Source of the DNA: Firmicutes bacterium TM09-10
GTDB lineage: Bacteria; Bacillota; Clostridia; Lachnospirales; Lachnospiraceae
Direction of reading: 5' to 3'
Length of the DNA: 64,000 nt
Assembly (NCBI GenBank): GCA_003481005.1
Contig: QUKC01000015.1
Span: 27,314 to 91,313, forward strand
This document shows positions 1-64,000 of this stretch, piece after piece. Positions within the stretch are counted from its first letter, which is position 1, and each line of letters begins with the position of its first letter. The position numbers were made by a program, and so were the translations under genes. Under the pieces are notes generated by a model, which had not been told where the DNA came from, ran no database searches, and saw nothing but the letters and a program-made list of their open reading frames with translations.

Positions 1-218
1 TGCTTTGCAAGCTCCCGCGCCTGATCGATCGCATCTTTCGTCATGCCGGTCTGTTCGTCTCCCGGATATCCGCTCCAAAGCGTATCTTCATTGATCCGCA
101 GAAGCTCCCCGTCCGTTCCTCCGTAAACAAATGCTCCCAGTCGTCCATTTCCAATCGGGAAAGCCTCCTGCCAGATCGAAGCCGGCGTTGTAAATTTTAA
201 AATTCTCTCTCTTTTCAT
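1..218 (-). CDS. GH95-type glycoside hydrolase, N-terminal fragment
   Basis: The visible 72 codons are the start of a gene cut by the left window edge. The N-terminus contains FTTPASIWQEAFPIGNGRLG followed by INEDTLWSG, the signature opening of family 95 glycosidases (alpha-L-fucosidase and alpha-L-galactosidase type; inverting enzymes acting on fucosylated or galactosylated glycans). No signal peptide is visible, which suggests a cytoplasmic enzyme acting on imported oligosaccharides. ATG at 218 is chosen because GGGG sits 6 bases upstream; an in-frame ATG at 230 is the alternative. It lies downstream of the GH3 gene, but a terminator at 331-363 separates them, so it may be expressed less than or separately from the rest. 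Family call is firm; substrate is not visible. Confidence 0.85.
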   Translation of the reverse strand, partial: MKRERILKFTTPASIWQEAFPIGNGRLGAFVYGGTDGELLRINEDTLWSGYPGDEQTGMTKDAIDQARELAK

Positions 219-228
219 ATCAATCCCC

Positions 229-329
229 ATTCCGCAGGCGCTTTGCGCCGAAGGAACCGCGAGCAGAACATCCAGTTCTGCTCTGCAATCCATAGCTGCT
301 TTGTGACGCCTGCGGCACAAATAGCTGTG
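229..329 (+). repeat. ~100-bp structured intergenic repeat, copy 1
   Basis: About 101 bp that recurs, inverted, at 41374-41473 with most bases identical. It begins ATTCCGCAGGCGC and ends GCACAAATAGCTGTG. The outer arms CCGCAGGCG and CGCCTGCGG pair perfectly. An inner 9-bp stem GAGCAGAAC/GTTCTGCTC has a 5-nt loop, and GGCGC-TTT-GCGCC is a further local hairpin. No open frame. Could be a non-autonomous element or an RNA-structured repeat. Confidence 0.75.
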
Positions 330-330
330 T

Positions 331-363
331 AAAAACAGGACGCCGTGCGGTGCAGGGCGTCCT
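331..363 (-). terminator. Rho-independent terminator after GH3
   Basis: On the minus strand an AGGACGCC/GGCGTCCT stem is followed by GTTTTT. It lies 28 bp beyond the GH3 stop codon and upstream of the GH95 gene. Confidence 0.8.
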
Positions 364-390
364 ATTTTCGATTCTATTCACTGTGCTGCC

Positions 391-2520
391 TTACAGCTCC
401 TTTGTCTCGCTGCAGTGTACCTTCAGAACACTGCAGGTCTGTCCGGTCAGCTCGCTGCTTCTGCGATCCGGCTGCTGCATGCCGACGGAAACCTCGTAAT
501 CTCCTTCTTCCAGCATAAAGTGTGCGTCCTCGTCGTACAGAGCAAACGCCTTGTCAGCCAGCACGATTTCCACTTCTTTTGCCTCGCCGGGCTGCAGGGA
601 AAGCTTCTTCAAGCCTTTGAGCTGCGCGTTCGGTGTATTGTCCCGAAGCGCTTTGACATAAACCTGAATGGTCTGTCCGCCTGCAAATTTTCCGGTATTT
701 TTTACGGAAGTTTTGATTCGAAGCTGTCCGCCTGCCTCGATTTCCATACGATCTGCGCTCGTCTTTCCCTGTTCAAAGGAGGTATAAGAAAGTCCGAAGC
801 CGAAGGGATAAAGCGCTTCCTTTTCCATGTAGCGGTAGGTGCGTCCCTTCATCGCATAGTCAGTGAATTCCGGCAGCTCCTCAGAGGTGCGGTAGAACGT
901 TACCGGCAGCTTGCCCTCCGGGCTGTATTCTCCGAAAATCGCCTCTGCGACAGCTTTTCCGCCTGCCGCGCCGGGATACCATGCCTGCAGAATTGCCTTG
1001 CAGTGCGCATCCTCCCATTCCAGCGCCATTGCAGAGCCGGTCATAGATACCAGGATCACGGGCTTTCCGCTGCTATATGCGACCTCAAGCACCTCACGCT
1101 GCAGACCGGGGAACAGCAGGTCTTTTTTATCGCCGCTTGCAAATTCGTTGCCGGCGTCCCCCTGCTCTCCCTCGATGCTGGAATCCAGTCCCATCACCGC
1201 GATAATCACATCGCTGACCTCGCAGACTGCTTTTGCTTCGGAAATCCGGTCGTCCGCCTGTGCCAGTCCACTGGTTCTGTCCTTCCAGAGGTCGCAGGCT
1301 TCGGAATAATAAACCTTTACATCATCCCCGACATAATCCTCAATGCCTTCCAGCACTGTGATATAGCGGGATGCAGTTCCTTCATAGTTGCCCACCAGCG
1401 CTTTTCTGGAATCCGCATTCGGACCGATCACGCCGATCGTATGAAGTTTGCTCTTGTCAAGAGGAAGGAAATTGTCCTCATTTTTCAGAAGGACAAGGCT
1501 TTTTTGGGAAACGGTCCGGTTCAGCGCCTTGCTGGAAGCAAGATCTACCTGATCGTAACCGATTTTATCCAGTTCTTCCTGTCTCTCATCGCCAAGGATT
1601 CCCAGCTTCATCCGACATTCCATCAGGTTTGTCACCGCTTCATCCAGACGCGCTTCATCCACATAGCCTCCGCGCACCGCATCTCTCAAATTCGGGAAAA
1701 CGCAGCCGCAGTTTAAGTCACAGCCATTGTTCATCGCCATCGTCGCGGATTCCAGCGGCGTCTTGGTAATTTTATGGTTTTCGTGGAAATCCGCAATCGC
1801 GCCGCAGTCACTGACAACGTGACCCTTAAATCCCCACTCTTTTCTCAGGATATCCTGCAAAAGCGTCTTGCTTCCGCAGCAGGGCTCGCCATTTGTCCGG
1901 TTATAGGCGCCCATCACGGCTTCTACCTTCGCTTCCTGCACACATGCCTTGAATGCCGGCAAATAGGTTTCATACAGATCCTGCTTCGATACGACTGCGT
2001 TGAACTCATGTCGAATGCCCTCCGGTCCGGAATGCACCGCAAAATGCTTCGCGCAGGCCGCAGCCTTTAAATGATCCGGGTCTTCGCCCTGCAGACCTTT
2101 AATAAAGCCGACCGCCAGACGGGAAGTCAGATATGGATCTTCTCCGTAGGTTTCCTGTCCTCTGCCCCAGCGGGGATCGCGGAACAGATTCACATTCGGT
2201 GCCCAGAACGTCAGTCCTTTGTAAATATCGTGGTCGCCCGCTTTCTGCTGTGCGTTATATTTTGCACGTGCCTCGGTCGCGATCACATCGCCGACCTGCT
2301 TTAACAGCTCCTCATCAAATGTCGCCGCCATGCCGATTGCCTGCGGAAATACCGTCGCCGTGCCCGCTCTTGCCACACCGTGCAGCGCCTCATTCCACCA
2401 GTTATAGGACACAATGCCAAGGCGCTCCACCGCCGGAGCGGTGTAAAGCGTCTGTCCTACTTTTTCTTCCAGATTCATCTGTGCAGCCAGGGCTGCTGCC
2501 TTTTCCCTGTATTTACTCAT
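391..2520 (-). CDS. Glycoside hydrolase family 3 (beta-glucosidase/beta-xylosidase type)
   Basis: A 709-residue protein, the usual length for the three-domain family 3 enzymes. The N-terminal TIM-like domain has NWWNEALHGVARAG (about 40-53), typical of the xylosidase-like branch, KHF at 158-160, and the nucleophile motif VVSDCG with Asp238. The second domain carries GLDSSIEGEQGD, the acid/base region, and the C-terminus is a fibronectin-III-like domain. No signal peptide, so it probably acts in the cytoplasm on imported oligosaccharides, releasing beta-linked glucose or xylose. It starts 24 bp after the isomerase gene and is probably the fourth gene of the xylulokinase-led operon. Family and catalytic residue are clear; glucose versus xylose preference is inference. 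Confidence 0.9.
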   Translation of the reverse strand: MSKYREKAAALAAQMNLEEKVGQTLYTAPAVERLGIVSYNWWNEALHGVARAGTATVFPQAIGMAATFDEELLKQVGDVIATEARAKYNAQQKAGDHDIYKGLTFWAPNVNLFRDPRWGRGQETYGEDPYLTSRLAVGFIKGLQGEDPDHLKAAACAKHFAVHSGPEGIRHEFNAVVSKQDLYETYLPAFKACVQEAKVEAVMGAYNRTNGEPCCGSKTLLQDILRKEWGFKGHVVSDCGAIADFHENHKITKTPLESATMAMNNGCDLNCGCVFPNLRDAVRGGYVDEARLDEAVTNLMECRMKLGILGDERQEELDKIGYDQVDLASSKALNRTVSQKSLVLLKNEDNFLPLDKSKLHTIGVIGPNADSRKALVGNYEGTASRYITVLEGIEDYVGDDVKVYYSEACDLWKDRTSGLAQADDRISEAKAVCEVSDVIIAVMGLDSSIEGEQGDAGNEFASGDKKDLLFPGLQREVLEVAYSSGKPVILVSMTGSAMALEWEDAHCKAILQAWYPGAAGGKAVAEAIFGEYSPEGKLPVTFYRTSEELPEFTDYAMKGRTYRYMEKEALYPFGFGLSYTSFEQGKTSADRMEIEAGGQLRIKTSVKNTGKFAGGQTIQVYVKALRDNTPNAQLKGLKKLSLQPGEAKEVEIVLADKAFALYDEDAHFMLEEGDYEVSVGMQQPDRRSSELTGQTCSVLKVHCSETKEL

Positions 2521-2544
2521 TTTCCTTGCCCTTTCCCATATGCT

Positions 2545-4029
2545 TTATGCGAACGGATTCTCTGTCGGATACATCATGCCCTTGGGCTGATTGAAGTTTA
2601 AGTCCTCTACCGGAACGCCGATGTATTTGAATACCTCGTACAGTGCTTTGCCGTAATGGCCGAAGGCAACTGCACCGTGGTGCGGGAAGTTCTTCTCGAT
2701 CAGCACATGGCGGTAGAAGCGTCCCATTTCCGGAATTGCGAATACGCCGATGGAACCAAAGGAATGGGATGCAACCGGCAGAACCTCGCCCTGTGCGATG
2801 TAAGCCCGCAGCTTGTTGTCCGCGGTGGACTGCAGGCGGTAAAAGGTGATATCACCGGGGATAATATCTCCTTCCAGAGTGCCGTTTGTCACTTCAACCG
2901 GAAGGGATCTCGCCATGATCATCTGATTCTTCATGCTGCAGAATGCCAGCTTTCTGGAGCAGGTATTGCCGCAGTGGAAGCCCATGAAGGTATCCTTATG
3001 GGTGTAATCAAATTTGCCTTTGATCGACTCTTCATACATATCGTCGGGCACGCTGTTGTTGATATCCAGTAAGGTTACAACATCGTCGCTGACTGCAGTT
3101 CCGATAAACTCACTTAAGCAGCCGTAAATATCCACCTCGCAGGATACCGGAATGCCCATACCGGTCAGACGGCTGTTGACATAGCAGGGAACGAAGCCGA
3201 ACTGTGTCTGGAATGCAGGCCAGCACTTACCGGCAATTGCAACGTATTCGCGGTAGCCCTTATGTGCCTCTACCCAGTCGAGCAGGGTCAGCTCATACTG
3301 CGCAAGCTTTTCCAGAATTTCAGGCTTTTTGTTGCCCTCACCCAGCTCTTTTTCCATCTCTTTTACCTTTGCAGGGATTCTTTCATCCCCGGCGTGCTTG
3401 TTGAATGCTTCGAACAGATCCAGTTCGGAGTTTTCTTCGATTTCAACGCCCAGGTTGTAGAGCTGCTGAATCGGAGCGTTGCAAGCCAGGAAATTTAACG
3501 GTCTGGGACCAAAGCTGATGATCTTCAGGCTCTTTAAACCGATGATCGCTCTTGCGATCGGAACAAAATCATGGATCATATCCGCACATTCTGCTGCGGT
3601 TCCAACGGGATATTCCGGAATATATGCCTTTACATTGCGAAGCTTTAAGTTGTAGCTTGCATTTAACATACCGCAGTATGCGTCACCTCTGCCGCCGACC
3701 AGATCATTCTGAGATTCTTCTGCTGCAGCCACGAACATAACAGGACCGTCAAAATGCTTTGCCAGCAGGGTTTCTGCAATTTCCGGGCCGAAGTTGCCCA
3801 GATATACGCACAGCGCGTTGCAGCCTGCCTGCTTGATATCCTCCAGAGCCTGTACCATATGGATCTCGCTCTCTACAATACAGACCGGACATTCATAAAT
3901 ATCCGCAACGTCATAGTTTGCCTTGTAAGCCTCTACCAGAGCCTTTCTTCTGTTGACAGACAGAGATTCCGGGAAACAGTCCCGGCTGACTGCTACAATA
4001 CCGATTTTCACTTTAGGTAAATTTTTCAT
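2545..4029 (-). CDS. L-fucose/L-arabinose isomerase-family sugar isomerase
   Basis: 494 residues in the FucI/AraA superfamily, which interconverts aldoses and ketoses with a Mn2+-type metal. Candidate metal/acid residues are visible as CEVD (Glu298) and LLDINN (Asp322), with HCGNT and HHGAVAFGH near the C-terminus. It is shorter than classical FucI (about 590 residues), so substrate cannot be read from length or motifs. The ATG at 4029 is chosen because GGAGG lies 8 bases upstream; the ATG at 4044 has no site. It follows the DUF4867 gene by 74 bp and precedes GH3 by 24 bp. With xylulokinase in the same run and no XylA, it may supply the kinase with a ketopentose. That role is inferred. Confidence 0.8.
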   Translation of the reverse strand: MKNLPKVKIGIVAVSRDCFPESLSVNRRKALVEAYKANYDVADIYECPVCIVESEIHMVQALEDIKQAGCNALCVYLGNFGPEIAETLLAKHFDGPVMFVAAAEESQNDLVGGRGDAYCGMLNASYNLKLRNVKAYIPEYPVGTAAECADMIHDFVPIARAIIGLKSLKIISFGPRPLNFLACNAPIQQLYNLGVEIEENSELDLFEAFNKHAGDERIPAKVKEMEKELGEGNKKPEILEKLAQYELTLLDWVEAHKGYREYVAIAGKCWPAFQTQFGFVPCYVNSRLTGMGIPVSCEVDIYGCLSEFIGTAVSDDVVTLLDINNSVPDDMYEESIKGKFDYTHKDTFMGFHCGNTCSRKLAFCSMKNQMIMARSLPVEVTNGTLEGDIIPGDITFYRLQSTADNKLRAYIAQGEVLPVASHSFGSIGVFAIPEMGRFYRHVLIEKNFPHHGAVAFGHYGKALYEVFKYIGVPVEDLNFNQPKGMMYPTENPFA

Positions 4030-4103
4030 GATAAAATCCTCCATTTTTATGTCAGGCGCAACGTCTGAAACTATATATACAGGAACTGTTTTGCCTGTAA
4101 TTT

Positions 4104-4721
4104 TTAATCCAGGGAAAGGTTTTCACCGATCAGTCCCATCGGGCTTCCTTCCGGCAGACCGCCTTCGGGATGTCCCAGCAGCCATTTGTTTTTGGCAGTC
4201 AGATGACCGTCCTCACCGCCCTGATGGTCTTTTTCCAGATCAAGGTTCGTTCCCTTGGGCAAAATAATTGTGCACTGGAATCCGTCTTTTTCTGTATGGC
4301 AGGGTGCATAGTGTAAAGTCGTCGCATACAGCTCTACCGCCGTCCCGGCAGGAACCCGGAATGCTTTGACTTTCGAGGTGTCATAAGTAAACTCCTCTGT
4401 GATGTCCTGCTGTTTTCCCAGCATCAGCACCAGCTCCGTTGCTGCTACGTCTACCTCAGAGCTTCTGTGATATTCCAGCGCGTTTAATTTCCGGTTATGA
4501 CCGTTGCAATAGCCGATCTGGATCGGAAGCTCGCCATAGGTTTTGTCCGTCAGCTCTTTCATGACCGCAAGCGCTTCCAGCTTCGGCTCGGAAGCCACAT
4601 ATACCACGTCCTCCGGCACCGGCGTGTGCTTCATCTCTGCCAGCAGCTCCGTCAGCTCCACGCTGTCGATGATTTTGCCATACTCCTTAAAAAGAGGGTC
4701 TGTCACTTCATAAATCTGCAT
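4104..4721 (-). CDS. DUF4867 family protein (cupin-like, sugar locus)
   Basis: A 205-residue protein that I recognise as DUF4867, a family with a cupin-like fold usually found beside sugar kinases and isomerases. Visible features include CNGHNRKLNALEYHRSSEV, AGTAVELYATTLHYAPC and NKWLLGHPEGG, which contain His/Glu residues suited to a cupin metal site. The spacing is tight: 22 bp after xylulokinase and 74 bp before the isomerase. A sugar epimerase/isomerase or mutarotase role would fit the setting but is not shown by the sequence. AGGAG lies 7-10 bases before the ATG. Confidence 0.8.
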   Translation of the reverse strand: MQIYEVTDPLFKEYGKIIDSVELTELLAEMKHTPVPEDVVYVASEPKLEALAVMKELTDKTYGELPIQIGYCNGHNRKLNALEYHRSSEVDVAATELVLMLGKQQDITEEFTYDTSKVKAFRVPAGTAVELYATTLHYAPCHTEKDGFQCTIILPKGTNLDLEKDHQGGEDGHLTAKNKWLLGHPEGGLPEGSPMGLIGENLSLD

Positions 4722-4743
4722 GATCGTATCTCCTTTCTGTGTC

Positions 4744-6213
4744 TCACTTCAATTTTCCGAACAGCTCCTTCACCGTCGGATAAATCTGTTTAAACTGCGC
4801 GTAACGTTCTTCGTATTTTGCTGCAAGCTCTGCATCCGGCTCCACCGTGTCCACGACTTTTAAAAGCTTTTGCGCTGCTTCTTCCACAGATGCGTACTCG
4901 CTACAGGCAACCGCCGCTAAAATCGCCGCTCCGTAACCGGGTCCCTCTTCGGTTTCCGGAACGTCCACTTTCACATTCAACACATTGGCAATAATCTTTT
5001 TCCAGAGAAGGCTCTTTGCACCGCCGCCGCAAATCTTCGTCCGGTCGATTTGGATGCCGAGGGATTTTGCAATTTCAAAGGAATCCCTCAGGGCAAAGGC
5101 AACGCCTTCGAGTACCGCCTGCGTCATATCCGCGCGGCTTGTATCCATCGTCATTCCGATAAAAGTACCTCTCGCATCCGGATCATTATGCGGAGAACGC
5201 TCACCCATCAGATACGGCAGGAAGTAAACGTGATTTTCGCCAAGCTTCGTGATCGCCGTCTGCTCTGCCCCATAGTCCTTCGTGCCGATGATCTCGTCCA
5301 TCCACCACTTATTGCAGGACGCCGCACTCAGCATGCAGCCCATCAGATGGTAATGTCCATCCGCATGGGCAAAGGCATGCAGCGCATTATTTTTATCCAC
5401 TGCAAACTGATCGGAGGAAATAAAGATCGTTCCGCTCGTTCCAAGGGAAATATTGCACTGACCGTTTCCAACTGTTCCGGTTCCCACTGCTGCCGCCGCG
5501 TTATCCCCTGCACCTGCTGCTACCTTTACGGTTTCCGGCAAACCGAGTTTCTGTGCGATTTCGGGGAGCAGCGTGCCGACTGTCTCATAGCTTTCATAGA
5601 CCTTTGCAAGCTGTTCTTTATGAACGCCGCAGATCTCACACATTTCTTCCGACCAGCAGCGGTTCTTCACATCGAATAACAGCATGCCGGAAGCGTCCGA
5701 TACATCTGTGCAATGTACGCCGGTCAGACGATATGCCAGGTAATCCTTCGGCAGCATGATCTTTTTGATCCGTGCAAAGTTCTCCGGCTCGTTGTTTTTC
5801 ATCCACAAAATCTTCGGCGCGGTAAATCCGGTGAAGGAGATGTTTGCCGTGTATTCGGAAAGCTTCTCCTTGCCGATCACCTGATTCAGATAGTCGTTTT
5901 CCCGGAAGGTTCTGCCATCGTTCCAGAGAATCGCGGGACGGATGACCTGATCGTTTTCATCCAGCACAACTAATCCGTGCATCTGACCACCGAAGCTGAT
6001 GCCCGCCACCTGGCTCTTGTCGATTCCATCCAGCAGCTCACAAAGCCCGTCCATGGACTGCTTGTACCAGTCTTCCGGGTTTTGCTGCGACCAGCCCGGA
6101 TGCGGGAAGTACAGCGGATACTCCCTTGAGGTAACTCTTACGATTTTCCCGTTTCCTTCCATCAAAAGCAGCTTCACTGCAGAAGTCCCCAGGTCGATTC
6201 CAATGTAATACAT
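4744..6213 (-). CDS. xylB: Xylulokinase (FGGY family)
   Basis: 489 residues, the standard XylB length. FGGY kinases phosphorylate ketoses with ATP; XylB makes D-xylulose 5-phosphate for the pentose phosphate pathway. It has the phosphate-binding IDLGT at 6-10, FGGQMHGLV (74-82), ILWNDGRT, catalytic Asp237 in GAGDNAA, and MGERSPHNDPDARG. The ATG at 6213 is preceded by AAGGAG with 7 bases of spacing; upstream frame extension to 6459 has no site and covers the promoter, so it is rejected. First gene of the leftward operon, behind a TTGATT/TATGAT promoter and two LacI-type operators. Specificity for xylulose rather than another ketose is inferred from close motif match. Confidence 0.92.
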   Translation of the reverse strand: MYYIGIDLGTSAVKLLLMEGNGKIVRVTSREYPLYFPHPGWSQQNPEDWYKQSMDGLCELLDGIDKSQVAGISFGGQMHGLVVLDENDQVIRPAILWNDGRTFRENDYLNQVIGKEKLSEYTANISFTGFTAPKILWMKNNEPENFARIKKIMLPKDYLAYRLTGVHCTDVSDASGMLLFDVKNRCWSEEMCEICGVHKEQLAKVYESYETVGTLLPEIAQKLGLPETVKVAAGAGDNAAAAVGTGTVGNGQCNISLGTSGTIFISSDQFAVDKNNALHAFAHADGHYHLMGCMLSAASCNKWWMDEIIGTKDYGAEQTAITKLGENHVYFLPYLMGERSPHNDPDARGTFIGMTMDTSRADMTQAVLEGVAFALRDSFEIAKSLGIQIDRTKICGGGAKSLLWKKIIANVLNVKVDVPETEEGPGYGAAILAAVACSEYASVEEAAQKLLKVVDTVEPDAELAAKYEERYAQFKQIYPTVKELFGKLK

Positions 6214-6234
6214 ACTCTGCTCCTTTATTCTGTT

Positions 6235-6254
6235 TTGCGTGCCCGTGCACGCAA
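6235..6254. promoter_or_regulatory. LacI-family operator candidate O1
   Basis: Perfect inverted repeat TTGCGTGC-N4-GCACGCAA, between the xylB promoter and its start codon, where bound repressor would block elongation. A second site lies 201 bp away on the other side of the promoter. Confidence 0.7.
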
Positions 6255-6321
6255 GCACACACAAGGGATTGTGATATAAAGTCATGACACACTTTCCCTG
6301 TCGTTCTTTCACCATGCCTTT

Positions 6322-6350
6322 ATCATAGATTTTAGACCATAAAAAATCAA
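6322..6350 (-). promoter_or_regulatory. xylB operon promoter
   Basis: On the minus strand TTGATT (6345-6350), 17-bp spacer, TATGAT (6322-6327). Transcription would start near 6315 and cross operator O1. Confidence 0.65.
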
Positions 6351-6435
6351 GACCCCAATTTATTTTCAGAATTTTCACCAAAACCATGCCGTTTCCTCCG
6401 CACGCCTGCGTTTCCAATTTGTGCATTTTCCCATT

Positions 6436-6455
6436 TTTGTGCGCGGGCACGCAAA
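6436..6455. promoter_or_regulatory. LacI-family operator candidate O2
   Basis: TTTGTGCGCGGGCACGCAAA, an imperfect palindrome sharing the GGCACGCAA half-site with O1. It lies just upstream of the regulator gene's promoter and about 120 bp upstream of the xylB start point, a geometry that allows looping and autoregulation. Confidence 0.65.
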
Positions 6456-6470
6456 CCATGCCGCGATTCG

Positions 6471-6499
6471 TTGACTTTCCATTTTCATCATGCTACGCT
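6471..6499 (+). promoter_or_regulatory. Promoter of the LacI-type regulator gene
   Basis: TTGACT (6471-6476), 17-bp spacer, TACGCT (6494-6499). O2 ends 15 bp upstream of the -35. Confidence 0.6.
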
Positions 6500-6559
6500 A
6501 AATGTGCAGACGCTTCAAAGGAACTGTTATGAAAAGAAACAATGAGGTAATTGGTAACT

Positions 6560-7576
6560 ATGGCAACCATTCGGGAAATCGCAGAACTGGCGGGGGTATC
6601 CCGCGGCACGGTCGACCGCGTGCTCAATCATCGCGGCTCCGTCAACGCAGCCACCGCCGCTCTGGTCAATGATATTGCAAAAAAACTGGACTACAAGCCA
6701 AACCGCGCCGGGATCGCCCTCGCCGCACAGCGAAAGATGGTCCGGATCGGCGTCGTTTTGTTCGACACCGGAAATCCGTTTTTTGATGAAGTATGGAACA
6801 GCGTTCTTTCCAAAGAAGAAGAATTAAACAGCTACAACTGCTCCGTTCTCAAAAAAAAGACCGGATTTTCTGCCCAGGAGCAGCTGCAGGCTATCGCCGA
6901 GCTGGAGACAGAAGGCATTGATGGACTCGTGATCAGCCCTTTTAACGACACTGCCGTCGCGAACAAAATCGATCAGCTGCAGAGCCGCCAGATTCCCGTC
7001 ATCACCACCAACACGGATATCCGTAATTCCAGCCGTCTTGCTTTTGTCGGCAGCGACTTTTACCGCTGCGGGCAGACTGCTGCCGGTCTGATGAATCTCA
7101 TGACCTCCGGGGAAGTGCGCGCCGGTATCGTCACCGGTTCCTCCCAGGTGCTCTGCCATACCGATCGGATTGCCGGTTTCTGCGACCGGATCTCTGCCTG
7201 CTATCCACGTATCCGGATCATCGCCGAGATTGAAAACAGCGATGATGATTTTGAAAGCTACGATAAAACAAGAGCGCTGCTGTCTGCACATCCAGACATC
7301 AACGCCCTCTACTTTACCGCTGCCGGTGTTTATGGAGGCTGCCGCGCGGTTCTTTCCCTAAACCGCACCGACATCCATATTCTTGCTTATGACAAAATTC
7401 CTGCTACAAAAGAGCTGATGGAACAGCACATTATTTCTGCTGTGATCTGCCAGCAGCCTGCCATTCAGGGCTCAAAACCCATCCAGCTGCTGTTCGATTA
7501 TCTGACTGCAGGTGAGGCACCTGACCGTGAATTTTATTATACCGCTGTGGACATTCGGATTTTGGAAAACCTGTAA
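6560..7576 (+). CDS. LacI-family transcriptional regulator
   Basis: 338 residues. The N-terminal helix-turn-helix MATIREIAELAGVSRGTVDR has the RGTVDRVLN recognition helix, a subtype I associate with GTGC/GCAC-type palindromes, in keeping with the two operators found upstream. The rest is a periplasmic-binding-protein-like sensor domain (IGVVLFDTGNPFFDEVWNSV, IDGLVISPFND, FVGSDFYRCGQTAAGLM) that would bind a sugar effector. The ATG at 6560 has GAGGT 12 bases upstream; a TTG at 6551 is in frame but too close to that site. Divergent from the xylB operon and thus its likely repressor. Effector unknown; a pentose or oligosaccharide is inferred. Confidence 0.88.
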   Translation: MATIREIAELAGVSRGTVDRVLNHRGSVNAATAALVNDIAKKLDYKPNRAGIALAAQRKMVRIGVVLFDTGNPFFDEVWNSVLSKEEELNSYNCSVLKKKTGFSAQEQLQAIAELETEGIDGLVISPFNDTAVANKIDQLQSRQIPVITTNTDIRNSSRLAFVGSDFYRCGQTAAGLMNLMTSGEVRAGIVTGSSQVLCHTDRIAGFCDRISACYPRIRIIAEIENSDDDFESYDKTRALLSAHPDINALYFTAAGVYGGCRAVLSLNRTDIHILAYDKIPATKELMEQHIISAVICQQPAIQGSKPIQLLFDYLTAGEAPDREFYYTAVDIRILENL

Positions 7577-7589
7577 ACGCACCGCCCTT

Positions 7590-9455
7590 TTAGTTTGCCG
7601 GCTGTATCACTTCACTCCAGTTCGTGATCCCGATGACAGATTTTGCAAACTCTGTATAGCTGTTGGAATTTACCTGATCGATATTTTTGTAAACCTCGTA
7701 AATATATTTATGCTGTCCGCCCTGAGTAGACAGTCCCAATGCAAGTCCCTGTGCAATCTCTTCTCCCGCATCCGTCTGTCTGGACAAAAGGATCGCATTG
7801 ATATAAGGATTGTTCTCTGCTGCATAGTAGGCATAGGCAAATGCCGCCGCCTGATTGATTTCTCCCTGGGAAGAGGAATATCCCAGCTCGCTCAGAATCA
7901 CCGGGCGCACTTCGCCGTCCGCCGTCAGCATTTCTTCCTTCTGCAAAAAGTTCGTAATGACATTGATATTCTGCATTGTCACGATCGACGTATTTTCCGA
8001 ATTGGTAATCAGCTTCTGAATCTTGCCGGACGAATTCCAGAACGTCGTATTCGTCAGCGGATACGCATAGGGGTGATCTGCAAGTCCCCAGTCGATATTT
8101 CCCTCGGAGGAAATCACCTGGTTCATCGAAACCAGCAGGTCACGCACGTCATAGCTGTTCTTCGACGACAGATCCCGGTTCCACTGCTGATCCATCGAAA
8201 CATAGACTCTCGCATTCGCGTTCATACTCTTGATGCTGTTGTAAAAAACGCGCACCGCGTTCGCATATTCCCTCGCATAGGTATCCAGATCGACGTACTG
8301 CATATAATTCCAATCAGAACGGACGTTGACCTCGTTGCCGACAATCCAGTTCATGACAATCCCGTGGTCATTATCCCGGTATCTCTGCGCCAAAAACGCG
8401 CCGACCGCTGCAAGCGTCTTCACGCCATCTGCTTCCGCTGCATTGAACGCATAATAATTAGCAGAGCCGCCCCGGGAAAGCGGATGGGTGAGCTCCGGAT
8501 ACGCGCTGCTCTTATTATTTAACAGAATCGCAGAAATCGTAATTCCCTTTGCCGTCAGCCTGGAAAAAATAGAATCATATTCCGCAATCCGCTGACCGTT
8601 AAACGCATAGGTTCTGCCGTCGTATGTATAATAAACCGTAGGGAACAGGCCGTTTGTCGTCTCCCCGAGAATATTTCCGACCGGAATATTGTACGCCGCA
8701 TGGTTGACATGCAGCTCATCCAGCTCATCCACCCGAAGCGGATCTACTAAAATCCCTTTAATCGAAGAACGCTGCGGATATGCCGCCTGATAGGACGCAA
8801 GTACCTCCGGGTTTGTCATATAGCAGGGATCACAGAGCGGAACATACGCATCCTTTAATTTTACCGCTACGACGAATTTCGACATCAGCCTGGAATCCAC
8901 CTGATTTTCGTTGACATTTGCCGTCAGGGAAAATTCCTTGTCCTTCTGCACGGACGCGATCGGCTCTGCCCCGGCATCCAGCTCGGTATCGTACATGTTC
9001 ATTTTGAGCAGGTAAAAATTATCATCATCGCTCGCCGGCTTTTCCTCCACCGACGCCTTTACCGAAAAGGTTCCTGTCCCCTGCGCAATTTTACAGGATT
9101 CCACTTTTACATAGCCGTCGATATTGTCCTCTGTCAGCTCGACAAGCATTTCGGTTTCCGTCTCCGTCTCCGTTTCTGTCTCCGTCTCCTGCGTCTCTTC
9201 TGTTTCTTCTATAGCAGCAGGAACTGTGCTTTCCTCTTCCGTCGTCGATTCCTGCGTGTTTTCCGCAATCAGCTCCTCTGTTACCCTCGTCGAATGCACC
9301 GCCCAGAATACCCCTCCACCGATCGCGCCCGCCGCTACAAGCACCAGCGCAACATAAATCGCTGTCAGTTGTCTGACTGCTTTCGGATTTTTTCTTTTCC
9401 GGCTCCTCTTTTCTGCGTTCTGACTGTTCTGCCTCCCGTTTTTGTTTTCCTTCAC
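7590..9455 (-). CDS. Membrane-anchored DUF5722 glycosidase-like protein
   Basis: 621 residues: a short basic cytoplasmic N-terminus, one membrane helix (about 31-53), a Glu/Thr linker with an ETETET run (about 78-93), then a large extracellular domain. I recognise DUF5722, a TIM-barrel family resembling clan GH-A glycosidases. The pair MNWIVGNEVN (Glu365) and VILSELGYS (Glu513) is placed as acid/base and nucleophile would be. It is thus probably a surface enzyme acting on a polysaccharide, though no substrate is shown. The GTG start at 9455 is chosen for its GAGG site 6 bases upstream; the ATG at 9476 lacks one. Converges on the LacI-type gene with a 13-bp gap. Confidence 0.75.
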   Translation of the reverse strand: MKENKNGRQNSQNAEKRSRKRKNPKAVRQLTAIYVALVLVAAGAIGGGVFWAVHSTRVTEELIAENTQESTTEEESTVPAAIEETEETQETETETETETETEMLVELTEDNIDGYVKVESCKIAQGTGTFSVKASVEEKPASDDDNFYLLKMNMYDTELDAGAEPIASVQKDKEFSLTANVNENQVDSRLMSKFVVAVKLKDAYVPLCDPCYMTNPEVLASYQAAYPQRSSIKGILVDPLRVDELDELHVNHAAYNIPVGNILGETTNGLFPTVYYTYDGRTYAFNGQRIAEYDSIFSRLTAKGITISAILLNNKSSAYPELTHPLSRGGSANYYAFNAAEADGVKTLAAVGAFLAQRYRDNDHGIVMNWIVGNEVNVRSDWNYMQYVDLDTYAREYANAVRVFYNSIKSMNANARVYVSMDQQWNRDLSSKNSYDVRDLLVSMNQVISSEGNIDWGLADHPYAYPLTNTTFWNSSGKIQKLITNSENTSIVTMQNINVITNFLQKEEMLTADGEVRPVILSELGYSSSQGEINQAAAFAYAYYAAENNPYINAILLSRQTDAGEEIAQGLALGLSTQGGQHKYIYEVYKNIDQVNSNSYTEFAKSVIGITNWSEVIQPAN

Positions 9456-9600
9456 AATACTCCTCTTTGCACCCATCCGGCTGCGGCCTGCTGCAACGGA
9501 CTGAAACATGCGGCACCGAAAAAGTCGCGTCCTGCCATCGAAGCTGAGCCTTTCGCACAGCGCACATGCCATCCTTTTTCCCAAAAAACATCTGATTTAT

Positions 9601-9630
9601 ATCATAGCATCATCAAAATCGCAATTGCAA
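9601..9630 (-). promoter_or_regulatory. Possible promoter of the DUF5722 gene
   Basis: TTGCAA (9625-9630), 18-bp spacer, TATGAT (9601-9606) on the minus strand, giving a leader of about 140 nt. The rest of 9456-9722 shows no gene or clear element. Confidence 0.45.
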
Positions 9631-9722
9631 CAGGTTTTTCAGACAAATAGCGTACTTTGCGCCGTTTTTCCGGTATACAGCTGCGAAGAACTGAATTTTT
9701 CGAAAGAATGTTTGAAAATAAA

Positions 9723-9751
9723 TTGACTGAAAATACGGAAGATATTATAAT
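9723..9751 (+). promoter_or_regulatory. Strong sigma-A-type promoter
   Basis: TTGACT (9723-9728), exactly 17 bp, TATAAT (9746-9751). Drives the structured leader and the 115-residue gene downstream. Confidence 0.8.
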
Positions 9752-9757
9752 ATAGTC

Positions 9758-9874
9758 AGACAATACAATGCCAGGGTCAAAAGTTCTAAGCCCACATGAG
9801 CTTGCTCCTATGTGGGCGAAAAATCTTATGCCTCGGAAATATCAGCGAGGTACAAAAGAAAAGAGGGTGAGCGT
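9758..9874 (+). promoter_or_regulatory. Structured 5' leader of unknown class
   Basis: About 115 nt between a near-consensus promoter and a start codon. Hairpin 1 pairs GCCCACAT (9790-9797) with ATGTGGGC (9810-9817), extended inside by GAGC/GCTC. Hairpin 2 pairs CCTCG (9831-9835) with CGAGG (9846-9850), ending 11 bases before the ribosome binding site. I do not recognise it as a known riboswitch class. It could be a riboswitch, a protein-binding leader or simply a stabilising structure. Confidence 0.5.
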
Positions 9875-10222
9875 ATGATGGAATCGATGATGATGGCTGC
9901 TGCAATTTTCCTTTTACTGGTGTTAGCAGACTTTTCACTGGCTGACACTCCGCAGGACCGAATCAGCGGAAGGATGTATGTACGGTTCTTATCTGGCTGG
10001 CAAACCGTATGCGCCGCATTTTCCAAAAAGGGGACGCTCGAAAAGTTCGATAATCCGGCAATCTGTCTCTCCGATCCACAGATTGCATCCGGCGCTTCCG
10101 AGCCCCTCGCCGCTGTCGCAAAAGCAACCGCAAAGTATTCCTCTTACCAGTCGCGTCAGAGACACAGAAATACAGAATCGCTTCAGCGCAGACAATATAA
10201 CCGGAAAATGATGGAAAATTAA
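9875..10222 (+). CDS. Small hypothetical membrane protein
   Basis: 115 residues, not recognised. The N-terminus MMESMMMAAAIFLLLVLADF is a single hydrophobic segment that could be a signal anchor. The remainder is polar and becomes strongly basic near the C-terminus (SRQRHRNTESLQRRQYNRK). The ATG at 9875 follows GAGG with 8 bases of spacing. A strong promoter, a two-hairpin leader and a strong terminator at 10235-10274 make it a well-defined single-gene unit, which is the best evidence that it is real. No function is offered. Confidence 0.65.
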   Translation: MMESMMMAAAIFLLLVLADFSLADTPQDRISGRMYVRFLSGWQTVCAAFSKKGTLEKFDNPAICLSDPQIASGASEPLAAVAKATAKYSSYQSRQRHRNTESLQRRQYNRKMMEN

Positions 10223-10234
10223 ATTTGATAACAG

Positions 10235-10274
10235 ACTGCCGCTCAGTCCTCTGCGGATTGAGCGGCAGTTTTTT
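10235..10274 (+). terminator. Rho-independent terminator
   Basis: ACTGCCGCTCA stem with TGAGCGGCAGT followed by TTTTTT, 13 bp after the small membrane protein gene. Confidence 0.85.
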
Positions 10275-10335
10275 GACGTTAAAGCAAATATTCACCAAAA
10301 ACATCCTGAAAACAAAATACACAGCTTCCAAAGTT

Positions 10336-10572
10336 TCAGGAATCTGCCTGAAACAGTTCCTCATACCCAACCTGATAAAGCTCTTTCAATGCATTCAGCT
10401 CGCTGATGCGGATGTTGTATTTGTTCTGCTCGATCTTTTTATAAATGTCCGTCGTCATGTACACGCCCCGCTCACACAGAATCGCCGCCACCTGCGACTG
10501 GCTGTAACCGGCGTCCTGCCGGAGTTTTCTGAGATTCTGACCGATTCCAATTGGCTCCTGCTTTAATTTCAT
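10336..10572 (-). CDS. XRE-family HTH protein, second of a pair
   Basis: 78 residues made almost wholly of a Cro/C1-type helix-turn-helix (IGQNLRKLRQDAGYSQSQVA then a variable loop and YKKIEQNKYNIRISEL). Its ATG overlaps the TGA of the upstream XRE gene (ATGA, 10569-10572), so the two are translationally coupled and probably form a heterodimer or act together. It is clearly a paralogue of that neighbour: both share GYSQ near residue 22 and the NIRISxL tail. The lack of an effector domain suggests a simple repressor. No phage or toxin gene adjoins, so the target is unknown beyond likely autoregulation. Confidence 0.82.
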   Translation of the reverse strand: MKLKQEPIGIGQNLRKLRQDAGYSQSQVAAILCERGVYMTTDIYKKIEQNKYNIRISELNALKELYQVGYEELFQADS

Positions 10573-10826
10573 CGGTCACCGCCTTTTTCCTGTTGCACGA
10601 AAAAGTCATCAAACGAGTCCACCTCATAGACCTGTTTGAAGGCAAGTAATACACTGATGCGAATATTATGATGTCCGGATTCCATCTGCGAAATAATTTC
10701 ACGGCTCATGGAGATTCCCATCAGCTCCAGCTGTGCTGCAGCCCGTTCCTGTGAATATCCGGCACGTTTTCGCAAAATGCGCAGATTCTCCCCGATCGAG
10801 ACATCCTGAGATAGTTTGGTAGACAT
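10569..10826 (-). CDS. XRE-family HTH protein, first of a pair
   Basis: 85 residues with a Cro/C1-type helix-turn-helix (SIGENLRILRKRAGYSQERAAA, SMSREIISQMESGHHNIRIS). GGGAG lies 9 bases before the ATG. It heads the two-gene unit. Immediately upstream are two identical-geometry palindromes, TGGAA-N8-TTCCA, 50 bp centre to centre, which look like operators for this protein or the heterodimer. The duplicated architecture points to tandem gene duplication. Possible regulators of the upstream small membrane protein gene or tRNA-Gly region as well, but that is speculation. Confidence 0.82.
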   Translation of the reverse strand: MSTKLSQDVSIGENLRILRKRAGYSQERAAAQLELMGISMSREIISQMESGHHNIRISVLLAFKQVYEVDSFDDFFVQQEKGGDR

Positions 10827-10851
10827 AGATTGCGGCTCCCATCTGAAATAC

Positions 10852-10869
10852 TGGAATAAAACCGTTCCA
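10852..10869. promoter_or_regulatory. XRE operator candidate 1
   Basis: TGGAA-N8-TTCCA followed by ATTTT, 25 bp upstream of the first XRE gene. Identical arms and spacing recur at 10902-10919. Confidence 0.65.
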
Positions 10870-10901
10870 ATTTTTAGTTTACAAATTTTCCGACAGGATA
10901 T

Positions 10902-10919
10902 TGGAACGAAAACATTCCA
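10902..10919. promoter_or_regulatory. XRE operator candidate 2
   Basis: TGGAA-N8-TTCCA again followed by ATTTT, centred 50 bp (about five helical turns) from site 1. Confidence 0.65.
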
Positions 10920-10973
10920 ATTTTGCCATTCTATTTTTCTAAAAATAAATTTGAAATTTTTTTACGAAAAAGC

Positions 10974-11002
10974 TTGCCAAACGTAAGAAGCTGTGTTATT
11001 AT
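10974..11002 (+). promoter_or_regulatory. tRNA-Gly promoter
   Basis: TTGCCA (10974-10979), 17 bp, TATTAT (10997-11002), about 30 bp before the tRNA. Confidence 0.65.
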
Positions 11003-11040
11003 AAATTTCGTCGCTGAGATACATCAGTGAGAGATAAAAT

Positions 11041-11113
11041 GCGACAGTAGTACAGTTGGTAGTACGCCACCTTGCCAAGGTGGAGGTCGCGGGTTCGAGC
11101 CCCGTCTGTCGCT
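11041..11113 (+). tRNA. tRNA-Gly (anticodon GCC)
   Basis: 73 nt cloverleaf: acceptor GCGACAG/CTGTCGC with U discriminator, D-arm with AGTTGGTAG, anticodon stem CCACC/GGTGG around TTGCCAA, T-arm GCGGG-TTCGAGC-CCCGT. The 3' CCA is not encoded. Confidence 0.97.
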
Positions 11114-11131
11114 CTTCTAAAAAGCCAGTAA

Positions 11132-11166
11132 ACAATAGAATGCACGCTTTGCGGGCATTCTATTGT
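11132..11166 (+). repeat. 35-bp palindromic repeat, copy A
   Basis: ACAATAGAATGC and GCATTCTATTGT arms flank a short G+C loop; followed by CATGAAT as in three other copies. One of five copies in the window (also 34956, 34996, 46356, 50698). Confidence 0.8.
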
Positions 11167-11173
11167 CATGAAT

Positions 11174-11210
11174 AAGCGGTTTCCGAGGATTCGGAAGCCG
11201 TTTATTTTGT
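11174..11210 (+). terminator. Terminator after tRNA-Gly
   Basis: AAGCGGTTTCCGA pairs with TTCGGAAGCCGTTT, then TTATTTTGT. From here to 11389 I see only A+T-rich sequence with no gene. Confidence 0.7.
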
Positions 11211-11389
11211 TTCAAAATTCTTTTTGCAAAAGTTTTTATTTTTCATGTGCCATACTCAGGAACCCATTCTCTTCTGCTATCAGTATCCCGTGGCACCGTA
11301 CTAGCGCTTTGCATCGCTAAAATTTTATACAAACTTTAGAACTAAAACATTTTCTTCCTATACAAACTTCCAAAATTCCAGATTACGCA

Positions 11390-11418
11390 TTGACAATTTT
11401 TTTTCCCGGAACTAGAAT
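11390..11418 (+). promoter_or_regulatory. Promoter of the T-box/cstA transcript
   Basis: TTGACA (11390-11395), 17 bp, TAGAAT (11413-11418). Start expected near 11425. Confidence 0.8.
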
Positions 11419-11424
11419 GGCAAC

Positions 11425-11725
11425 AATTCAACATGCAAATGCAGTGAGCAGGACATGACATTTAGAGTTAATCTGTTTCCAGAGAGCCGCCATTGATGGA
11501 AGGTGGCAACAGGTTCCAAATGCCCTCGCCTGTCAGCAGTTCTGGTGAACGTTTTTCCAGTAGTCAGAACCGGAATCCCTCCGTTACAGGGGAGCACATT
11601 GACCGGATCAAATGCCGGGAGCTGTGACCGAGAGGCTGCTTTTTGCAGCAAAAGAAGTGGTAACGCGGAGTTTATATGCCTTCGTCTTCTATTCCCCGAA
11701 AGGGATAAAGACGAAGGCTTTTTTT
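11425..11725 (+). promoter_or_regulatory. T-box leader with terminator, upstream of cstA
   Basis: About 300 nt leader with the T-box hallmarks in order. The Stem I distal motif is AGAGAGCCGCC...GGTGGC. A stem CAGGAC/GTTCTG is flanked by AGTGA on the 5' side and GTGAAC on the 3' side. Next come CCGTTA, then the T-box bulge GTGGTAACGCGG (11658-11669), then the terminator GCCTTCGTC (11678-11686)/GACGAAGGC (11710-11718) with TTTTTTT. Uncharged tRNA binding would favour the antiterminator and read-through. The specifier is not firmly resolved: GTT (Val) directly after GAAC is my best reading, AAC (Asn) the alternative. Confidence 0.88.
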
Positions 11726-11867
11726 GTTGCAGCGACAGGAAAACGAATTCGGGCTGTCCGATATTCACCGCGCCCGAACAAATCCTATCCCCCTGCAGAA
11801 AAACTCCGGGCAGGTCGCCCACGCACTGCCATGTTGAGCATTCTAACGAAAGAGAGGAACCTATCTC

Positions 11868-13568
11868 ATGAACACACTTGCAATCGTTTTAATCGCAGCC
11901 GTATGCCTTGCAGCCGCTTATCTGCTGTATGGCCGCTGGCTCGCAAACAAATGGGGCATCGACCCTGCTGCTAAAACACCTGCCCAGGTCCACGAGGACG
12001 GGCAGGACTACGTTCCGACAAAAGGCTCTACCGTCTTCTGTCACCAGTTTTCATCCATCGCAGGCGCAGGCCCTGTTACCGGTGCAATTCAGGCCGCTGC
12101 ATTCGGCTGGCTCCCGGTTCTTCTGTGGGTACTTCTTGGCGGCATCTTCTTCGGTGCTGTTACTGACTTCGGTGCTTTGTATGCCAGCGTCAAAAACGCC
12201 GGCAAATCCATCGGTCTGCTGATCGAAAAGTACATCGGTAAACTCGGCAGAAAGCTTTTCCTGCTGTTCTGCTGGCTATTCACTCTGCTGGTTATCGCAG
12301 CATTCGCCGATATGGTAGCCGGAACCTTCAACGCATTTACAACCGTTGACGGACAGGTACAGCTTTCCGAGGCTGCCAGACCGAACGGTGCTGCCGGTAC
12401 CATTTCCCTGCTTTTTATCTTATTCGCTATGGTATTTGGCGTACTGCAGAAGAAATTCAACCTTTCCGGCTGGAAAGCAACCGTTGTAGGTCTTGTCTGC
12501 ACCATAGCAGCTCTGGCAATCGGTATGGCTCTTCCGATCACCGCCGGAAAAGATACCTGGACTTACATCACCTTTGTTTATATCTTCTTCGCAGCAGTTC
12601 TTCCGATCTGGCTGCTCAAACAGCCCCGTGATATGATGACCACTTACATGTTCATTGGCATGATCGTCGGCGCTGTTCTCGGACTGCTCGTTGCACATCC
12701 GACCATGAACCTGCCTGTTTATACAGGATTTACAAATGAAAAGCTCGGAAACATGTTTCCGATCCTGTTCGTAACCGTTGCCTGCGGTGCGATCTCCGGC
12801 TTCCACAGCCTGGTATCCTCCGACACTTCTTCCAAGACAATCGCAAATGAAAAGGATATGCTCAAGGTTGGTTACGGCGCAATGGTTCTTGAAAGCCTTC
12901 TGGCCGTTGTCGCTCTCTGCGTTGCAGGTGCTGCTGCATCTGCTGACGGCACACCGGCTGCAGGCACCCCGTTCCAGGTATTCTCCAACGGCGTTGCAGG
13001 CTTCCTGGAAATGTTCGGTATCCCGCTTTATGTTGCCCAGTGCTTCATGACCATGTGTGTATCCGCACTTGCCCTGACCAGCCTGGATGCAGTTGCAAGA
13101 ATCGGTCGTATGAGCTTCCAGGAACTGTTCTCTGTTGATGATATGGCTTCTGCTCCGGTATGGAGAAAGGTTCTGTGCAACAAATACTTCTCCACCGTTT
13201 TAACCCTGCTGTGCGGCTTCGTTCTGACCCGTATCGGCTATGCAAACATCTGGCCGCTGTTCGGTTCTGCGAACCAGCTGCTCTCCGCCCTGGTACTTGT
13301 AACGCTGTGCGTATTCCTGAAGGTTACAGGCCGCAGCAACAAGATGCTGTTCCCTCCGCTGGTAATCATGCTTTGCGTAACCGGCACCGCACTGGTACAG
13401 CGCACAATCGCTCTGGCAAAAGCGTATGCGGCAGGCTCTGCTACCTTCCTGGTAGAAGGACTGCAGCTGATCATTGCAATCCTGCTGATCGTCCTTGGAC
13501 TGACCATCGTAATCAACTCCCTGCGTTCCTACTTCGCAGCGTCCAGGAATTCTGAAAAAGCTGCATAA
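11868..13568 (+). CDS. cstA: CstA-family transporter (carbon starvation protein A)
   Basis: 566 residues with many hydrophobic segments along its length. The CstA signatures GSTVFCHQFSSIAGAGPVTG, GGIFFGAVTDFGALYASVK and LVSSDTSSKTIANEKD are present. CstA/BtsT proteins are inner-membrane carriers linked to pyruvate or peptide uptake during nutrient stress. The ATG at 11868 has GAGG about 10 bases upstream. Its leader is a T-box, so expression should rise when one aminoacyl-tRNA is short, which fits uptake of peptides or an amino-acid-related solute better than pyruvate here. A stem TTCGGGC/GCCCGAA (about 11748-11778) lies between leader terminator and gene. Substrate is inference. Confidence 0.9.
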   Translation: MNTLAIVLIAAVCLAAAYLLYGRWLANKWGIDPAAKTPAQVHEDGQDYVPTKGSTVFCHQFSSIAGAGPVTGAIQAAAFGWLPVLLWVLLGGIFFGAVTDFGALYASVKNAGKSIGLLIEKYIGKLGRKLFLLFCWLFTLLVIAAFADMVAGTFNAFTTVDGQVQLSEAARPNGAAGTISLLFILFAMVFGVLQKKFNLSGWKATVVGLVCTIAALAIGMALPITAGKDTWTYITFVYIFFAAVLPIWLLKQPRDMMTTYMFIGMIVGAVLGLLVAHPTMNLPVYTGFTNEKLGNMFPILFVTVACGAISGFHSLVSSDTSSKTIANEKDMLKVGYGAMVLESLLAVVALCVAGAAASADGTPAAGTPFQVFSNGVAGFLEMFGIPLYVAQCFMTMCVSALALTSLDAVARIGRMSFQELFSVDDMASAPVWRKVLCNKYFSTVLTLLCGFVLTRIGYANIWPLFGSANQLLSALVLVTLCVFLKVTGRSNKMLFPPLVIMLCVTGTALVQRTIALAKAYAAGSATFLVEGLQLIIAILLIVLGLTIVINSLRSYFAASRNSEKAA

Positions 13569-13581
13569 AACAGCTGCTAAA

Positions 13582-13706
13582 ATAGAATGTGCCTTGGCAC
13601 ATTCTCGCGCCGAGGCGCGGTTGCTTCAGCAACCATCTACCACTGCGCCGAGTGCGCATCCTAAGCGGAGCGTTTTTATTTCATAGGACGCATTTTCCTA
13701 TGAAAT
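13582..13706. repeat. Cluster of four hairpins downstream of cstA
   Basis: Consecutive stems: AGAATGTGCC-TT-GGCACATTCT; CGCGCC-GAG-GCGCG with GGTTGC-TTCA-GCAACC; TGCGCC-GAG-TGCGCA; and ATTTCATAGGA/TCCTATGAAAT. The first resembles a shortened form of the 35-bp palindromic repeat (AATAGAATG). No open frame. Confidence 0.6.
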
Positions 13707-13769
13707 GAAAAAAATACCCGTCGGAATCGAGGTTCCCCTGTGAGCCGATTCCGACGGGTATCTTTTTTT
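13707..13769. terminator. Bidirectional terminator between cstA and ctpA
   Basis: Long stem ATACCCGTCGGAATCG/CGATTCCGACGGGTAT with A-run on the left and CTTTTTTT on the right; serves converging cstA and protease genes. Confidence 0.88.
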
Positions 13770-13805
13770 GTAACTGTGAGGGTACTGAACAGTTACCATT
13801 TTTCT

Positions 13806-15008
13806 TTATTCTGCCATCTTTTCCTGAAGCACTTCCATCGCTTTATTCAGCTGATTGTCCGTACCGTCTTCCACATATGCCTGAGCATCAAATTCAACCT
13901 CCACATCCGGTTCAATACCAATCTTATGGATGTTGTTGCCCTTCGGCGTGTAATACTTGCTGACTGTAAGCTTCACTGCGGAATTATCGGTAAGCTGCAT
14001 AATCCGCTGTACAATGCCTTTTCCGTAAGTCGTCGTTCCAACCAGAGTTCCGATTCCGTAATCCTTTACTGCGCCGGACATAATCTCCGAAGCGGAAGCG
14101 CTGTTTCCGTCTACGAGGACAACGAGCGGAACCTCTAACGGATTCGTACCATCGCAGGAGTATTCTTCCCGGTTTCCGTATTTATCCTCCGTGTATACAA
14201 TCAGTCCTTTCGGGAGCAGCTCCCGGCAGATATCGCATACCGTCGAAAGGTTTCCGCCCGGATTTCCTCTCAGATCGATAATCAGACCTTCCATGCCTTC
14301 AGAACGGGCATTGTCCAGGGCTTCCGTAAACTGATCCAGCGTCACATCGTCGAACTCCTGAATCTGGATGTAAGCCATGCTGTCATCCAGCATCTTTGAC
14401 GTAACCGTTTCGTTTGCGAGCTTACGCCGAACCACATCAAATTCCAGATAATTGCTCTCGCCGCTGCGGATCACCGTCAGGTGCACGGTTGTGCCTTCCT
14501 CACCCCGGATCAACGCGACTGCGGAAGAAAGATCCATTCCCTGCAGCTCCGTATCATCCGCCTTATACAAAAGGTCGTTTGCCATCAGCCCGGCTTCCTC
14601 CGCCGGCGTTCCTGAAATTACGCTTGCAATCTTCGGAAGCTGCGTTTCGGTATCCAACGAAACCCTTGCGCCGATTCCGTAGTAGATGCCCTGCGTCTTT
14701 TCCTGCAGCGTTTCCAGCTCATCCGCTGTATAATAAACGGAATACGGATCGCCCAACGCATCCAGAAGTCCTTTGTATACCCCCTGCTCCAAATCCTCTG
14801 CGCTGACGTCCTCGAGATAATAATCGTCGATCATTCCTTCCAGCACATTGACCTTTTCCATCGTCGTCTTGTTGCCGACCTCTTCCAGGGAGCTACCGTT
14901 CTTCGTTCCCTGATACAGGGTCACGCCGACAAATGCGCATCCACCAACTGCAAGGGTCAGGACTGCCCCGGCAATCAGGCCGCCTGCAAAAACTCTCTTA
15001 TTCTCCAT
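13806..15008 (-). CDS. ctpA: S41 carboxyl-terminal processing peptidase
   Basis: 400 residues. An N-terminal membrane anchor (about 6-30) is followed by a PDZ domain (YYGIGARVSLDT, TPAEEAGLMANDLLYKAD) and the S41 protease core with LRGNPGG, the serine motif DGNSASASEI (Ser about 303-305) and the general-base Lys in TTTYGKGIVQ (about 330). These proteases act outside the membrane on tails of secreted or membrane proteins; in Clostridia they also mature cell-wall hydrolases and sporulation factors. The start at 15008 is chosen because GGAG lies 9 bases upstream. Immediately downstream of the ftsEX-M23 block in the same direction, so an envelope-remodelling role is likely. Confidence 0.9.
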   Translation of the reverse strand: MENKRVFAGGLIAGAVLTLAVGGCAFVGVTLYQGTKNGSSLEEVGNKTTMEKVNVLEGMIDDYYLEDVSAEDLEQGVYKGLLDALGDPYSVYYTADELETLQEKTQGIYYGIGARVSLDTETQLPKIASVISGTPAEEAGLMANDLLYKADDTELQGMDLSSAVALIRGEEGTTVHLTVIRSGESNYLEFDVVRRKLANETVTSKMLDDSMAYIQIQEFDDVTLDQFTEALDNARSEGMEGLIIDLRGNPGGNLSTVCDICRELLPKGLIVYTEDKYGNREEYSCDGTNPLEVPLVVLVDGNSASASEIMSGAVKDYGIGTLVGTTTYGKGIVQRIMQLTDNSAVKLTVSKYYTPKGNNIHKIGIEPDVEVEFDAQAYVEDGTDNQLNKAMEVLQEKMAE

Positions 15009-15113
15009 TGATGTCTTCTCCATATTGATGCTATTTCATTCATTTTATGTTTGCCGAAATCATTCGAAATCCGCTGATTTACTGTGTAAATCGCTACTTT
15101 CTCATGATTTAAC

Positions 15114-15168
15114 GGGAACGTCAGACATAAAATTGGATGCAAGCATCCATTTTATGTTCGCCGTTCCC
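15114..15168. repeat. 55-bp imperfect hairpin
   Basis: GGGAACG pairs with CGTTCCC, ACATAAAAT with ATTTTATGT, and GGATGC with GCATCC around a 2-4 nt loop. It sits between the M23 gene and ctpA. No T-run follows, so it is not an ordinary terminator. Confidence 0.6.
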
Positions 15169-15173
15169 TCGGC

Positions 15174-16388
15174 TCATTTCAAATAGTTCCACGGGCTGAC
15201 GTAGCTGCCGTTGCTTCTCACAGAAAAGTGCAGATGCGGTCCTGTCGAGCGTCCGGTCGAGCCGACCGCAGCGATTGTCGCACCCTTACTCACGGACTGT
15301 CCCGTTGAAACATATAGCTTCGACGCGTGCATATAAATTGTATACAATCCATCGCCGTGGTCGATCATGACATAATTGCCCATCGAACTGTTGTAAGACG
15401 CCGCTACTACGTTTCCACTGTATGCCGCCAGAATCGCCGTTCCGCTCGGTGCCGCAAAATCCACGCCGTTATGGAATTTCTGAACCTTCAACGTCGGATG
15501 CATCCGGTTGCCGTAATCATCCGAAATCCTGGTATAGCCCGGACACGGCATCTGGAACATACCGCCGTCATATTTTAAGCGGTTTTCCTCTTCGAGCTTT
15601 GCCTTATCCGCCGCAACTGCCTTTTCCAGAGCAGCGATCGTCGCATTCTGTGCCGAAATATCCGCCTCGTATTCCTTGATTGCAGCCTCCTTATTGCTGA
15701 TATCGCCCTGATATGCCACAATCTGCTGCTCTTTCTCGGAAATCAGCGTATTGACCGCCTGCTGCTCCTTTTCCAGGCTCGCCTGTGCGGTGTTTAAAAC
15801 GTCTTCTTCCTCTTCCAGTGTCTGCTTACACAGCTCCAGATATTCCACGCTCTGACGGTACTCTTCCAGCTTGCGGCTGTCGTAGCTGCTTAGCTGTTCC
15901 ACATAACCTGCCTGGTTTAACATATCTGCAAATGAGCCTGCATTCACCAAAAGCTCGAGGTATCCGTTGCCCTTGCTGTTTCGATACAGATAGCGCAGCC
16001 GGGTTTTCATATCCTCATACTGCTGATCTGCAACCGCCTGCGCCTGTTCAATATCCGCTTTCGTTTCTTCAATTTCCGTTTTTTTGGCTGTGATCTCTTC
16101 TTCCAGATCTTCGATCTTATTTTCCAGATCATCCAGCTGACCGTCCAGCTGCGCCACATATGTTTCCAGATCCTTCTTCGACTTCTGCAGCTGGCTTACC
16201 ATCGACTTAATATCGGAAATGTTGGACTGGATCTTCTTTTTCTCCGACTGCGCGTCGCTGATCGCCTGCTGCTTCTGCTTGATGCTCTCCTCAAGTGCAG
16301 TGGATGCCTGAACAGGAATCATCGATGTAAAAAGAAGCAGCGCTGCCGATAAAAGGCAGGCTGTGATTCTTTTTTTCCCAATTTTCAT
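15174..16388 (-). CDS. Secreted coiled-coil M23 peptidoglycan hydrolase (FtsEX partner)
   Basis: 404 residues with a signal peptide (MKIGKKRITACLLSAALLLF, cleavage near VQA). Long coiled coils (about 30-120 and 175-270) follow, then a LytM/M23 metallopeptidase domain. The zinc ligands are visible as His306 and Asp310 in FHNGVD and the HLHF pair near 380. This is the EnvC/PcsB-like arrangement: the coiled coil docks on FtsX and ATP hydrolysis by FtsE switches on the hydrolase for septum cleavage. Gene order supports this, since ftsX ends 13 bp upstream and ftsE lies beyond it. Domain calls are firm; control by FtsEX is inferred from synteny. Confidence 0.9.
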   Translation of the reverse strand: MKIGKKRITACLLSAALLLFTSMIPVQASTALEESIKQKQQAISDAQSEKKKIQSNISDIKSMVSQLQKSKKDLETYVAQLDGQLDDLENKIEDLEEEITAKKTEIEETKADIEQAQAVADQQYEDMKTRLRYLYRNSKGNGYLELLVNAGSFADMLNQAGYVEQLSSYDSRKLEEYRQSVEYLELCKQTLEEEEDVLNTAQASLEKEQQAVNTLISEKEQQIVAYQGDISNKEAAIKEYEADISAQNATIAALEKAVAADKAKLEEENRLKYDGGMFQMPCPGYTRISDDYGNRMHPTLKVQKFHNGVDFAAPSGTAILAAYSGNVVAASYNSSMGNYVMIDHGDGLYTIYMHASKLYVSTGQSVSKGATIAAVGSTGRSTGPHLHFSVRSNGSYVSPWNYLK

Positions 16389-16401
16389 GCTGTCTTCCTC
16401 A

Positions 16402-17301
16402 TCATACGCGAAGATGCTTGCGCACTGTTATAAAGCTTCCCAGGAAACCGATTCCTGCGCCAAGTCCCAGACAAACCGGAAGAAGCGTCCGATAAATCTC
16501 CGAAACCGGCAAAAACTGCATCAGCCCGGAAAGCGACGGGAACTCTATCATGACATAATCAATGACCTTTTTATAAAGGACATAGATCAGACCGAGCGGG
16601 AGCAACGAACCGATCAATCCGATCAGAATACCTTCTATTACAAACGGGGAACGTACGAAAAAGTCCGTCGCACCGATGTATTTCATAATTTCAATCTCTG
16701 ACTTGCGAACAGAAATACCGATCATAACCGTGTTGTTGATCAGGAATACGGAAACTGCCAGCAAAATTGCAATAATGCCGACCGAAGTGTATGCCACGAG
16801 CGCATTCACGCCGGTCAGCGTCGTCGCCGCTACCTCGGAATACCGTACTCTCTCCACCTGCGGGATGGATTCCAGCCAGCTTACCAGGCTTTCCTGCTTC
16901 GAAACATCGTTCATATAAATTTCGTAGTTATCCATGCCCTCCAGCGGGTTCTCGGTATAGATCTCGTTGTAATCTTCTCCGATATTTTCGGGAGCCCACT
17001 CTGCCCACGCTTCATCTGCAGAAATAAACTTCGCCTCGGACACCTCGTCGCGCGCCCGGATCTGCGCGCCGATCTGTTCCATTTCTTCCTGGGTCGTCCC
17101 GTCCTTAAAAAATACGGTAACAGAAACGTCCTCTTCTGCCGTGCGCACGACGTTCTGGAAGTTTAAAATGACCGCATAAAAAAGTCCGAACAAAAACAGA
17201 CAGGCAGAAATCGTCGCAATGGAAGCAAGGGAAAACAGCTTGTTCCGGAAAATGTTGATTACGCCCTGTTTCAACGTATAAAAAAATGTACTAATCCTCA
17301 T
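16402..17301 (-). CDS. ftsX: Cell-division ABC transporter permease FtsX
   Basis: 299 residues, the usual FtsX size. One N-terminal membrane helix (SIATISACLFLFGLFYAVIL) is followed by an extracellular domain rich in Glu and aromatic residues, then three C-terminal helices typical of the FtsX/MacB fold (AILLAVSVFLINNTVMIGIS with IEIMKYIGAT). It is not a pump but transmits FtsE ATP hydrolysis to an extracellular hydrolase. The ATG at 17301 overlaps the ftsE 3' end by 11 bp, so the two are coupled; an earlier in-frame start at 17340 would overlap much more. The M23 hydrolase follows after 13 bp. Confidence 0.93.
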   Translation of the reverse strand: MRISTFFYTLKQGVINIFRNKLFSLASIATISACLFLFGLFYAVILNFQNVVRTAEEDVSVTVFFKDGTTQEEMEQIGAQIRARDEVSEAKFISADEAWAEWAPENIGEDYNEIYTENPLEGMDNYEIYMNDVSKQESLVSWLESIPQVERVRYSEVAATTLTGVNALVAYTSVGIIAILLAVSVFLINNTVMIGISVRKSEIEIMKYIGATDFFVRSPFVIEGILIGLIGSLLPLGLIYVLYKKVIDYVMIEFPSLSGLMQFLPVSEIYRTLLPVCLGLGAGIGFLGSFITVRKHLRV

Positions 17302-18031
17302 CGATATAACCGCCTTTTTCTTCGTCGCTGATAACGACACCCTTCTTCATCGTAATTACGCGTTTCTTCATTTCATTTACAATTTCACGGTTGTGCGTAA
17401 CGACCAGAATCGTCGTGCCTCTTTCTTCGTTGATGCGTTCCAGCAGCTTCATGATTTCCCAGGAATTCTTCGGATCGAGGTTTCCTGTCGGTTCATCTGC
17501 CAGAAGAATCGGCGGTTCGTTTACCAGCGCCCTCGCCAGTGCAACTCTCTGCTGTTCACCGCCGGAGAGCTGTTTGGTCTTCGCTTTGTATTTGCCTGCC
17601 AGACCTACCTCTGCCAGCGCGTTCGGAACATTTTTACGCATCAGCTTCGTCGGCATCTGGATAACACGCTGTGCAAACGCTACGTTTTCATAAACGTTTC
17701 TGTCATTCAGCAGACGGAAATCCTGGAACACGATTCCAAGATTTCTGCGGAATTTCGGCACCTGTCTGCGCTTTAAGCGCGCCACATCGGCACCATTTAC
17801 GATAACACGGCCGCTCGTGGGCGTCAGCTCCCGCAAAAGCAGCTTGATCAGGGTCGATTTTCCTGAGCCGCTGTCGCCTACGATAAAAACAAATTCCCCC
17901 TTTTTGATCGTCAGGCTCACATTATCCAAAGCTGGAGAGCCGCTCGAATACGATTTGCTCACGCGATCCAGCGTGATGACCGCATCTGAGCCTTCCCGCT
18001 TCTTCTTTTTTTTCTTATCGTTTTGTACCAA
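17291..18031 (-). CDS. ftsE: Cell-division ATP-binding protein FtsE
   Basis: 246 residues with Walker A GDSGSGKST, signature LSGGEQQR, Walker B ILLADEPTGNLD and switch His in VVTHN. It powers FtsX. The only in-frame start before the conserved domain is a TTG at 18031, with GGTGA about 7 bases upstream; a short Lys-rich extension (KKKKKKREGS) precedes the usual FtsE N-terminus. The Lys run is encoded over an eight-A homopolymer, a possible slippage site. Overlaps ftsX. The CdaR-type regulator gene ends 14 bp upstream. Confidence 0.93.
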   Translation of the reverse strand: MVQNDKKKKKKREGSDAVITLDRVSKSYSSGSPALDNVSLTIKKGEFVFIVGDSGSGKSTLIKLLLRELTPTSGRVIVNGADVARLKRRQVPKFRRNLGIVFQDFRLLNDRNVYENVAFAQRVIQMPTKLMRKNVPNALAEVGLAGKYKAKTKQLSGGEQQRVALARALVNEPPILLADEPTGNLDPKNSWEIMKLLERINEERGTTILVVTHNREIVNEMKKRVITMKKGVVISDEEKGGYIDED

Positions 18032-18045
18032 ACCTTGTCACCATC

Positions 18046-19134
18046 CTAATATTCAAAAAATTCCATGTACTTCATGTACTTTACAACCATGAGTGCGATC
18101 TTGAATGTAATCGCATCCTCAAATACGCGCAGATCCAGCCCGGTAGACTTCTGAAGCTTATCCAGACGATATACCAGCGTATTTCTGTGGATAAACAGCT
18201 GACGGCTCGTTTCCGATACGTTTAAGCTGTTCTCGAAGAATTTGCTGATGGTCGTCAGCGTCTCCTCGTCAAAATCGTCCGGACTCTTTCCACCGAAAAT
18301 CTCCCGGATAAACATCTTACAAAGCGGAATCGGAAGCTGATAGATCAGACGGCCAATGCCCAGCTCGCTGTATGCGATTACTCTTCTCTCGTCAAAGAAA
18401 ATCTTGCCGACGTCCATTGCCATCTTGGCTTCTTTGTAGGAACGGCTCACTTCTTTGATTTCCTGTACGATTGTACCGTAGGAAATGCGGCTTTCGGAAT
18501 AGCCCTCTGTTTCCAGCCATTCTGTCAGGTTTGCAGTGTAATGCTCAATCTCCTTCATTTCATCGTTTTCGGTCAGCGCTTTCACGATGATCACGTTATT
18601 CTCATCCACTGCCGTGATAAAATCCCGGTTATTATTACCAAATACCGGACGCATCTGCTCCAGGATGTTATCCTCCCGTCCCGCGCTGCATTCGATAATC
18701 AGGACAACTCGCTGCGCATCCACCGGAATATAGAGCTTCTTCGCCCTGCTGTAAATGTCCACCAAAAGCAGGTTATCCAGCAACAGGTTTTTGATAAAGT
18801 TATCCTTATCGAAGCGCTCTTTATACGCCACAAGCAGGTTCTGAATCTGGAATGCAGCCATCTTTCCGATCATATAAATATTTTCACCGGCGCCGCCTAC
18901 AATCAGAATATATTCCAGCTGCTGCTCGTCATAGATCTTAAAAAACTGATTTCCCTGAACCTCCTGGCTGTCTGCAGGGGAATCCACAAAGGCTCTCGCC
19001 TGCGGCAGATATTCTTCCAGTCCGTCTGCTGTCGTCGCAGCGGTCTTTCCATCCACATCAATCACACATAATTCGACTCTGGCAATCGCCTTCAAGCCAT
19101 CCAGTGTACTCTGTAAAATCTGATTCGATATCAT
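18046..19134 (-). CDS. CdaR/PucR-type transcriptional regulator
   Basis: 362 residues. The middle part (VVLIIECSAG, ISYGTIVQEIKEVSRSYKEA) matches the GGDEF-like domain of the CdaR family. The C-terminus is the PucR-type helix-turn-helix (FFENSLNVSETSRQLFIHRNTLVYRLDKL). Such proteins activate genes for sugar-acid, purine or other catabolism, sensing a small molecule through the N-terminal part. GGAG lies 9 bases before the ATG at 19134. It lies directly upstream of ftsE with 14 bp between, an arrangement I associate with Lachnospiraceae, so it may control the division hydrolase genes. Signal unknown. Confidence 0.85.
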   Translation of the reverse strand: MISNQILQSTLDGLKAIARVELCVIDVDGKTAATTADGLEEYLPQARAFVDSPADSQEVQGNQFFKIYDEQQLEYILIVGGAGENIYMIGKMAAFQIQNLLVAYKERFDKDNFIKNLLLDNLLLVDIYSRAKKLYIPVDAQRVVLIIECSAGREDNILEQMRPVFGNNNRDFITAVDENNVIIVKALTENDEMKEIEHYTANLTEWLETEGYSESRISYGTIVQEIKEVSRSYKEAKMAMDVGKIFFDERRVIAYSELGIGRLIYQLPIPLCKMFIREIFGGKSPDDFDEETLTTISKFFENSLNVSETSRQLFIHRNTLVYRLDKLQKSTGLDLRVFEDAITFKIALMVVKYMKYMEFFEY

Positions 19135-19315
19135 AAACCCCGTCTCCTTCACTTCGCGCATTCTTCGACAAAAAGCCAGTCTGTCTCCTGCGATTTTTAC
19201 TATGCCCAACCTATATTCTAAAAGAAAACCACAAAAAAATCTATAGGAAATCGCAAAAAATTTATGCAAAACCTATAACTGCGGAATTCCAGACGTTCTT
19301 TTGCTAGGAACTATA

Positions 19316-19345
19316 AAAGGCGAAGTACTTATTGCTCCGCCTTTT
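19316..19345 (-). terminator. Terminator overlapping the WecG-like gene end
   Basis: AAAAGGCG/CGCCTTTT stem spanning the stop codon of the upstream gene, with T-runs on both strands. Confidence 0.65.
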
Positions 19346-19997
19346 CCAGATTATATTCATTGACTTTTTTCTGAAAAATCTTTTTCCGCACCTTTCTCCA
19401 GAACGTCGTCCTCACCTTTTCTTTTAATTTCGTCTCCGGCAACGCCACCCAAAGCTCCGCGTTTAAAAATTTGCGGCCGCTGTGCATCAGCTCCAGATCC
19501 AGTGGATATGTCATCCGGGAAAAAATCACCTTCGGCGCAGCTTCGTTCATGGCGTTCATCAGCCGCTGAGGCTGGTACTCGAATTCCTCGTAGCCCCGCA
19601 CATCCACGATATTTAAGTTTTCCTGCGCATTTAAAAGCATCTCCTGCAGCTCCTGCGCCTGTTTACCCGTGTCACCCAGCAGATAAACCTTGTCGTGCTG
19701 TCTCGCCAGTCTTTTCAAAAACTCCCGCAAAAACATCCGGTCCTCAATTTCCCGAACCCTGCCGGGAGACGCGATTCCTGCGGCCTCCAAAATATCCGGC
19801 TCCAGACAGAACATCAGATCCGTCTCTTCCAGATACTCCTTGACTTGTTCATCCCTGGACGCCATGGACAGAGACTGCGCGTTAATATAACTTGTTGTAT
19901 TGAGTGCCCCGGTCTGCAAAAAATGCTCCGCCCTGCGCAGACCCTCTCTTGCGGAAAAATCCATTAAGGAAATTCCCAGAACTGAATACCTTCTCAT
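19329..19997 (-). CDS. WecG/TagA/CpsF-family glycosyltransferase-like protein
   Basis: 222 residues, near the family's usual 230-250. The conserved Asn is in SYINAQSLSMA and a candidate catalytic Asp in CLEPDILEAAG, where the family has PDG, so the Gly is replaced by Ile. VYLLGDTGKQAQELQEML matches the LLGG nucleotide-sugar motif. Family members add N-acetylmannosamine-type sugars to undecaprenyl-linked precursors of teichoic acid or capsule. ATG at 19997 is used; its GAGG site is only 3 bases away, and a TTG at 20039 is the alternative. No teichoic-acid genes adjoin, so substrate is open and the altered motif leaves activity uncertain. Confidence 0.7.
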   Translation of the reverse strand: MRRYSVLGISLMDFSAREGLRRAEHFLQTGALNTTSYINAQSLSMASRDEQVKEYLEETDLMFCLEPDILEAAGIASPGRVREIEDRMFLREFLKRLARQHDKVYLLGDTGKQAQELQEMLLNAQENLNIVDVRGYEEFEYQPQRLMNAMNEAAPKVIFSRMTYPLDLELMHSGRKFLNAELWVALPETKLKEKVRTTFWRKVRKKIFQKKVNEYNLEKAEQ

Positions 19998-20099
19998 AAC
20001 CCTCTGCTCACTTCTTTTCTCACAACGAACGCCTTTCAAACGCTTCCCCGTTGTATCAGCTTCGTCACTCTCCGCCCCCCACGGAGCGCACCCGCCGCC

Positions 20100-20933
20100 T
20101 TATATCCTGCGGATCGCTTTTTCAGTGATCTCAATCCTGCCGTTTTTCAGCAGGTTGCCGACCGCACGCTTGAACTCGTTTTTGCTCATCGCAAGCTCCC
20201 TGCGAATGACCTCCGGAGAAGCCTTGTCGGTAAACGGAAGCACGCCGTCGAAGCTGTCGATCAGCTTCATGACCTTCTCTGCATCCGTCTCGATCTGCAG
20301 GTACGCCTTTTCCCGCACGCTCAAATCCAGCTTGCCGTCCTCATGTACCCGGACAACCCTGGCTTCCACATGGTCACCGACCTTTAATTCTCCGTACATT
20401 TCCTTCGGAGGAATCAGCGCGGAATATTGATTGTCCACTGCCACGAACGCGCCGAACTGGCGGCTGATTTCATACAGACAGCCGCTCACTCTGTCATCCT
20501 TATGATAAGGGCTGTCGGTGCGCAGATAATGATACACCTTCATCGTCGCACAGAGCCGACCGCTCTTGTCCACATACAAAGCAACCGGGAAACGGTCGCC
20601 CTCTTTTACCTTTCTGGTCTGCTCCTTGAATGGAAGGAAGAGGTCTTTTTCCAGTCCCCATTCCAGAAATGCTCCCATTTTCGCAGTCTGCGCAACCGTA
20701 AGCTCTACAACCTCACCAAGCAAAAGCTTCGGGCGCGCCGTTGTTGAAATCAGCCGGTCGCTCGAATCTTTATATAAGAAAACCTCAATCTGATCCCCGA
20801 CCGAGGTCTGCGGCGGAACCTGTCTTGCCGGAAGAAGCACTCTTTTGTCCTCTTCTCCGGGCTCTGCCAGATAAACGCCGAAATCCACTTTTTTTACTAC
20901 TGTCAAATTCTGAATTGTTCCAATTTCCAGCAT
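20100..20933 (-). CDS. cvfB: CvfB-family S1 RNA-binding protein
   Basis: 277 residues, the normal CvfB length. It has S1-like OB folds in series (FGVYLAEPGEEDKRVLLP; AKMGAFLEWGLEKDLFLPF; FGAFVAVDNQYSALIP) and a C-terminal winged helix (SPEVIRRELAMSKNEFKRAVGNLL). In staphylococci CvfB is a conserved virulence and RNA-binding factor; in general it is a cytoplasmic RNA-binding regulator of unclear targets. AAAGGA lies 7 bases before the ATG at 20933. The thioesterase gene ends 11 bp upstream, so both are likely co-transcribed. Confidence 0.88.
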   Translation of the reverse strand: MLEIGTIQNLTVVKKVDFGVYLAEPGEEDKRVLLPARQVPPQTSVGDQIEVFLYKDSSDRLISTTARPKLLLGEVVELTVAQTAKMGAFLEWGLEKDLFLPFKEQTRKVKEGDRFPVALYVDKSGRLCATMKVYHYLRTDSPYHKDDRVSGCLYEISRQFGAFVAVDNQYSALIPPKEMYGELKVGDHVEARVVRVHEDGKLDLSVREKAYLQIETDAEKVMKLIDSFDGVLPFTDKASPEVIRRELAMSKNEFKRAVGNLLKNGRIEITEKAIRRI

Positions 20934-20944
20934 ATTATTTTCCT

Positions 20945-21652
20945 TTATCTTCCTGTCAGCTCGACGACCACAAACGGAGCTTCGTCCTCGCTGCACAGGG
21001 AAACGGTTACGCGGTCTGCCTCCGTCACAATGATCGGAACCACTATATCGTGAAGCAGTGCGGATTTTTTATACTCCGCCCGCATCTGTCTGATTGCAAA
21101 ATTTTCCGGCAAATACGCCATCGCCATCGAAATGTACTGTCCATTATTTACGTGGTGGTTGCCATCTAAGTGCTGTCTTTCCACCCGGAAAGGCTCCTGT
21201 CTGATGCCGCCCTGGGGCACTGCGATTTTACGCGGCGCATAGTCCATCTGCAAACGTTCTTCCACGTCGTATTTTTCGACCATCTCCGGCAGCACCCGCA
21301 CCGGAACACCCTTTTTGTGATTGATCAGAGACCAGAACGAATTTGCTTGTGCCAGCCGCTCTCCGTCTTCCGTATCCATAAAAAAATTACGCAGTCCCAT
21401 AAAGCCGCGCAGCTCGTATGGAATCGTCCCGATCCTGATTTTTTCTCCGAGGGCCGGATAGCGGTGTACAACCACCTGCCACGCGCTCATCACCCAGAGC
21501 AGATCCTTTTCTTTCAGAAAATCAATGCCAATTCCGAGATCCTCCGACTGAAATGTCGAAGCATCCTGAAAATAATCCACGATCGCCGGCAGGCTCAGCA
21601 ATCCGTCTTCCCCGGTTTCGCTGTAGCGCACTCTGCTGTCAAATGTATACAT
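20945..21652 (-). CDS. Acyl-ACP thioesterase
   Basis: 235 residues in two hotdog folds. The first begins YTFDSRVRYSETGEDGLLSL and the second contains QHLDGNHHVNNGQYI, with the conserved Asp/His/Asn residues of bacterial FatA-like thioesterases. These hydrolyse acyl-ACP to free fatty acids in the cytoplasm and set chain length. ATG at 21652 has GGAGG about 10 bases upstream; the longer upstream frame has no site. Divergent context: tRNA-Gln and its terminator lie 139 bp upstream on the same strand. Family call is firm, chain length cannot be read. Confidence 0.87.
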   Translation of the reverse strand: MYTFDSRVRYSETGEDGLLSLPAIVDYFQDASTFQSEDLGIGIDFLKEKDLLWVMSAWQVVVHRYPALGEKIRIGTIPYELRGFMGLRNFFMDTEDGERLAQANSFWSLINHKKGVPVRVLPEMVEKYDVEERLQMDYAPRKIAVPQGGIRQEPFRVERQHLDGNHHVNNGQYISMAMAYLPENFAIRQMRAEYKKSALLHDIVVPIIVTEADRVTVSLCSEDEAPFVVVELTGR

Positions 21653-21790
21653 ATCCGTCTTTCCTCCGGTACTGGCTGTGCTCTCTTTTGCGATTATTAT
21701 AGCAGGAATCCCCTGGTTCGGCAACCCGGCATCCAGGTCTGGGGCTTTTGAACCCGACATCATTGTTATTGTTCCCACGCGCTGTTATAA

Positions 21791-21822
21791 CAAAAACCCC
21801 GGAGGAATTTTCCTTCGGGGTT
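21791..21822 (-). terminator. Terminator after tRNA-Gln
   Basis: AACCCCG/CGGGGTT stem followed by TTTTG on the minus strand, 6 bases past the tRNA. Confidence 0.85.
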
Positions 21823-21827
21823 TATAG

Positions 21828-21900
21828 CAGGGCTACCAGGATTCGAACCTGGAAAATGACGGAGTCAGAGTCCGTTGCCTTACCGTTTGGCGATAGCCCT
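21828..21900 (-). tRNA. tRNA-Gln (anticodon CTG)
   Basis: 73 nt: acceptor AGGGCTA/TAGCCCT with G discriminator, D-stem GCC/GGC, anticodon stem ACGGA/TCCGT around CTCTGAC, T-arm CCAGG-TTCGAAT-CCTGG. CCA is not encoded. CTG reads only CAG, so another glutamine tRNA should exist elsewhere. Confidence 0.97.
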
Positions 21901-22029
21901 AAGTCTTGTTCTCTGTGATTTTGTTTCCCTGTCTCACAGCGCTTATTTAATATACAACACATTCACAGAAAATGCAAGCCTTTTTTTAAATTTTTTATTT
22001 TTTATTTTTTCCAGATTCACCTGCCGCTT

Positions 22030-22073
22030 CGTCAGCGGATTCACGAGGATTTCCTGCGTCGAATCCGCTGACG
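22030..22073. repeat. Hairpin downstream of glnN
   Basis: CGTCAGCGGATTC and GAATCCGCTGACG form a perfect 13-bp stem. The T-run lies on the plus-strand side (CGTTTTT), so as a terminator it would serve rightward transcription, although glnN converges from the other side. Confidence 0.6.
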
Positions 22074-22078
22074 CGTTT

Positions 22079-24202
22079 TTACACTTCAAACAGCAAATCC
22101 GCATATCCGGGCATCGGCCAGAACGAACGGTCTACTTTCATCTCGAGCGCATCTACCGGTGCGCGCAGGGCTTCCATTGCAGGAACGATCTCGTCCCGAT
22201 AAAAAAATGCCTGCTTTCTCGCATCTTTCTTCTGCACGTTTCCGTCTGCTTCCTTTTGTTTCAGGTCTTCCAGCGCGGCGGAAGCCTGAGCCAGCAGAGC
22301 AGAGGTATCTTTCAACAGCGTTTTTGAAACGCCGCTGTCTGCACCGACTGATTCCAGGGAAGCGATGGTATCCGCCAACGTCTTTGTGTACCGTATAACG
22401 GCAGGAAGAATATCTTTCGACGCCATATCGATCATTGTCTTTGCCTCAATATGAATCGTCTTGACATAGGTTTCGTAAACAATCTCTTTTCTGGATTCCA
22501 GCTCTGCACGGTTGTAGATGCCGAAACGCTCATACAACCGGATCGCCTTATCGGTCGTCAGTGCCTCCACCGAATCGATCATACCCGGGAATACCGGAAG
22601 TCCGCGGCGCTGCGCCTCTTTCTCCCATTCCTTCGAATAACCGTCTCCGTTGAAAAGAATGCGCTGATGTGCCGTCATATATTCCTTAATCAGATCGTGC
22701 ACCGCCATATCGAAATTTTCTTCCCCGGCAGCTTCCAGTCGGTCAGCAGCTTCGCAGAACGCCTCTGCGACAATTGCGTTGATCGTCGTCGTCGGGCTTC
22801 CGATCGAATCCGAAGAGCCGACCATACGGAACTCGAACTTGTTTCCGGTAAAGGCAAACGGAGAAGTACGGTTTCTGTCTGTCGCATCCATCGGCAGATC
22901 AGGCACGGTGGAAACGCCGGTATGTAACGTAGAACCCTCCAGGCAGGAACGGGCTTCGCCGGTTTCCACAAGCTGTCTTACCACATCCTCCAGCTGTGTG
23001 CCCAGAAATATGGAAACGATTGCCGGAGGCGCCTCGCTTGCACCGAGACGAAGATCATTGCCGACGTTGGATGCGCTTCTGCGCAGCAGGTCGGCGTGTG
23101 TATCCACAGCCTTGATAACGCAGGCAAGCACCAATAAAAACTGAATATTTTCATTGGGTGTCTCACCGGGATCCAGCAGATTCATGCCGGTATCCGTCGT
23201 AATCGACCAGTTGTCGTGCTTGCCGGAGCCGTTAACGCCTGCAAACGGCTTTTCGTGCAGCAGGCAGCGCAGGTTATGACGCTCTGCCACCTTTTTCATC
23301 GTCTCCATGACAAGCTGGTTGTGATCCATTGCAATGTTCGCAGTTTCATAGACCGGAGCAAGTTCGTGCTGCGCGGGCGCAACCTCATTGTGCTGCGTCT
23401 TTGCCGTCACGCCGAGCTTCCACAGCTCCACGTTTAAATCCTTCATAAACGCACCGACCCGCTCGCGGATCACGCCGAAATAATGGTCCTCCAGCTCCTG
23501 CCCTTTCGGTGCGGACGCACCGAACAGCGTTCTGCCGGAAAAAATCAGGTCTTTTCTCTGTAAATATTTTGCCCGGTCAATCAGGAAATACTCCTGCTCC
23601 GCGCCGACAGACGGAGTAACTTTTGTCGCCGTCGTGTTTTTGTTGAACAGACGAACGATTCGCATCGCCTGCTCGGAAATTGCTTCCATCGAACGAAGCA
23701 GCGGAGTCTTTTTATCGAGTGCCTCCCCTGTAAAGGAGCAGAACGCCGTCGGGATACACAGAATCACACCCGTCGCATCTTCTTTTAAAAACGCAGGGGA
23801 AGTGATATCCCATACCGTATAACCTCTCGCTTCAAATGTGGAACGCAGACCACCGGAGGGAAATGACGAAGCGTCCGCCTCGCCCTTAATCAGCTCCTTG
23901 CCGGAAAACTCCATCAGCATCTTTCCGCTCTCATCCGGATGTGTCACGAAGGAATCATGCTTCTCCGCCGTGATGCCGGTCAGCGGCTGGAACCAGTGCG
24001 TGTAATGGGTCGCGCCATGCTCCACTGCCCAGTCCTTCATCGTCTTTGCCACAACGTCCGCTGTCGCGTTGTCTAACTCACCGCCATGCTCCATGACGCG
24101 TTTGACTTCTGCGAACGCTTTTTTAGGAAGACGCTCCTGCATCTTTCCAAGGGTGAATACATTTTCTCCAAACAGCTTTTCCACATTCAGCACTTCACTC
24201 AT
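22079..24202 (-). CDS. glnN: Glutamine synthetase type III
   Basis: 707 residues, the GSIII length (types I and II are much shorter). It makes glutamine from glutamate, ammonia and ATP in the cytoplasm. GSIII motifs include the N-terminal [80 protein letters not shown] and [21 protein letters not shown] lies 8 bases before the ATG, which overlaps the TGA of the U32-family gene (ATGA), so translation is coupled. Finding an ammonia-assimilation gene at the end of a tRNA-modification operon is unusual, and no nitrogen-control site is visible nearby. Confidence 0.95.
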
Positions 24203-25464
24203 TCGTCCGTCTCCTTTTCGACAATTGTACGAAGTAAATCCCCCGTTTCTGCAGCCTCCGAAAGCGTCAGCCACAGCTCCTGCTTCGGATGGGGCGCACT
24301 CTCCATTTTTTCCTCCTGATCATCCTGGATCTGCAGCACCTGACATGCCACATTTCTTCCGTCCGGTTTCATGATCTCGATCACATCGCCCACGCAGAAT
24401 TTATTGCGCTGTTCGATTCTTGCACGGCCCTTATGATCCGTCTCGTAAACAGTGCCCAGATAAACTGCATCGCTTTGATAGGTATTAGAATCATAAATCT
24501 GAGATTCTTCATTCGGCTTTCCGTAATAAAAACCCGTCGTAAACTGTCGATAGGTACAGCGTGAAATTTCGCGGTGGTACCAGTCCATATTGGCGCGGTA
24601 TTTTTCTTCGGATTCCAGACAGTCATCAATCGCTTTCCGATATGTCCGCGCCACCGTCGCCACATACAGCGCTGTCTTCATCCGTCCTTCTATTTTAAAG
24701 CTGTCAATTCCCGCATCCAGCAGATCCGGAATATGCTCGAGCATACACAGATCCTTGGAATTGAAAATAAACGTTCCTCTTTCGTTTTCATAAACCGGCA
24801 GATATTCGCCTGGTCTGGATTCCTCCATCACCGCATATTTCCAGCGGCACGGATGGGTACATGCACCGCGGTTGGCATCCCGTCCGGTAAAATAATTGCT
24901 CAGAAGGCAGCGGCCGGAATAGGAAATACACATCGCGCCGTGTACAAAGCTCTCAATTTCCATATCAGACGGAATATGGCTGCGGATTTTCTTCAGCTCT
25001 GCCAGGGAAAGCTCCCGTGCGGAAACCACACGCTTTGCGCCCAGATTCCACCAGAACAACCACGTCTCGTAGTTCGTGCTGTTTGCCTGCGTCGAAATGT
25101 GCAGCTCGATCTCCGGGCACACTCGCTTCGCAATCATGAACAGTCCGGGATCGGAAATAATCAGCGCATCCGGCGGAACCGGTCTGCCGTCTTTTGTTTT
25201 TAAGTGCTTCAGCTCCATAAAATAATCCGAAGCCGCTTCCAGATCTCCGTTATGCGCTAAAATATTCGCTGTCACATAGACCTTAACGCCCCGATCATGC
25301 GCATAAGCGATCCCCTCCGCCATATCCTCCGGGGAAAAATTCTTCGCCTTTGCCCGCAGTCCAAACGCCTCTCCGCCGATATAAACTGCATCCGCTCCAA
25401 AATTGACCGCAGTCTTTAACACCTCAAGACTGCCGGCCGGAATCAGCAATTCCGGTTTTTTCAT
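24199..25464 (-). CDS. trhP: U32-family tRNA 5-hydroxyuridine synthesis protein (TrhP-like)
   Basis: 421 residues of the peptidase U32 family ([63 protein letters not shown]). Despite the name, characterised bacterial members (TrhP, RlhA) take part in prephenate-dependent RNA hydroxylation. The RGACTHPCR Cys pair and the YSGRC Cys suit an iron-sulfur centre. TrhP makes ho5U at wobble position 34, the substrate of the neighbouring TrmR methyltransferase, which supports the TrhP rather than RlhA reading. The ATG at 25464 is preceded by GAGGAG about 10 bases upstream. Confidence 0.85.
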
Positions 25465-25490
25465 CTGATTTGCTCTCCTCATTCTCCATT

Positions 25491-26159
25491 TCACGGCTGT
25501 GCGTTCTGCTCTTTTTCGGGCAGCTTCACGCTCAGCGTCGCTCCGTCTCCCACCGGAAGCACGACCGTTTCCAGCTCGCCATGGTGGGTCAGGGTGTATA
25601 AATATTCCCGCATCCTCGCATGAATCGTCCGATCGCGTCTGCACACCGCATAGCGGGATTCGATGATATTGCCTTCCTGCAGCACGTTATCCGAAACCAG
25701 CAGACCGCCCGGCGCAAGCAGGCGCAGGACGTCCGGCAAAAAGTGCATATACTGTCCTTTCGCCGCATCCATAAAAATAAAATCAAACGGCTGCGACAGC
25801 TCTGCCAGAATTTCTGCTGCATCGCCCTCCAGCAGCGTGATCTTGTCCTCCCGACCGGCTGTTTTGAAGTTCTGTTTTGCGATCGGAATCCGTTTTTCAT
25901 ATTTTTCAATCGTCGTAATATGGCAATTCTCCGGCATGTATTCGCTCATAAAAAGAGCGGAATAACCAACGGCCGTCCCTACCTCAAGGATAGAAGACGG
26001 CCGTCTGAGAGTCAATAGAAAACGCAGCAGACTTCCCATCTCCATCCGGATAATCGGCACGTTATCCTGCAGCGCACTGCTGCGAATCTCGTCCAGCCAT
26101 GCAGGCTCTCCGGGGTCCAGAGAATTGATAAACGTTCGCATTCTCTCTTCTACAATCAT
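25491..26159 (-). CDS. trmR: tRNA 5-hydroxyuridine methyltransferase (TrmR-like)
   Basis: 222 residues of the class I O-methyltransferase family 3. SAM-binding motif ILEVGTAVGYSALFMSEYMP is followed by TTIEKYEKR, then the metal site DFIFMDAAKGQY and LVSDNVLQEG. In Bacillus the orthologue YrrM/TrmR methylates ho5U34 to mo5U in tRNAs. The order mltG-like, trmR, trhP here matches the Bacillus yrrL-yrrM-yrrN cluster. Its ATG overlaps the mltG-like stop (ATGA), indicating coupling. A general catechol-type O-methyltransferase is the alternative, less likely given synteny. Confidence 0.87.
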   Translation of the reverse strand: MIVEERMRTFINSLDPGEPAWLDEIRSSALQDNVPIIRMEMGSLLRFLLTLRRPSSILEVGTAVGYSALFMSEYMPENCHITTIEKYEKRIPIAKQNFKTAGREDKITLLEGDAAEILAELSQPFDFIFMDAAKGQYMHFLPDVLRLLAPGGLLVSDNVLQEGNIIESRYAVCRRDRTIHARMREYLYTLTHHGELETVVLPVGDGATLSVKLPEKEQNAQP

Positions 26160-26575
26160 TTATCGTCTCCGCCTGCGCCCATCACATCCATCATTTCATC
26201 CGGCGTCATCGCAGTGGAAAGCACATAATCGCCCGCCACAAAGCCGTCCTCTGAATAGTTGGATAAGCGCTCCTGAATATAAAACAGTCTCTCTTCCCGG
26301 ACCAGGCCCTTTTCGTAGAGCTGCTTCGCAATCCCTTTAAAATCCATTCCGTCCGTAATTGTTACGTTTATTTCGGTTCCGGGTTCCTCCGAAATTGCGG
26401 GCTCCCCGTAAATCCGCACACCGTACTGATACGCGGAAACTGCGAAATAGTAGATCAGCATCACAGCGACAATGATCAGAACCACATTAAAAATCGTTCC
26501 GACCGCGCCGCCTGCAATATTTTTTGCCACAGAGTTTTTTTTCGACTGATGCTTTGCTTTTTTCTTATTACTCAA
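26156..26575 (-). CDS. Short MltG-like membrane protein
   Basis: 139 residues: basic N-terminus, one membrane helix (about 27-49), and an extracellular part with ITDGMDFKGIAKQLYEKGLV, matching the LysM-like N-terminal part of the endolytic transglycosylase MltG/YceG. Full-length MltG is about 330-380 residues; the catalytic domain is absent here, so it cannot be an active transglycosylase alone. Position next to trmR is that of Bacillus yrrL (mltG). The start is TTG at 26575 with GGAGG 9 bases upstream, overlapping the ylbF gene end. Either a conserved short form or a decayed gene; the intact frame and coupling favour the former. Confidence 0.75.
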   Translation of the reverse strand: MSNKKKAKHQSKKNSVAKNIAGGAVGTIFNVVLIIVAVMLIYYFAVSAYQYGVRIYGEPAISEEPGTEINVTITDGMDFKGIAKQLYEKGLVREERLFYIQERLSNYSEDGFVAGDYVLSTAMTPDEMMDVMGAGGDDK

Positions 26576-26894
26576 AGTTCACTGCCTCCACGATTTTTCC
26601 GTTGATCTCCTGAATCATCCTGCAAAAATCCAGCTCTGCGTTCAGGAATTCGTCCACCAGCGGGTTTTTGCGGAACTCCTCCAGACGCCTCGAAAATTCA
26701 TCCGTCCTGTCAAAAAGCTCATCCGACTGAACCGAATTCTGCAGCTCAAAATTTTCCTGCCGGAACCGGTCGATCTGGGCTTTTAATTCCGGTTGCTCCT
26801 TCATGATCTGTTTCTGTCTGTCATATTCTCTGTATTCTTCAGAAGCGATTACCGCGGCAATCAGTTCCTCCAAAGCTGTCTCAACTCTGCTCAT
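26568..26894 (-). CDS. YlbF/YmcA-family regulator
   Basis: 108 residues, predicted all-helical (ALEELIAAVIASEEYREYDRQ, QIDRFRQENFELQ). The YlbF-type C-terminal part is absent of Cys here, unlike Bacillus RicF, which holds an iron-sulfur cluster. Family proteins bind RNase Y and tune mRNA maturation, and affect competence and biofilm in Bacillus. It lies 13 bp after the RNase J gene, consistent with an RNA-processing role. AAGGGG precedes the ATG by about 4 bases. Confidence 0.8.
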   Translation of the reverse strand: MSRVETALEELIAAVIASEEYREYDRQKQIMKEQPELKAQIDRFRQENFELQNSVQSDELFDRTDEFSRRLEEFRKNPLVDEFLNAELDFCRMIQEINGKIVEAVNFE

Positions 26895-26907
26895 GTTTCC
26901 CCTTACT

Positions 26908-28587
26908 TTACACTTCCATAATGATCGGTAAAATCATCGGGCGTCTCTTCGTCTTTTTCCAGATAAAGTCGCCTAAATTGTCCTTGATCGCGGTCTTGAT
27001 TCTGCCCCAGTCGGTACAGCCTCTGCTCACGCAGCCCTCCATAACGTTTTCCATCAGGTCGCGTGCCTCGTCCATCAGTGCATCAGATTCTTTGACGTAA
27101 ACGAAGCCTCTGGATACGAGATCCGGACCGCTTGCGATCTGTCCGCTGATGCTGTCCAATGCAACAACAACGATCATGATGCCGTCCTCTGCCAGATGCT
27201 GTCTGTCACGCAGCACAACGTTTCCGACATCACCAATACCAAGACCATCTACCAGAATTGCGCCAGCCGCAACCTGTCCGGTCACGCCAGCCTTTTCCTC
27301 ATTTAATTCCAGAACATTGCCGGAGCGCAGGATGAAAATATTTTCCTTCTGGATTCCGAGCTCCTGCGCGATGCCCGCCTGGGCCTTCAGGTGCTTGTAT
27401 TCGCCGTGCACCGGAATCGCATATTTGGGATGAACCAGCGTATAAATCAGCTTGATCTCTTCCTGACACGCATGTCCGGAAACATGGACATCCTGGAAAA
27501 TAACCTCTGCGCCCTTCATCTCCAGCTCGTTGATGACTCTCGTTACAGCTTTTTCGTTCCCGGGAATCGGATTCGAGGAGAAAATAATCGTATCGTTGGG
27601 TCCGATGGAAACCTTTCTGTGAACGCTCGATGCCATACGGCTCAACGCCGCCATGTTCTCGCCCTGGCTTCCTGTTGTAATAATAACGGTTCTGTCGTCC
27701 GGATAATCCTTCAGGCGGTCAATATCCACCAGCGTATTCTCCGGGATGTTGATGCAGCCAAGGTTCATGGCTGTATCAATGATATTTACCATGCTGCGGC
27801 CTTCAACCACAACTTTCCGTCCATATTTATGCGCAGTATTGATAATCTGCTGTACCCGGTCCACATTGGATGCAAACGTCGCAATGATCAGCCGGGAGCC
27901 CTGATGCTCATGGAAAATCGTATCAAAGGTATGTCCTACCGTCCGCTCAGACTGTGTAAAGCCTTTCCGTTCCGCGTTGGTGGAATCACACATCAGCGCC
28001 AGCACGCCTTTTTTGCCAAGCTCCGCGAACCGCTGCAAATCGATTGCTTCACCAAATACCGGAGTATAGTCCACTTTAAAGTCACCGGTATGGACAACCG
28101 TTCCCGCAGGAGAATGGATCGCCAGTGCAGCCGCGTCTACGATGCTATGGTTCGTCTTGATAAATTCGATCCTAAACTGTCCCAGATTTACGGACTGTCC
28201 GAATTTGATCACCTTACGCTTCGTGTGGCCCAGCAGATTGTGCTCGCGCAGCTTGTTTTCGATCAGTCCCATCGTCAGTCTGGTCGCATAGATCGGAATA
28301 TTCAACTCCCGCAGCACATACGGAAGTGCTCCGATATGATCCTCATGACCGTGCGTAATCACAAAGCCCTTTACCCGATCCGCATTTTCCTTTAAATAAG
28401 TCACGTCCGGAATCACCAGATCGATTCCCAGCATATCGTCATCAGGGAAAGAAAGGCCGCAGTCAACTACAACAATACTGTCTTCATATTCAAAGGCAGT
28501 AATGTTCATTCCGATCTGCTCCAGTCCGCCCAATGGTATAATCTTCAGGCTGGGGCCGTCAATATTCACTTTTTTTGTTCTTTTCAA
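26908..28587 (-). CDS. rnj: Ribonuclease J
   Basis: 559 residues, standard length. Metallo-beta-lactamase core with GHEDHIGALPYV (HxHxDH metal site, about 80-90), the beta-CASP domain (CDSTNAERKGFTQSER, GRSMVNIIDTAMNLG) and the C-terminal HGEYKHLKAQA motif. RNase J is a 5'-exonuclease/endonuclease central to mRNA turnover and rRNA maturation in Firmicutes. The start is TTG at 28587 with GGAGG 9 bases upstream. It heads a run of closely spaced genes (ylbF, mltG-like, trmR, trhP, glnN). Confidence 0.95.
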   Translation of the reverse strand: MKRTKKVNIDGPSLKIIPLGGLEQIGMNITAFEYEDSIVVVDCGLSFPDDDMLGIDLVIPDVTYLKENADRVKGFVITHGHEDHIGALPYVLRELNIPIYATRLTMGLIENKLREHNLLGHTKRKVIKFGQSVNLGQFRIEFIKTNHSIVDAAALAIHSPAGTVVHTGDFKVDYTPVFGEAIDLQRFAELGKKGVLALMCDSTNAERKGFTQSERTVGHTFDTIFHEHQGSRLIIATFASNVDRVQQIINTAHKYGRKVVVEGRSMVNIIDTAMNLGCINIPENTLVDIDRLKDYPDDRTVIITTGSQGENMAALSRMASSVHRKVSIGPNDTIIFSSNPIPGNEKAVTRVINELEMKGAEVIFQDVHVSGHACQEEIKLIYTLVHPKYAIPVHGEYKHLKAQAGIAQELGIQKENIFILRSGNVLELNEEKAGVTGQVAAGAILVDGLGIGDVGNVVLRDRQHLAEDGIMIVVVALDSISGQIASGPDLVSRGFVYVKESDALMDEARDLMENVMEGCVSRGCTDWGRIKTAIKDNLGDFIWKKTKRRPMILPIIMEV

Positions 28588-28660
28588 GCAAAATTACCTC
28601 CATTTTTATTTTTATAGCAGGGATAAATCACGTTGTGCTGCACGAAAAAGGTGCTCGCAT

Positions 28661-28921
28661 TTATTCCTTTTCAAGCTCAATATCCTCGAGCATATCTGTA
28701 AAAATCGCAGCCACTGCATCCATTTCTTTATCGTCATCTACGATGCTGTAAATGGCTTCTTCGTCCTCCGGCGCAGAAACGTCCTTTAAAATCAGCGCTT
28801 CCGCATCATCGTCTTCACTGTCTGTTACCAGAATATAATCAACTCCGCCGAGTCTGGTCTGTTCCAGCACAAAAAATTCAACGGCTTCCCCGTCCTCCGG
28901 GCAAAATGTAATCTTTTCCAA
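28661..28921 (-). CDS. DUF1292 family protein (YrzB-like)
   Basis: 86 residues, very acidic, with VEFFVLEQTRLGGVDYILVT in the middle, the DUF1292 core. Function unknown. Position immediately after ruvX (3-bp gap) matches the Bacillus yrzL-yrrK-yrzB cluster, so it is probably part of the same conserved unit. Start is TTG at 28921 with AGGAG 9 bases upstream. Confidence 0.85.
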   Translation of the reverse strand: MEKITFCPEDGEAVEFFVLEQTRLGGVDYILVTDSEDDDAEALILKDVSAPEDEEAIYSIVDDDKEMDAVAAIFTDMLEDIELEKE

Positions 28922-28924
28922 AGC

Positions 28925-29371
28925 TTAATTCTCCTGTCCGTTCTCTGTCTGCATCCGCTGTCTGTCCAGATATTCCTGTAAAATCAGCACAGCTGCAATC
29001 ATATCCACATATTCCTTCCGGTTTTCCCGGCGCACGCCGACTTCCATCATCGTGCGGTCCGCTGCAACCGTCGTCAGTCTCTCATCCATAAATGCCACCG
29101 GAAGTCCGGTTCTGCGTGCCAGCTTATCCGCAAATTCCTTCGTCTTCTCCACGCGCTCTCCCTCTGTGGCGTTCATATTTTTCGGAAGACCGAGCACAAT
29201 CTGCCCGACCTCGTATTCTCCGATCAGTTCTTCAATTCGCTGCAGCGTATGGCGCAGCTTATTCTCTTCTTTTCTTCTGATGATTTCGATTCCCTGGGCA
29301 GTCACAAAAAGCGGGTCGCTGATGGCAACTCCCACTGTCTTGGAACCGAAATCAAGCCCCATCACTCGCAT
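28925..29371 (-). CDS. ruvX: Putative pre-16S rRNA nuclease / Holliday-junction resolvase-like YqgF
   Basis: 148 residues, usual size. RNase H-like fold with [36 protein letters not shown] and [12 protein letters not shown] carrying the acidic active-site residues (Asp in LDFG, Asp/Glu in DERLTT). Orthologues trim the 5' end of 16S rRNA. AAGGAG lies 7 bases before the ATG. Lies between ireB and the DUF1292 gene. Confidence 0.93.
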
Positions 29372-29401
29372 CCCGCTTCTCCTTGTTGTTCCTCTGGTCG
29401 C

Positions 29402-29668
29402 TCAGCGCTTCCAGTGATTCTTCTCGATGTACTCCTTGAGCATTTCCTCTACCAGCTCGTCGCGCTCCACCCGTCCGATCAGACCGCGTGCGTTGCGATA
29501 GCTGGTAATATAGGTCGGATCTCCGGACATAATATAGCCGACAATCTGACTCACCGGATCATAGCCTTTTTCAGAAAGTGCTTCATACACTTCAGAAAGG
29601 ATCATTTTTACGCCATTTTCCGGCTCTACTTCTACTTTAAAATACTGTGTATTTTCCAAATCCTGCAT
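29402..29668 (-). CDS. ireB: IreB family regulatory protein (DUF965)
   Basis: 88 residues; NGVKMILSEVYEALSEKGYDPVSQIVGYIMSGDPTYITSY is the near-invariant IreB core (position split here for brevity: Val-Tyr-Glu-Ala-Leu then GYDPVSQIVGY). In Enterococcus IreB is a phosphorylation target of the PASTA kinase IreK and lowers cephalosporin resistance; the Thr residues used there are at the N-terminus, where this protein has a Thr in NTQYF. The ATG at 29668 has AGGA 9 bases upstream. Gene order ireB-ruvX-DUF1292 is conserved across Firmicutes. Confidence 0.9.
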   Translation of the reverse strand: MQDLENTQYFKVEVEPENGVKMILSEVYEALSEKGYDPVSQIVGYIMSGDPTYITSYRNARGLIGRVERDELVEEMLKEYIEKNHWKR

Positions 29669-29719
29669 ATTGTCACGTCCTTTGTTCAAAGCTCTATAAC
29701 CTATCTTACCCTACTTCTC

Positions 29720-31102
29720 TTAAAAATTCAATGCAATTTCCAAAACCTCGTCCGACAGGAAAGAAACCGCTCGTCCGTGCACCAGCCGGTTCGAATAATC
29801 CATGCATTCTGCACTGTCCGCCGCAAACGCAGCCTTTACATAGGTATCCGTATGACCGAGCCAGTATACCTTTCCGCCGATCTCCTTCTGCTCTTCGATC
29901 AGGACTTCCACTTCCTGTCCCAGATAATGCGCACGGAATTCTCTGGACTGTTCCTTTTCCAGCGCCAGCAGCTGTCCGCTGCGTTCCGTCTTCTGCGCGT
30001 CCGTCAGCTGTCCGGGCAGTTTATCTGCAACCGTACCTTTTCTGCGGGAATATTTGAAAATATGCATTTCAAAGAAATGAACCTTTTCCAGAAATGTCTT
30101 CGTCACCGCAAATTCCTCCGCAGTTTCTCCAGGGAAACCGACAATTACATCCGTCGTAATCGCAGGATGTTCAAAATACTTGCGGAGAATCTGCACTTTT
30201 TCATAGTATTCCTCTGCCGTATAATGTCTATTCATCCGCTTGAGCGTTTCATTGCAGCCACTCTGCAGGGACAGGTGAAAATGCGGACAAAGCTGCGGAA
30301 TCGCCGCCAGCCGTCCGGCAAACTCTTCTGTGATGATACGGGGTTCCAGCGAACCCAGACGGATTCTGCGGATGCCGTCCACCTTTGCGATTTCCTCCAG
30401 CAAAGAAACCAGATAGGCGCGTTCAAACGCCGTTCCCCGCAGATCTTTTCCGTTTTTCAGGTAATCTCCGTCCGTCTCTCCGATAAAATCCATACCGTAG
30501 GAGCTCAAATGAATACCGGTAATGACAACCTCCTGAAAGCCTTTTTCCGCCAGCCCTCTCACCTCAGCCAACACATCCTCCTGCTTTCTGCTCCGGACGC
30601 GTCCACGCACAAATGGAATGATACAATACGAGCAGAACTGGTTGCAGCCGTCCTGAATCTTGATATACGCGCGCGTGTGCTCCGTGCTCTGCTCCATGCG
30701 CATTTCCTCATACTCCCGCACAGCGCCGATGTCTGTCACGGCGCTGGCGTCTGCAGTATGCTCCTCCAGATACGCCTCCAGAATCTCCACGATATCCTTT
30801 TTATGCTGGTTTCCAACCGCCAGATCAATGCAGTCGTCCATTCTGTTTTCCTCGCCCGCCTGTACAAAGCACCCGACCGCAACGACAACCGCGTCCGGAT
30901 TTCTGTGCTTTGCCCGGTGCAGCATCTGACGGCTCTTCCGGTCTGCAATGTTGGTTACGGTACAGGTATTTACAATGTAAATGTCCGCATCGGAATCAAA
31001 AGGCACAATTTTATATCCCCGATCTTGTAACTTTTGTTGCATAACCTCCAGCTCATACGCATTCACTTTGCAACCTAAATTATGTAATGCAACACTTTTC
31101 AT
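29720..31102 (-). CDS. mtaB: tRNA t6A37 methylthiotransferase MtaB
   Basis: 460 residues. UPF0004 domain (VALHNLGCKVNAYE, YIVNTCTVTN) with a second iron-sulfur cluster, radical SAM motif CNQFCSYC (about 150), and a C-terminal TRAM-like part. MtaB adds a methylthio group to t6A at position 37 of tRNAs reading ANN codons. The LGCKVNAYE and CTVTNIADRKSRQ pattern marks MtaB rather than MiaB or RimO. ATG at 31102 is chosen for GGAG 6 bases upstream. Divergent from the HPr-like gene. Confidence 0.92.
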   Translation of the reverse strand: MKSVALHNLGCKVNAYELEVMQQKLQDRGYKIVPFDSDADIYIVNTCTVTNIADRKSRQMLHRAKHRNPDAVVVAVGCFVQAGEENRMDDCIDLAVGNQHKKDIVEILEAYLEEHTADASAVTDIGAVREYEEMRMEQSTEHTRAYIKIQDGCNQFCSYCIIPFVRGRVRSRKQEDVLAEVRGLAEKGFQEVVITGIHLSSYGMDFIGETDGDYLKNGKDLRGTAFERAYLVSLLEEIAKVDGIRRIRLGSLEPRIITEEFAGRLAAIPQLCPHFHLSLQSGCNETLKRMNRHYTAEEYYEKVQILRKYFEHPAITTDVIVGFPGETAEEFAVTKTFLEKVHFFEMHIFKYSRRKGTVADKLPGQLTDAQKTERSGQLLALEKEQSREFRAHYLGQEVEVLIEEQKEIGGKVYWLGHTDTYVKAAFAADSAECMDYSNRLVHGRAVSFLSDEVLEIALNF

Positions 31103-31135
31103 ATTATTCTCCACCATTTTTGTTATGTTTGATAA

Positions 31136-31165
31136 TTGACTTTTGTGACAATAGTTTGCTAATAT
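31136..31165 (+). promoter_or_regulatory. Promoter of the HPr-like gene
   Basis: TTGACT (31136-31141), 18 bp, TAATAT (31160-31165), with a very strong AAAGGAGG site downstream. Confidence 0.7.
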
Positions 31166-31202
31166 AGGATCAGAAGGTATGAACCCAAAGGAGGTAGTTA
31201 TC

Positions 31203-31436
31203 ATGAAAACAGTTCAGATTTCCTTAAACTCTATCGATAAGGTAAAATCTTTTGTAAACGACATTACCAAATTCGATTACGATTTCGACTTGGTATCCGG
31301 CAGATACGTTATCGATGCTAAATCTATCATGGGTATCTTCAGCCTGGATCTTTCCAAGCCGATCGACTTAAACATCCATGCAGAAGACACCAATGTTGAT
31401 GCTGTACTGGAAGTTCTTAAGCCCTACATGATCTAA
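31203..31436 (+). CDS. HPr-like protein lacking the catalytic His (Crh-like)
   Basis: 77 residues with the HPr fold pattern. The region around the regulatory serine is well kept (DAKSIMGIFSLD, Ser41 equals Ser46 of HPr), but the N-terminal LHARPA motif is replaced by IDKVKSF and there is no His before residue 59. It therefore cannot carry phosphate from enzyme I to PTS permeases. Like Bacillus Crh it could be phosphorylated on Ser by HPr kinase and act in carbon catabolite control. AAAGGAGG lies 8 bases before the ATG and a consensus-like promoter precedes it, implying high expression. Function beyond this is inference. Confidence 0.85.
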   Translation: MKTVQISLNSIDKVKSFVNDITKFDYDFDLVSGRYVIDAKSIMGIFSLDLSKPIDLNIHAEDTNVDAVLEVLKPYMI

Positions 31437-31451
31437 TTCAAAACGGATCAG

Positions 31452-31482
31452 AAAGCTCTCCGAGAGATCGGGGGGCTTTTTA
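31452..31482 (+). terminator. Terminator after the HPr-like gene
   Basis: AAAGCTCTCCGA pairs (with G-T wobbles) with TCGGGGGGCTTT, then TT. Its 3' arm is shared with the palindrome at 31474. Confidence 0.75.
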
Positions 31483-31516
31483 ATTTGTTTTCAGTATGAA
31501 AACAAATTAAAAAGCC
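31474..31516. repeat. Perfect 20-bp inverted repeat with 3-nt loop
   Basis: GGCTTTTTAATTTGTTTTCA, GTA, then its exact reverse complement. It overlaps the HPr terminator's 3' arm and can serve as terminator for thiI reading leftward. Confidence 0.8.
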
Positions 31517-31526
31517 TGAATGCGCA

Positions 31527-31568
31527 GTGCGGCAATTCGGAATCTGTCGCTTACGCGACTTGCCGCAC
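31527..31568. repeat. Hairpin between palindrome and thiI
   Basis: GTGCGGCAA (31527-31535) pairs with TTGCCGCAC (31560-31568) and encloses GTCGC-TTAC-GCGAC. Confidence 0.6.
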
Positions 31569-31584
31569 GCGCCCCAAAGGCGCC

Positions 31585-32772
31585 TTACTGCGCCTCGACC
31601 ACAATCAGTTCTTCCGTATCCAGTGCACGCCGCATCATTTCATCGATGCAGTCCTTTAAGTTCTCTTCATGGCGCTTGATCACTGCGAGATTCGGTTTGG
31701 TAACAGGATGCTTTGCGACGAAAATCGTACAGCAATCCTCGAACGGCAGGATTGACGTCTCATAGGTACCGATCTTTTCGGAAATCTCCACGATCTCCTG
31801 CTTGTCCAGTCCGATACAGGGACGGAATACCGGCAGGGTGCAGACTTCATTCGTTACCGCGAGGGACTGGATCGTCTGGCTCGCAACCTGTCCGATGCTC
31901 TCACCGGTGATCAGTCCGAGGCATTCCGTCTTTTTCGCAATATCCTCTGCGATTTTCATCATATAACGGCGCATAATGATCGTCAGTTCATCGTGCGGGC
32001 ACTTTTCATAAATCGCCAGCTGAATCTCCGTAAAATTGATGACATGCAGATAGATCGGTCCGCTGTAACGTGCTACCAGCTTTGCAAGATCCACAACCTT
32101 CTGCTTTGCGCGCTCGCTGGTGTACGGAGGCGCATGGAAATAAACTGCGTCGATCTTGACGCCTCTTTTTGCAACCATAAATCCGGCAACCGGAGAATCG
32201 ATACCGCCCGATAACAGCAGCATCGCCTTACCGTTGGTGCCGACCGGCATACCGCCGGGACCGGGAATTTCGATCGAATAAATATAAATATGCTCGCGTA
32301 CCTCGATATAAAGCATCACGTCAGGATTGTGGACGTCCACGCGGATCTCGGGGAACGCCTGCAGGATCTTTTCACCAACAGATGCATTAATCTCCATCGA
32401 CTCCACAGGATAGTTTTTGCGGGCACGGCGCGCATTGACCTTGAAGGTGATGTTTTTGTCCGGATAGTGCTCGTCCATATAGGAAACCGCACTCTCACAC
32501 AGCTTGTCGAAGCCTTCGTCTTCGAGCTGAACCATCGGACAGATCGCGCTGACGCCGCAGACAGTCTTCAAGTTGTCGATGGTTTCTTCATAGTCATAAT
32601 CATCCGATAATACATCAATATAGATACGCCCTCTCGTTCGACGCACCCGGAATTCTCCTTCGCAGCGCTTTAACGCATACTTGATCTGGCGAACCAGCGC
32701 TTCCTCAAACAGATCCCTGTTTTTGCCCTTTACGCCGATTTCTGCATATTTAATCAGAAAAGCTTTATACAT
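31585..32772 (-). CDS. thiI: tRNA 4-thiouridine sulfurtransferase ThiI
   Basis: 395 residues: ferredoxin-like and THUMP domains, then the PP-loop LLLSGGIDSPVAGFMVAKRG and a conserved Cys region (PFEDCCTIFVAKHP). It activates U8 of tRNA with ATP and transfers sulfur received from a cysteine desulfurase; there is no C-terminal rhodanese domain, as in Bacillus, where the adjacent desulfurase gives sulfur directly. That partner is encoded 122 bp upstream. AGGA lies 7 bases before the ATG at 32772. Confidence 0.94.
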   Translation of the reverse strand: MYKAFLIKYAEIGVKGKNRDLFEEALVRQIKYALKRCEGEFRVRRTRGRIYIDVLSDDYDYEETIDNLKTVCGVSAICPMVQLEDEGFDKLCESAVSYMDEHYPDKNITFKVNARRARKNYPVESMEINASVGEKILQAFPEIRVDVHNPDVMLYIEVREHIYIYSIEIPGPGGMPVGTNGKAMLLLSGGIDSPVAGFMVAKRGVKIDAVYFHAPPYTSERAKQKVVDLAKLVARYSGPIYLHVINFTEIQLAIYEKCPHDELTIIMRRYMMKIAEDIAKKTECLGLITGESIGQVASQTIQSLAVTNEVCTLPVFRPCIGLDKQEIVEISEKIGTYETSILPFEDCCTIFVAKHPVTKPNLAVIKRHEENLKDCIDEMMRRALDTEELIVVEAQ

Positions 32773-32894
32773 GCTCATTTCCTTTCTTTATCCGCAGCAT
32801 TTGCCTGCCGTCTGTCCTCCGACCGCAGGCAGGCTGCAGCATATTGCTCTCCCGCTTTCCCGGTCGTCTGCGCCTCAAAAGCGGAGGTATCCTT

Positions 32895-34055
32895 TTATCT
32901 TCTGGTAAACCGGCGCAGCATCGGAACCAGCTCGTGCAGCACCTGTACCGTATAATCAATTTCTTCCTCTGTCGTAAAGACGGAAAGGCTGAAACGGATC
33001 GTCGAATTCAACAGCTCCTTCGGCAAACCGATCGCCCGAAGCGTCGCGCTCCCTGCCGTATCCGGGTGATTCGATGCGCACGCGCTTCCTGCGGACACAT
33101 AGATTTCCCGTTCCTCCAGCGCATGCAGAAGCACCTCGCTGCGCACCCCTGCAAACGACACGCTCAGCACATGCGGTGCGCTGTCCCGTCCGCAAAGTCC
33201 GTTGATCCGCACATTTTCCATCGTGGAAATGCCGTCGGCAAGCCGTTGTTTCAGCGCATACATCCGATCCAGATCGGTATCCAGGTTCTGATACATCTCC
33301 TCTGCCGCTTTTCCCATGCCTGCGATTGCCGGAACGTTTTCTGTGCCGGAGCGCAGTCCCCGCTCCTGTCCGCCGCCGAACACGATGGGACGGATTTTCA
33401 CGCGATCTCCGACATACAAAAATCCGATTCCCTTCGGTCCGTGGATTTTGTGTCCCGAAACAGACAGCATGTCGATTTTCATCCGTTTCGGCAGAATTTT
33501 TGCCTTGCCATAGCCCTGCACCGCGTCCACGTGGAACAGCGTGTTCGGATTGACGCGTTTGATCAGCTCGCCAGCCTCTGCGATCGGCTCAAGGGCTCCG
33601 ATCTCATTGTTTGTGTGCATGATCGAAACCAGAATCGTATCCGGACGGATCGCCGCTTCCAGATCGGACAAACGGATTTTTCCGTTTTCATCGACCGGCA
33701 GATACGTCACCTCAAAGCCCTGCTGCTCCAGATACTGCATCGTATTGAGGATCGCCGGATGCTCGATCGATGTCGTAATCAGATGCTTGCCCTGCCGTGC
33801 ATTTGCATACGCTGCACCGCGCAGCGCCAGATTATCCGACTCCGTCCCGCCGGAGGTAAAGAAGATCTCCTTGGGCGTAACCTTTAACGTCTTTGCAATC
33901 ACTTCCCGCGCATGGCGGACATATTCCTCCGCCTGCACCCCTTTATGATGCAAACTGGACGGATTTCCGTAGTCCGTACATAAAATCCCGGCCATCAGCG
34001 CTGCCGCGCTGTCCAGACACCGCGTTGTAGCCGAGTTGTCCAGATAACATTCCAT
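32895..34055 (-). CDS. Cysteine desulfurase (NifS/IscS-like)
   Basis: 386 residues of class V aminotransferases. It has the PLP-lysine motif SVSGHKIHGPKG, TSGGTESDN, and the catalytic Cys in SAGSACAS. It turns cysteine into alanine and passes persulfide sulfur to acceptors. Being next to thiI, the main acceptor is likely ThiI for 4-thiouridine in tRNA, as with Bacillus NifZ; iron-sulfur cluster supply is the alternative. Between the two genes lies a CCTGCCGTC...CCGCAGGCAGG hairpin (about 32804-32832). Confidence 0.92.
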   Translation of the reverse strand: MECYLDNSATTRCLDSAAALMAGILCTDYGNPSSLHHKGVQAEEYVRHAREVIAKTLKVTPKEIFFTSGGTESDNLALRGAAYANARQGKHLITTSIEHPAILNTMQYLEQQGFEVTYLPVDENGKIRLSDLEAAIRPDTILVSIMHTNNEIGALEPIAEAGELIKRVNPNTLFHVDAVQGYGKAKILPKRMKIDMLSVSGHKIHGPKGIGFLYVGDRVKIRPIVFGGGQERGLRSGTENVPAIAGMGKAAEEMYQNLDTDLDRMYALKQRLADGISTMENVRINGLCGRDSAPHVLSVSFAGVRSEVLLHALEEREIYVSAGSACASNHPDTAGSATLRAIGLPKELLNSTIRFSLSVFTTEEEIDYTVQVLHELVPMLRRFTRR

Positions 34056-34134
34056 AACCTTTCACCTGCTTTTTCCAAAATCTCGAAAAAATCCGTTTGA
34101 ACCCGGTCGCCACAGGGGCAAACCGTTTCCTGCT

Positions 34135-34887
34135 TTATGATATGCCGGAGTCTTCCAACTGGTACATCAGCCACGCCATCACGGTCAGCCCCGCTGTCTC
34201 CGTCCGCAAAATCCGTTTGCCCAGTGTTACCGGCATAAATCCGGACTGCATCGCAAGCTCTACCTCTGCCTCTTCAAAGCCGCCCTCCGGACCGATAAAC
34301 ACGCCGATTTCCTGACCGGGCGCTGCGCTTTCGATCAGCTTCCTCGTCCGCATCATCCCTTCGGAAAGCTCGTAGGGAATCAGTTTTAAATCCATCTGCT
34401 TCGTCTGTTCCAGAGCTTCCTTTAAAGTGCAGACTGCCCCAACCTCCGGCACAATCCGGCGCTTGCTCTGCTTCGCTGCTGCTTCTGCAATCGACTGCCA
34501 GCGCGCCTGCCGCGCTTTCGCCTTTTTTTCATCCAGATGAACGACGCTGCGCTTCAACGCCACCGGCACAATCCGGTATGCGCCGAGCTCCACCAGCTTC
34601 TGCACGATAAATTCCATCTTGTCCGCCTTGGGCAGCCCCTGAAAAAAAGTCACCCGCGCGGGCAGCTCCAGCCCGTCTTCTTTGATAAACCGCAGCGTAC
34701 AGATAACTTCCTCCTCCAGAAGCTCTTCGATCCCGCAGCGGTATTCCTTGCCGTCTGTACCGTTGGATACTGCAATTTCTTCGCCCGGCTTCATCCGAAG
34801 CACATTTTTAATATGGTTGACATCGCTTCCCGTTATCACAATCCGATTGCCCTGGATCTGGGAAGGCTCCACAAAAAACTGATACAT
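34135..34887 (-). CDS. rsmE: 16S rRNA m3U1498 methyltransferase RsmE
   Basis: 250 residues. N-terminal PUA-like domain (VITGSDVNHIKNVLRMKPGE) and a SPOUT domain with IGPEGGFEEAEVELA and LGKRILRTETA, the trefoil-knot SAM site. It methylates U1498 of 16S rRNA. The ATG at 34887 has AGGA 5 bases upstream. It is preceded by prmA on the same strand, the usual prmA-rsmE pairing, but two copies of the 35-bp palindrome lie between them. Confidence 0.94.
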   Translation of the reverse strand: MYQFFVEPSQIQGNRIVITGSDVNHIKNVLRMKPGEEIAVSNGTDGKEYRCGIEELLEEEVICTLRFIKEDGLELPARVTFFQGLPKADKMEFIVQKLVELGAYRIVPVALKRSVVHLDEKKAKARQARWQSIAEAAAKQSKRRIVPEVGAVCTLKEALEQTKQMDLKLIPYELSEGMMRTRKLIESAAPGQEIGVFIGPEGGFEEAEVELAMQSGFMPVTLGKRILRTETAGLTVMAWLMYQLEDSGIS

Positions 34888-34955
34888 TTGATTCCTGACG
34901 CCCCTTTTGGTTTCTTTTCGTCTGTACGACCCGCTTCCACCTGTGTTGCATTTAA

Positions 34956-34990
34956 ACAATAGAATGTACGCTCTGCGAACATTCTATTGT
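34956..34990 (+). repeat. 35-bp palindromic repeat, copy B
   Basis: ACAATAGAATG/CATTCTATTGT arms, loop TACGCTCTGCGAA. Separated by five bases (CATGA) from copy C. Confidence 0.85.
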
Positions 34991-34995
34991 CATGA

Positions 34996-35029
34996 ACAAT
35001 AGAATGCACGCTCTGCGAGCATCTATTGT
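34996..35029 (+). repeat. 35-bp palindromic repeat, copy C (1-base deletion)
   Basis: Same element in tandem with copy B; the right arm lacks one T (GCATCTATTGT). Followed by CATGAAT. Confidence 0.85.
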
Positions 35030-35055
35030 CATGAATCAGCGCGCTGCATTTCATT

Positions 35056-36060
35056 TTATCCTGCGCACTGCGTTTCCTTCTTCCGTGCGGTCACGCTGAC
35101 CCATTCGCCCTGATATGTTACCTCGAGCAGTTCCAGGCCTGCTGCCTTTACCGCCTCCGTTACGACCGTTTCCTTATCATCGATGATACCGGATGTGATG
35201 TAAATGCCGCCTTCTTTCAACTGATTTACAATCACGGGTGTCAGCGGAACCAGAACGTCCGCTAAAATATTCGCAACGACGATATCGTATTTTTCATAGC
35301 CCACCTGATCCTGGACTGTCTTGTCATTGATGATATTTCCAATCATCATTTCAAACTGCTCCGGTGCAATGCCGTTGTTTGCCATATTGTCCGCAACTGC
35401 ATCCACTGCGCAGGGATCGAGGTCTGTTCCGACCGCATGCTTTGCGCCGTACATCAGAGATAGAATTGCCAGAATACCGCTGCCGGTTCCCACATCCAAA
35501 AGCTCTGTCTCCGGTGTGATAAATTTTTTCAGCTGACGGATGCACAGCTGCGTTGTCTCGTGCATACCGGTTCCGAACGCCGTGCCCGGATCAATGTGCA
35601 GGATCATCTTGCCCTGATCCTCCGGTTTGACTTCCTCCCAGGACGGAATTACCAGAAGATCGTCGATGTAAAACTGATGGAAATACTGCTTCCAATTGTT
35701 GATCCAGTCGATATCCTCGGTTTCATCTACCGCAATGCTGCCTTCCCCGATCTCACAGAACATGCGCAGACCGTCCAGCTCTTCCTTCACCTTTTCGCAG
35801 ATCTGCGCTTCGGTCACAGGTTCGCCGTTTAATTCCAGACTGCCGTCCTCTTTTTCTTCCACAAAAAAGCTCAGATATGCGATGCCGTCGTCCGCAGGGC
35901 CGTCCGGCAGAATGTCTACAAACATCTGCTCCTTTTCCAGCGCGGTCAACGGAACCTTGTCCTCGATCTGCGCACCCTCCAGCCCGATATCGTACAGGGT
36001 GCTGATAATAATATCTTCTGCATCTGTCACGGTTTTTATTTTAAATTTTTTCCACTTCAT
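35056..36060 (-). CDS. prmA: Ribosomal protein L11 methyltransferase PrmA
   Basis: 334 residues; N-terminal substrate-recruitment domain, then the SAM-binding core ELLDVGTGSGILAI and the PrmA catalytic motif VVANILADVLVPL. Preceding DPGTAFGTGMHETTQLC is diagnostic. It trimethylates L11. GGAGG lies 8 bases before the ATG at 36060. It is separated from dnaJ by a terminator at 36108-36150. Confidence 0.95.
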   Translation of the reverse strand: MKWKKFKIKTVTDAEDIIISTLYDIGLEGAQIEDKVPLTALEKEQMFVDILPDGPADDGIAYLSFFVEEKEDGSLELNGEPVTEAQICEKVKEELDGLRMFCEIGEGSIAVDETEDIDWINNWKQYFHQFYIDDLLVIPSWEEVKPEDQGKMILHIDPGTAFGTGMHETTQLCIRQLKKFITPETELLDVGTGSGILAILSLMYGAKHAVGTDLDPCAVDAVADNMANNGIAPEQFEMMIGNIINDKTVQDQVGYEKYDIVVANILADVLVPLTPVIVNQLKEGGIYITSGIIDDKETVVTEAVKAAGLELLEVTYQGEWVSVTARKKETQCAG

Positions 36061-36107
36061 CTGAAACACCTCCCGAAAACACACTAACTCAGTTTTTACT
36101 ATAACAC

Positions 36108-36150
36108 AAAAACAGGCGCTTGTGCATCCGCAAAATGCACAAAACGCCTG
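36108..36150 (-). terminator. Terminator of the heat-shock operon
   Basis: Long stem CAGGCG-TTTTGTGCAT/ATGCACAA-GCGCCTG on the minus strand followed by TTTTTGTG, just past dnaJ. Confidence 0.85.
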
Positions 36151-36185
36151 CCACTTTCTGGATCACAGGTTACTGTTCACACGCG

Positions 36186-37367
36186 TTATTTGTCTTTATT
36201 GAAAAATCCGCGTTTTTTCTTTTCTTTATGCGGAGCTTCGCCGCTGTTGACGCGTTCTGCCGCATGTAAGCTGTCTTCTGTCGCTTCGTCGAACTTGCGC
36301 AGCAGCTCCTTTGCTTCTGCAGAAAGATGTTCGGGAGTCTGTACAACCAGAGTTACATAATGATCGCCGCGCAGATCCTTGTTGCGCAGAGACGGTACGC
36401 CCTTGCCTTTTAAGCGAACTCTCGTATCAGTCTGAGTTCCTGCCTTGACGTCATAAATCACCTTACCATCCACGGTATCGATGACAACTTCGCCGCCCAG
36501 CGCCGCCACTGCAAAGGAAACCGGAACAGTGGAGTAGATGTTGGTATCCTGACGCTGGAAAATCGGATGCTGCCCAACGATAACTTCTACCAGCACATCA
36601 CCTCTCGGACCGCCATTGATACCGGGCTCGCCCTGTCCTGCCAGTCTCTTGCACTGACCGTTGTCGATACCTGCCGGAATCGTGACTGCAAACCGTTTCT
36701 TCATCGGAACAAAACCGCTTCCGTGACAATCGGTACACTTTTCTTTGATAATCTTACCGGTACCGCCGCAGTCCGGGCACGCCTGAACGTTGCGGACTGT
36801 TCCAAAGAAAGACTGCTGCGTAAATACAACCTGACCCTTGCCGCCGCACTTCGGACAGGTTTCCGGGCTGGTTCCCGGCTTCGCGCCTGTGCCGTGACAG
36901 GTCTTACACTCTTCCTTCACCGTCAGTTCGATTTCTTTTTCCGTACCGAATACAGCCTCTTCAAAGGTGATTCTGACGCTGGTGCGCAGATTTGCTCCCT
37001 TCATAGGGCCGCTTCTTGCGCCGGCAGAACCTCTGCGTCCGCCAAAGAGATCTCCGAAAATATCCCCGAAAATGTCTCCAAAATCTGCGCCATTAAAATC
37101 AAAACCGCCGAAGCCGCCAGCTCCGCCGGCGCCACCGTCAAATGCCGCATGTCCGAACTGATCGTACTGACGTCTCTTTTCGGGATCACTCAAAACAGCA
37201 TATGCTTCGGATGCTTCCTTAAATTTCTTTTCTGCTTCTTTATCTCCAGGGTTCATATCCGGATGATATTTCTTGGCAAGAGCACGATATGCCTTTTTGA
37301 GAGCGGCGTCATCGGCATTTTTGTCAACACCGAGGACTTCGTAATAATCTCTTTTCTGTTCCGCCAT
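36186..37367 (-). CDS. dnaJ: Chaperone DnaJ
   Basis: 393 residues: J domain with HPD ([10 protein letters not shown]), Gly/Phe-rich linker, four zinc-binding repeats ([32 protein letters not shown]) and the C-terminal substrate domains. It delivers unfolded clients to DnaK and stimulates its ATPase. GAGGAG precedes the ATG. It is last in the hrcA-grpE-dnaK-dnaJ operon, 204 bp from dnaK, with a large hairpin in that gap. Confidence 0.97.
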
Positions 37368-37402
37368 AATTCAAACTCCTCTATTAAAGCTTATCTTCAT
37401 AT

Positions 37403-37471
37403 AACGCATATCTGCAGCATATGCAAAAATACTGCAAAGCATCCGTCCTGCATAGGTTGCAGATATGCGTT
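37403..37471. repeat. 69-nt hairpin in the dnaK-dnaJ gap
   Basis: AACGCATATCTGCA (37403-37416) and TGCAGATATGCGTT (37458-37471) are perfect 14-bp complements. A second stem GGGGCC/GGCCCC lies closer to dnaK (about 37485-37507). Neither is followed by a T-run. Confidence 0.7.
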
Positions 37472-37571
37472 TACACACGGATAGGGGCCTGAAAGAATCC
37501 GGCCCCCATTGTAAATTCTTCCGGTCCGACACAGCGTCATCTGACACTGTGCCGATTTACCGGGTATTATT

Positions 37572-39470
<1,899 letters not shown>

Positions 39471-39535
39471 TTATCGGCTATCTCAAGCAATGTCTTATGT
39501 TCTGTTCAAATCTATGAAAAGCTGCCTGCAGGCTT

Positions 39536-40174
39536 TTACTCCTGCACAACAGCGACCATGCTGTGACGTACCACGGTGTCCCTGTACATGTAGCCCTTTA
39601 AAAGCTCCTGCGCTACAGTTCCGGGTTCCAGCTCATCGTTTTCCACCTGCATCACTGCATTGTGGAAGTTGGGATCGAACTCTTTGCCGACCGCTTCGAT
39701 CGGTTTTACACCAAGGTTTTCAAGCTCTGTTAGCAGCTGCCTGTAAACCTTGTTCATACCGTCTACAAAAGGAGCATCCTTTTCGTCTTCCGGTACGGTT
39801 GCAAGTCCTCTTTCAAAATTATCTACAACAGGAAGGATCTTTTCGATCACGCTCTTTGCGCCTGTCTCGAACATCGCAGACTTTTCCTTTTCGGAGCGCT
39901 TGCGGAAGTTCTCGAACTCAGCCATCTGCCGCATTACCTTATCCTGCAGCTCGTTGATCTGTGCCTTTACGGCATCTTCCTTTTTCTCTTTTTTTCTTCC
40001 GGAAAAGAAGCCTTTTTTATCTTTTTCCTCAGAAGCTTCCCCATCTTCCGGGGTTTCTGTATTTTCTGCGGAAGCCTCCGCAGTTTCTTCACATTCTTCC
40101 GTATTCCGTTTTTCCTGCGTTTCGGTTTCCGATGTGTCCTGCTTTACTTCCTCTTCCATTCTCTCTTCTGCCAC
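39536..40174 (-). CDS. grpE: Nucleotide exchange factor GrpE
   Basis: About 212 residues. An acidic, Glu/Thr-rich N-terminal tail (EETAEASAENTETPEDGEASEE) precedes a coiled coil (AQINELQDKVMRQMAEFENFRKR split by the family motif) and the C-terminal beta domain with VGKEFDPNFHNAVMQV and the DTVVRHSMVAV end. It releases ADP from DnaK. No ATG is well placed: GTG at 40174 with AAAGG 9 bases upstream is used; GTG at 40183 and ATG at 40150 are alternatives. The hrcA stop is 14 bp upstream. Confidence 0.93.
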   Translation of the reverse strand: MAEERMEEEVKQDTSETETQEKRNTEECEETAEASAENTETPEDGEASEEKDKKGFFSGRKKEKKEDAVKAQINELQDKVMRQMAEFENFRKRSEKEKSAMFETGAKSVIEKILPVVDNFERGLATVPEDEKDAPFVDGMNKVYRQLLTELENLGVKPIEAVGKEFDPNFHNAVMQVENDELEPGTVAQELLKGYMYRDTVVRHSMVAVVQE

Positions 40175-40188
40175 GCCTGTCACCCTTT

Positions 40189-41217
40189 CTACTTCTTATA
40201 TAAAGTATCCAACTCGTTCATCAGTGTCTTTAAGGTACCGATGACCTTGTCATAATCCATTCGTTTGGGACCGATGATTCCGATCGTACCTCTCATGCCC
40301 TCTCCCAGCTCATAGGTTGCAGTTACGACGCTGCAGTCCTTCATGGACGAAACCGGCGTCTCATTGCCGATATAAACCTGAATGCCGGTGTTATTCTCTT
40401 CGGAAAGGGAATCCTGAACCAGCTCTCCCAGCGCTTTCTTTTCTTCAAATACATTGATCAGCTCGCTGGTCTTTTCCCGATTGTCCGTCAGCTCCGGATA
40501 TTTCAGGATGTTATTGGTTCCGCTGGTATAGATCTTTAAATCCTCATCCGACCGGATCGCTTCGGCAACTGCATCAATCACTCCGCTTACAATGCCGCTG
40601 TGAACGCCTGCCTGCTGCTTCATCTCCGAAATCATAGCAAGATTGATTTCATCAATCGACAGCCCGTTTAAATGGGTGTTCAACAGGATGTTCAGTTTCA
40701 GGAGTGTCGCATCATCCAGATCCTCTTCGACCTGAAGCATCGTGTTCTTGATCACATTGCCTTCTACTACAACAACTGCCAGAAGCTGATGCTCATCTAC
40801 TTTTGAAAGCTGGATGAATTTCAACTTATTGCGCTGATACTGGGGTGTGGTGATCATCGCCGCATAGTTGGTGTTGGTCGCCAGCACTCTCGCCACTCTC
40901 TTTAAGAGAGTGTCCATCTTTTCATCCTTTTCCAGAAGCAGACCTTTTAACTCTTCCACTTCACGTTCCCGCTCACCCAGCATGGTGTCTACATAAAAGC
41001 GGTAACCCTTATCAGAAGGAATCCGTCCTGCAGAAGTATGCGGCTGTAAAATGTAGCCCATCTCTTCCAGATCGGACATCTCATTGCGGATGGTCGCGGA
41101 ACTTAAATTCAAATCGGTATACTTGGAAATTGTCCTGCTGCCCACCGGCTCTCCTGTCTCCAGATAGTTCCGAATAACTGCCTGCAGAATTTTCTTTTTC
41201 CTTTCATCGAGTTCCAC
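40189..41217 (-). CDS. hrcA: Heat-inducible transcription repressor HrcA
   Basis: 342 residues. Winged-helix N-terminus (ILQAVIRNYLETGEPVGSRTI, LSSATIRNEMSDLEEMGYI, HTSAGRIPSDKGYRFYVD) and the long GAF-like C-terminal domain with GPKRMDYDKVIG. HrcA binds CIRCE and needs GroEL for folding, so unfolded protein relieves repression. GTG at 41217 with AGG 7 bases upstream is chosen; the CIRCE element begins 24 bp upstream of it, so an earlier start is unlikely. Confidence 0.96.
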   Translation of the reverse strand: MELDERKKKILQAVIRNYLETGEPVGSRTISKYTDLNLSSATIRNEMSDLEEMGYILQPHTSAGRIPSDKGYRFYVDTMLGEREREVEELKGLLLEKDEKMDTLLKRVARVLATNTNYAAMITTPQYQRNKLKFIQLSKVDEHQLLAVVVVEGNVIKNTMLQVEEDLDDATLLKLNILLNTHLNGLSIDEINLAMISEMKQQAGVHSGIVSGVIDAVAEAIRSDEDLKIYTSGTNNILKYPELTDNREKTSELINVFEEKKALGELVQDSLSEENNTGIQVYIGNETPVSSMKDCSVVTATYELGEGMRGTIGIIGPKRMDYDKVIGTLKTLMNELDTLYKK

Positions 41218-41240
41218 GTTCTCACCTGCTTTCTGATTTG

Positions 41241-41267
41241 TTAGCACTCAATCAATTGGAGTGCTAA
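41241..41267. promoter_or_regulatory. CIRCE operator
   Basis: TTAGCACTC-N9-GAGTGCTAA, a perfect match to the CIRCE consensus, between the hrcA promoter and start codon. Confidence 0.98.
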
Positions 41268-41282
41268 CACCTTCTGATGATT

Positions 41283-41311
41283 ACATTACCACTCCCCTAC
41301 TCTATTGTCAA
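41283..41311 (-). promoter_or_regulatory. hrcA operon promoter
   Basis: TTGACA (41306-41311), 17 bp, TAATGT (41283-41288) on the minus strand; CIRCE covers the start region. Confidence 0.85.
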
Positions 41312-41373
41312 CAGATTTTCCCAAAATACTTGTGAAGATAGTGTGAAAAATAAGCGTGATCGCTTATTTTTCG

Positions 41374-41473
41374 CACAGCTATTTGTGCCGCAGGCATCAC
41401 AAAGTAGCCAGGATCGCAGAGCCGAACTGGACGTTCGCCTCGCGATTCCTTCGGCGCAAAGCGCCTGCGGAAT
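41374..41473 (-). repeat. ~100-bp structured intergenic repeat, copy 2
   Basis: Inverted copy of 229-329. The inner stem reads GAGGCGAAC/GTTCGGCTC: one base pair has changed from A-T to C-G on both sides while one other pair is lost. The outer stem keeps pairing with a G-T wobble. Lies upstream of the hrcA promoter and downstream of the DUF6465 gene. Confidence 0.75.
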
Positions 41474-41485
41474 GGAGAATTTATG

Positions 41486-41532
41486 AAAAAAAAGGCAGCC
41501 GCACCGGGAAGGATTCGTCCCCGATACGGCTG
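41486..41532 (-). terminator. Terminator of the DUF6465 gene
   Basis: CAGCCG..CGGG paired with CCCG..CGGCTG on the minus strand followed by CC and eight Ts. Confidence 0.85.
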
Positions 41533-41626
41533 TTCTTATTTCTATGTACTATGTACATTCTGACTCTGCAGCGCCCGCTCAGATTATGGCAGCGCCTGCT
41601 TTCAATTGCGGTGTCTGCTCAGACAC

Positions 41627-42106
41627 TTAGATTCCGAAGCTTCCGCTCGTTGTACCGTTGATCACATAGTATACTGCGCTCTCTTCCGGCTTTACGTACA
41701 GTTCAACGCTCTTGAACTCTTCCGGTGCGTTGCCCAGGTCATACTGCCATACATCTTTGGCAATCTCAACCAGTCTCTCAGTTGTGTATTCCTTGCCTGC
41801 AAACTGAACGCTTACCTCAGTCTTTACAGCAGCTGCTTTTGTTGCGCGCTTTGCAGGCGCTTTCTTTTCAGCGGTTGCCTTTGCTGTTGTGGTCTTCTTT
41901 GCCGCTGTTTTCTTTGCTGCGGGCTTTTCCACTGCTTTAGCGGCAGCTGTTGCTTCTGCTTCAACTGCTTTTTCTTCTGCTTTTGCTTCAACAGCCTCTG
42001 TCTTGGGTTCCTCAGTCTTTACTTCCGCAACAGTCTCAGCTTTTACGGTTTCTTTTTTATTAACGGGTGCCTTTGTTACAGTTTTCTTCACTGTGCTTTT
42101 TCTCAT
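41627..42106 (-). CDS. DUF6465 protein with histone-H1-like Lys/Ala tail
   Basis: 159 residues. The first 95 are low-complexity Lys/Ala/Glu/Thr, ending in KKTAAKKTTTAKATAEKK and KAPAKRATK, very like the C-terminal tails of histone H1 and bacterial H1-like proteins. The last 60 (VSVQFAGKEYTTERLVEIAK, VELYVKPEESAVYYVIN) form a compact domain I recognise as DUF6465, common in Lachnospiraceae. A DNA- or RNA-associated role is suggested only by tail composition. It has its own promoter and terminator. Tandem-like repeats in the tail make length variation between strains likely. Confidence 0.8.
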   Translation of the reverse strand: MRKSTVKKTVTKAPVNKKETVKAETVAEVKTEEPKTEAVEAKAEEKAVEAEATAAAKAVEKPAAKKTAAKKTTTAKATAEKKAPAKRATKAAAVKTEVSVQFAGKEYTTERLVEIAKDVWQYDLGNAPEEFKSVELYVKPEESAVYYVINGTTSGSFGI

Positions 42107-42184
42107 AATGATCTCCTCCTTAACACCCAGGTATCCATTCTCCTTGTCCTATCATTATCTAGCAATTACCTGAATTTAGTGATT

Positions 42185-42213
42185 AGTTTACTTCTAAAAC
42201 CAGATATTGTCAA
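42185..42213 (-). promoter_or_regulatory. Promoter of the DUF6465 gene
   Basis: TTGACA (42208-42213), 17 bp, TAAACT (42185-42190) on the minus strand. Confidence 0.75.
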
Positions 42214-42262
42214 CCTTTCCTCTGTTTTTGCCGAAAGAATTAACGCTTTTTAGGCAATATTT

Positions 42263-43564
42263 TTACATTTTATTTATTCCGGACATCGGAATTTCAACAA
42301 AAAATGTACTTCCGGCTCCAGGCTCACTGGTAAGCCTTACACTGCCCCCATAATATGCCGTGATATGCTTCACAATCGACAGTCCCAGGCCGGTTCCGCC
42401 CATTTTACGGCTTCTTCCCTTGTCCACCCTGAAAAAGCGTTCAAAGACACGTTTCTGATCCTCCGGATCGATTCCTACGCCATCATCCTTTACTTCTATA
42501 TATACTGCCTCCGGCTCCTGCCAGATTTTTGTCCAGACATGTCCGCCCGGATGGTTGTATTTGATGCCATTGCTGATCAGATTTGATAAAAGCTCCCGCA
42601 TCTGCTGCAGACTTGCCTGGAGGATCACATTTCCACACGAGCCCGAAATTTCCACCTTACAGGATGCCGCCTGTGGTGTCAGTGATTCCAGGACCTCATC
42701 CATCACGCTTTTTAAATTCACCTTACTCAGCGTTACCTCCGCATCCTTGCTTTCCAGCCGCGAGATCATCAGGATATCATCGATCAGACTTGTCATATGC
42801 TCTGTTTCCTTTAAAATCCTCCCAAGGAAATCCTTTCTGGTCGCCTCATCCTTGACAAAATCCTGGCTCAGCAGCTCCGCATAGCCCCGCACAGACGTAA
42901 TCGGCGTTTTAAGCTCATGGGAGGCATTACTGAAAAATTCCTGGCGAATTTTACGGTCCCGCTCCATCTGTACCATCTGCCGTTTGATTTCATCAGAGCG
43001 GATATATCCGGAATATCTCGCTGCAACTGCAACGCTTACAGCAAACGCGACTATCATTCCGACAAGCAGAAGCGGAAGCACTACGATCATATACCGGAAA
43101 AGGCCGGTGTAGGGAATCGACATACGAATAATAGCCTTTCCATCCTCTGAAAGCTTTGCTACATACAGCATCTCCTGACCAAGACTTTCCGAATAACGGA
43201 TCGCACTGCCCTCCCCCTTTTCAAGTGCCTCCTTTACCTCCTGCCTGTCAAGATGATTTTCCATACCGTCCACATTTTTCAGATCAGAATCCGCAAGCAC
43301 TGTCCCGTCTTTTGCGATGATCGTAACCCGGACATTCGAATCCAGTGCAGATGTATGAACCTTCTGCAGCTGCTCCTGCAACGGTTTGTCCGTATTAAGT
43401 GTGTATTCGACTACGGAAATCGTCTTTTCCATCATCTCCACATTTTCCTGCCGCATCCGGCTTCCAAGAAAAAAAGACGAAACAATGCTGCTGATCGCCA
43501 GCGCCAATACCAAGATCATGCCAAAGCGGACCAGTATCGGATTTTTTATCATAATTTTTTTCAT
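42263..43564 (-). CDS. Sensor histidine kinase, PhoR-type
   Basis: 433 residues: membrane helix (about 11-33), extracellular PAS-like sensor domain, second helix (about 158-182), HAMP-like linker, then the kinase with H-box FFSNASHELKTPITSVRGYAEL, N-box LLSNLISNGIKYN, and G boxes DDGVGIDPED and GGTGLGLSIVK. Architecture matches PhoR/WalK-like kinases. The response regulator gene ends 24 bp upstream and a Na+/phosphate transporter gene lies just beyond, pointing to phosphate sensing. The phosphate link is inferred from context. Confidence 0.88.
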   Translation of the reverse strand: MKKIMIKNPILVRFGMILVLALAISSIVSSFFLGSRMRQENVEMMEKTISVVEYTLNTDKPLQEQLQKVHTSALDSNVRVTIIAKDGTVLADSDLKNVDGMENHLDRQEVKEALEKGEGSAIRYSESLGQEMLYVAKLSEDGKAIIRMSIPYTGLFRYMIVVLPLLLVGMIVAFAVSVAVAARYSGYIRSDEIKRQMVQMERDRKIRQEFFSNASHELKTPITSVRGYAELLSQDFVKDEATRKDFLGRILKETEHMTSLIDDILMISRLESKDAEVTLSKVNLKSVMDEVLESLTPQAASCKVEISGSCGNVILQASLQQMRELLSNLISNGIKYNHPGGHVWTKIWQEPEAVYIEVKDDGVGIDPEDQKRVFERFFRVDKGRSRKMGGTGLGLSIVKHITAYYGGSVRLTSEPGAGSTFFVEIPMSGINKM

Positions 43565-43588
43565 TTCCCCATCTTTCCTTTTGCTTTC

Positions 43589-44275
43589 CTATTCCTGAGG
43601 CTTCATAAAACGGTAGCCGACGCTGCGCACCGTTTTAATGTAGTGTCCCGCCTCTTCCCCCAGCTTCTGGCGAAGGGTTTTGATATGAATATCAAGTGTT
43701 CTTGTCTCCACGTCCGCTCGCCAGTCCCAAAGCTTATCCAAAAGCTCATCCCGCGATACCACACGGTTCTGATTTTCTGCCAGATAAACAAGCAGCTCAT
43801 ATTCTTTGTAGGTTAAAAGAACCTCTCTTCCATTTACCTTTACTTCCCGCGTTTCCAGATCCAGATGCAGGGCACCGCAGTCGAAAAGCTTCGGCTGTTC
43901 CGGTTCCTCCTCTTTGGTACGGCGCAGCAGGGAACGCACCCGTGCCAGCAGCTCCAGCACGCTGAAGGGCTTGGTCATATAGTCGTCTGCGCCCCCATCC
44001 AGTCCTGCTACCTTGTCGTATTCCTTGTCCTTCGCCGTCAGCACCAGCACCGGGAGCTTTTTCCATGCATCGTTTGCACGAATTTTACGGATTGCTTCCA
44101 GTCCGTCCATTCCCGGCAACATCAGATCAAAAATCGCCAGCTGGGGAGCCTTTACTTTAAATGCGCCAAGTGCTTCCTCCGCAGTTTCAAATGCCGCAGT
44201 CTCATAGCCGGAACCGTTCAGCGCCACCTGAACCAGATTTCTGATATTTTCATCGTCCTCTATAATATAGATCAT
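43589..44275 (-). CDS. OmpR/PhoB-family response regulator
   Basis: 228 residues. Receiver domain with EDDEN, phospho-acceptor Asp in IFDLMLPGMDG, Thr in VLVLTAKD and Lys in TKPF; then a winged-helix DNA-binding domain (LLTYKEYELLVYLAENQNRVVSRDELL, RTLDIHIKTLRQKLGE). AAGGAG lies 8 bases before the ATG at 44275. It pairs with the kinase 24 bp downstream. A TTTACA-N5-TTTACA direct repeat upstream of the transporter gene is the type of site bound by PhoP/PhoB-like regulators, so this is the likely binder. Confidence 0.9.
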   Translation of the reverse strand: MIYIIEDDENIRNLVQVALNGSGYETAAFETAEEALGAFKVKAPQLAIFDLMLPGMDGLEAIRKIRANDAWKKLPVLVLTAKDKEYDKVAGLDGGADDYMTKPFSVLELLARVRSLLRRTKEEEPEQPKLFDCGALHLDLETREVKVNGREVLLTYKEYELLVYLAENQNRVVSRDELLDKLWDWRADVETRTLDIHIKTLRQKLGEEAGHYIKTVRSVGYRFMKPQE

Positions 44276-44418
44276 TCCGGATTCTCCTTTTCTATATGCA
44301 TGATACCCGCTGCGCATGTCGTGTACGATGTGCTGAACAGTGTAATCTCAGCTCCGTTCGATAAGCTCTGCCAGGTATCTATGTGATATGATCTGCTTTC
44401 TCCGCCATACCGTCAGCC

Positions 44419-46110
44419 TTAGATCCGGATCGCCGGTATCCCGGCCTCAGCTTCTGCCTTTACATAGTCTGCAACATTGACTGCATGGTCAGAAATCCGT
44501 TCCAGATTGCTTATAATATCCAGGAAGATCACACCGCTCTCCGGGTCACATTTTCCTTTAGAAAGTCTGCGGATATGTTTTTCGCGCATTTCTTCCTCAA
44601 GCTGATCCACGCTCTGCTCCAGCACACGGACTGCATTTGCAGACTTAACAGAACCTGTTTCCCTCGATTCTACCGCAATCTGCAAGGACTGCATTGTCTG
44701 GGCGGAAATCAGTTCCAGATCCGCTTTTCCCTTTTTGGAAAAACTGCCGGAATTTTTCGATAGCGTTTCCGCCAGCTCTGCGATATTTTCCGCATGATCG
44801 CCCGCCCGTTCGATGTCACTGACCGTATAAAACAGGTTTTTCACCTGCTCCTGCTGCCCCTCTGTCAAGGAAAGATTATCTACCTCCACCAAAAACTCCG
44901 TCAGGATTTTTTCCATACTGTTGATATCTTTTTCCCGCTCGTATACCTTCTGCGCCTTCTGAAGATTTTCTTCTGACACGGCTGCAAGCGCAAGCTCCAG
45001 GTTCTGACAGGTCGCATGCCCCATCACGGAAACCTCCTGCACTACCGTTGCCAGCGCAAAGAGCGGATTGCCAAGTACTCTGCTGTCTAAGCGCTTCGCC
45101 ATCTTTCTTGCTTCGCTGCCCTCCAGCTCGTCCTCTGTTTCCTCTGTCCCGAGCACAAGCTTGCCGGAAACCCAGACGAGCTTTTCTGCAAACGGAAGCA
45201 GCACCACGGTACAGGTGATATTGAATACCGTATGGAAAATGGAAATGTCCACGCTGCTCATCGTAGACGCGCCCCATGCCGGGAAAATCAAAAACAGCAC
45301 ATACATGATTATGCCGAACAGTACCGCGCCAATGACATTAAAGGAAAGATGGATGACAGACGCGCGTTTTCCGTTTCTGCCGGAACCGACGCCAGATAAA
45401 AGCGCGGTCACACAGGTACCGATATTCTGTCCGAGCGTAATAAACACTGCGGATTTCCAGTTGACGATGCCGTTCATTGCCAGCGTCTGCAAAATGCCGA
45501 CCGAGGCAGAAGAGCTCTGGATAATTGCCGTTACAACTGTACCTGTCAGGATCGCGAGCAGCGGATTTTTGCCGAGCATGGTAAACGCATTGGAAAAGAT
45601 CGGCGAATCCCGATAGGGCTTAATCGCGTCGGACATAAAGGAAAGACCGATAAACAGCACGGCAAATCCGATCAGGATTTCACCGATCTGTTTCTTTTTG
45701 TCTGATTTTGCAAATAAAATGACAAATGCGCCGATTCCCAGCAGCAGGGGCGCATAAAATTCCGGGTTCAAAAAACTGCCGAACTCGCTCAGGGATACCA
45801 GCCACGCGGTGATCGTCGTACCGATGTTTGCACCCATAATGACGCCGACCGCCTGCGACAGATTCAGCATCCCGGCATTGACAAAGCCGACCACCATAAC
45901 TGTCGTCGCAGAAGAGCTCTGAATCACTGCCGTGACGAGGGTTCCTACCAGAATTGCCATCAGCCTGTTCTGCGTCAGAAAACTCATCAGCCGCTGCATC
46001 TTTCCGCCCGCAAAATGCTGCAGGCCGTTCGCCATTACATGCATGCCGTACAGAAACATCCCCAGGCCGCCGATAAATGAAAACAATACCGAAATTCCTT
46101 CCAGTTGCAT
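44419..46110 (-). CDS. Na+/phosphate cotransporter with PhoU-like tail
   Basis: 563 residues. The membrane part holds two inverted repeats, each with the QSSSA motif (TAVIQSSSATTVMVVGF and TAIIQSSSASVGILQTLA) and GANIGTTITA, the hallmarks of NptA/PitA-like Na+/Pi cotransporters (SLC34-related). The C-terminal 200 residues are helical with PhoU-like repeats (YTVSDIERAGDHAENIAEL, NLERISDHAVNVADY). It imports phosphate and may signal status through its PhoU part. Upstream of the two-component genes on the same strand, 143 bp from the regulator. A PHO-box-like repeat precedes it. Confidence 0.92.
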   Translation of the reverse strand: MQLEGISVLFSFIGGLGMFLYGMHVMANGLQHFAGGKMQRLMSFLTQNRLMAILVGTLVTAVIQSSSATTVMVVGFVNAGMLNLSQAVGVIMGANIGTTITAWLVSLSEFGSFLNPEFYAPLLLGIGAFVILFAKSDKKKQIGEILIGFAVLFIGLSFMSDAIKPYRDSPIFSNAFTMLGKNPLLAILTGTVVTAIIQSSSASVGILQTLAMNGIVNWKSAVFITLGQNIGTCVTALLSGVGSGRNGKRASVIHLSFNVIGAVLFGIIMYVLFLIFPAWGASTMSSVDISIFHTVFNITCTVVLLPFAEKLVWVSGKLVLGTEETEDELEGSEARKMAKRLDSRVLGNPLFALATVVQEVSVMGHATCQNLELALAAVSEENLQKAQKVYEREKDINSMEKILTEFLVEVDNLSLTEGQQEQVKNLFYTVSDIERAGDHAENIAELAETLSKNSGSFSKKGKADLELISAQTMQSLQIAVESRETGSVKSANAVRVLEQSVDQLEEEMREKHIRRLSKGKCDPESGVIFLDIISNLERISDHAVNVADYVKAEAEAGIPAIRI

Positions 46111-46148
46111 AACTCTCTCCTTTTTGATCTGATCTTCATTTCCAGCTC

Positions 46149-46202
46149 ATTGTAACAGGCATCCGTAAAATCTGCCCACCGTTTTTGTAAAATTCATGTA
46201 AA
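46149..46202 (-). promoter_or_regulatory. PHO-box-like repeat and promoter of the phosphate transporter gene
   Basis: On the minus strand TTTACA-N5-TTTACA (46186-46202, 11-bp period), the spacing known for Bacillus PhoP sites, then a -10 TACAAT (46149-46154) without a good -35, typical of an activated promoter. Confidence 0.6.
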
Positions 46203-46262
46203 ATTTTTTACATTTCCCGGCAAGATGTGACTCTTACGAGCATGTATTCTATTATCAGAAAC

Positions 46263-46291
46263 AAAAAAGGGACTGTCACACCGGACAGTCC
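46263..46291 (-). terminator. Terminator downstream of uppP
   Basis: GGACTGTC/GACAGTCC stem, then CTTTTTT on the minus strand, about 95 bp past the uppP stop. Confidence 0.85.
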
Positions 46292-46355
46292 ACAATTCAG
46301 ATCAATTTCTACCAATTGCCCGCCGCAAAGCAGCTTTTGCAATCTATTATTCATG

Positions 46356-46390
46356 ACAATAGAATGTTCGCAGAGCGAGCATTCTATTGT
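46356..46390 (-). repeat. 35-bp palindromic repeat, copy D
   Basis: Same element, inverted. Its ACAATAG arm supplies the last codon (CAA) and stop (TAG) of uppP. Confidence 0.85.
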
Positions 46391-47229
46391 TTGATTACAA
46401 AGAAATACAGCAGCACCAGAATACCGAGCACGATTCGATACCAGCCAAACACCTTGAAGTCATGTTTTTTGATGTAGCCCATCAGGAAGCGGATCACAAG
46501 CACGGATACAACAAAAGCAATTGCCATGCCAACCAGCAGGATCACTGCCTCCGCCATTGAAAAGGCAAGGCCGAAGCGGATCACCTTCAACAGGCTCGCC
46601 CCCAGCATAACCGGGATCGCCAGAAAGAACGTAAACTCTGCCGCAACGGTTCTGGAAACGCCGATCATCAGACCGCCCAGAATGGTTGCTCCGGAACGGG
46701 AGGTTCCGGGAAAGATTGCCGCGATCAGCTGGAACAGACCGATAATGATCGCATCCTTATAGGTCAGCTGTGCCAGACTGCGGACTCTTGCACGTTTTCC
46801 TTTATGACCATTTTCTACAAGGATAAATCCGATACCGAACAGGATCAGCATCACTGCGACCGTAATCGGATTGTACAGGTATTTTTCAAGGATATCGTCG
46901 AACAGCAGACCAACCACTGCCGCCGGAATGCAGGCAACAATGATCTTGAACCACATTTTCATGATGTCCTTTTTCACAATGCCGTTTGTTTTGGACCTTC
47001 CGGTAAAATTAAACGGCCAGATCTGTTTCCAGAACAGCAGCACAACCGCTAAAATCGCGCCCAGCTGGATGACAACCAGGAACATATCCCAGAATTCCTC
47101 TGAAACGTTCATATGAACGAACTCGTTTAACAGAATCATATGACCTGTACTGCTGACGGGCAGCCACTCGGTAATGCCCTCTACGATTCCGAACAGAATC
47201 GCCTTTAAAATTTCAATAAACGATAACAC
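46384..47229 (-). CDS. uppP: Undecaprenyl-diphosphatase UppP (BacA)
   Basis: 281 residues, polytopic. Active-site motifs GITEWLPVSSTGH and FPGTSRSGATILGG are present. It dephosphorylates undecaprenyl diphosphate, recycling the lipid carrier for peptidoglycan and other envelope polymers, and gives bacitracin tolerance. Start is GTG at 47229 with AAAGGAGG 6 bases upstream. Follows the patatin-like gene by 12 bp, so both share a transcript. The stop codon lies in a palindromic repeat. Confidence 0.95.
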   Translation of the reverse strand: MLSFIEILKAILFGIVEGITEWLPVSSTGHMILLNEFVHMNVSEEFWDMFLVVIQLGAILAVVLLFWKQIWPFNFTGRSKTNGIVKKDIMKMWFKIIVACIPAAVVGLLFDDILEKYLYNPITVAVMLILFGIGFILVENGHKGKRARVRSLAQLTYKDAIIIGLFQLIAAIFPGTSRSGATILGGLMIGVSRTVAAEFTFFLAIPVMLGASLLKVIRFGLAFSMAEAVILLVGMAIAFVVSVLVIRFLMGYIKKHDFKVFGWYRIVLGILVLLYFFVIKQ

Positions 47230-47241
47230 TTTCTGCCTCCT

Positions 47242-48093
47242 TTACTTTTCCAGAAAAGCGATCAGCTCTTCCTTGCGACGCGCTGCTTCCTGATATCCTT
47301 CTTCATAAAGCGCACGCAGCTTTTTCCTGTTTTTTTCGATGCGTCCCACTTCATTTGGGCGGGATGGCTGAATCAAAAACGCAGTGCCATTTTTTACCTC
47401 CGCTTCCAGATAATCCAGCTGCTGGTTATAGGCTGCTGCGCGGTTTACCATCAGCTCGTATACCTTCGGATATTTCGCATATCTGGCTTTGATCAGTTCC
47501 AGATGCTTTGGCTGGACACGACGATAGCCCGTCTCTTTTGTCATCACAACGACATTTTTGCGGCATCCGTCCGTCACGGCATGCAGCAGTGGGATAGAAT
47601 CCGCAAGCCCGCCGTCTAAGTACAGCTTTCCGTTGATCTCTACCGGCCTTGACACAAGCGGCATCGATGCCGATGCGCGCACTGCATCGATATTCCTGTG
47701 CATATTCTTCATCGGAAGATACTCGGCCAGTCCGGTTTCAATGTTGGTTACGACCGCGTATCCTTTACTCGGATTTTTATCAAACGTCTCGTAGTCGAAC
47801 GGATTTAAGCGCTCCGGGATATCGTGATAACACATCTGGACATTGAAATAATCGCCGGTCCTTAACAAGCTCGAAAGTCCCCAATAGTTTTTATCCTCAA
47901 GATAGTCGGTAAAAACGCTGTACTGTCTGCCTTTTTGTCTGGAAAGATAACTGCACAGGCAGCACGCTCCCGCCGAAACGCCGTAGCATTTGGCAAAGTC
48001 GATTCCTGCATCCAGAAAAAAATCCAGCACGCCGGCGGTGTAAACGCCCTTCATCGCGCCGCCCTCCAGCACCAGTCCCGCCTGATACATCAT
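47242..48093 (-). CDS. Patatin-like phospholipase
   Basis: 283 residues. The oxyanion loop GLVLEGGAMKGVYTAG, nucleophile Ser40 in GVSAG and catalytic Asp in LDGGLADSIP form the Ser-Asp dyad of RssA-type patatins. It likely hydrolyses acyl esters of lipids inside the cell. AAGGAGG lies 9 bases before the ATG. Co-transcribed with uppP. Substrate unknown. Confidence 0.9.
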   Translation of the reverse strand: MMYQAGLVLEGGAMKGVYTAGVLDFFLDAGIDFAKCYGVSAGACCLCSYLSRQKGRQYSVFTDYLEDKNYWGLSSLLRTGDYFNVQMCYHDIPERLNPFDYETFDKNPSKGYAVVTNIETGLAEYLPMKNMHRNIDAVRASASMPLVSRPVEINGKLYLDGGLADSIPLLHAVTDGCRKNVVVMTKETGYRRVQPKHLELIKARYAKYPKVYELMVNRAAAYNQQLDYLEAEVKNGTAFLIQPSRPNEVGRIEKNRKKLRALYEEGYQEAARRKEELIAFLEK

Positions 48094-48172
48094 AGATATG
48101 CGCCTCCTTGCTGCAAAACTCCTGCTGTCTCATTTGTCGTTTCACTCATTTTATGATATCAGGGCTTTTCAT

Positions 48173-49360
48173 TCAACCATAGATTTCTTTCATCATTTTG
48201 CGCAGCACCGGCAGGGAACGCTCCACCTTCTCTGTATCGATGCAATATGCCATGCGGAAATATCCGGGACAGCCGAAGGAATCAGCCGGAACGAGCACCA
48301 GATCGTACTGCAGCGCTTTCTGACAAAATGCTGCCGCATCTGCTTCCGGTGCTTTCGGGAAGATGTAAAAGGTTCCTTCCGGCTTCACAACCTCGAAGCC
48401 ACAGTCCGTCAGGCATTCATAGAGCAGGTTGCGGTTCTTTTCATAGACGGAGAAATCGGAGGTCAGGTCGAGCACCTTCGATACCGCCAGCTGCATCAGG
48501 GATGTCGGGCAGTTATGGCCGATTCCCCTCGAAATCTGTCCGCACATATTTACGATCTCCGCCGCATACGGACACGCCGGATTGACCGCCAGATAGCCGA
48601 TTCTCTCGCCAGGCAGCGACAACGCCTTGGAAAAAGAGTAGCAGCTGATCGTATTGGCATAAAATTTCGATACATACGGCTGCTGTTTGCCGTCAAATAC
48701 AATTTCCCGATACGGTTCATCCGAAATCAGGAAAATATCATGCCCGTATTGTTCTGCTTTTCTCGTCAGAACCTCTGCCAGCTTCGTCAACGTCTCCGCC
48801 GAATAAACTGCGCCGGACGGATTGTTCGGTGTATTCACCAACACTGCCGCAGCCCTCGGTCCCAACATTTCTTCAAACGCTTCGAAATTGATCTGGAAGC
48901 TCTTCGTGTCAGCCGGAACAACCTTTAAAACGGCTCCGGTCAGATCTACATATGGATGATATTCCGAAAAAAACGGAGCAAAGGTCAGCACTTCATCCCC
49001 CGGCACAGTCACTGCACGCAGCGCATGCGCGATTGCCGCCGCTGCTGCGGAAACCGGGAAAATATGCTCCGGTCCGTAGTTCATGTCAAATCTGCAGTTT
49101 AAGGACTCCGCAATCGCCGTCTTCACAGACGGGATACCGAGCGTCGGGCTGTAGCCGTGCAGGGTCATCGGATCTTCCTTCTCAATCAGGTCCAGCAGTG
49201 CCTGCTTAAACTCTGCCGGTGCCGGTACGGACGGATTTCCCAGGCTGTAATCGAATACATTCTCTGCACCAATTATCTGCGCCCGCTTCGTCGCCTTCTC
49301 GGACAACTGCCGGATCACTGACTTTGCATCCAGCATTTTTCGATATTGTTCTGCAATCAT
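48173..49360 (-). CDS. PLP-dependent aminotransferase, class I/II
   Basis: 395 residues. Aspartate aminotransferase fold: SLGNPSVPAP, NTPNNPSGAVYS, DEPYREIVFDG, the PLP-lysine in CYSFSKALSLPGERIGY and the substrate Arg in FRMAYCID. It transfers amino groups between amino acids and 2-oxo acids; the exact pair cannot be read. AAGGATAATACT precedes the ATG. Divergent from the ROK kinase gene. Confidence 0.9.
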   Translation of the reverse strand: MIAEQYRKMLDAKSVIRQLSEKATKRAQIIGAENVFDYSLGNPSVPAPAEFKQALLDLIEKEDPMTLHGYSPTLGIPSVKTAIAESLNCRFDMNYGPEHIFPVSAAAAAIAHALRAVTVPGDEVLTFAPFFSEYHPYVDLTGAVLKVVPADTKSFQINFEAFEEMLGPRAAAVLVNTPNNPSGAVYSAETLTKLAEVLTRKAEQYGHDIFLISDEPYREIVFDGKQQPYVSKFYANTISCYSFSKALSLPGERIGYLAVNPACPYAAEIVNMCGQISRGIGHNCPTSLMQLAVSKVLDLTSDFSVYEKNRNLLYECLTDCGFEVVKPEGTFYIFPKAPEADAAAFCQKALQYDLVLVPADSFGCPGYFRMAYCIDTEKVERSLPVLRKMMKEIYG

Positions 49361-49573
49361 AGTATTATCCTTCTTTTCTGCATCTCTGGTCAGCTGCTGT
49401 CAACCAACTGTAACCTGTCCATATTCTATCACACTATTTTTGACAGTTCCACTTTTTCTTCCACGGGGCATATGTTATACTGAAAAAAGAACGGATATAA
49501 ACGTTTTTCAGCTGTTATAAACACAGTGCAGTTCCTGCTTTCCAGCAAACGCACCTGTAAATAGGAGGATTTT

Positions 49574-50563
49574 ATGGCAACCTATATCGGGCTTGACCTC
49601 GGTGGAACCAATATCAAAATTTCTGTTTTCGATGATTTTTTTCATAAGCTCGGGGAAAAACGCACCCCCACCGAGGTTCGTTTCGGCTCGGAGCACGTCC
49701 TCAATCGCATTTATGATGCTGTTCTGGCACTTCTCGATGAGCTGCACCTGACCTGTCAGGATATCACCTGCATGGGCATCGGCGTCCCCGGCATCCTCGA
49801 TATCAAAAACGGTATTTCCCGGTTTTCTCCGAATTTTCCGAAATGGGAGGAGGTTCCGATCGTCGCCTGGATGGAAAGCCATCTTCATATCCCGACCTAT
49901 ATCGATAATGATGCACGTGTCAATCTCTATGGGGAATGGAAATTTGGCGCCGGCAAAAACCGCAATAACGTCCTGATGATCACCCTCGGAACCGGGCTTG
50001 GCGGCGCTGCGGTCATCGACGGACGCGTGATCTACGGCGCTACCGGTTCCGCAGGCGAAATCGGGCATATCAACATGTTCCGTGAAGGACGGGAATGCCG
50101 CTGCGGAAGCTCCGGCTGTCTTGGGCGCTATGTTTCTGCCCTCGGTATTTTGCGCACCTTTCGGGAAAAAGTCCAACTGGGACAGCACAGCATCATCTGT
50201 GACTGGGTAAATAATGACCTTGATAAGATCACTGCAGACATGCTTTCCCGTGCCTACGATGACGGGGATGCTGTTGCCATTGAGACCATGCAGGAAACCG
50301 GAAAACTGCTTGGCTACGGTCTGTGCGCCGTTTTCAGCCTGTACAATCCGGAAATCATCATCGTCGGCGGCGGCATGTCCCGTATGGGCGATCGCCTGCT
50401 TCAGTACACCCGTGAAATTCTGGATACCCATGCGCTGCGGATTCCCTATGGCTGCTGTACAATCGTCACTGCAGTTCTCGGAGACGCCGCCGGAATGCTG
50501 GGCGCAGCGGTCTATGCGAAGGAGCAGTTCGGGCTGAGCGTGGCGAACAACGGACAAAGCTAG
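49574..50563 (+). CDS. ROK-family sugar kinase
   Basis: 329 residues. ATP-binding LDLGGTNIKISVFDD, catalytic Asp113 in DNDAR, GEIGH (161-165), and the zinc motif CRCGSSGC (175-182). In most ROK kinases the zinc motif ends GCxE, and that Glu contacts the sugar; here residue 184 is Gly. Probably a cytoplasmic glucokinase or related hexose/amino-sugar kinase; no DNA-binding domain is present, so not a NagC-type regulator. AGGAGG lies 5 bases before the ATG. Single-gene unit with its own terminator. Confidence 0.87.
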   Translation: MATYIGLDLGGTNIKISVFDDFFHKLGEKRTPTEVRFGSEHVLNRIYDAVLALLDELHLTCQDITCMGIGVPGILDIKNGISRFSPNFPKWEEVPIVAWMESHLHIPTYIDNDARVNLYGEWKFGAGKNRNNVLMITLGTGLGGAAVIDGRVIYGATGSAGEIGHINMFREGRECRCGSSGCLGRYVSALGILRTFREKVQLGQHSIICDWVNNDLDKITADMLSRAYDDGDAVAIETMQETGKLLGYGLCAVFSLYNPEIIIVGGGMSRMGDRLLQYTREILDTHALRIPYGCCTIVTAVLGDAAGMLGAAVYAKEQFGLSVANNGQS

Positions 50564-50625
50564 AAAGGAAAGGCAGGCACAATACACTGCGGCAATCTGT
50601 GGTGCAGGCACGCCCCGCAACAGAA

Positions 50626-50673
50626 ACGAGCCGGTACAGATTTAAACATCTGCACCGGCTCGTAACCGTTTTT
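50626..50673 (+). terminator. Terminator after the ROK gene
   Basis: ACGAGCCGGT..CAGAT paired with ATCTG..ACCGGCTCGT, then AACCGTTTTT. Confidence 0.82.
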
Positions 50674-50697
50674 CATCCCTGACATTTTTCATCCCTA

Positions 50698-50732
50698 ACA
50701 ATAGAATGCTCGCAGAGCGTGCATCCCATTGT
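50698..50732 (-). repeat. 35-bp palindromic repeat, copy E
   Basis: Inverted copy with arms ACAATGGGATG and CATTCTATTGT (two changes). Starts on the base after the cobS stop codon. Confidence 0.8.
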
Positions 50733-51521
50733 TTACAGTTCCCCTGCAATATCCAGTCTCGTCGCAATGCTGGTCAGCAGTACAACGAGCGGCATCATAA
50801 TTTCACACACCTGAACAAAGAAGCATGCGATATCCTCTGTAATTCCCCCGAAATGATGGAACGCCACATAGCAATAGTACAAAAATGCGAGCAGTGCACC
50901 GACCAGACACGGAATCGCTACCTGAATGTCGCACACCAGCATGCCCACTACAGAGATCACGATATAAGCGATCATAAATGCGATCACAATTCCTCTGCTT
51001 TTGCCTTTTCCGACATACAGGGAGCATTTGCTTTCCTGCGAATGCGGAAAGCATTCGATCGAAAGACCATAGAGCGCTCTGGAAAGTATGAAGCCATATG
51101 CAAGAACCGGCCAGCTGTCCAGCGGCATTTCGCTCCAAAGACCGACGATCAGGAAAAAATAGCAGACACAGATAATAATTGCGAAGTATCCGCTGTGGGA
51201 ATCCCGCAGGATTTCCAGCTTGACTTCCCTCGGCTGATGGGAACTGAGCGCATCTACTGTCCGGAAGAAACCATCCAGAAACGCGCCGCCCGATAAAAAG
51301 ATCGGAAGCATCGCACAGACAACCGCACCCAGCAGATCTTTATCGATCAGATACGGGCTGATCACCTGCCACTGTTTTAGAATGAACCCGATAATCGCGC
51401 CGACTAGCGGTACGAAAATCAGAATATACTTCATATTTCTACGGGTTTTTTTGATCTGCCTGGCAGGAAAAATCGAATACATCGAAAAAGCCAGACGAAA
51501 ACTTGCCCAAACTTCTTTCAT
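50733..51521 (-). CDS. CobS-like protein (adenosylcobinamide-GDP ribazoletransferase family)
   Basis: 262 residues, polytopic, CobS length. It has GGAFLDGFFRTVDALSSHQ and KLEILRDSHSGYFAI, matching the CobS metal-binding and substrate region. Normal CobS reads HLDGxxDTxDG. Here His is Phe81 and the middle Asp is Arg87, while Asp83 and Asp90 remain. CobS joins alpha-ribazole to adenosylcobinamide-GDP, the last step of cobalamin assembly. No other cobalamin gene lies nearby. It may be an active variant, an altered-function paralogue or a decaying gene. Confidence 0.75.
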   Translation of the reverse strand: MKEVWASFRLAFSMYSIFPARQIKKTRRNMKYILIFVPLVGAIIGFILKQWQVISPYLIDKDLLGAVVCAMLPIFLSGGAFLDGFFRTVDALSSHQPREVKLEILRDSHSGYFAIIICVCYFFLIVGLWSEMPLDSWPVLAYGFILSRALYGLSIECFPHSQESKCSLYVGKGKSRGIVIAFMIAYIVISVVGMLVCDIQVAIPCLVGALLAFLYYCYVAFHHFGGITEDIACFFVQVCEIMMPLVVLLTSIATRLDIAGEL

Positions 51522-51549
51522 ACTATCGTGTACCTCTCAGATTTTCGGA

Positions 51550-52728
51550 TTACTTCAGTACAACGTCATCCGCATGTTCGTTCCAGATCAGGCAAACCCA
51601 TGTTTTTCCGCGATTTAGCCGGATCGGGTTACCGTCTGCATCCACATACAGCGCCGGATCGGTATCCGAATATCTTGACCAGGTTCCTTCTACCATCTTA
51701 CCTCCGGTAAATACCTGAACCTTGTAATTGGTCAGATCTGCACCGGGCTCCCAGCCGCCGTGCACATCAAATGCCATATAGCCTTTAGAATCCCGGAACT
51801 CGCCGTGACAATACTGGAAAATAACGTTATCGACTGCCAGCTGTTCGCCGGTTGTCTCGTCAATATGCTTGTCACCGTACTGATAACGGTAATATTTTCC
51901 GTCTTCATCGTTATATTCAAAATAAGCCTGCACATTGGAATAGCCGTTTCCAACACCGGTCTTTTCACCGCCGGGATACATCAGGACAACGGTATCGTTA
52001 TCCGGATAGTCTGCCTTTTCGCCCAGAGGTGCAAAGGCAAATTTCTGCTTATGCGTATCGTGATAAGTCAGGCTGTATTCAAATTTCTCTGCCGCTTCTG
52101 CCAGTGCCTCACCGGTTGTATACACATTGTGGGGTGCTTTCCGCTTATCCGTCCGCATGAACGCTTTGGAAGCCGGACGGTCAATTCCTGCAACCGCGCC
52201 GCTGATGTTGTCCACCAGATCACTGTTTAACAGATCGCCGACATAAGGGGTAGCCTGTCCGAAATGCGCATAAATCGCATCGAATTCCAGTGCGCTGTAT
52301 ACAAAGTAATCACGGCTGCTTCTGATATAGCCGATCGTATCCAGATTCTGCCAGTTTTCAAACAACGGCATCAGACGGGTCACATCCGCGCCTTCCATCG
52401 GCGCTTCATAAATCACGGATGCCTGTCCGATTCCTGCCTGCGGGGTTCCTGCCTTGATATTGTTCAGCATAACTGCCATCGGGCGCTGTTCGCGTTCCTC
52501 TTCGGTGCATTCCAGACCGGTCAGGTAGCTGGTCGGAACTGCGTCTTCTGTAACAACGCTTTCCGTCTCCGCTGCTGCATTTTCTGTTCCGGTTGTATCG
52601 TTACTTTCCGTCGCTGCAACAGCTGAATCCGTTTCAGGTACAGGGGTTGTTTCTGTCGCTGCAGAGCCGCATGCACATAATGCTGCAGATAATCCCAGCG
52701 CCAGACAGAACAAACTGGTTTTTTTCAT
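51550..52728 (-). CDS. DUF3048 lipoprotein (YerB-like)
   Basis: 392 residues. Lipoprotein signal with lipobox ALCAC (Cys20), a Thr/Glu/Ala-rich linker (about 25-65), then DUF3048 (RPMAVMLNNIKAGTPQAGIGQA, IGYIRSSRDYFVYSALEFDAIYAHFG) and the C-terminal partner domain (FDVHGGWEPGADLTN, GTWSR). Anchored on the outer face of the membrane; function unknown. AGGAG lies 9 bases before the ATG. Confidence 0.88.
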   Translation of the reverse strand: MKKTSLFCLALGLSAALCACGSAATETTPVPETDSAVAATESNDTTGTENAAAETESVVTEDAVPTSYLTGLECTEEEREQRPMAVMLNNIKAGTPQAGIGQASVIYEAPMEGADVTRLMPLFENWQNLDTIGYIRSSRDYFVYSALEFDAIYAHFGQATPYVGDLLNSDLVDNISGAVAGIDRPASKAFMRTDKRKAPHNVYTTGEALAEAAEKFEYSLTYHDTHKQKFAFAPLGEKADYPDNDTVVLMYPGGEKTGVGNGYSNVQAYFEYNDEDGKYYRYQYGDKHIDETTGEQLAVDNVIFQYCHGEFRDSKGYMAFDVHGGWEPGADLTNYKVQVFTGGKMVEGTWSRYSDTDPALYVDADGNPIRLNRGKTWVCLIWNEHADDVVLK

Positions 52729-52858
52729 ATATCATTCTCCTGAATATTTTTCTTTTTTGAAAAGGTTAAACCAACCTAGTTTAAATATTGTACTCCCGCA
52801 GGCGGTAAAAATCCAGCCTTTTTCTGCATTTATTACAATTCTATTACAAATTTACGTT

Positions 52859-54514
52859 CTAATTCTTCAGCAAATGCAATTTTACCGCAAATTTCACAAT
52901 CATACTGCCTCCGGGAATTCCGAGCAGTTCTTTTTTCGACATGACGCCAAGCTTTAACGCCGCCGCAAAATACGTCAGTCCGCCGATTGCCACCGAAAGC
53001 AGCAGTGCAACCGCATTGCCGAGATATCCTTTCAGCACTGTCAGCGTCAGCCCATAATAAATACCTGCAACCACAAGCCCCATGATCGCAGAGGATACCA
53101 GCGGCAGGACAAACGTCTTCTCGATTTCCTGATGATAGCCGGTCGCTTTTTTCACTGCGATGCCATTTAACAGGCACATCATAAAGGAATATACCGTAAC
53201 GGCGATCGGCAAACTGTAAATACCAAGATCTGTAAAGATCAGGAGGGCTGCCGCCACCACAGTCTGCACCGCCAACGCAATCACCGCGTTTGTAACCGGC
53301 TTCGACGCCTTGCCGACTGCCTGCAGAATCGAATTGCTCAGTGTGGAAAGGGAATAGAACACGATGCTCGCACCAAGCGCCGCCAAAAGGTGTCCGCCCA
53401 GACGGATGCTGTCCGTATTCGTATTATATAACAGCCATACGATCGGTCTGGATAGTACCGTCATGCCGACTGCAGACGGAATCGCGATAAACATAATCGT
53501 CTTGATCGCCACGCTGATTTTGTGCCGGACGTCTTTTTTCTTCTTTGTCTCAAAGCTTCCTGCAATGCTCGGCAGAATCGCGGAAGCCATCGCAGACGCG
53601 ATTGCAATCGGAATATTGGAAAGTCCGACCGCTTCCGTATCGTAAATACCGTTAATAATCGTAATATCATCATAAGAAGCGTTGTGTACCGATTGCATCA
53701 GATTCAGATACAGGGTCTGATTGATCAGTGCGCTCGCATTATATGCAAACGTACTCAGCAGAACCGGCGTTACCATAAACAGAATGATCTTGAAAATCTC
53801 GCCGGTTTCCAGCAAATCTCTGGAACGATCCCGCTCTATCCTGCGGCGGATTATTTTCCGGTTCATATGGTAAATCATCAGCATAAACGCCAATGCTATC
53901 AGCACGCCGACACCGGTTCCGACTGCACTTCCGACTGCACCCCACGCAGCACAGGTCAGCTCGTCTTCCCCAGCAAATATCTGCATCAGCCCCCATGCCG
54001 CCAGCATGCTGACCGCCGCATTTAAAATCTGCTCCAGAATCTGCGAAACGGACGTCTGCACCATGCTTCGGTTTGCCTGAAAATATCCTCTCAAAACGCC
54101 GAGAAGACCGGAAAAGAAAATCGTCGGTGCAAGCGTCCGAAGCACCATCGCCGCCCGTCCCGGAATCAGAAAATCCGCTCCAAAAAACGCAAACAGACTG
54201 GCGATTCCGCCCACGACGACAACATAAATAATCGAGCAGTGAAAAATCCGCTGCGCATTTTTGTACTGGTGGGTTGCCAGTCTCTGTGAAATTACTTTGG
54301 ATACCGCCGACGGAATGCTATAGGAAGAGATCAGCAAAATCATCTGATAATAGCGATACGCCGGCGCATAATAGCCGTTTCCTGTCTCTCCGATAATTCC
54401 CGTCAGGGGGCTTCTGTACAATAGGCCGATAATTCGACAGATAATGCCGGCAGCAGCCAGAATGCCAGCCTGTTTTACAAAGGAACTGCCTTCTCCCTTA
54501 TTTTTTGTTCCCAT
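52859..54514 (-). CDS. MurJ/SpoVB-type polysaccharide flippase (MOP superfamily)
   Basis: 551 residues with about 14 membrane helices. The start VKQAGILAAAGIICRIIGLLYRSPLTGIIG and the SYSIPSAVSKVISQRLA segment match the YtgP/SpoVB group of oligosaccharide-lipid flippases; Bacillus YtgP is the lipid II flippase MurJ. It probably moves lipid-linked precursors outwards. It ends 15 bp after the AlgJ-like gene, so flippase and O-acetylation pair may act on one polymer. Whether the cargo is lipid II or an exopolysaccharide repeat is open. Confidence 0.87.
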   Translation of the reverse strand: MGTKNKGEGSSFVKQAGILAAAGIICRIIGLLYRSPLTGIIGETGNGYYAPAYRYYQMILLISSYSIPSAVSKVISQRLATHQYKNAQRIFHCSIIYVVVVGGIASLFAFFGADFLIPGRAAMVLRTLAPTIFFSGLLGVLRGYFQANRSMVQTSVSQILEQILNAAVSMLAAWGLMQIFAGEDELTCAAWGAVGSAVGTGVGVLIALAFMLMIYHMNRKIIRRRIERDRSRDLLETGEIFKIILFMVTPVLLSTFAYNASALINQTLYLNLMQSVHNASYDDITIINGIYDTEAVGLSNIPIAIASAMASAILPSIAGSFETKKKKDVRHKISVAIKTIMFIAIPSAVGMTVLSRPIVWLLYNTNTDSIRLGGHLLAALGASIVFYSLSTLSNSILQAVGKASKPVTNAVIALAVQTVVAAALLIFTDLGIYSLPIAVTVYSFMMCLLNGIAVKKATGYHQEIEKTFVLPLVSSAIMGLVVAGIYYGLTLTVLKGYLGNAVALLLSVAIGGLTYFAAALKLGVMSKKELLGIPGGSMIVKFAVKLHLLKN

Positions 54515-54529
54515 CCATTACCTTTCTGC

Positions 54530-55633
54530 TCAGTCTGTCAGGCAGAAAGAAAGCAGATAATCCAGCCGTCTCTCTACCAGCTCCAGAACAAAAACATCCG
54601 GCTTTTGTTCTTCTACCATAGATTGCGTAAAAAATCCGTTCCAATGAGCCATATAGCAGTCTGAAAGGCTGCTCGCCACCGGTCCCGCCATTCCTCCGGC
54701 GAAGGAATCCCTCACCATGAACAGCTTTCTCGTATCCGGCGCATCTGAATGATACACCAGAGCCGTCGCATCGTCAATAGAGACTGCCTGCAAATTGTTG
54801 CCGTTGTAACCAGTCACGATATAATTTTCTTCCGCAGGCATATTTTTTTCGTAGTAGCTCTGCAGATTCATCATTCTTGCAAGATCATATCCGGAAAAGG
54901 TATCCGGAGTAAAGGTAATGTCCTCCACCTCTGGAAGTTCGTCTCCCAACTCCTTTAACAGCGCTTTCGCCCCAATATAGCCGCCAGCAGCGTTCCAATG
55001 CGTGTCATAGTGCCAGTACAGGGAATATTCCTTCTTATATTTCAGCATTTCCTCTTTCGGATATACAATACGGATATCTGTATTCTTCTTCAGATAAGCG
55101 ATCAGCTGATCTGTCCGCGTTTCTTCCGCCTTTTTATAATAGGAAGGAAGATGCTCTTCTCCGTAAATCGTCTCCTTATTCGGTGCAATCATCAGGACAA
55201 ATTCACTGCCCCGGTTGGAAAGCCACTGCTCCGATGTCGTAAGCTGCGATGCGATCTGTGCAAGCTGTCCTTCTGTAAACAGATTTGTTCCCTTATAATC
55301 ATCAATGTCCGATTCCATGCTGTAAAACAACCAGTTATCCGAACCAATCACAACCTTGTCGTTGATGGATTTTTCACAAAACAGCTTTAAATCTGTCAGG
55401 CTGGAAAAGGAAATCAGCTGACTCCGAAACGGAACCGCCGCGTTAAACGCGCTCTCCACCAGTCCCGGATAATCTCTGTAATTGTCCTTCGTCAGCTTCG
55501 GAATCTCTGTTGAAACCGTATTTTCCGTCGCATCCGTCTGGAAACGATCCTTTGTTACCGCCCACACAGCTCCCGGCATCAAAAGCAAAAGCGCAAAGCA
55601 AATCAGCCATGCCGCCGCCATTTTTTTATTCAT
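54530..55633 (-). CDS. AlgJ/AlgX-like (DHHW family) SGNH acetyltransferase
   Basis: 367 residues. One N-terminal membrane helix (about 5-27) and an extracellular SGNH-like domain with WLFYSMESDIDDY, the DTHWN motif (YWHYDTHWNAAGGYIG) and the Ser motif FMVRDSFAG, the catalytic residues of AlgJ/AlgX-type polysaccharide O-acetyltransferases. It takes acetyl groups passed across the membrane by an MBOAT protein, encoded 13 bp upstream. The ATG at 55633 is used because GGAG lies 7 bases upstream. Target polymer unknown. Confidence 0.88.
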   Translation of the reverse strand: MNKKMAAAWLICFALLLLMPGAVWAVTKDRFQTDATENTVSTEIPKLTKDNYRDYPGLVESAFNAAVPFRSQLISFSSLTDLKLFCEKSINDKVVIGSDNWLFYSMESDIDDYKGTNLFTEGQLAQIASQLTTSEQWLSNRGSEFVLMIAPNKETIYGEEHLPSYYKKAEETRTDQLIAYLKKNTDIRIVYPKEEMLKYKKEYSLYWHYDTHWNAAGGYIGAKALLKELGDELPEVEDITFTPDTFSGYDLARMMNLQSYYEKNMPAEENYIVTGYNGNNLQAVSIDDATALVYHSDAPDTRKLFMVRDSFAGGMAGPVASSLSDCYMAHWNGFFTQSMVEEQKPDVFVLELVERRLDYLLSFCLTD

Positions 55634-55646
55634 ATGCATTCTCCAC

Positions 55647-57059
55647 TCAGAAATTCAGATAAATTGCAGGGCTGTAGGTTCCGTTGACCAAAAGCAGCAT
55701 CGACGCTGCGATCAGGAACATGCAGTAAACCAGTTCCAATACGCCGCCCTTTAATTTCTCCGCTGCCGGGCAGAACTTTTTGATGCCTGCCTGTATCAGC
55801 CCCATGCCAAGGATGCCGATGACCGTCATCACAATGCAGCGGTTTCCGACCAGCTCCCGCAGTGCATAGGTGCTCTGCGTATACTGCCACGGTGTCAGCA
55901 TCCTGCGGATGTACTGCAGCGCCGGCTGCAGATTTGCCACCCGGAAAATCACCCAGCCGAACAGAACGACGAGTCCCGTGTATACATAACGCAAAAAGCC
56001 GATTTTGTCCAAAATTTTCTTAAAGCCGATCCGCTCCACAATGATGAAAAATCCGTGCAGCGCGCCCCATGCGATAAACGCTGTCGTCGCGCCATGCCAT
56101 AACCCGGTCGCAAAAAAGACGATCGCCAGATTCAAATATGTCCGAGCCTTTCCTTTCCGGTTTCCGCCAAGCGGTATGTAGAGGTAATCCCTAAACCAGC
56201 TACTCAGGGAAATATGCCATCTGCGCCAGAACTCCTGAATCGAACCGGACAGGTATGGATAATCAAAGTTTTCACAAATATCGAATCCGAACATTTTGCC
56301 CAGACCGATGGCCATATCCGTGAAACCGGAAAAATCATAGTAAATCTGAATCGCATACAGAATCGCCGCGCACCACACCATAACGCCCGTAACATTTGTA
56401 ATGTCCTGCGCATAGATCTTATCTACACTTGCGCCGACAATGTTTGCGACCAGCACCTTTTTACCAAGTCCATAGGCAAAGCGCCGGATTCCCTCCGCTG
56501 TCTTTTCCACGGTCTCCTGTCTGTTTGTAAGCTGCGGTCCAAAATCGCGATACCGCGCAATCGGTCCGACTGAAATTTTTGGAAAAAAGGACAGATACAG
56601 CGCCATGTTGAGCGGATTTTTCTCCGCCTCATAATGACCGCGGTATAAATCCATCAGATACGAAATCGCTCCGAACGTAAAAAACGAAATGCCAATCGGA
56701 AGCGGGATATTGCGCATCTCATGTTCGCTTCCCGTCAGCCGGTTCACAATCCGCAAAAAGAAGTCAAAATATTTATAATACCCAAGAATCCCCAGGTTTA
56801 CCAAAATGCCCGCCGCCAGAACGGTTTTCGCCGCCACGCTTTCATCCCGCTGACATCCAAGCAGCAGTCCGATACCGTAATTTGCCGCAATCGAAACGAG
56901 TAAAAGGACAATATAAACCGGTTCGCCCCATGCGTAAAACACAAGGCTTGCCAGAAGCAGCAGAATATTTTTCAGCGCTGTTTTGCGCACGCACAGCCTG
57001 TCCAACACAAATACCACCGGCAAAAAAGCCGTCAGAAAAATCATGGAATTGATACTCAT
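55647..57059 (-). CDS. MBOAT O-acyltransferase (AlgI/PatA-like)
   Basis: 470 residues, polytopic. MBOAT motifs FWRRWHISLSSWFRDYLYIPLGGN and catalytic His in GLWHGATTAFIAWGALHG. AlgI-type proteins move acetyl groups from cytoplasmic acetyl-CoA to an extracellular partner, here the AlgJ-like protein. Unlike DltB, no D-alanyl carrier or DltA gene is nearby, so an acetylation role on a secreted glycan or peptidoglycan is more likely. CGGAG precedes the ATG. First gene of the three-gene run with the flippase. Confidence 0.92.
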   Translation of the reverse strand: MSINSMIFLTAFLPVVFVLDRLCVRKTALKNILLLLASLVFYAWGEPVYIVLLLVSIAANYGIGLLLGCQRDESVAAKTVLAAGILVNLGILGYYKYFDFFLRIVNRLTGSEHEMRNIPLPIGISFFTFGAISYLMDLYRGHYEAEKNPLNMALYLSFFPKISVGPIARYRDFGPQLTNRQETVEKTAEGIRRFAYGLGKKVLVANIVGASVDKIYAQDITNVTGVMVWCAAILYAIQIYYDFSGFTDMAIGLGKMFGFDICENFDYPYLSGSIQEFWRRWHISLSSWFRDYLYIPLGGNRKGKARTYLNLAIVFFATGLWHGATTAFIAWGALHGFFIIVERIGFKKILDKIGFLRYVYTGLVVLFGWVIFRVANLQPALQYIRRMLTPWQYTQSTYALRELVGNRCIVMTVIGILGMGLIQAGIKKFCPAAEKLKGGVLELVYCMFLIAASMLLLVNGTYSPAIYLNF

Positions 57060-57143
57060 TCAAAAACTCCGATCTTATTCGCTGCCCGCAACACCCTTGG
57101 AACAGCAATCTGATAATCAGTCATCCCGCGACGGATACTGTTG

Positions 57144-57195
57144 TCCTGATATCAGAGGCAAAAGAGTTTTTGATCCTGATATCTTTTTTATTGTA
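57144..57195 (-). promoter_or_regulatory. Possible promoter with twin repeats upstream of the MBOAT operon
   Basis: Minus-strand TACAAT (57190-57195) as a -10. Two GATATCAGGA direct repeats follow, at 57174-57183 and 57144-57153, exactly 30 bp apart and just past the expected start. The -35 is weak. Confidence 0.4.
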
Positions 57196-57325
57196 GCATA
57201 CATTTCCTTAAATAGGTAGGGGAATCTGAGGTTCTCTTCCCTGAAGCATCTGCAAAATTACAGTTCACACGCCATTCGCAGAAACGCATCTGCGATGCTT
57301 TCCGCTGCTTCGCAGCCATTTTTAT

Positions 57326-57775
57326 TCATCTGAAACTCTCCAGGAATGCCTCGCAGCCCTCTACGATGTCCCGGTACGCGGTTTCGAAATCCCCGGAGTA
57401 CCACGGATCGTCAATATCGCGCGGATGCTTTGAGTAATCCAGCAGCCGATGGATCTTATGCTCCGGGTCTCCGCCAACGATTCGAAGCATATTTTGAATA
57501 TTATACTGCTCCGCTGCCAGCAGATAATCATAATATTCGTAATCCTGCTTCGTCATCTGGCGCGCCCGCTTCCCGGACGGGTCAATGCCATGCTCCCGCA
57601 GCTTCCGCACCGCCGGCGGATAGACCGGATTGCCGATTTCCTCCCGGCTCGTCGCAGCCGATGCGATTTCAAACTGATCCGCTATGCCGCGTTTTGCAAC
57701 CATGTCCCGGAGGATGAACTCGGACATAGGGGAACGGCAGATATTGCCGTGGCAAACAAATAATACTTTAATCAT
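57326..57775 (-). CDS. Low-molecular-weight protein-tyrosine phosphatase
   Basis: 149 residues. CX5R loop VCHGNICRSP with Cys8 and Arg14, and the acid Asp in DIDDPWYSGDF. It removes phosphate from tyrosine, often on exopolysaccharide kinases, which suits the polysaccharide genes beside it. The ATG at 57775 has GGAG 10 bases upstream. The mobile element's integrase lies 185 bp upstream, so the native promoter may have been displaced. Confidence 0.92.
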   Translation of the reverse strand: MIKVLFVCHGNICRSPMSEFILRDMVAKRGIADQFEIASAATSREEIGNPVYPPAVRKLREHGIDPSGKRARQMTKQDYEYYDYLLAAEQYNIQNMLRIVGGDPEHKIHRLLDYSKHPRDIDDPWYSGDFETAYRDIVEGCEAFLESFR

Positions 57776-57806
57776 CTTTTTATATCTCCATTTAAATCTT
57801 GTATTT

Positions 57807-57890
57807 CTTCTCAAACGCTTGATATTTCAGGGTTTTCCGACTTTTGAGTTTTCCTTTCTTTTCAAGGTATCTTCTCAAATCTTCTCATAT
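57807..57890. promoter_or_regulatory. Possible integrase arm-type sites
   Basis: CTTCTCAAA at 57807-57815, 57871-57879 and a variant CTTCTCATA at 57881-57889, between the integrase gene and the presumed junction. Confidence 0.4.
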
Positions 57891-57960
57891 TTTCTTATGC
57901 TTTTCCCTGCAATCTTGGTAAATCCATTGGTAAAGCAAGCGTCCTTACCAACGGGCTTTT

Positions 57961-59160
57961 TTAACTATTCGCTATCCGATATACTTCTTCCTTTGCATCA
58001 TCAAAATTCACATGGGTGTAAGTGTTCAAGGTTACACTGATGTCTGCGTGACCCATGATATACTGCAAGGTTTTCGGATTCATCCCGGATTTTGCCATAT
58101 TAGAGCAAAAGGTGTGCCTGCATACATGAGGGGTAACTTTCGGCATCTGGATACGGTAAATCCTGTTGTATTTCTGAATGATATGCTCCAGATACTTTTC
58201 CCAGTGAAGGGCAACCATCGGCATATCGTTTTTATCCAGAAACAAAAATCCTGCATATCCTTCCACCATCGGTTCAACTTTTGGTGTCTTGCGGTTGGCA
58301 ATGATTCTGCGAAAACACGCTGCGACAGCTTCCGTCATCGGCACATAGCGGATGCCTTTGTCAGTTTTTGGTTCTTCAATTACATACTGCATCTGTGCAG
58401 TACGCTGTAACTGATGGTCTACCTTGATACGCATTTCTCCAAACTCGATTTCTGAAACCGTCAGTCCACAGAACTCTGAGATACGAAGCCCTGTGTGAAA
58501 AAGAATATAGATTGCATCATAGTATCTGCTAAAATGTTTATCTTCCTGAATAAACTTTAGCAAATCTCTCTGCTGCTTTCGGGTAATCGCTTCTCTGGTA
58601 ACAGAATCATTGACAATGACGGATGCAAGCTCAAATTCAAATGGATTTTTACGAAGCAAATCATCGTCTACCGCCATCTGAAATGCTGGTCTGAGGACTC
58701 CCCGGATAGAATGAATGGAACTGTATCCCCGCCCATCAATTTGTTGGAGCTTAATCAACCATGCCTTGGCGTCTGACAAACGCACCTTATCAATTCGCAG
58801 ATTCCCAAAACTCTCTTTTTTCAGCATATTGATGACTGTTTTATATCCGGCAACCGTATTGTGACGAACTCCTGTTTTCAATGAAACATACTTTTCTACC
58901 AGTTCCAAAACAGTATAGTTGCCTCCGTTGGTTACGATACGGTCAAACAAATCCGCTTCAATCTGTTTTTCTTTCTCACGCAGGGAAGGCTCCCGCTTCT
59001 TCCCTTTTGGCATTGGGTCATTCTTGTCCAAACGCCAACTGTATACATTTTTCTCTTTTCCGTCCTCATCAATATAGCGGAACCGATACCTCCCATCTTT
59101 ACGCTGGTACTCGCCCTCTCGCAAAATCCGATTACGGTTATCTCGTCTTTTCTCACTCAT
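57961..59160 (-). CDS. Tyrosine recombinase, Tn916 Int family
   Basis: 399 residues. N-terminal arm-binding domain (GEYQRKDGRYRFRYIDEDGKE), SAM-like core-binding domain, then the catalytic domain with Arg in HTGLRISEFCGL, HVCRHTF (His and Arg), MGHADISVT and the Tyr nucleophile in LNTYTHV. It integrates and, with Xis, excises the element. GGAG lies 8 bases before the ATG at 59160. Placed at the element's left end, next to the presumed attachment site. Confidence 0.94.
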   Translation of the reverse strand: MSEKRRDNRNRILREGEYQRKDGRYRFRYIDEDGKEKNVYSWRLDKNDPMPKGKKREPSLREKEKQIEADLFDRIVTNGGNYTVLELVEKYVSLKTGVRHNTVAGYKTVINMLKKESFGNLRIDKVRLSDAKAWLIKLQQIDGRGYSSIHSIRGVLRPAFQMAVDDDLLRKNPFEFELASVIVNDSVTREAITRKQQRDLLKFIQEDKHFSRYYDAIYILFHTGLRISEFCGLTVSEIEFGEMRIKVDHQLQRTAQMQYVIEEPKTDKGIRYVPMTEAVAACFRRIIANRKTPKVEPMVEGYAGFLFLDKNDMPMVALHWEKYLEHIIQKYNRIYRIQMPKVTPHVCRHTFCSNMAKSGMNPKTLQYIMGHADISVTLNTYTHVNFDDAKEEVYRIANS

Positions 59161-59271
59161 CGTGAACTCTCCTTTCAAAAAAAGAGAGCCAGACTTGCAC
59201 TCTTATCATAGCACAAATCCAGCTCTCCGCATAGTTATATCATGTGAAATCGGTAAATCTGTCAGCTCTGT

Positions 59272-59505
59272 TTACACAGCAGTAGCCTGATCCAGATACC
59301 TCTCAAATTTCTCACGCTTAATGAGGGCACGATTGCCGTTCATCACATAAAAATCCTCATTGGGATGTGTGTCAATAAGCGTTCTCAATTTTCCTTCGCC
59401 GATATGATAATATCTGGCTGCTTCCTCAATGGTAAGCGTATATCTACGCCACACCGGAATATCCGAGTAATTTTTTCCTTCAATATTCAGCTTATTATTC
59501 GCCAT
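59272..59505 (-). CDS. Excisionase, Tn916 Xis-like
   Basis: 77 residues. A MerR-like winged helix (VWRRYTLTIEEAARYYHIGEGKL, then NEDFYVMNGNRALIKREKFERYL) as in Tn916 Xis. It bends DNA at the ends and directs Int towards excision. GGAGG lies 10 bases before the ATG. 111 bp upstream of int. Confidence 0.9.
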   Translation of the reverse strand: MANNKLNIEGKNYSDIPVWRRYTLTIEEAARYYHIGEGKLRTLIDTHPNEDFYVMNGNRALIKREKFERYLDQATAV

Positions 59506-59549
59506 AGGCAGTTATCCTCCATACATGAAAATAGCCAGACAGAGGGTGG

Positions 59550-59738
59550 CGGCAACGAAGTCCGGCAACGGGCTTCAAAAGACCTTGCAAACAATCTCAA
59601 TCTGGCGATGGTTACTATTTATACTTTTGTTTTATTTTTCTGTTGTTTTGGTTGTTATAAGGGAGAAAAGCCCGGAAATAAGGTTTTTTCCCCGACAACC
59701 GGCTCGGCAACGGGATAGCAACAGGGGGTGCAACGGGC
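59550..59738. repeat. GCAACGGG-type short repeats
   Basis: CGGCAACGAAG (59550), CGGCAACGGG (59563 and 59705), AGCAACAGGG (59717) and TGCAACGGGC (59729) in the gap between VapE and xis genes. Iteron-like. Confidence 0.45.
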
Positions 59739-59746
59739 TGTCATTT

Positions 59747-61141
59747 TCAGAATGGAAGCTCCATCTGTTCTGTGATCTCCACAAAACCGTCCATTGTTTT
59801 TTCAGACGGGTTGCATAAGTCCGTTGCCGGGTTTTCACGCTCCCAGCCCTTTTGTCTGCCATATTCGGAAAACATTCTTGGGTTTTGGAAGTACCGCCAG
59901 CGGTCAATGCACTGGTTCATAATCTCGTTGATTTCCCGGATTTCCCATTGCTTCGGCTCGTCAAAAGCATGGTTCAAGGCTTCCTTATAGAGCTGCTTGG
60001 AGCAGACCATGCTCCCGGTGTACTTATCAAGATACGCCTGTATCATCCCGGCTTTGGTGTCCTCCGGCATAAAATCCCGCTGGTGTTCTTTGAGATACCG
60101 CTGCATGGCGGGGCTGAAAGCCAGCTTGAACCTGCCGCTTCGATAAATCTCCATCGCTTCTGCCCACATCTGCCCGATATAGGCTCTGGAAGCAGCTTCG
60201 TCCTCCAAAATGTGAACCTCGGCTTGCTCCGGGTAAACCATGACGGGGATAAAGCGGCGATTGCCGGAACGGTCAAGGGGCAGGAAGTCAAGAGCATTGG
60301 AAGTGCCGCCAAACACGCACTGACGGGGGCGGTCTGCCGGGTGAGTTTCATAGGGTATCTTGTAAACCTCTTTCTGTCGGCTTAAAAATGACTTGATTTC
60401 CTCAATGCTCTTGGCGTTGGCGGTTGCCATCATTTCCGACATTTCGATAATCCAGTGACCTTGCAGCTTGCGGTACACATTGTCATCGTCCAGCTTCCGC
60501 AAATCATCGGAGAACCACTCGTCCCGGACTGCCAGCAGACGGAAGAAGGTGGACTTGCCAGCCCCCTGACCGCCTACCAGACAGAGCATGATTTCAAATT
60601 TGCATCCCGGCTGAAAGGCTCGTGAGATTGCACCCAGCAGGAACAGCTTCAACGCTTCATAGGTGTAATCGTCTGTGTCAGCCCCCAGAAAGTGCCGTAG
60701 GCAGAAGCGGATTCGCTCTGTCCCGTCCCACACAAGGGAACTTAAATAATCCCGGATGGGGTGGTACTTGTTTTCATTCGCCACAATCCCGATGGCGTTA
60801 TCAATCTTTTTCTCATTGGTAAGCCCGTAGGTTTCTTCCAGATAGAGAAGCAGATATTTCATGTCCGTATCGTTTAAGGCGGTGCTGTCCCTGTGGAAGC
60901 CGATGGGCTTTATGATGTCCTTGCGGTCGGTCAGGATGTTGTATGCGATAGCCCCGGAAAGCAGCGGGTCACGCTGGAATACGGTCAGGCAGTTCCGTAT
61001 GCTCTGACGGACACCGCCTTTCTCGGTGGTTTCCAGCCCCGCCTTGATTTCCTCAATGCTCTGGGGCGGCTGCATGGCGTTCATGGTGTTTTTTAGTTCT
61101 TGCTGCGTCTGCGGCTGCAAGCTCTGCCATTCGCTGTTCAA
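59747..61141 (-). CDS. VapE/VirE-type AAA ATPase (mobile-element replication)
   Basis: 464 residues. Walker A is CLVGGQGAGKSTFFRLLA (about 185-200), followed by WIIEMSEMMATANA as the Walker B region and GGTSNALDFLPLDRSGNRRF. These VapE-like proteins resemble SF3-type helicases and usually sit with a CHC2 primase, as here. Together they probably replicate the excised element. The start is uncertain: TTG at 61141 overlaps the primase gene by 89 bp; ATG at 61084 is an alternative with a weaker site. Confidence 0.85.
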   Translation of the reverse strand: MNSEWQSLQPQTQQELKNTMNAMQPPQSIEEIKAGLETTEKGGVRQSIRNCLTVFQRDPLLSGAIAYNILTDRKDIIKPIGFHRDSTALNDTDMKYLLLYLEETYGLTNEKKIDNAIGIVANENKYHPIRDYLSSLVWDGTERIRFCLRHFLGADTDDYTYEALKLFLLGAISRAFQPGCKFEIMLCLVGGQGAGKSTFFRLLAVRDEWFSDDLRKLDDDNVYRKLQGHWIIEMSEMMATANAKSIEEIKSFLSRQKEVYKIPYETHPADRPRQCVFGGTSNALDFLPLDRSGNRRFIPVMVYPEQAEVHILEDEAASRAYIGQMWAEAMEIYRSGRFKLAFSPAMQRYLKEHQRDFMPEDTKAGMIQAYLDKYTGSMVCSKQLYKEALNHAFDEPKQWEIREINEIMNQCIDRWRYFQNPRMFSEYGRQKGWERENPATDLCNPSEKTMDGFVEITEQMELPF

Positions 61142-61697
61142 GCTGTATCACATCCTTTCCGTATTCCGTAATCAAAGCCGCTTTTTCCTCTGTTTCCCCG
61201 AACAGCAGCACATCCAGCAGATATTCCACATGGTCTTGCTTCTGTAAGGCTTCCACAAACCGGGGATGAAAGACTTCCTCCGGGGAGTGCGGGGCATATT
61301 CCTTTCTCCACACTCGGAGTAGGTGGAGATAATCGGCAAGAATACGGAAGCAGCGGTTTTTTGCTTCCTGAAACTGTTCCTCCGGGGATTTCTGCCGGGG
61401 CTTGGGCTTTTTTGCTTTTCCCGGCGGTTTCCAGTCCTCATAGGAAAGCCCGAAGTCCTGTGCCAGCTGTACGGCGGCTTCTTTCTTTCCCAGCCCATAC
61501 AGGGCGGCGGCAAAATCAATCACATCCCCATCCGCACCGCAGCCGAAGCAGTGGTAACGCCGATCCAGCTTCATGCTTGGGGTTTTATCGTGATGGAACG
61601 GGCAGCAAGCCATCCCGTTGCGACCTACATGGATTCCATAATGCTCCGCAGCCTGTCTTGTTGTGACGGACTGCTTCACAGCTTCAAATACATTCAA
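61053..61697 (-). CDS. CHC2 zinc-finger primase-like protein
   Basis: 214 residues. Zinc finger GMACCPFHHDKTPSMK with YHCFGCGADGDVIDFAA, as at the DnaG N-terminus, then a linker and helical C-terminus; no TOPRIM domain. It probably primes replication of the element together with the VapE-like ATPase. The start is TTG at 61697 with AAGGAGG 7 bases upstream, better than the further frame start at 61727. Confidence 0.88.
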   Translation of the reverse strand: MNVFEAVKQSVTTRQAAEHYGIHVGRNGMACCPFHHDKTPSMKLDRRYHCFGCGADGDVIDFAAALYGLGKKEAAVQLAQDFGLSYEDWKPPGKAKKPKPRQKSPEEQFQEAKNRCFRILADYLHLLRVWRKEYAPHSPEEVFHPRFVEALQKQDHVEYLLDVLLFGETEEKAALITEYGKDVIQLEQRMAELAAADAARTKKHHERHAAAPEH

Positions 61698-61717
61698 ATC
61701 TATCCCTCCTTGAAAAC

Positions 61718-61760
61718 AAAAAAGCACCTGACATTCTCAATTTGAAAATGGCAAGTGCCT
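61718..61760 (-). terminator. Terminator after the relaxase gene
   Basis: Imperfect stem GCACTTGCCATT/AATGTCAGGTGC then TTTTTT on the minus strand, just past the relaxase stop. Confidence 0.7.
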
Positions 61761-61761
61761 G

Positions 61762-63342
61762 TTAAAGTTCCATATCCTGTTGTCTGTGTTTCGCCTGTGC
61801 CGGGGCGGTTCTTTGAGCCTTTTTCTCGTCTGCCTTATCCTGTAAGACTTCTTTGATGGGCTGCTTCTTGGGCGGCTCTTTGCTTTCCTCTGTGCCGGGT
61901 GTGGCTTTCCGTACCCAGTATCGGATGTCCCGCAGTTTCTTCAAATCAGCCTGTACCTCAGTCAGCGGTGTTTTCAGGGCTGCAATTTCTTCCAGAAGCG
62001 TTTCCTGCTCCTCTTGCAGCTTTTTTTGGGTACTGTCCTTATCGTCCGGGTGCTTGGCAAGGTAGGCGGTGGCTTTCGCATACCGGGCAACCTCCGGGTG
62101 TTCCTGTTTGAATTTCTCCTTTGTTTTCTTAAAAAATATCTTCTGGTACTTCTCATAGACAGGCTTACATTCCTTGCAGTCTGTCCGGCTGGCAAGAATC
62201 CCGTCAATCACTTTGCTGCGGGCTTCCTTTGGCTTCATCTGATTGCGGTAATCTGCGGCTGATTTCCCGGAAGATTCCAGAAATGCTTCTAAGTCCTCCA
62301 CAGTGGAAAGCCCCTTTTGCCGGAGATAGGATAGGGCTTCGCTGACTGCCTTTAAGTCCTGTGAAGTCCCCCGGTTCTGTCCAGCCCTTGTCCAGTCCTT
62401 CCGTTCTTCCTTTCGTATCTCCATATACTTCATCAGCAGATTGGGAAGAAGTGTCGCTTCCTCCGCCGCCTTTTGTGCAAGCAGTTCTTTCCGTTTTTCG
62501 CCCAGCTCGGTAATCCAGCCTTTGAGGTTTTGGATAAGCTGCCGGATGGACTTCATCAGGCGGTTGGCGGCTCTGATTTCCCTGTTTAGGTTGCCGATAT
62601 TCGTCTGGATTCCACGCTTTTCCATCTGGCGGACAGCAGCCCCCTCATGGACAGTAGGGACTATATCAAGCCCCTGTCTGGCATAGGAACGCAAGTCCAC
62701 ACGCTCCGGGCGGTCATTGGCTTCCAGATAGCGGTTCTGGATGACCTCCCATTCATGCCGCCAGATTTCACAATACTTCTGGTCGTTCCAGTCAACCGTA
62801 TCCTCCTTGTGGCTTTTCCATCTGCCGGACGGAAGTTTGATCCGTTCCCCATTCTCGTCAAGGTCATAAACCTTGCGGCTCTTGGGAAGCCATTTCCCAT
62901 GCTCATCCATTGCCCGCATAGTCAGCAGGACATGGGCGTGGGGATTGTGTCCCGGCGGATTGGGGTCATGAATTGCAAAATCAGCAATCATGCCTTTGGA
63001 AACAAACTGCTGTTCACAAAACTCCCGGACAAGGACAGCATACAGGTCGGGTGGTATCTCTCTGGGGATGGTAAGCACCCACCGCCTTGCAAGCTGGGAG
63101 TTCCATTGCTTTTCCACCGCTTCGGCGGCGTTCCATAAGGTATTGCGGTCTGCATACTCCGGCGGGGCATTTGCCGGGAGCAGGATTTCATTGTGGACGA
63201 TACCACGCTTTTCCGGGTAGTGCTTCACTTTCTGGTCGTATTCACAGAACAGCTTTTCACCGCTCTGGTAGGCAGCGGCGGCAACCGCAGACTGCTGTTG
63301 GCTTCGCTGCACAATCGAGATTTCGTTGTGTGGACAGGGCAT
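61762..63342 (-). CDS. MobA/MobL-family relaxase
   Basis: 526 residues. N-terminal relaxase domain with ISIVQRSQQQSAVAAAAYQSG and the metal-binding three-His region around HNPHAHVLLTMR, then a long charged helical tail. It nicks at oriT and leads the strand into a recipient using another element's conjugation machinery. AAGGAGG lies 8 bases before the ATG. oriT is expected just upstream. Confidence 0.93.
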   Translation of the reverse strand: MPCPHNEISIVQRSQQQSAVAAAAYQSGEKLFCEYDQKVKHYPEKRGIVHNEILLPANAPPEYADRNTLWNAAEAVEKQWNSQLARRWVLTIPREIPPDLYAVLVREFCEQQFVSKGMIADFAIHDPNPPGHNPHAHVLLTMRAMDEHGKWLPKSRKVYDLDENGERIKLPSGRWKSHKEDTVDWNDQKYCEIWRHEWEVIQNRYLEANDRPERVDLRSYARQGLDIVPTVHEGAAVRQMEKRGIQTNIGNLNREIRAANRLMKSIRQLIQNLKGWITELGEKRKELLAQKAAEEATLLPNLLMKYMEIRKEERKDWTRAGQNRGTSQDLKAVSEALSYLRQKGLSTVEDLEAFLESSGKSAADYRNQMKPKEARSKVIDGILASRTDCKECKPVYEKYQKIFFKKTKEKFKQEHPEVARYAKATAYLAKHPDDKDSTQKKLQEEQETLLEEIAALKTPLTEVQADLKKLRDIRYWVRKATPGTEESKEPPKKQPIKEVLQDKADEKKAQRTAPAQAKHRQQDMEL

Positions 63343-63526
63343 TTCGTATCCCTCCTTTCTATGCTTGGTGGATGGGGTGGCGTTTTACCACCTCATTTTG
63401 GGCAGAAAAAAAGCAGGAGACCTTTTTCAGATTTCCTGCTCGGTGTGCCGCTGTGTAAGCGGCGGGTATTTAGTTGTGAAAGTTCGGGACAAGTTGACCC
63501 GATGTGTGTAGAATAACAAACTGGAT
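63343..63526. other. Intergenic region upstream of the relaxase, possible oriT
   Basis: 184 bp without a gene. It holds GGTGG/CCACC, GCCGC-TGTGTAA-GCGGC and CGGG-N9-CCCG inverted repeats, the kind of structure seen at oriT of MobA/L elements. No nick site can be identified by eye. Confidence 0.4.
63405..63440 (-). terminator. Terminator of the 73-residue gene
   Basis: AGCAGGA/TCCTGCT stem then TTTTTTT on the minus strand. Confidence 0.75.
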
Positions 63527-63748
63527 TTATTTTTCTTTACATTTTATGCCGTAATTTCCCCTACTACCATTTTCGTAGCCCCTATATATTTCATATCTTT
63601 TTCCATTTATCTCCACTTCGTCATCGTTAATAAATGTATAAGACTTACCATTTTCTTCACAATACTTTGAAATTGCTTCCATAGTTTTTGCAAGAGTTGG
63701 GTAATTGGCACTATCCTCATAAGGAACCCAAAAAGCTTTTTTAAACAT
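63527..63748 (-). CDS. Small hypothetical protein of the mobile element
   Basis: 73 residues, not recognised. It starts MFKKAFWVPYEDSANYPTL and has a central helix and a beta-rich end (YTFINDDEVEINGKRYEIYRG). AAGGAGG lies 8 bases before the ATG, and a good terminator follows, so it is probably real. Base composition is richer in A+T than the neighbouring relaxase gene, suggesting separate acquisition. Confidence 0.7.
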   Translation of the reverse strand: MFKKAFWVPYEDSANYPTLAKTMEAISKYCEENGKSYTFINDDEVEINGKRYEIYRGYENGSRGNYGIKCKEK

Positions 63749-63931
63749 ATAAAATACCTCCTTCTAATTTGTTAAGTAATCCACGAATTTTCAAATCGTT
63801 ATAAAATAATAGTATCATACAGCTTCGCAAAAATCCACTTATAACTTCAAACTTGTCGGCTGGGAACAGCTTGCAACGCAAGGTGTCCCCAGATGGCAAG
63901 TCCACAAAAGGGTAGCTGGTGGCAGCCAGCG

Positions 63932-63954
63932 CAGGGGAAGCGTAGCGTCCCCTG
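63932..63954. repeat. Hairpin in the divergent region
   Basis: CAGGGGA (63932-63938) and TCCCCTG (63948-63954), within 63749-63972, which otherwise has no clear gene. Confidence 0.6.
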
Positions 63955-63972
63955 TATGATTTGGAGCAGACC

Positions 63973-64000
63973 ATGACTGCGGAAAATCACAGCCTTCCGG
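63973..64000 (+). CDS. Possible gene start, cut by the window edge
   Basis: ATG at 63973 with GGAG 6 bases upstream and nine open codons (MTAENHSLP) before the window ends. Too short to classify. Confidence 0.35.

Follow-up and report, generated by a model that had tools for sequence, protein, structure and literature searches.

Introduction

CstA and BtsT of Escherichia coli (TC 2.A.114) are pyruvate/H+ symporters, and a narrow specificity for pyruvate is described for the first and stated for the second (PMC7730263). The controls described for E. coli cstA are CRP and CsrA, whereas the gene of the same family analysed here lies behind a T-box. In related Clostridia, the T-boxes of ileS, leuS and leuA have the same Stem I architecture and the same specifier position, at which they read ATC, CTC or CTG; they precede synthetase and biosynthesis genes, while the present T-box precedes the gene of a carrier. 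The LIVCS (BrnQ) carriers are likewise transporters under a branched-chain amino acid T-box (PMC2494555), but they belong to a different protein family, and the name CstA has no occurrence in the main text of that survey of T-box-controlled transporters.

One relevant case was found in the literature on T-boxes together with cstA, carbon starvation or keto acids: Bacillus methanolicus MGA3, in which the element (T-box)-cstA1 places a T-box before a carbon starvation protein gene (PMC4342826). It shares this arrangement with our locus, but differs in that no amino acid is assigned and in that its authors, on the basis of RNA-seq, regard the T-box as a probable remnant that may not regulate cstA1. 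The available text of two further reports (PMC3766115, PMC10521354) holds nothing on a T-box before cstA, and the CstA of another (PMC10715087) is a sulfurtransferase; a prior listing in TBDB or in older T-box surveys (PMC2271356, PMC2650889) is possible. The stretch of DNA described below (the window) covers 64,000 nucleotides of Firmicutes bacterium TM09-10, and its leader is an ordinary T-box on an unexpected, informative target.

Anatomy of the T-box leader

The original prediction, made from the sequence, placed a complete T-box before cstA, and this observation is confirmed. A search of the whole window with the Rfam family RF00230 returned a match directly 5' of the CstA gene, accompanied by a promoter, an antiterminator and a terminator (Table 1). 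Its score barely exceeds the curated gathering score (94.0 versus 93 bits), yet the match is well beyond chance, since the same Stem I stands upstream of cstA in 49 of 80 relatives, which had been selected by CstA protein alone, and this stem is supported by covariation. The Stem I bulge presents a specifier codon, CTC, and the antiterminator exposes a UGGN bulge and competes with the terminator.

Table 1. Features of the T-box–cstA locus in window coordinates, with T-boxes of other genomes given by locus
Feature	Position	Strand	Basis
Sigma-A type promoter	11390-11418	+	-35 TTGACA 11390-11395, -10 TAGAAT 11413-11418, 17-nt spacer
T-box leader RNA, Stem I to antiterminator	11435-11692	+	RF00230, 94.0 bits, E 2.7e-19
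Stem I region, model R1	11427-11544	+	96 bits (window itself among the 37 sequences used to build R1); covariation support
AGTGA, basal part of Stem I	11443-11447	+	
Lower helix CAGG / CCTG	11449-11452 / 11529-11532	+	Consensus fold
Distal AGAGAG motif of Stem I	11481-11486	+	
Specifier codon CTC (Leu), followed by G11528	11525-11527	+	Covariation-defined loop, TBDB position rule
Stem II hairpin, GTGAAC ... AGTAGTC	11545-11565	+	GTGAAC at 11545-11550; placed by RF00230 match
CCGTTA	11581-11586	+	
Antiterminator	11653-11690	+	Fold; 7-nt TGGTAAC bulge at 11658-11664
GTGGTAACGCGG	11657-11668	+	
Intrinsic terminator and T run	11679-11725	+	Stem 11679-11717, T run to 11725
Ribosome-binding-site-like AGAGAGGAA	11851-11859	+	Sequence
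CstA-family carrier gene, 566 aa	11868-13568	+	PF02554; directly 3' of the T-box
Next long ORF after cstA	13806-15023	-	Other strand from cstA
T-boxes linked to PanS-like genes	L186:2572-2816; L187:2524-2783; L188:1052-1289; L189:2528-2787	-; -; +; -	ATC read in alignments

From the proximal to the distal end of the transcript, the putative promoter, which agrees with the consensus at 11 of 12 bases, is followed by Stem I, Stem II, and the pair of alternative structures. The TGGT of the antiterminator bulge would pair with the ACCA end of a tRNA. The terminator rests on the predicted fold of positions 11679-11728 (-20.3 kcal/mol), being absent from the output of a simple terminator scan. Its 5' arm overlaps the 3' arm of the antiterminator in the predicted fold, so that the two structures are mutually exclusive. 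The motifs AGTGA and GTGAAC had been taken for the two sides of the specifier loop; the former is indeed within basal Stem I, the latter in the Stem II hairpin, and they are therefore not the two sides of one loop.

The specifier codon

In the consensus fold of 37 leaders, the 3' side of the window's specifier bulge reads CCCTCG. Counting from the 3' end of the bulge, TBDB gives bases 2-4 precedence as the specifier (PMC7778990), and the specifier of the window is thus CTC, a leucine codon. The original prediction had tentatively proposed GTT (Val). This candidate was rejected: covariation delimits a loop whose end is CTC-G, the RF00230 match places GTGAAC in the Stem II hairpin, and the codon columns of 50 cstA leaders hold no valine codon. 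We give a valine specifier practically no credence.

The same reading was applied to other T-boxes, using the same columns of R1, a covariance model of Stem I built from 37 aligned cstA leaders. Control T-boxes came from six related genomes (10 from one, 63 from the other five), of which 40 were taken as loci; R1 matched 38 of these, with no match in L087 and L145, and gave two further, spurious rows. The 29 downstream proteins were picked after the codons had been seen, and were named by NCBIfam or Pfam. The codon was correct for 23 of the 23 downstream genes with an unambiguous amino acid, which comprise valS, ilvB, ileS, leuS, leuA, tyrS, asnB, glyS, metN, metG and cysE as well as TrpX-like and trpB-like genes; the trpB-like protein was named by Pfam PALP only, and several proteins, cut at the locus end or scoring under the NCBIfam cut-off, were named by best match. 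Two low-scoring T-boxes gave other results: at L089 (24 bits), before a gene judged by eye to be thrS-like, the codon was misread, and at L090 (21.5 bits), before a sodium:solute symporter gene, it was one base off.

Leaders of related cstA genes

The relatives are the best 80 of 162 found by the CstA protein alone, giving 81 cstA genes with that of the window. The leaders for R1 were chosen by a script accepting only ATC, CTC or TTC, which took 46 of 50, and 37 of these 46 were aligned; the codon columns of all 50, including the four missed by the script, were later read without this limit. Searching the window and the 80 relatives with R1 (E up to 0.1) gave 51 matches, of which one is a different T-box (L026) and the remaining 50 are cstA leaders; the leader is thus present at 50 of the 81 cstA genes. 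Its specifier is ATC (Ile) in 32 cases and CTC (Leu) in 18, with no other codon, a pattern that fits a branched-chain amino acid T-box regulon, in which orthologues keep a specifier for Ile, Leu or Val. Codons for Val, Phe, Thr, Asn or Ser ending in C, each a single base away from ATC, are found in none of the 50. At 16 of the 20 consensus pairs, at least one of the 37 aligned sequences is changed on both sides with pairing kept. The motif AGTGGTANCGCG occurs in 50 of 50 leaders, 113-328 nt upstream of the start codon, and in 43 of them a run of five T follows within 140 nt.

The specifier loop was also compared along its 5' side. The textbook T-box feature AGTA is found there in none of the 50 cstA leaders, while ATG is found in all 18 CTC leaders and in 2 of the 32 ATC leaders. 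Loop and codon look as if they had been adjusted to each other, shared descent being an alternative.

R1 matched no leader at the remaining 31 cstA genes, even at relaxed cut-offs, and in 11 of these that were searched with Rfam at the gathering score, no T-box was found 5' of cstA. In three Faecalibacterium relatives (L014, L021, L035), inspection by eye indicates that the T-box body is gone and that a terminator-like remnant with GCARCGCGG stands before cstA.

The distribution of leaders was followed on protein trees. When each of the 81 CstA proteins on a tree is scored as ATC, CTC or leaderless, 19 changes are required, and the states are clustered, none of 200 shuffles needing as few. On a more careful tree of the 50 leader-bearing proteins, parsimony counts 7 switches between Ile and Leu, and at least four are forced by well-supported branches. 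Beyond the close relatives, a class-wide sample of 391 genomes was searched with the leader model, and the 30 best matches were examined as loci. Three are at cstA, all reading ATC, though one is the L029 gene, which is part of the model's own training set; the other two encode proteins about 55% and 56% identical to that of the window over the part available. Among the 27 others, 19 look by eye like ileS, ilvB, leuA, ilvC, ilvN or cimA. A separate sample of the class provided 30 other clostridial CstA proteins with the best PF02554 scores, 29 of them 34-46% identical to the window's and one (L119) 59% identical. No T-box was detected upstream of any, L119 included, with R1 at E up to 1 or Rfam at E up to 1e-5. 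Comparison across genomes thus shows the leader with its Leu or Ile specifier, repeated switching within this pair, and absence from the other CstA proteins sampled.

These data bear on the view taken for B. methanolicus, by which the T-box would be left over from a transcription unit since displaced, without control over cstA. The ground for that suggestion was an interruption of RNA-seq coverage (PMC4342826), which would, in our reading, also be expected of a T-box in its terminating state. The leaderless relatives and the Faecalibacterium remnants speak for this view, but 50 conserved leaders with compensatory changes, and a specifier confined to two codons through repeated switches, argue against it, and a relic seems to us very improbable.

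The carrier and its surroundings

The protein encoded downstream is a member of the CstA family (471.6 bits against PF02554, for a cut-off of 27) and is shorter than E. coli CstA, with 566 residues against 701. In an alignment to the NCBIfam model of E. coli-type CstA (NF011590), its residues 2-354 match model positions 33-383 with a score of 222.1 bits, far below the equivalog cut-off of 1188 that marks the E. coli-type pyruvate/proton symporter. Of the 120 matches listed by a homologue search, nearly all are close relatives with 83-99% identity. No solved structure was found by sequence. The structure model has a mean pLDDT of 62.1, too low for reading a binding site, and Foldseek with this model gave weak matches to LeuT/APC-type proteins such as AgcS (E 3.6e-5), which we take as no more than a hint.

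The transcript probably carries cstA alone, because the next long ORF is on the opposite strand. Comparing by eye the longest ORF of at least 150 aa near the gene end at the T-box loci revealed no common downstream partner gene, 4 of the 49 loci having too little 3' sequence. As to a mobile origin, searches in megablast mode gave no near match for cstA in plasmids nor for the leader in phages. The tRNAs within the window are limited to tRNA-Gly and tRNA-Gln; the former (gcc, 11041-11114) lies on the strand of the T-box and ends about 275 nt upstream of its promoter. A Clostridiales-1 small RNA (RF01699, 65.6 bits) is located at 15026-15176 on the minus strand, between two long ORFs of that strand.

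Proposed function and cargo

We consider it likely that this attenuating, leucine-sensing T-box induces the CstA carrier in leucine shortage and that the carrier serves the supply of branched-chain amino acids, most likely by importing amino acids or 2-oxo acids. The leader would sense uncharged tRNA-Leu (anticodon GAG), and leucine shortage would lead to antitermination and so switch on a secondary carrier of the CstA subfamily; in relatives, the same leader would sense tRNA-Ile or tRNA-Leu. Because the switch of the relatives reads leucine or isoleucine, this branch of CstA probably imports branched-chain amino acids or the 2-oxo acids that directly precede them, the direction of transport and the cargo being deduced from the control. 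The 31 of 81 cstA genes that have no leader, and the leaderless L119 gene with its 59% identical product, count against this reading, as do the narrow pyruvate specificity of E. coli CstA and the probable remnant in B. methanolicus. The original prediction had suggested that the cargo may be an amino acid or peptide, and the argument for a link to an amino acid and not to plain carbon supply is strengthened by the 50 conserved leaders; taken as a whole, its interpretation is partly supported.

One alternative is that the cargo is pyruvate, the substrate of E. coli CstA and BtsT (PMC7730263, PMC12632267), and that branched-chain shortage induces the carrier since valine, leucine and isoleucine derive their carbon from pyruvate. 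Pathway genes were searched in the genomes of 35 of the 80 relatives, 24 with the leader and 11 without. The route from pyruvate exists in most hosts: a strong IlvC match (E below 1e-70) is found in 30 of the 35, and IlvC is over the cut-off in 33 if three partial matches of 21-22 bits are included. IlvD was found in 20 of the 24 genomes searched for it. The four genomes without IlvD (L029, L008, L056, L079) all have an Ile T-box at cstA and occupy two separate places on the CstA tree; L029 has no IlvC match, and the other three have partial matches only, scoring 20-22 bits, of which two narrowly pass the cut-off. All four encode a branched-chain aminotransferase that exceeds the NCBIfam cut-off; acetolactate synthase is present in L029 and missing in L008, L056 and L079. 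L029 is a complete chromosome, the other three being draft or metagenome assemblies in which gaps are possible. A further genome, L017, which has no T-box at cstA, has IlvD but no strong IlvC match.

With IlvD and a strong IlvC missing, and the Ile T-box and the aminotransferase kept, pyruvate as a precursor cannot explain the control of cstA in these four hosts: imported pyruvate should not yield isoleucine there by the usual route, and the control points instead to an amino acid, a 2-oxo acid or a peptide. A cargo other than pyruvate is therefore plausible, and pyruvate itself seems to us unlikely. The labels given to CstA proteins of gut Firmicutes, carbon-starvation carrier or pyruvate carrier, come from distant homology; the conserved Ile/Leu T-box leads to a different and testable prediction, that this subfamily feeds branched-chain amino acid pools. 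The T-box also offers a means of splitting the CstA family by function, and the subfamily may help to explain how gut species that lack ilvC and ilvD are supplied with isoleucine and leucine.

A cargo of peptides with a high content of branched-chain residues would satisfy the same control, and older reports, quoted in PMC7730263, link the CstA family to the utilisation of peptides by E. coli, Salmonella and Campylobacter. In competition tests, however, E. coli CstA was later found to be pyruvate-specific (PMC7730263), and control by Leu and Ile only is not what one would expect of a general peptide carrier, which makes a peptide cargo rather improbable.

Other carriers of the same hosts were examined. 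PanS carries ketopantoate, a branched 2-oxo acid. Five of the 24 T-box genomes contain a strong PanS-like protein of the bile acid:sodium symporter family, four scoring near 300 bits and one 223, all below the 400-bit cut-off. At four of these five genes, in gut Firmicutes, a T-box with an ATC (Ile) specifier is found.

A tentative, more specific version of the cargo proposal is that this CstA subfamily carries the branched-chain 2-oxo acids 4-methyl-2-oxopentanoate and 3-methyl-2-oxopentanoate, larger analogues of pyruvate that the retained aminotransferase IlvE would convert to leucine and isoleucine, the PanS-like carriers under Ile T-boxes then forming a parallel second route. It draws on these Ile T-boxes and on the finding that E. 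coli CstA is specific for pyruvate (PMC7730263), and we treat it as a possible lead, and no proof.

A complementarity between BrnQ and the T-box-controlled CstA was considered and rejected: BrnQ is above the cut-off in 20 of the 35 genomes, 12 of 24 with the T-box and 8 of 11 without, and no clear complementarity emerges.

T-boxes elsewhere in these hosts add some minor observations. A. colihominis (L029) has a Leu T-box at leuA and an Ile T-box before a cupin regulator and a gene that resembles, by eye, that of an AMP-binding enzyme. Cupin-domain regulators under Ile (ATC) or Val (GTC) T-boxes were found in two genomes that have neither IlvD nor a strong IlvC match (L085, L121:4508-6750 on the minus strand, L141 and L146); two are beside or fused to an AMP-binding enzyme. 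These loci possibly represent a pathway by which branched-chain fatty acids are turned into amino acids.
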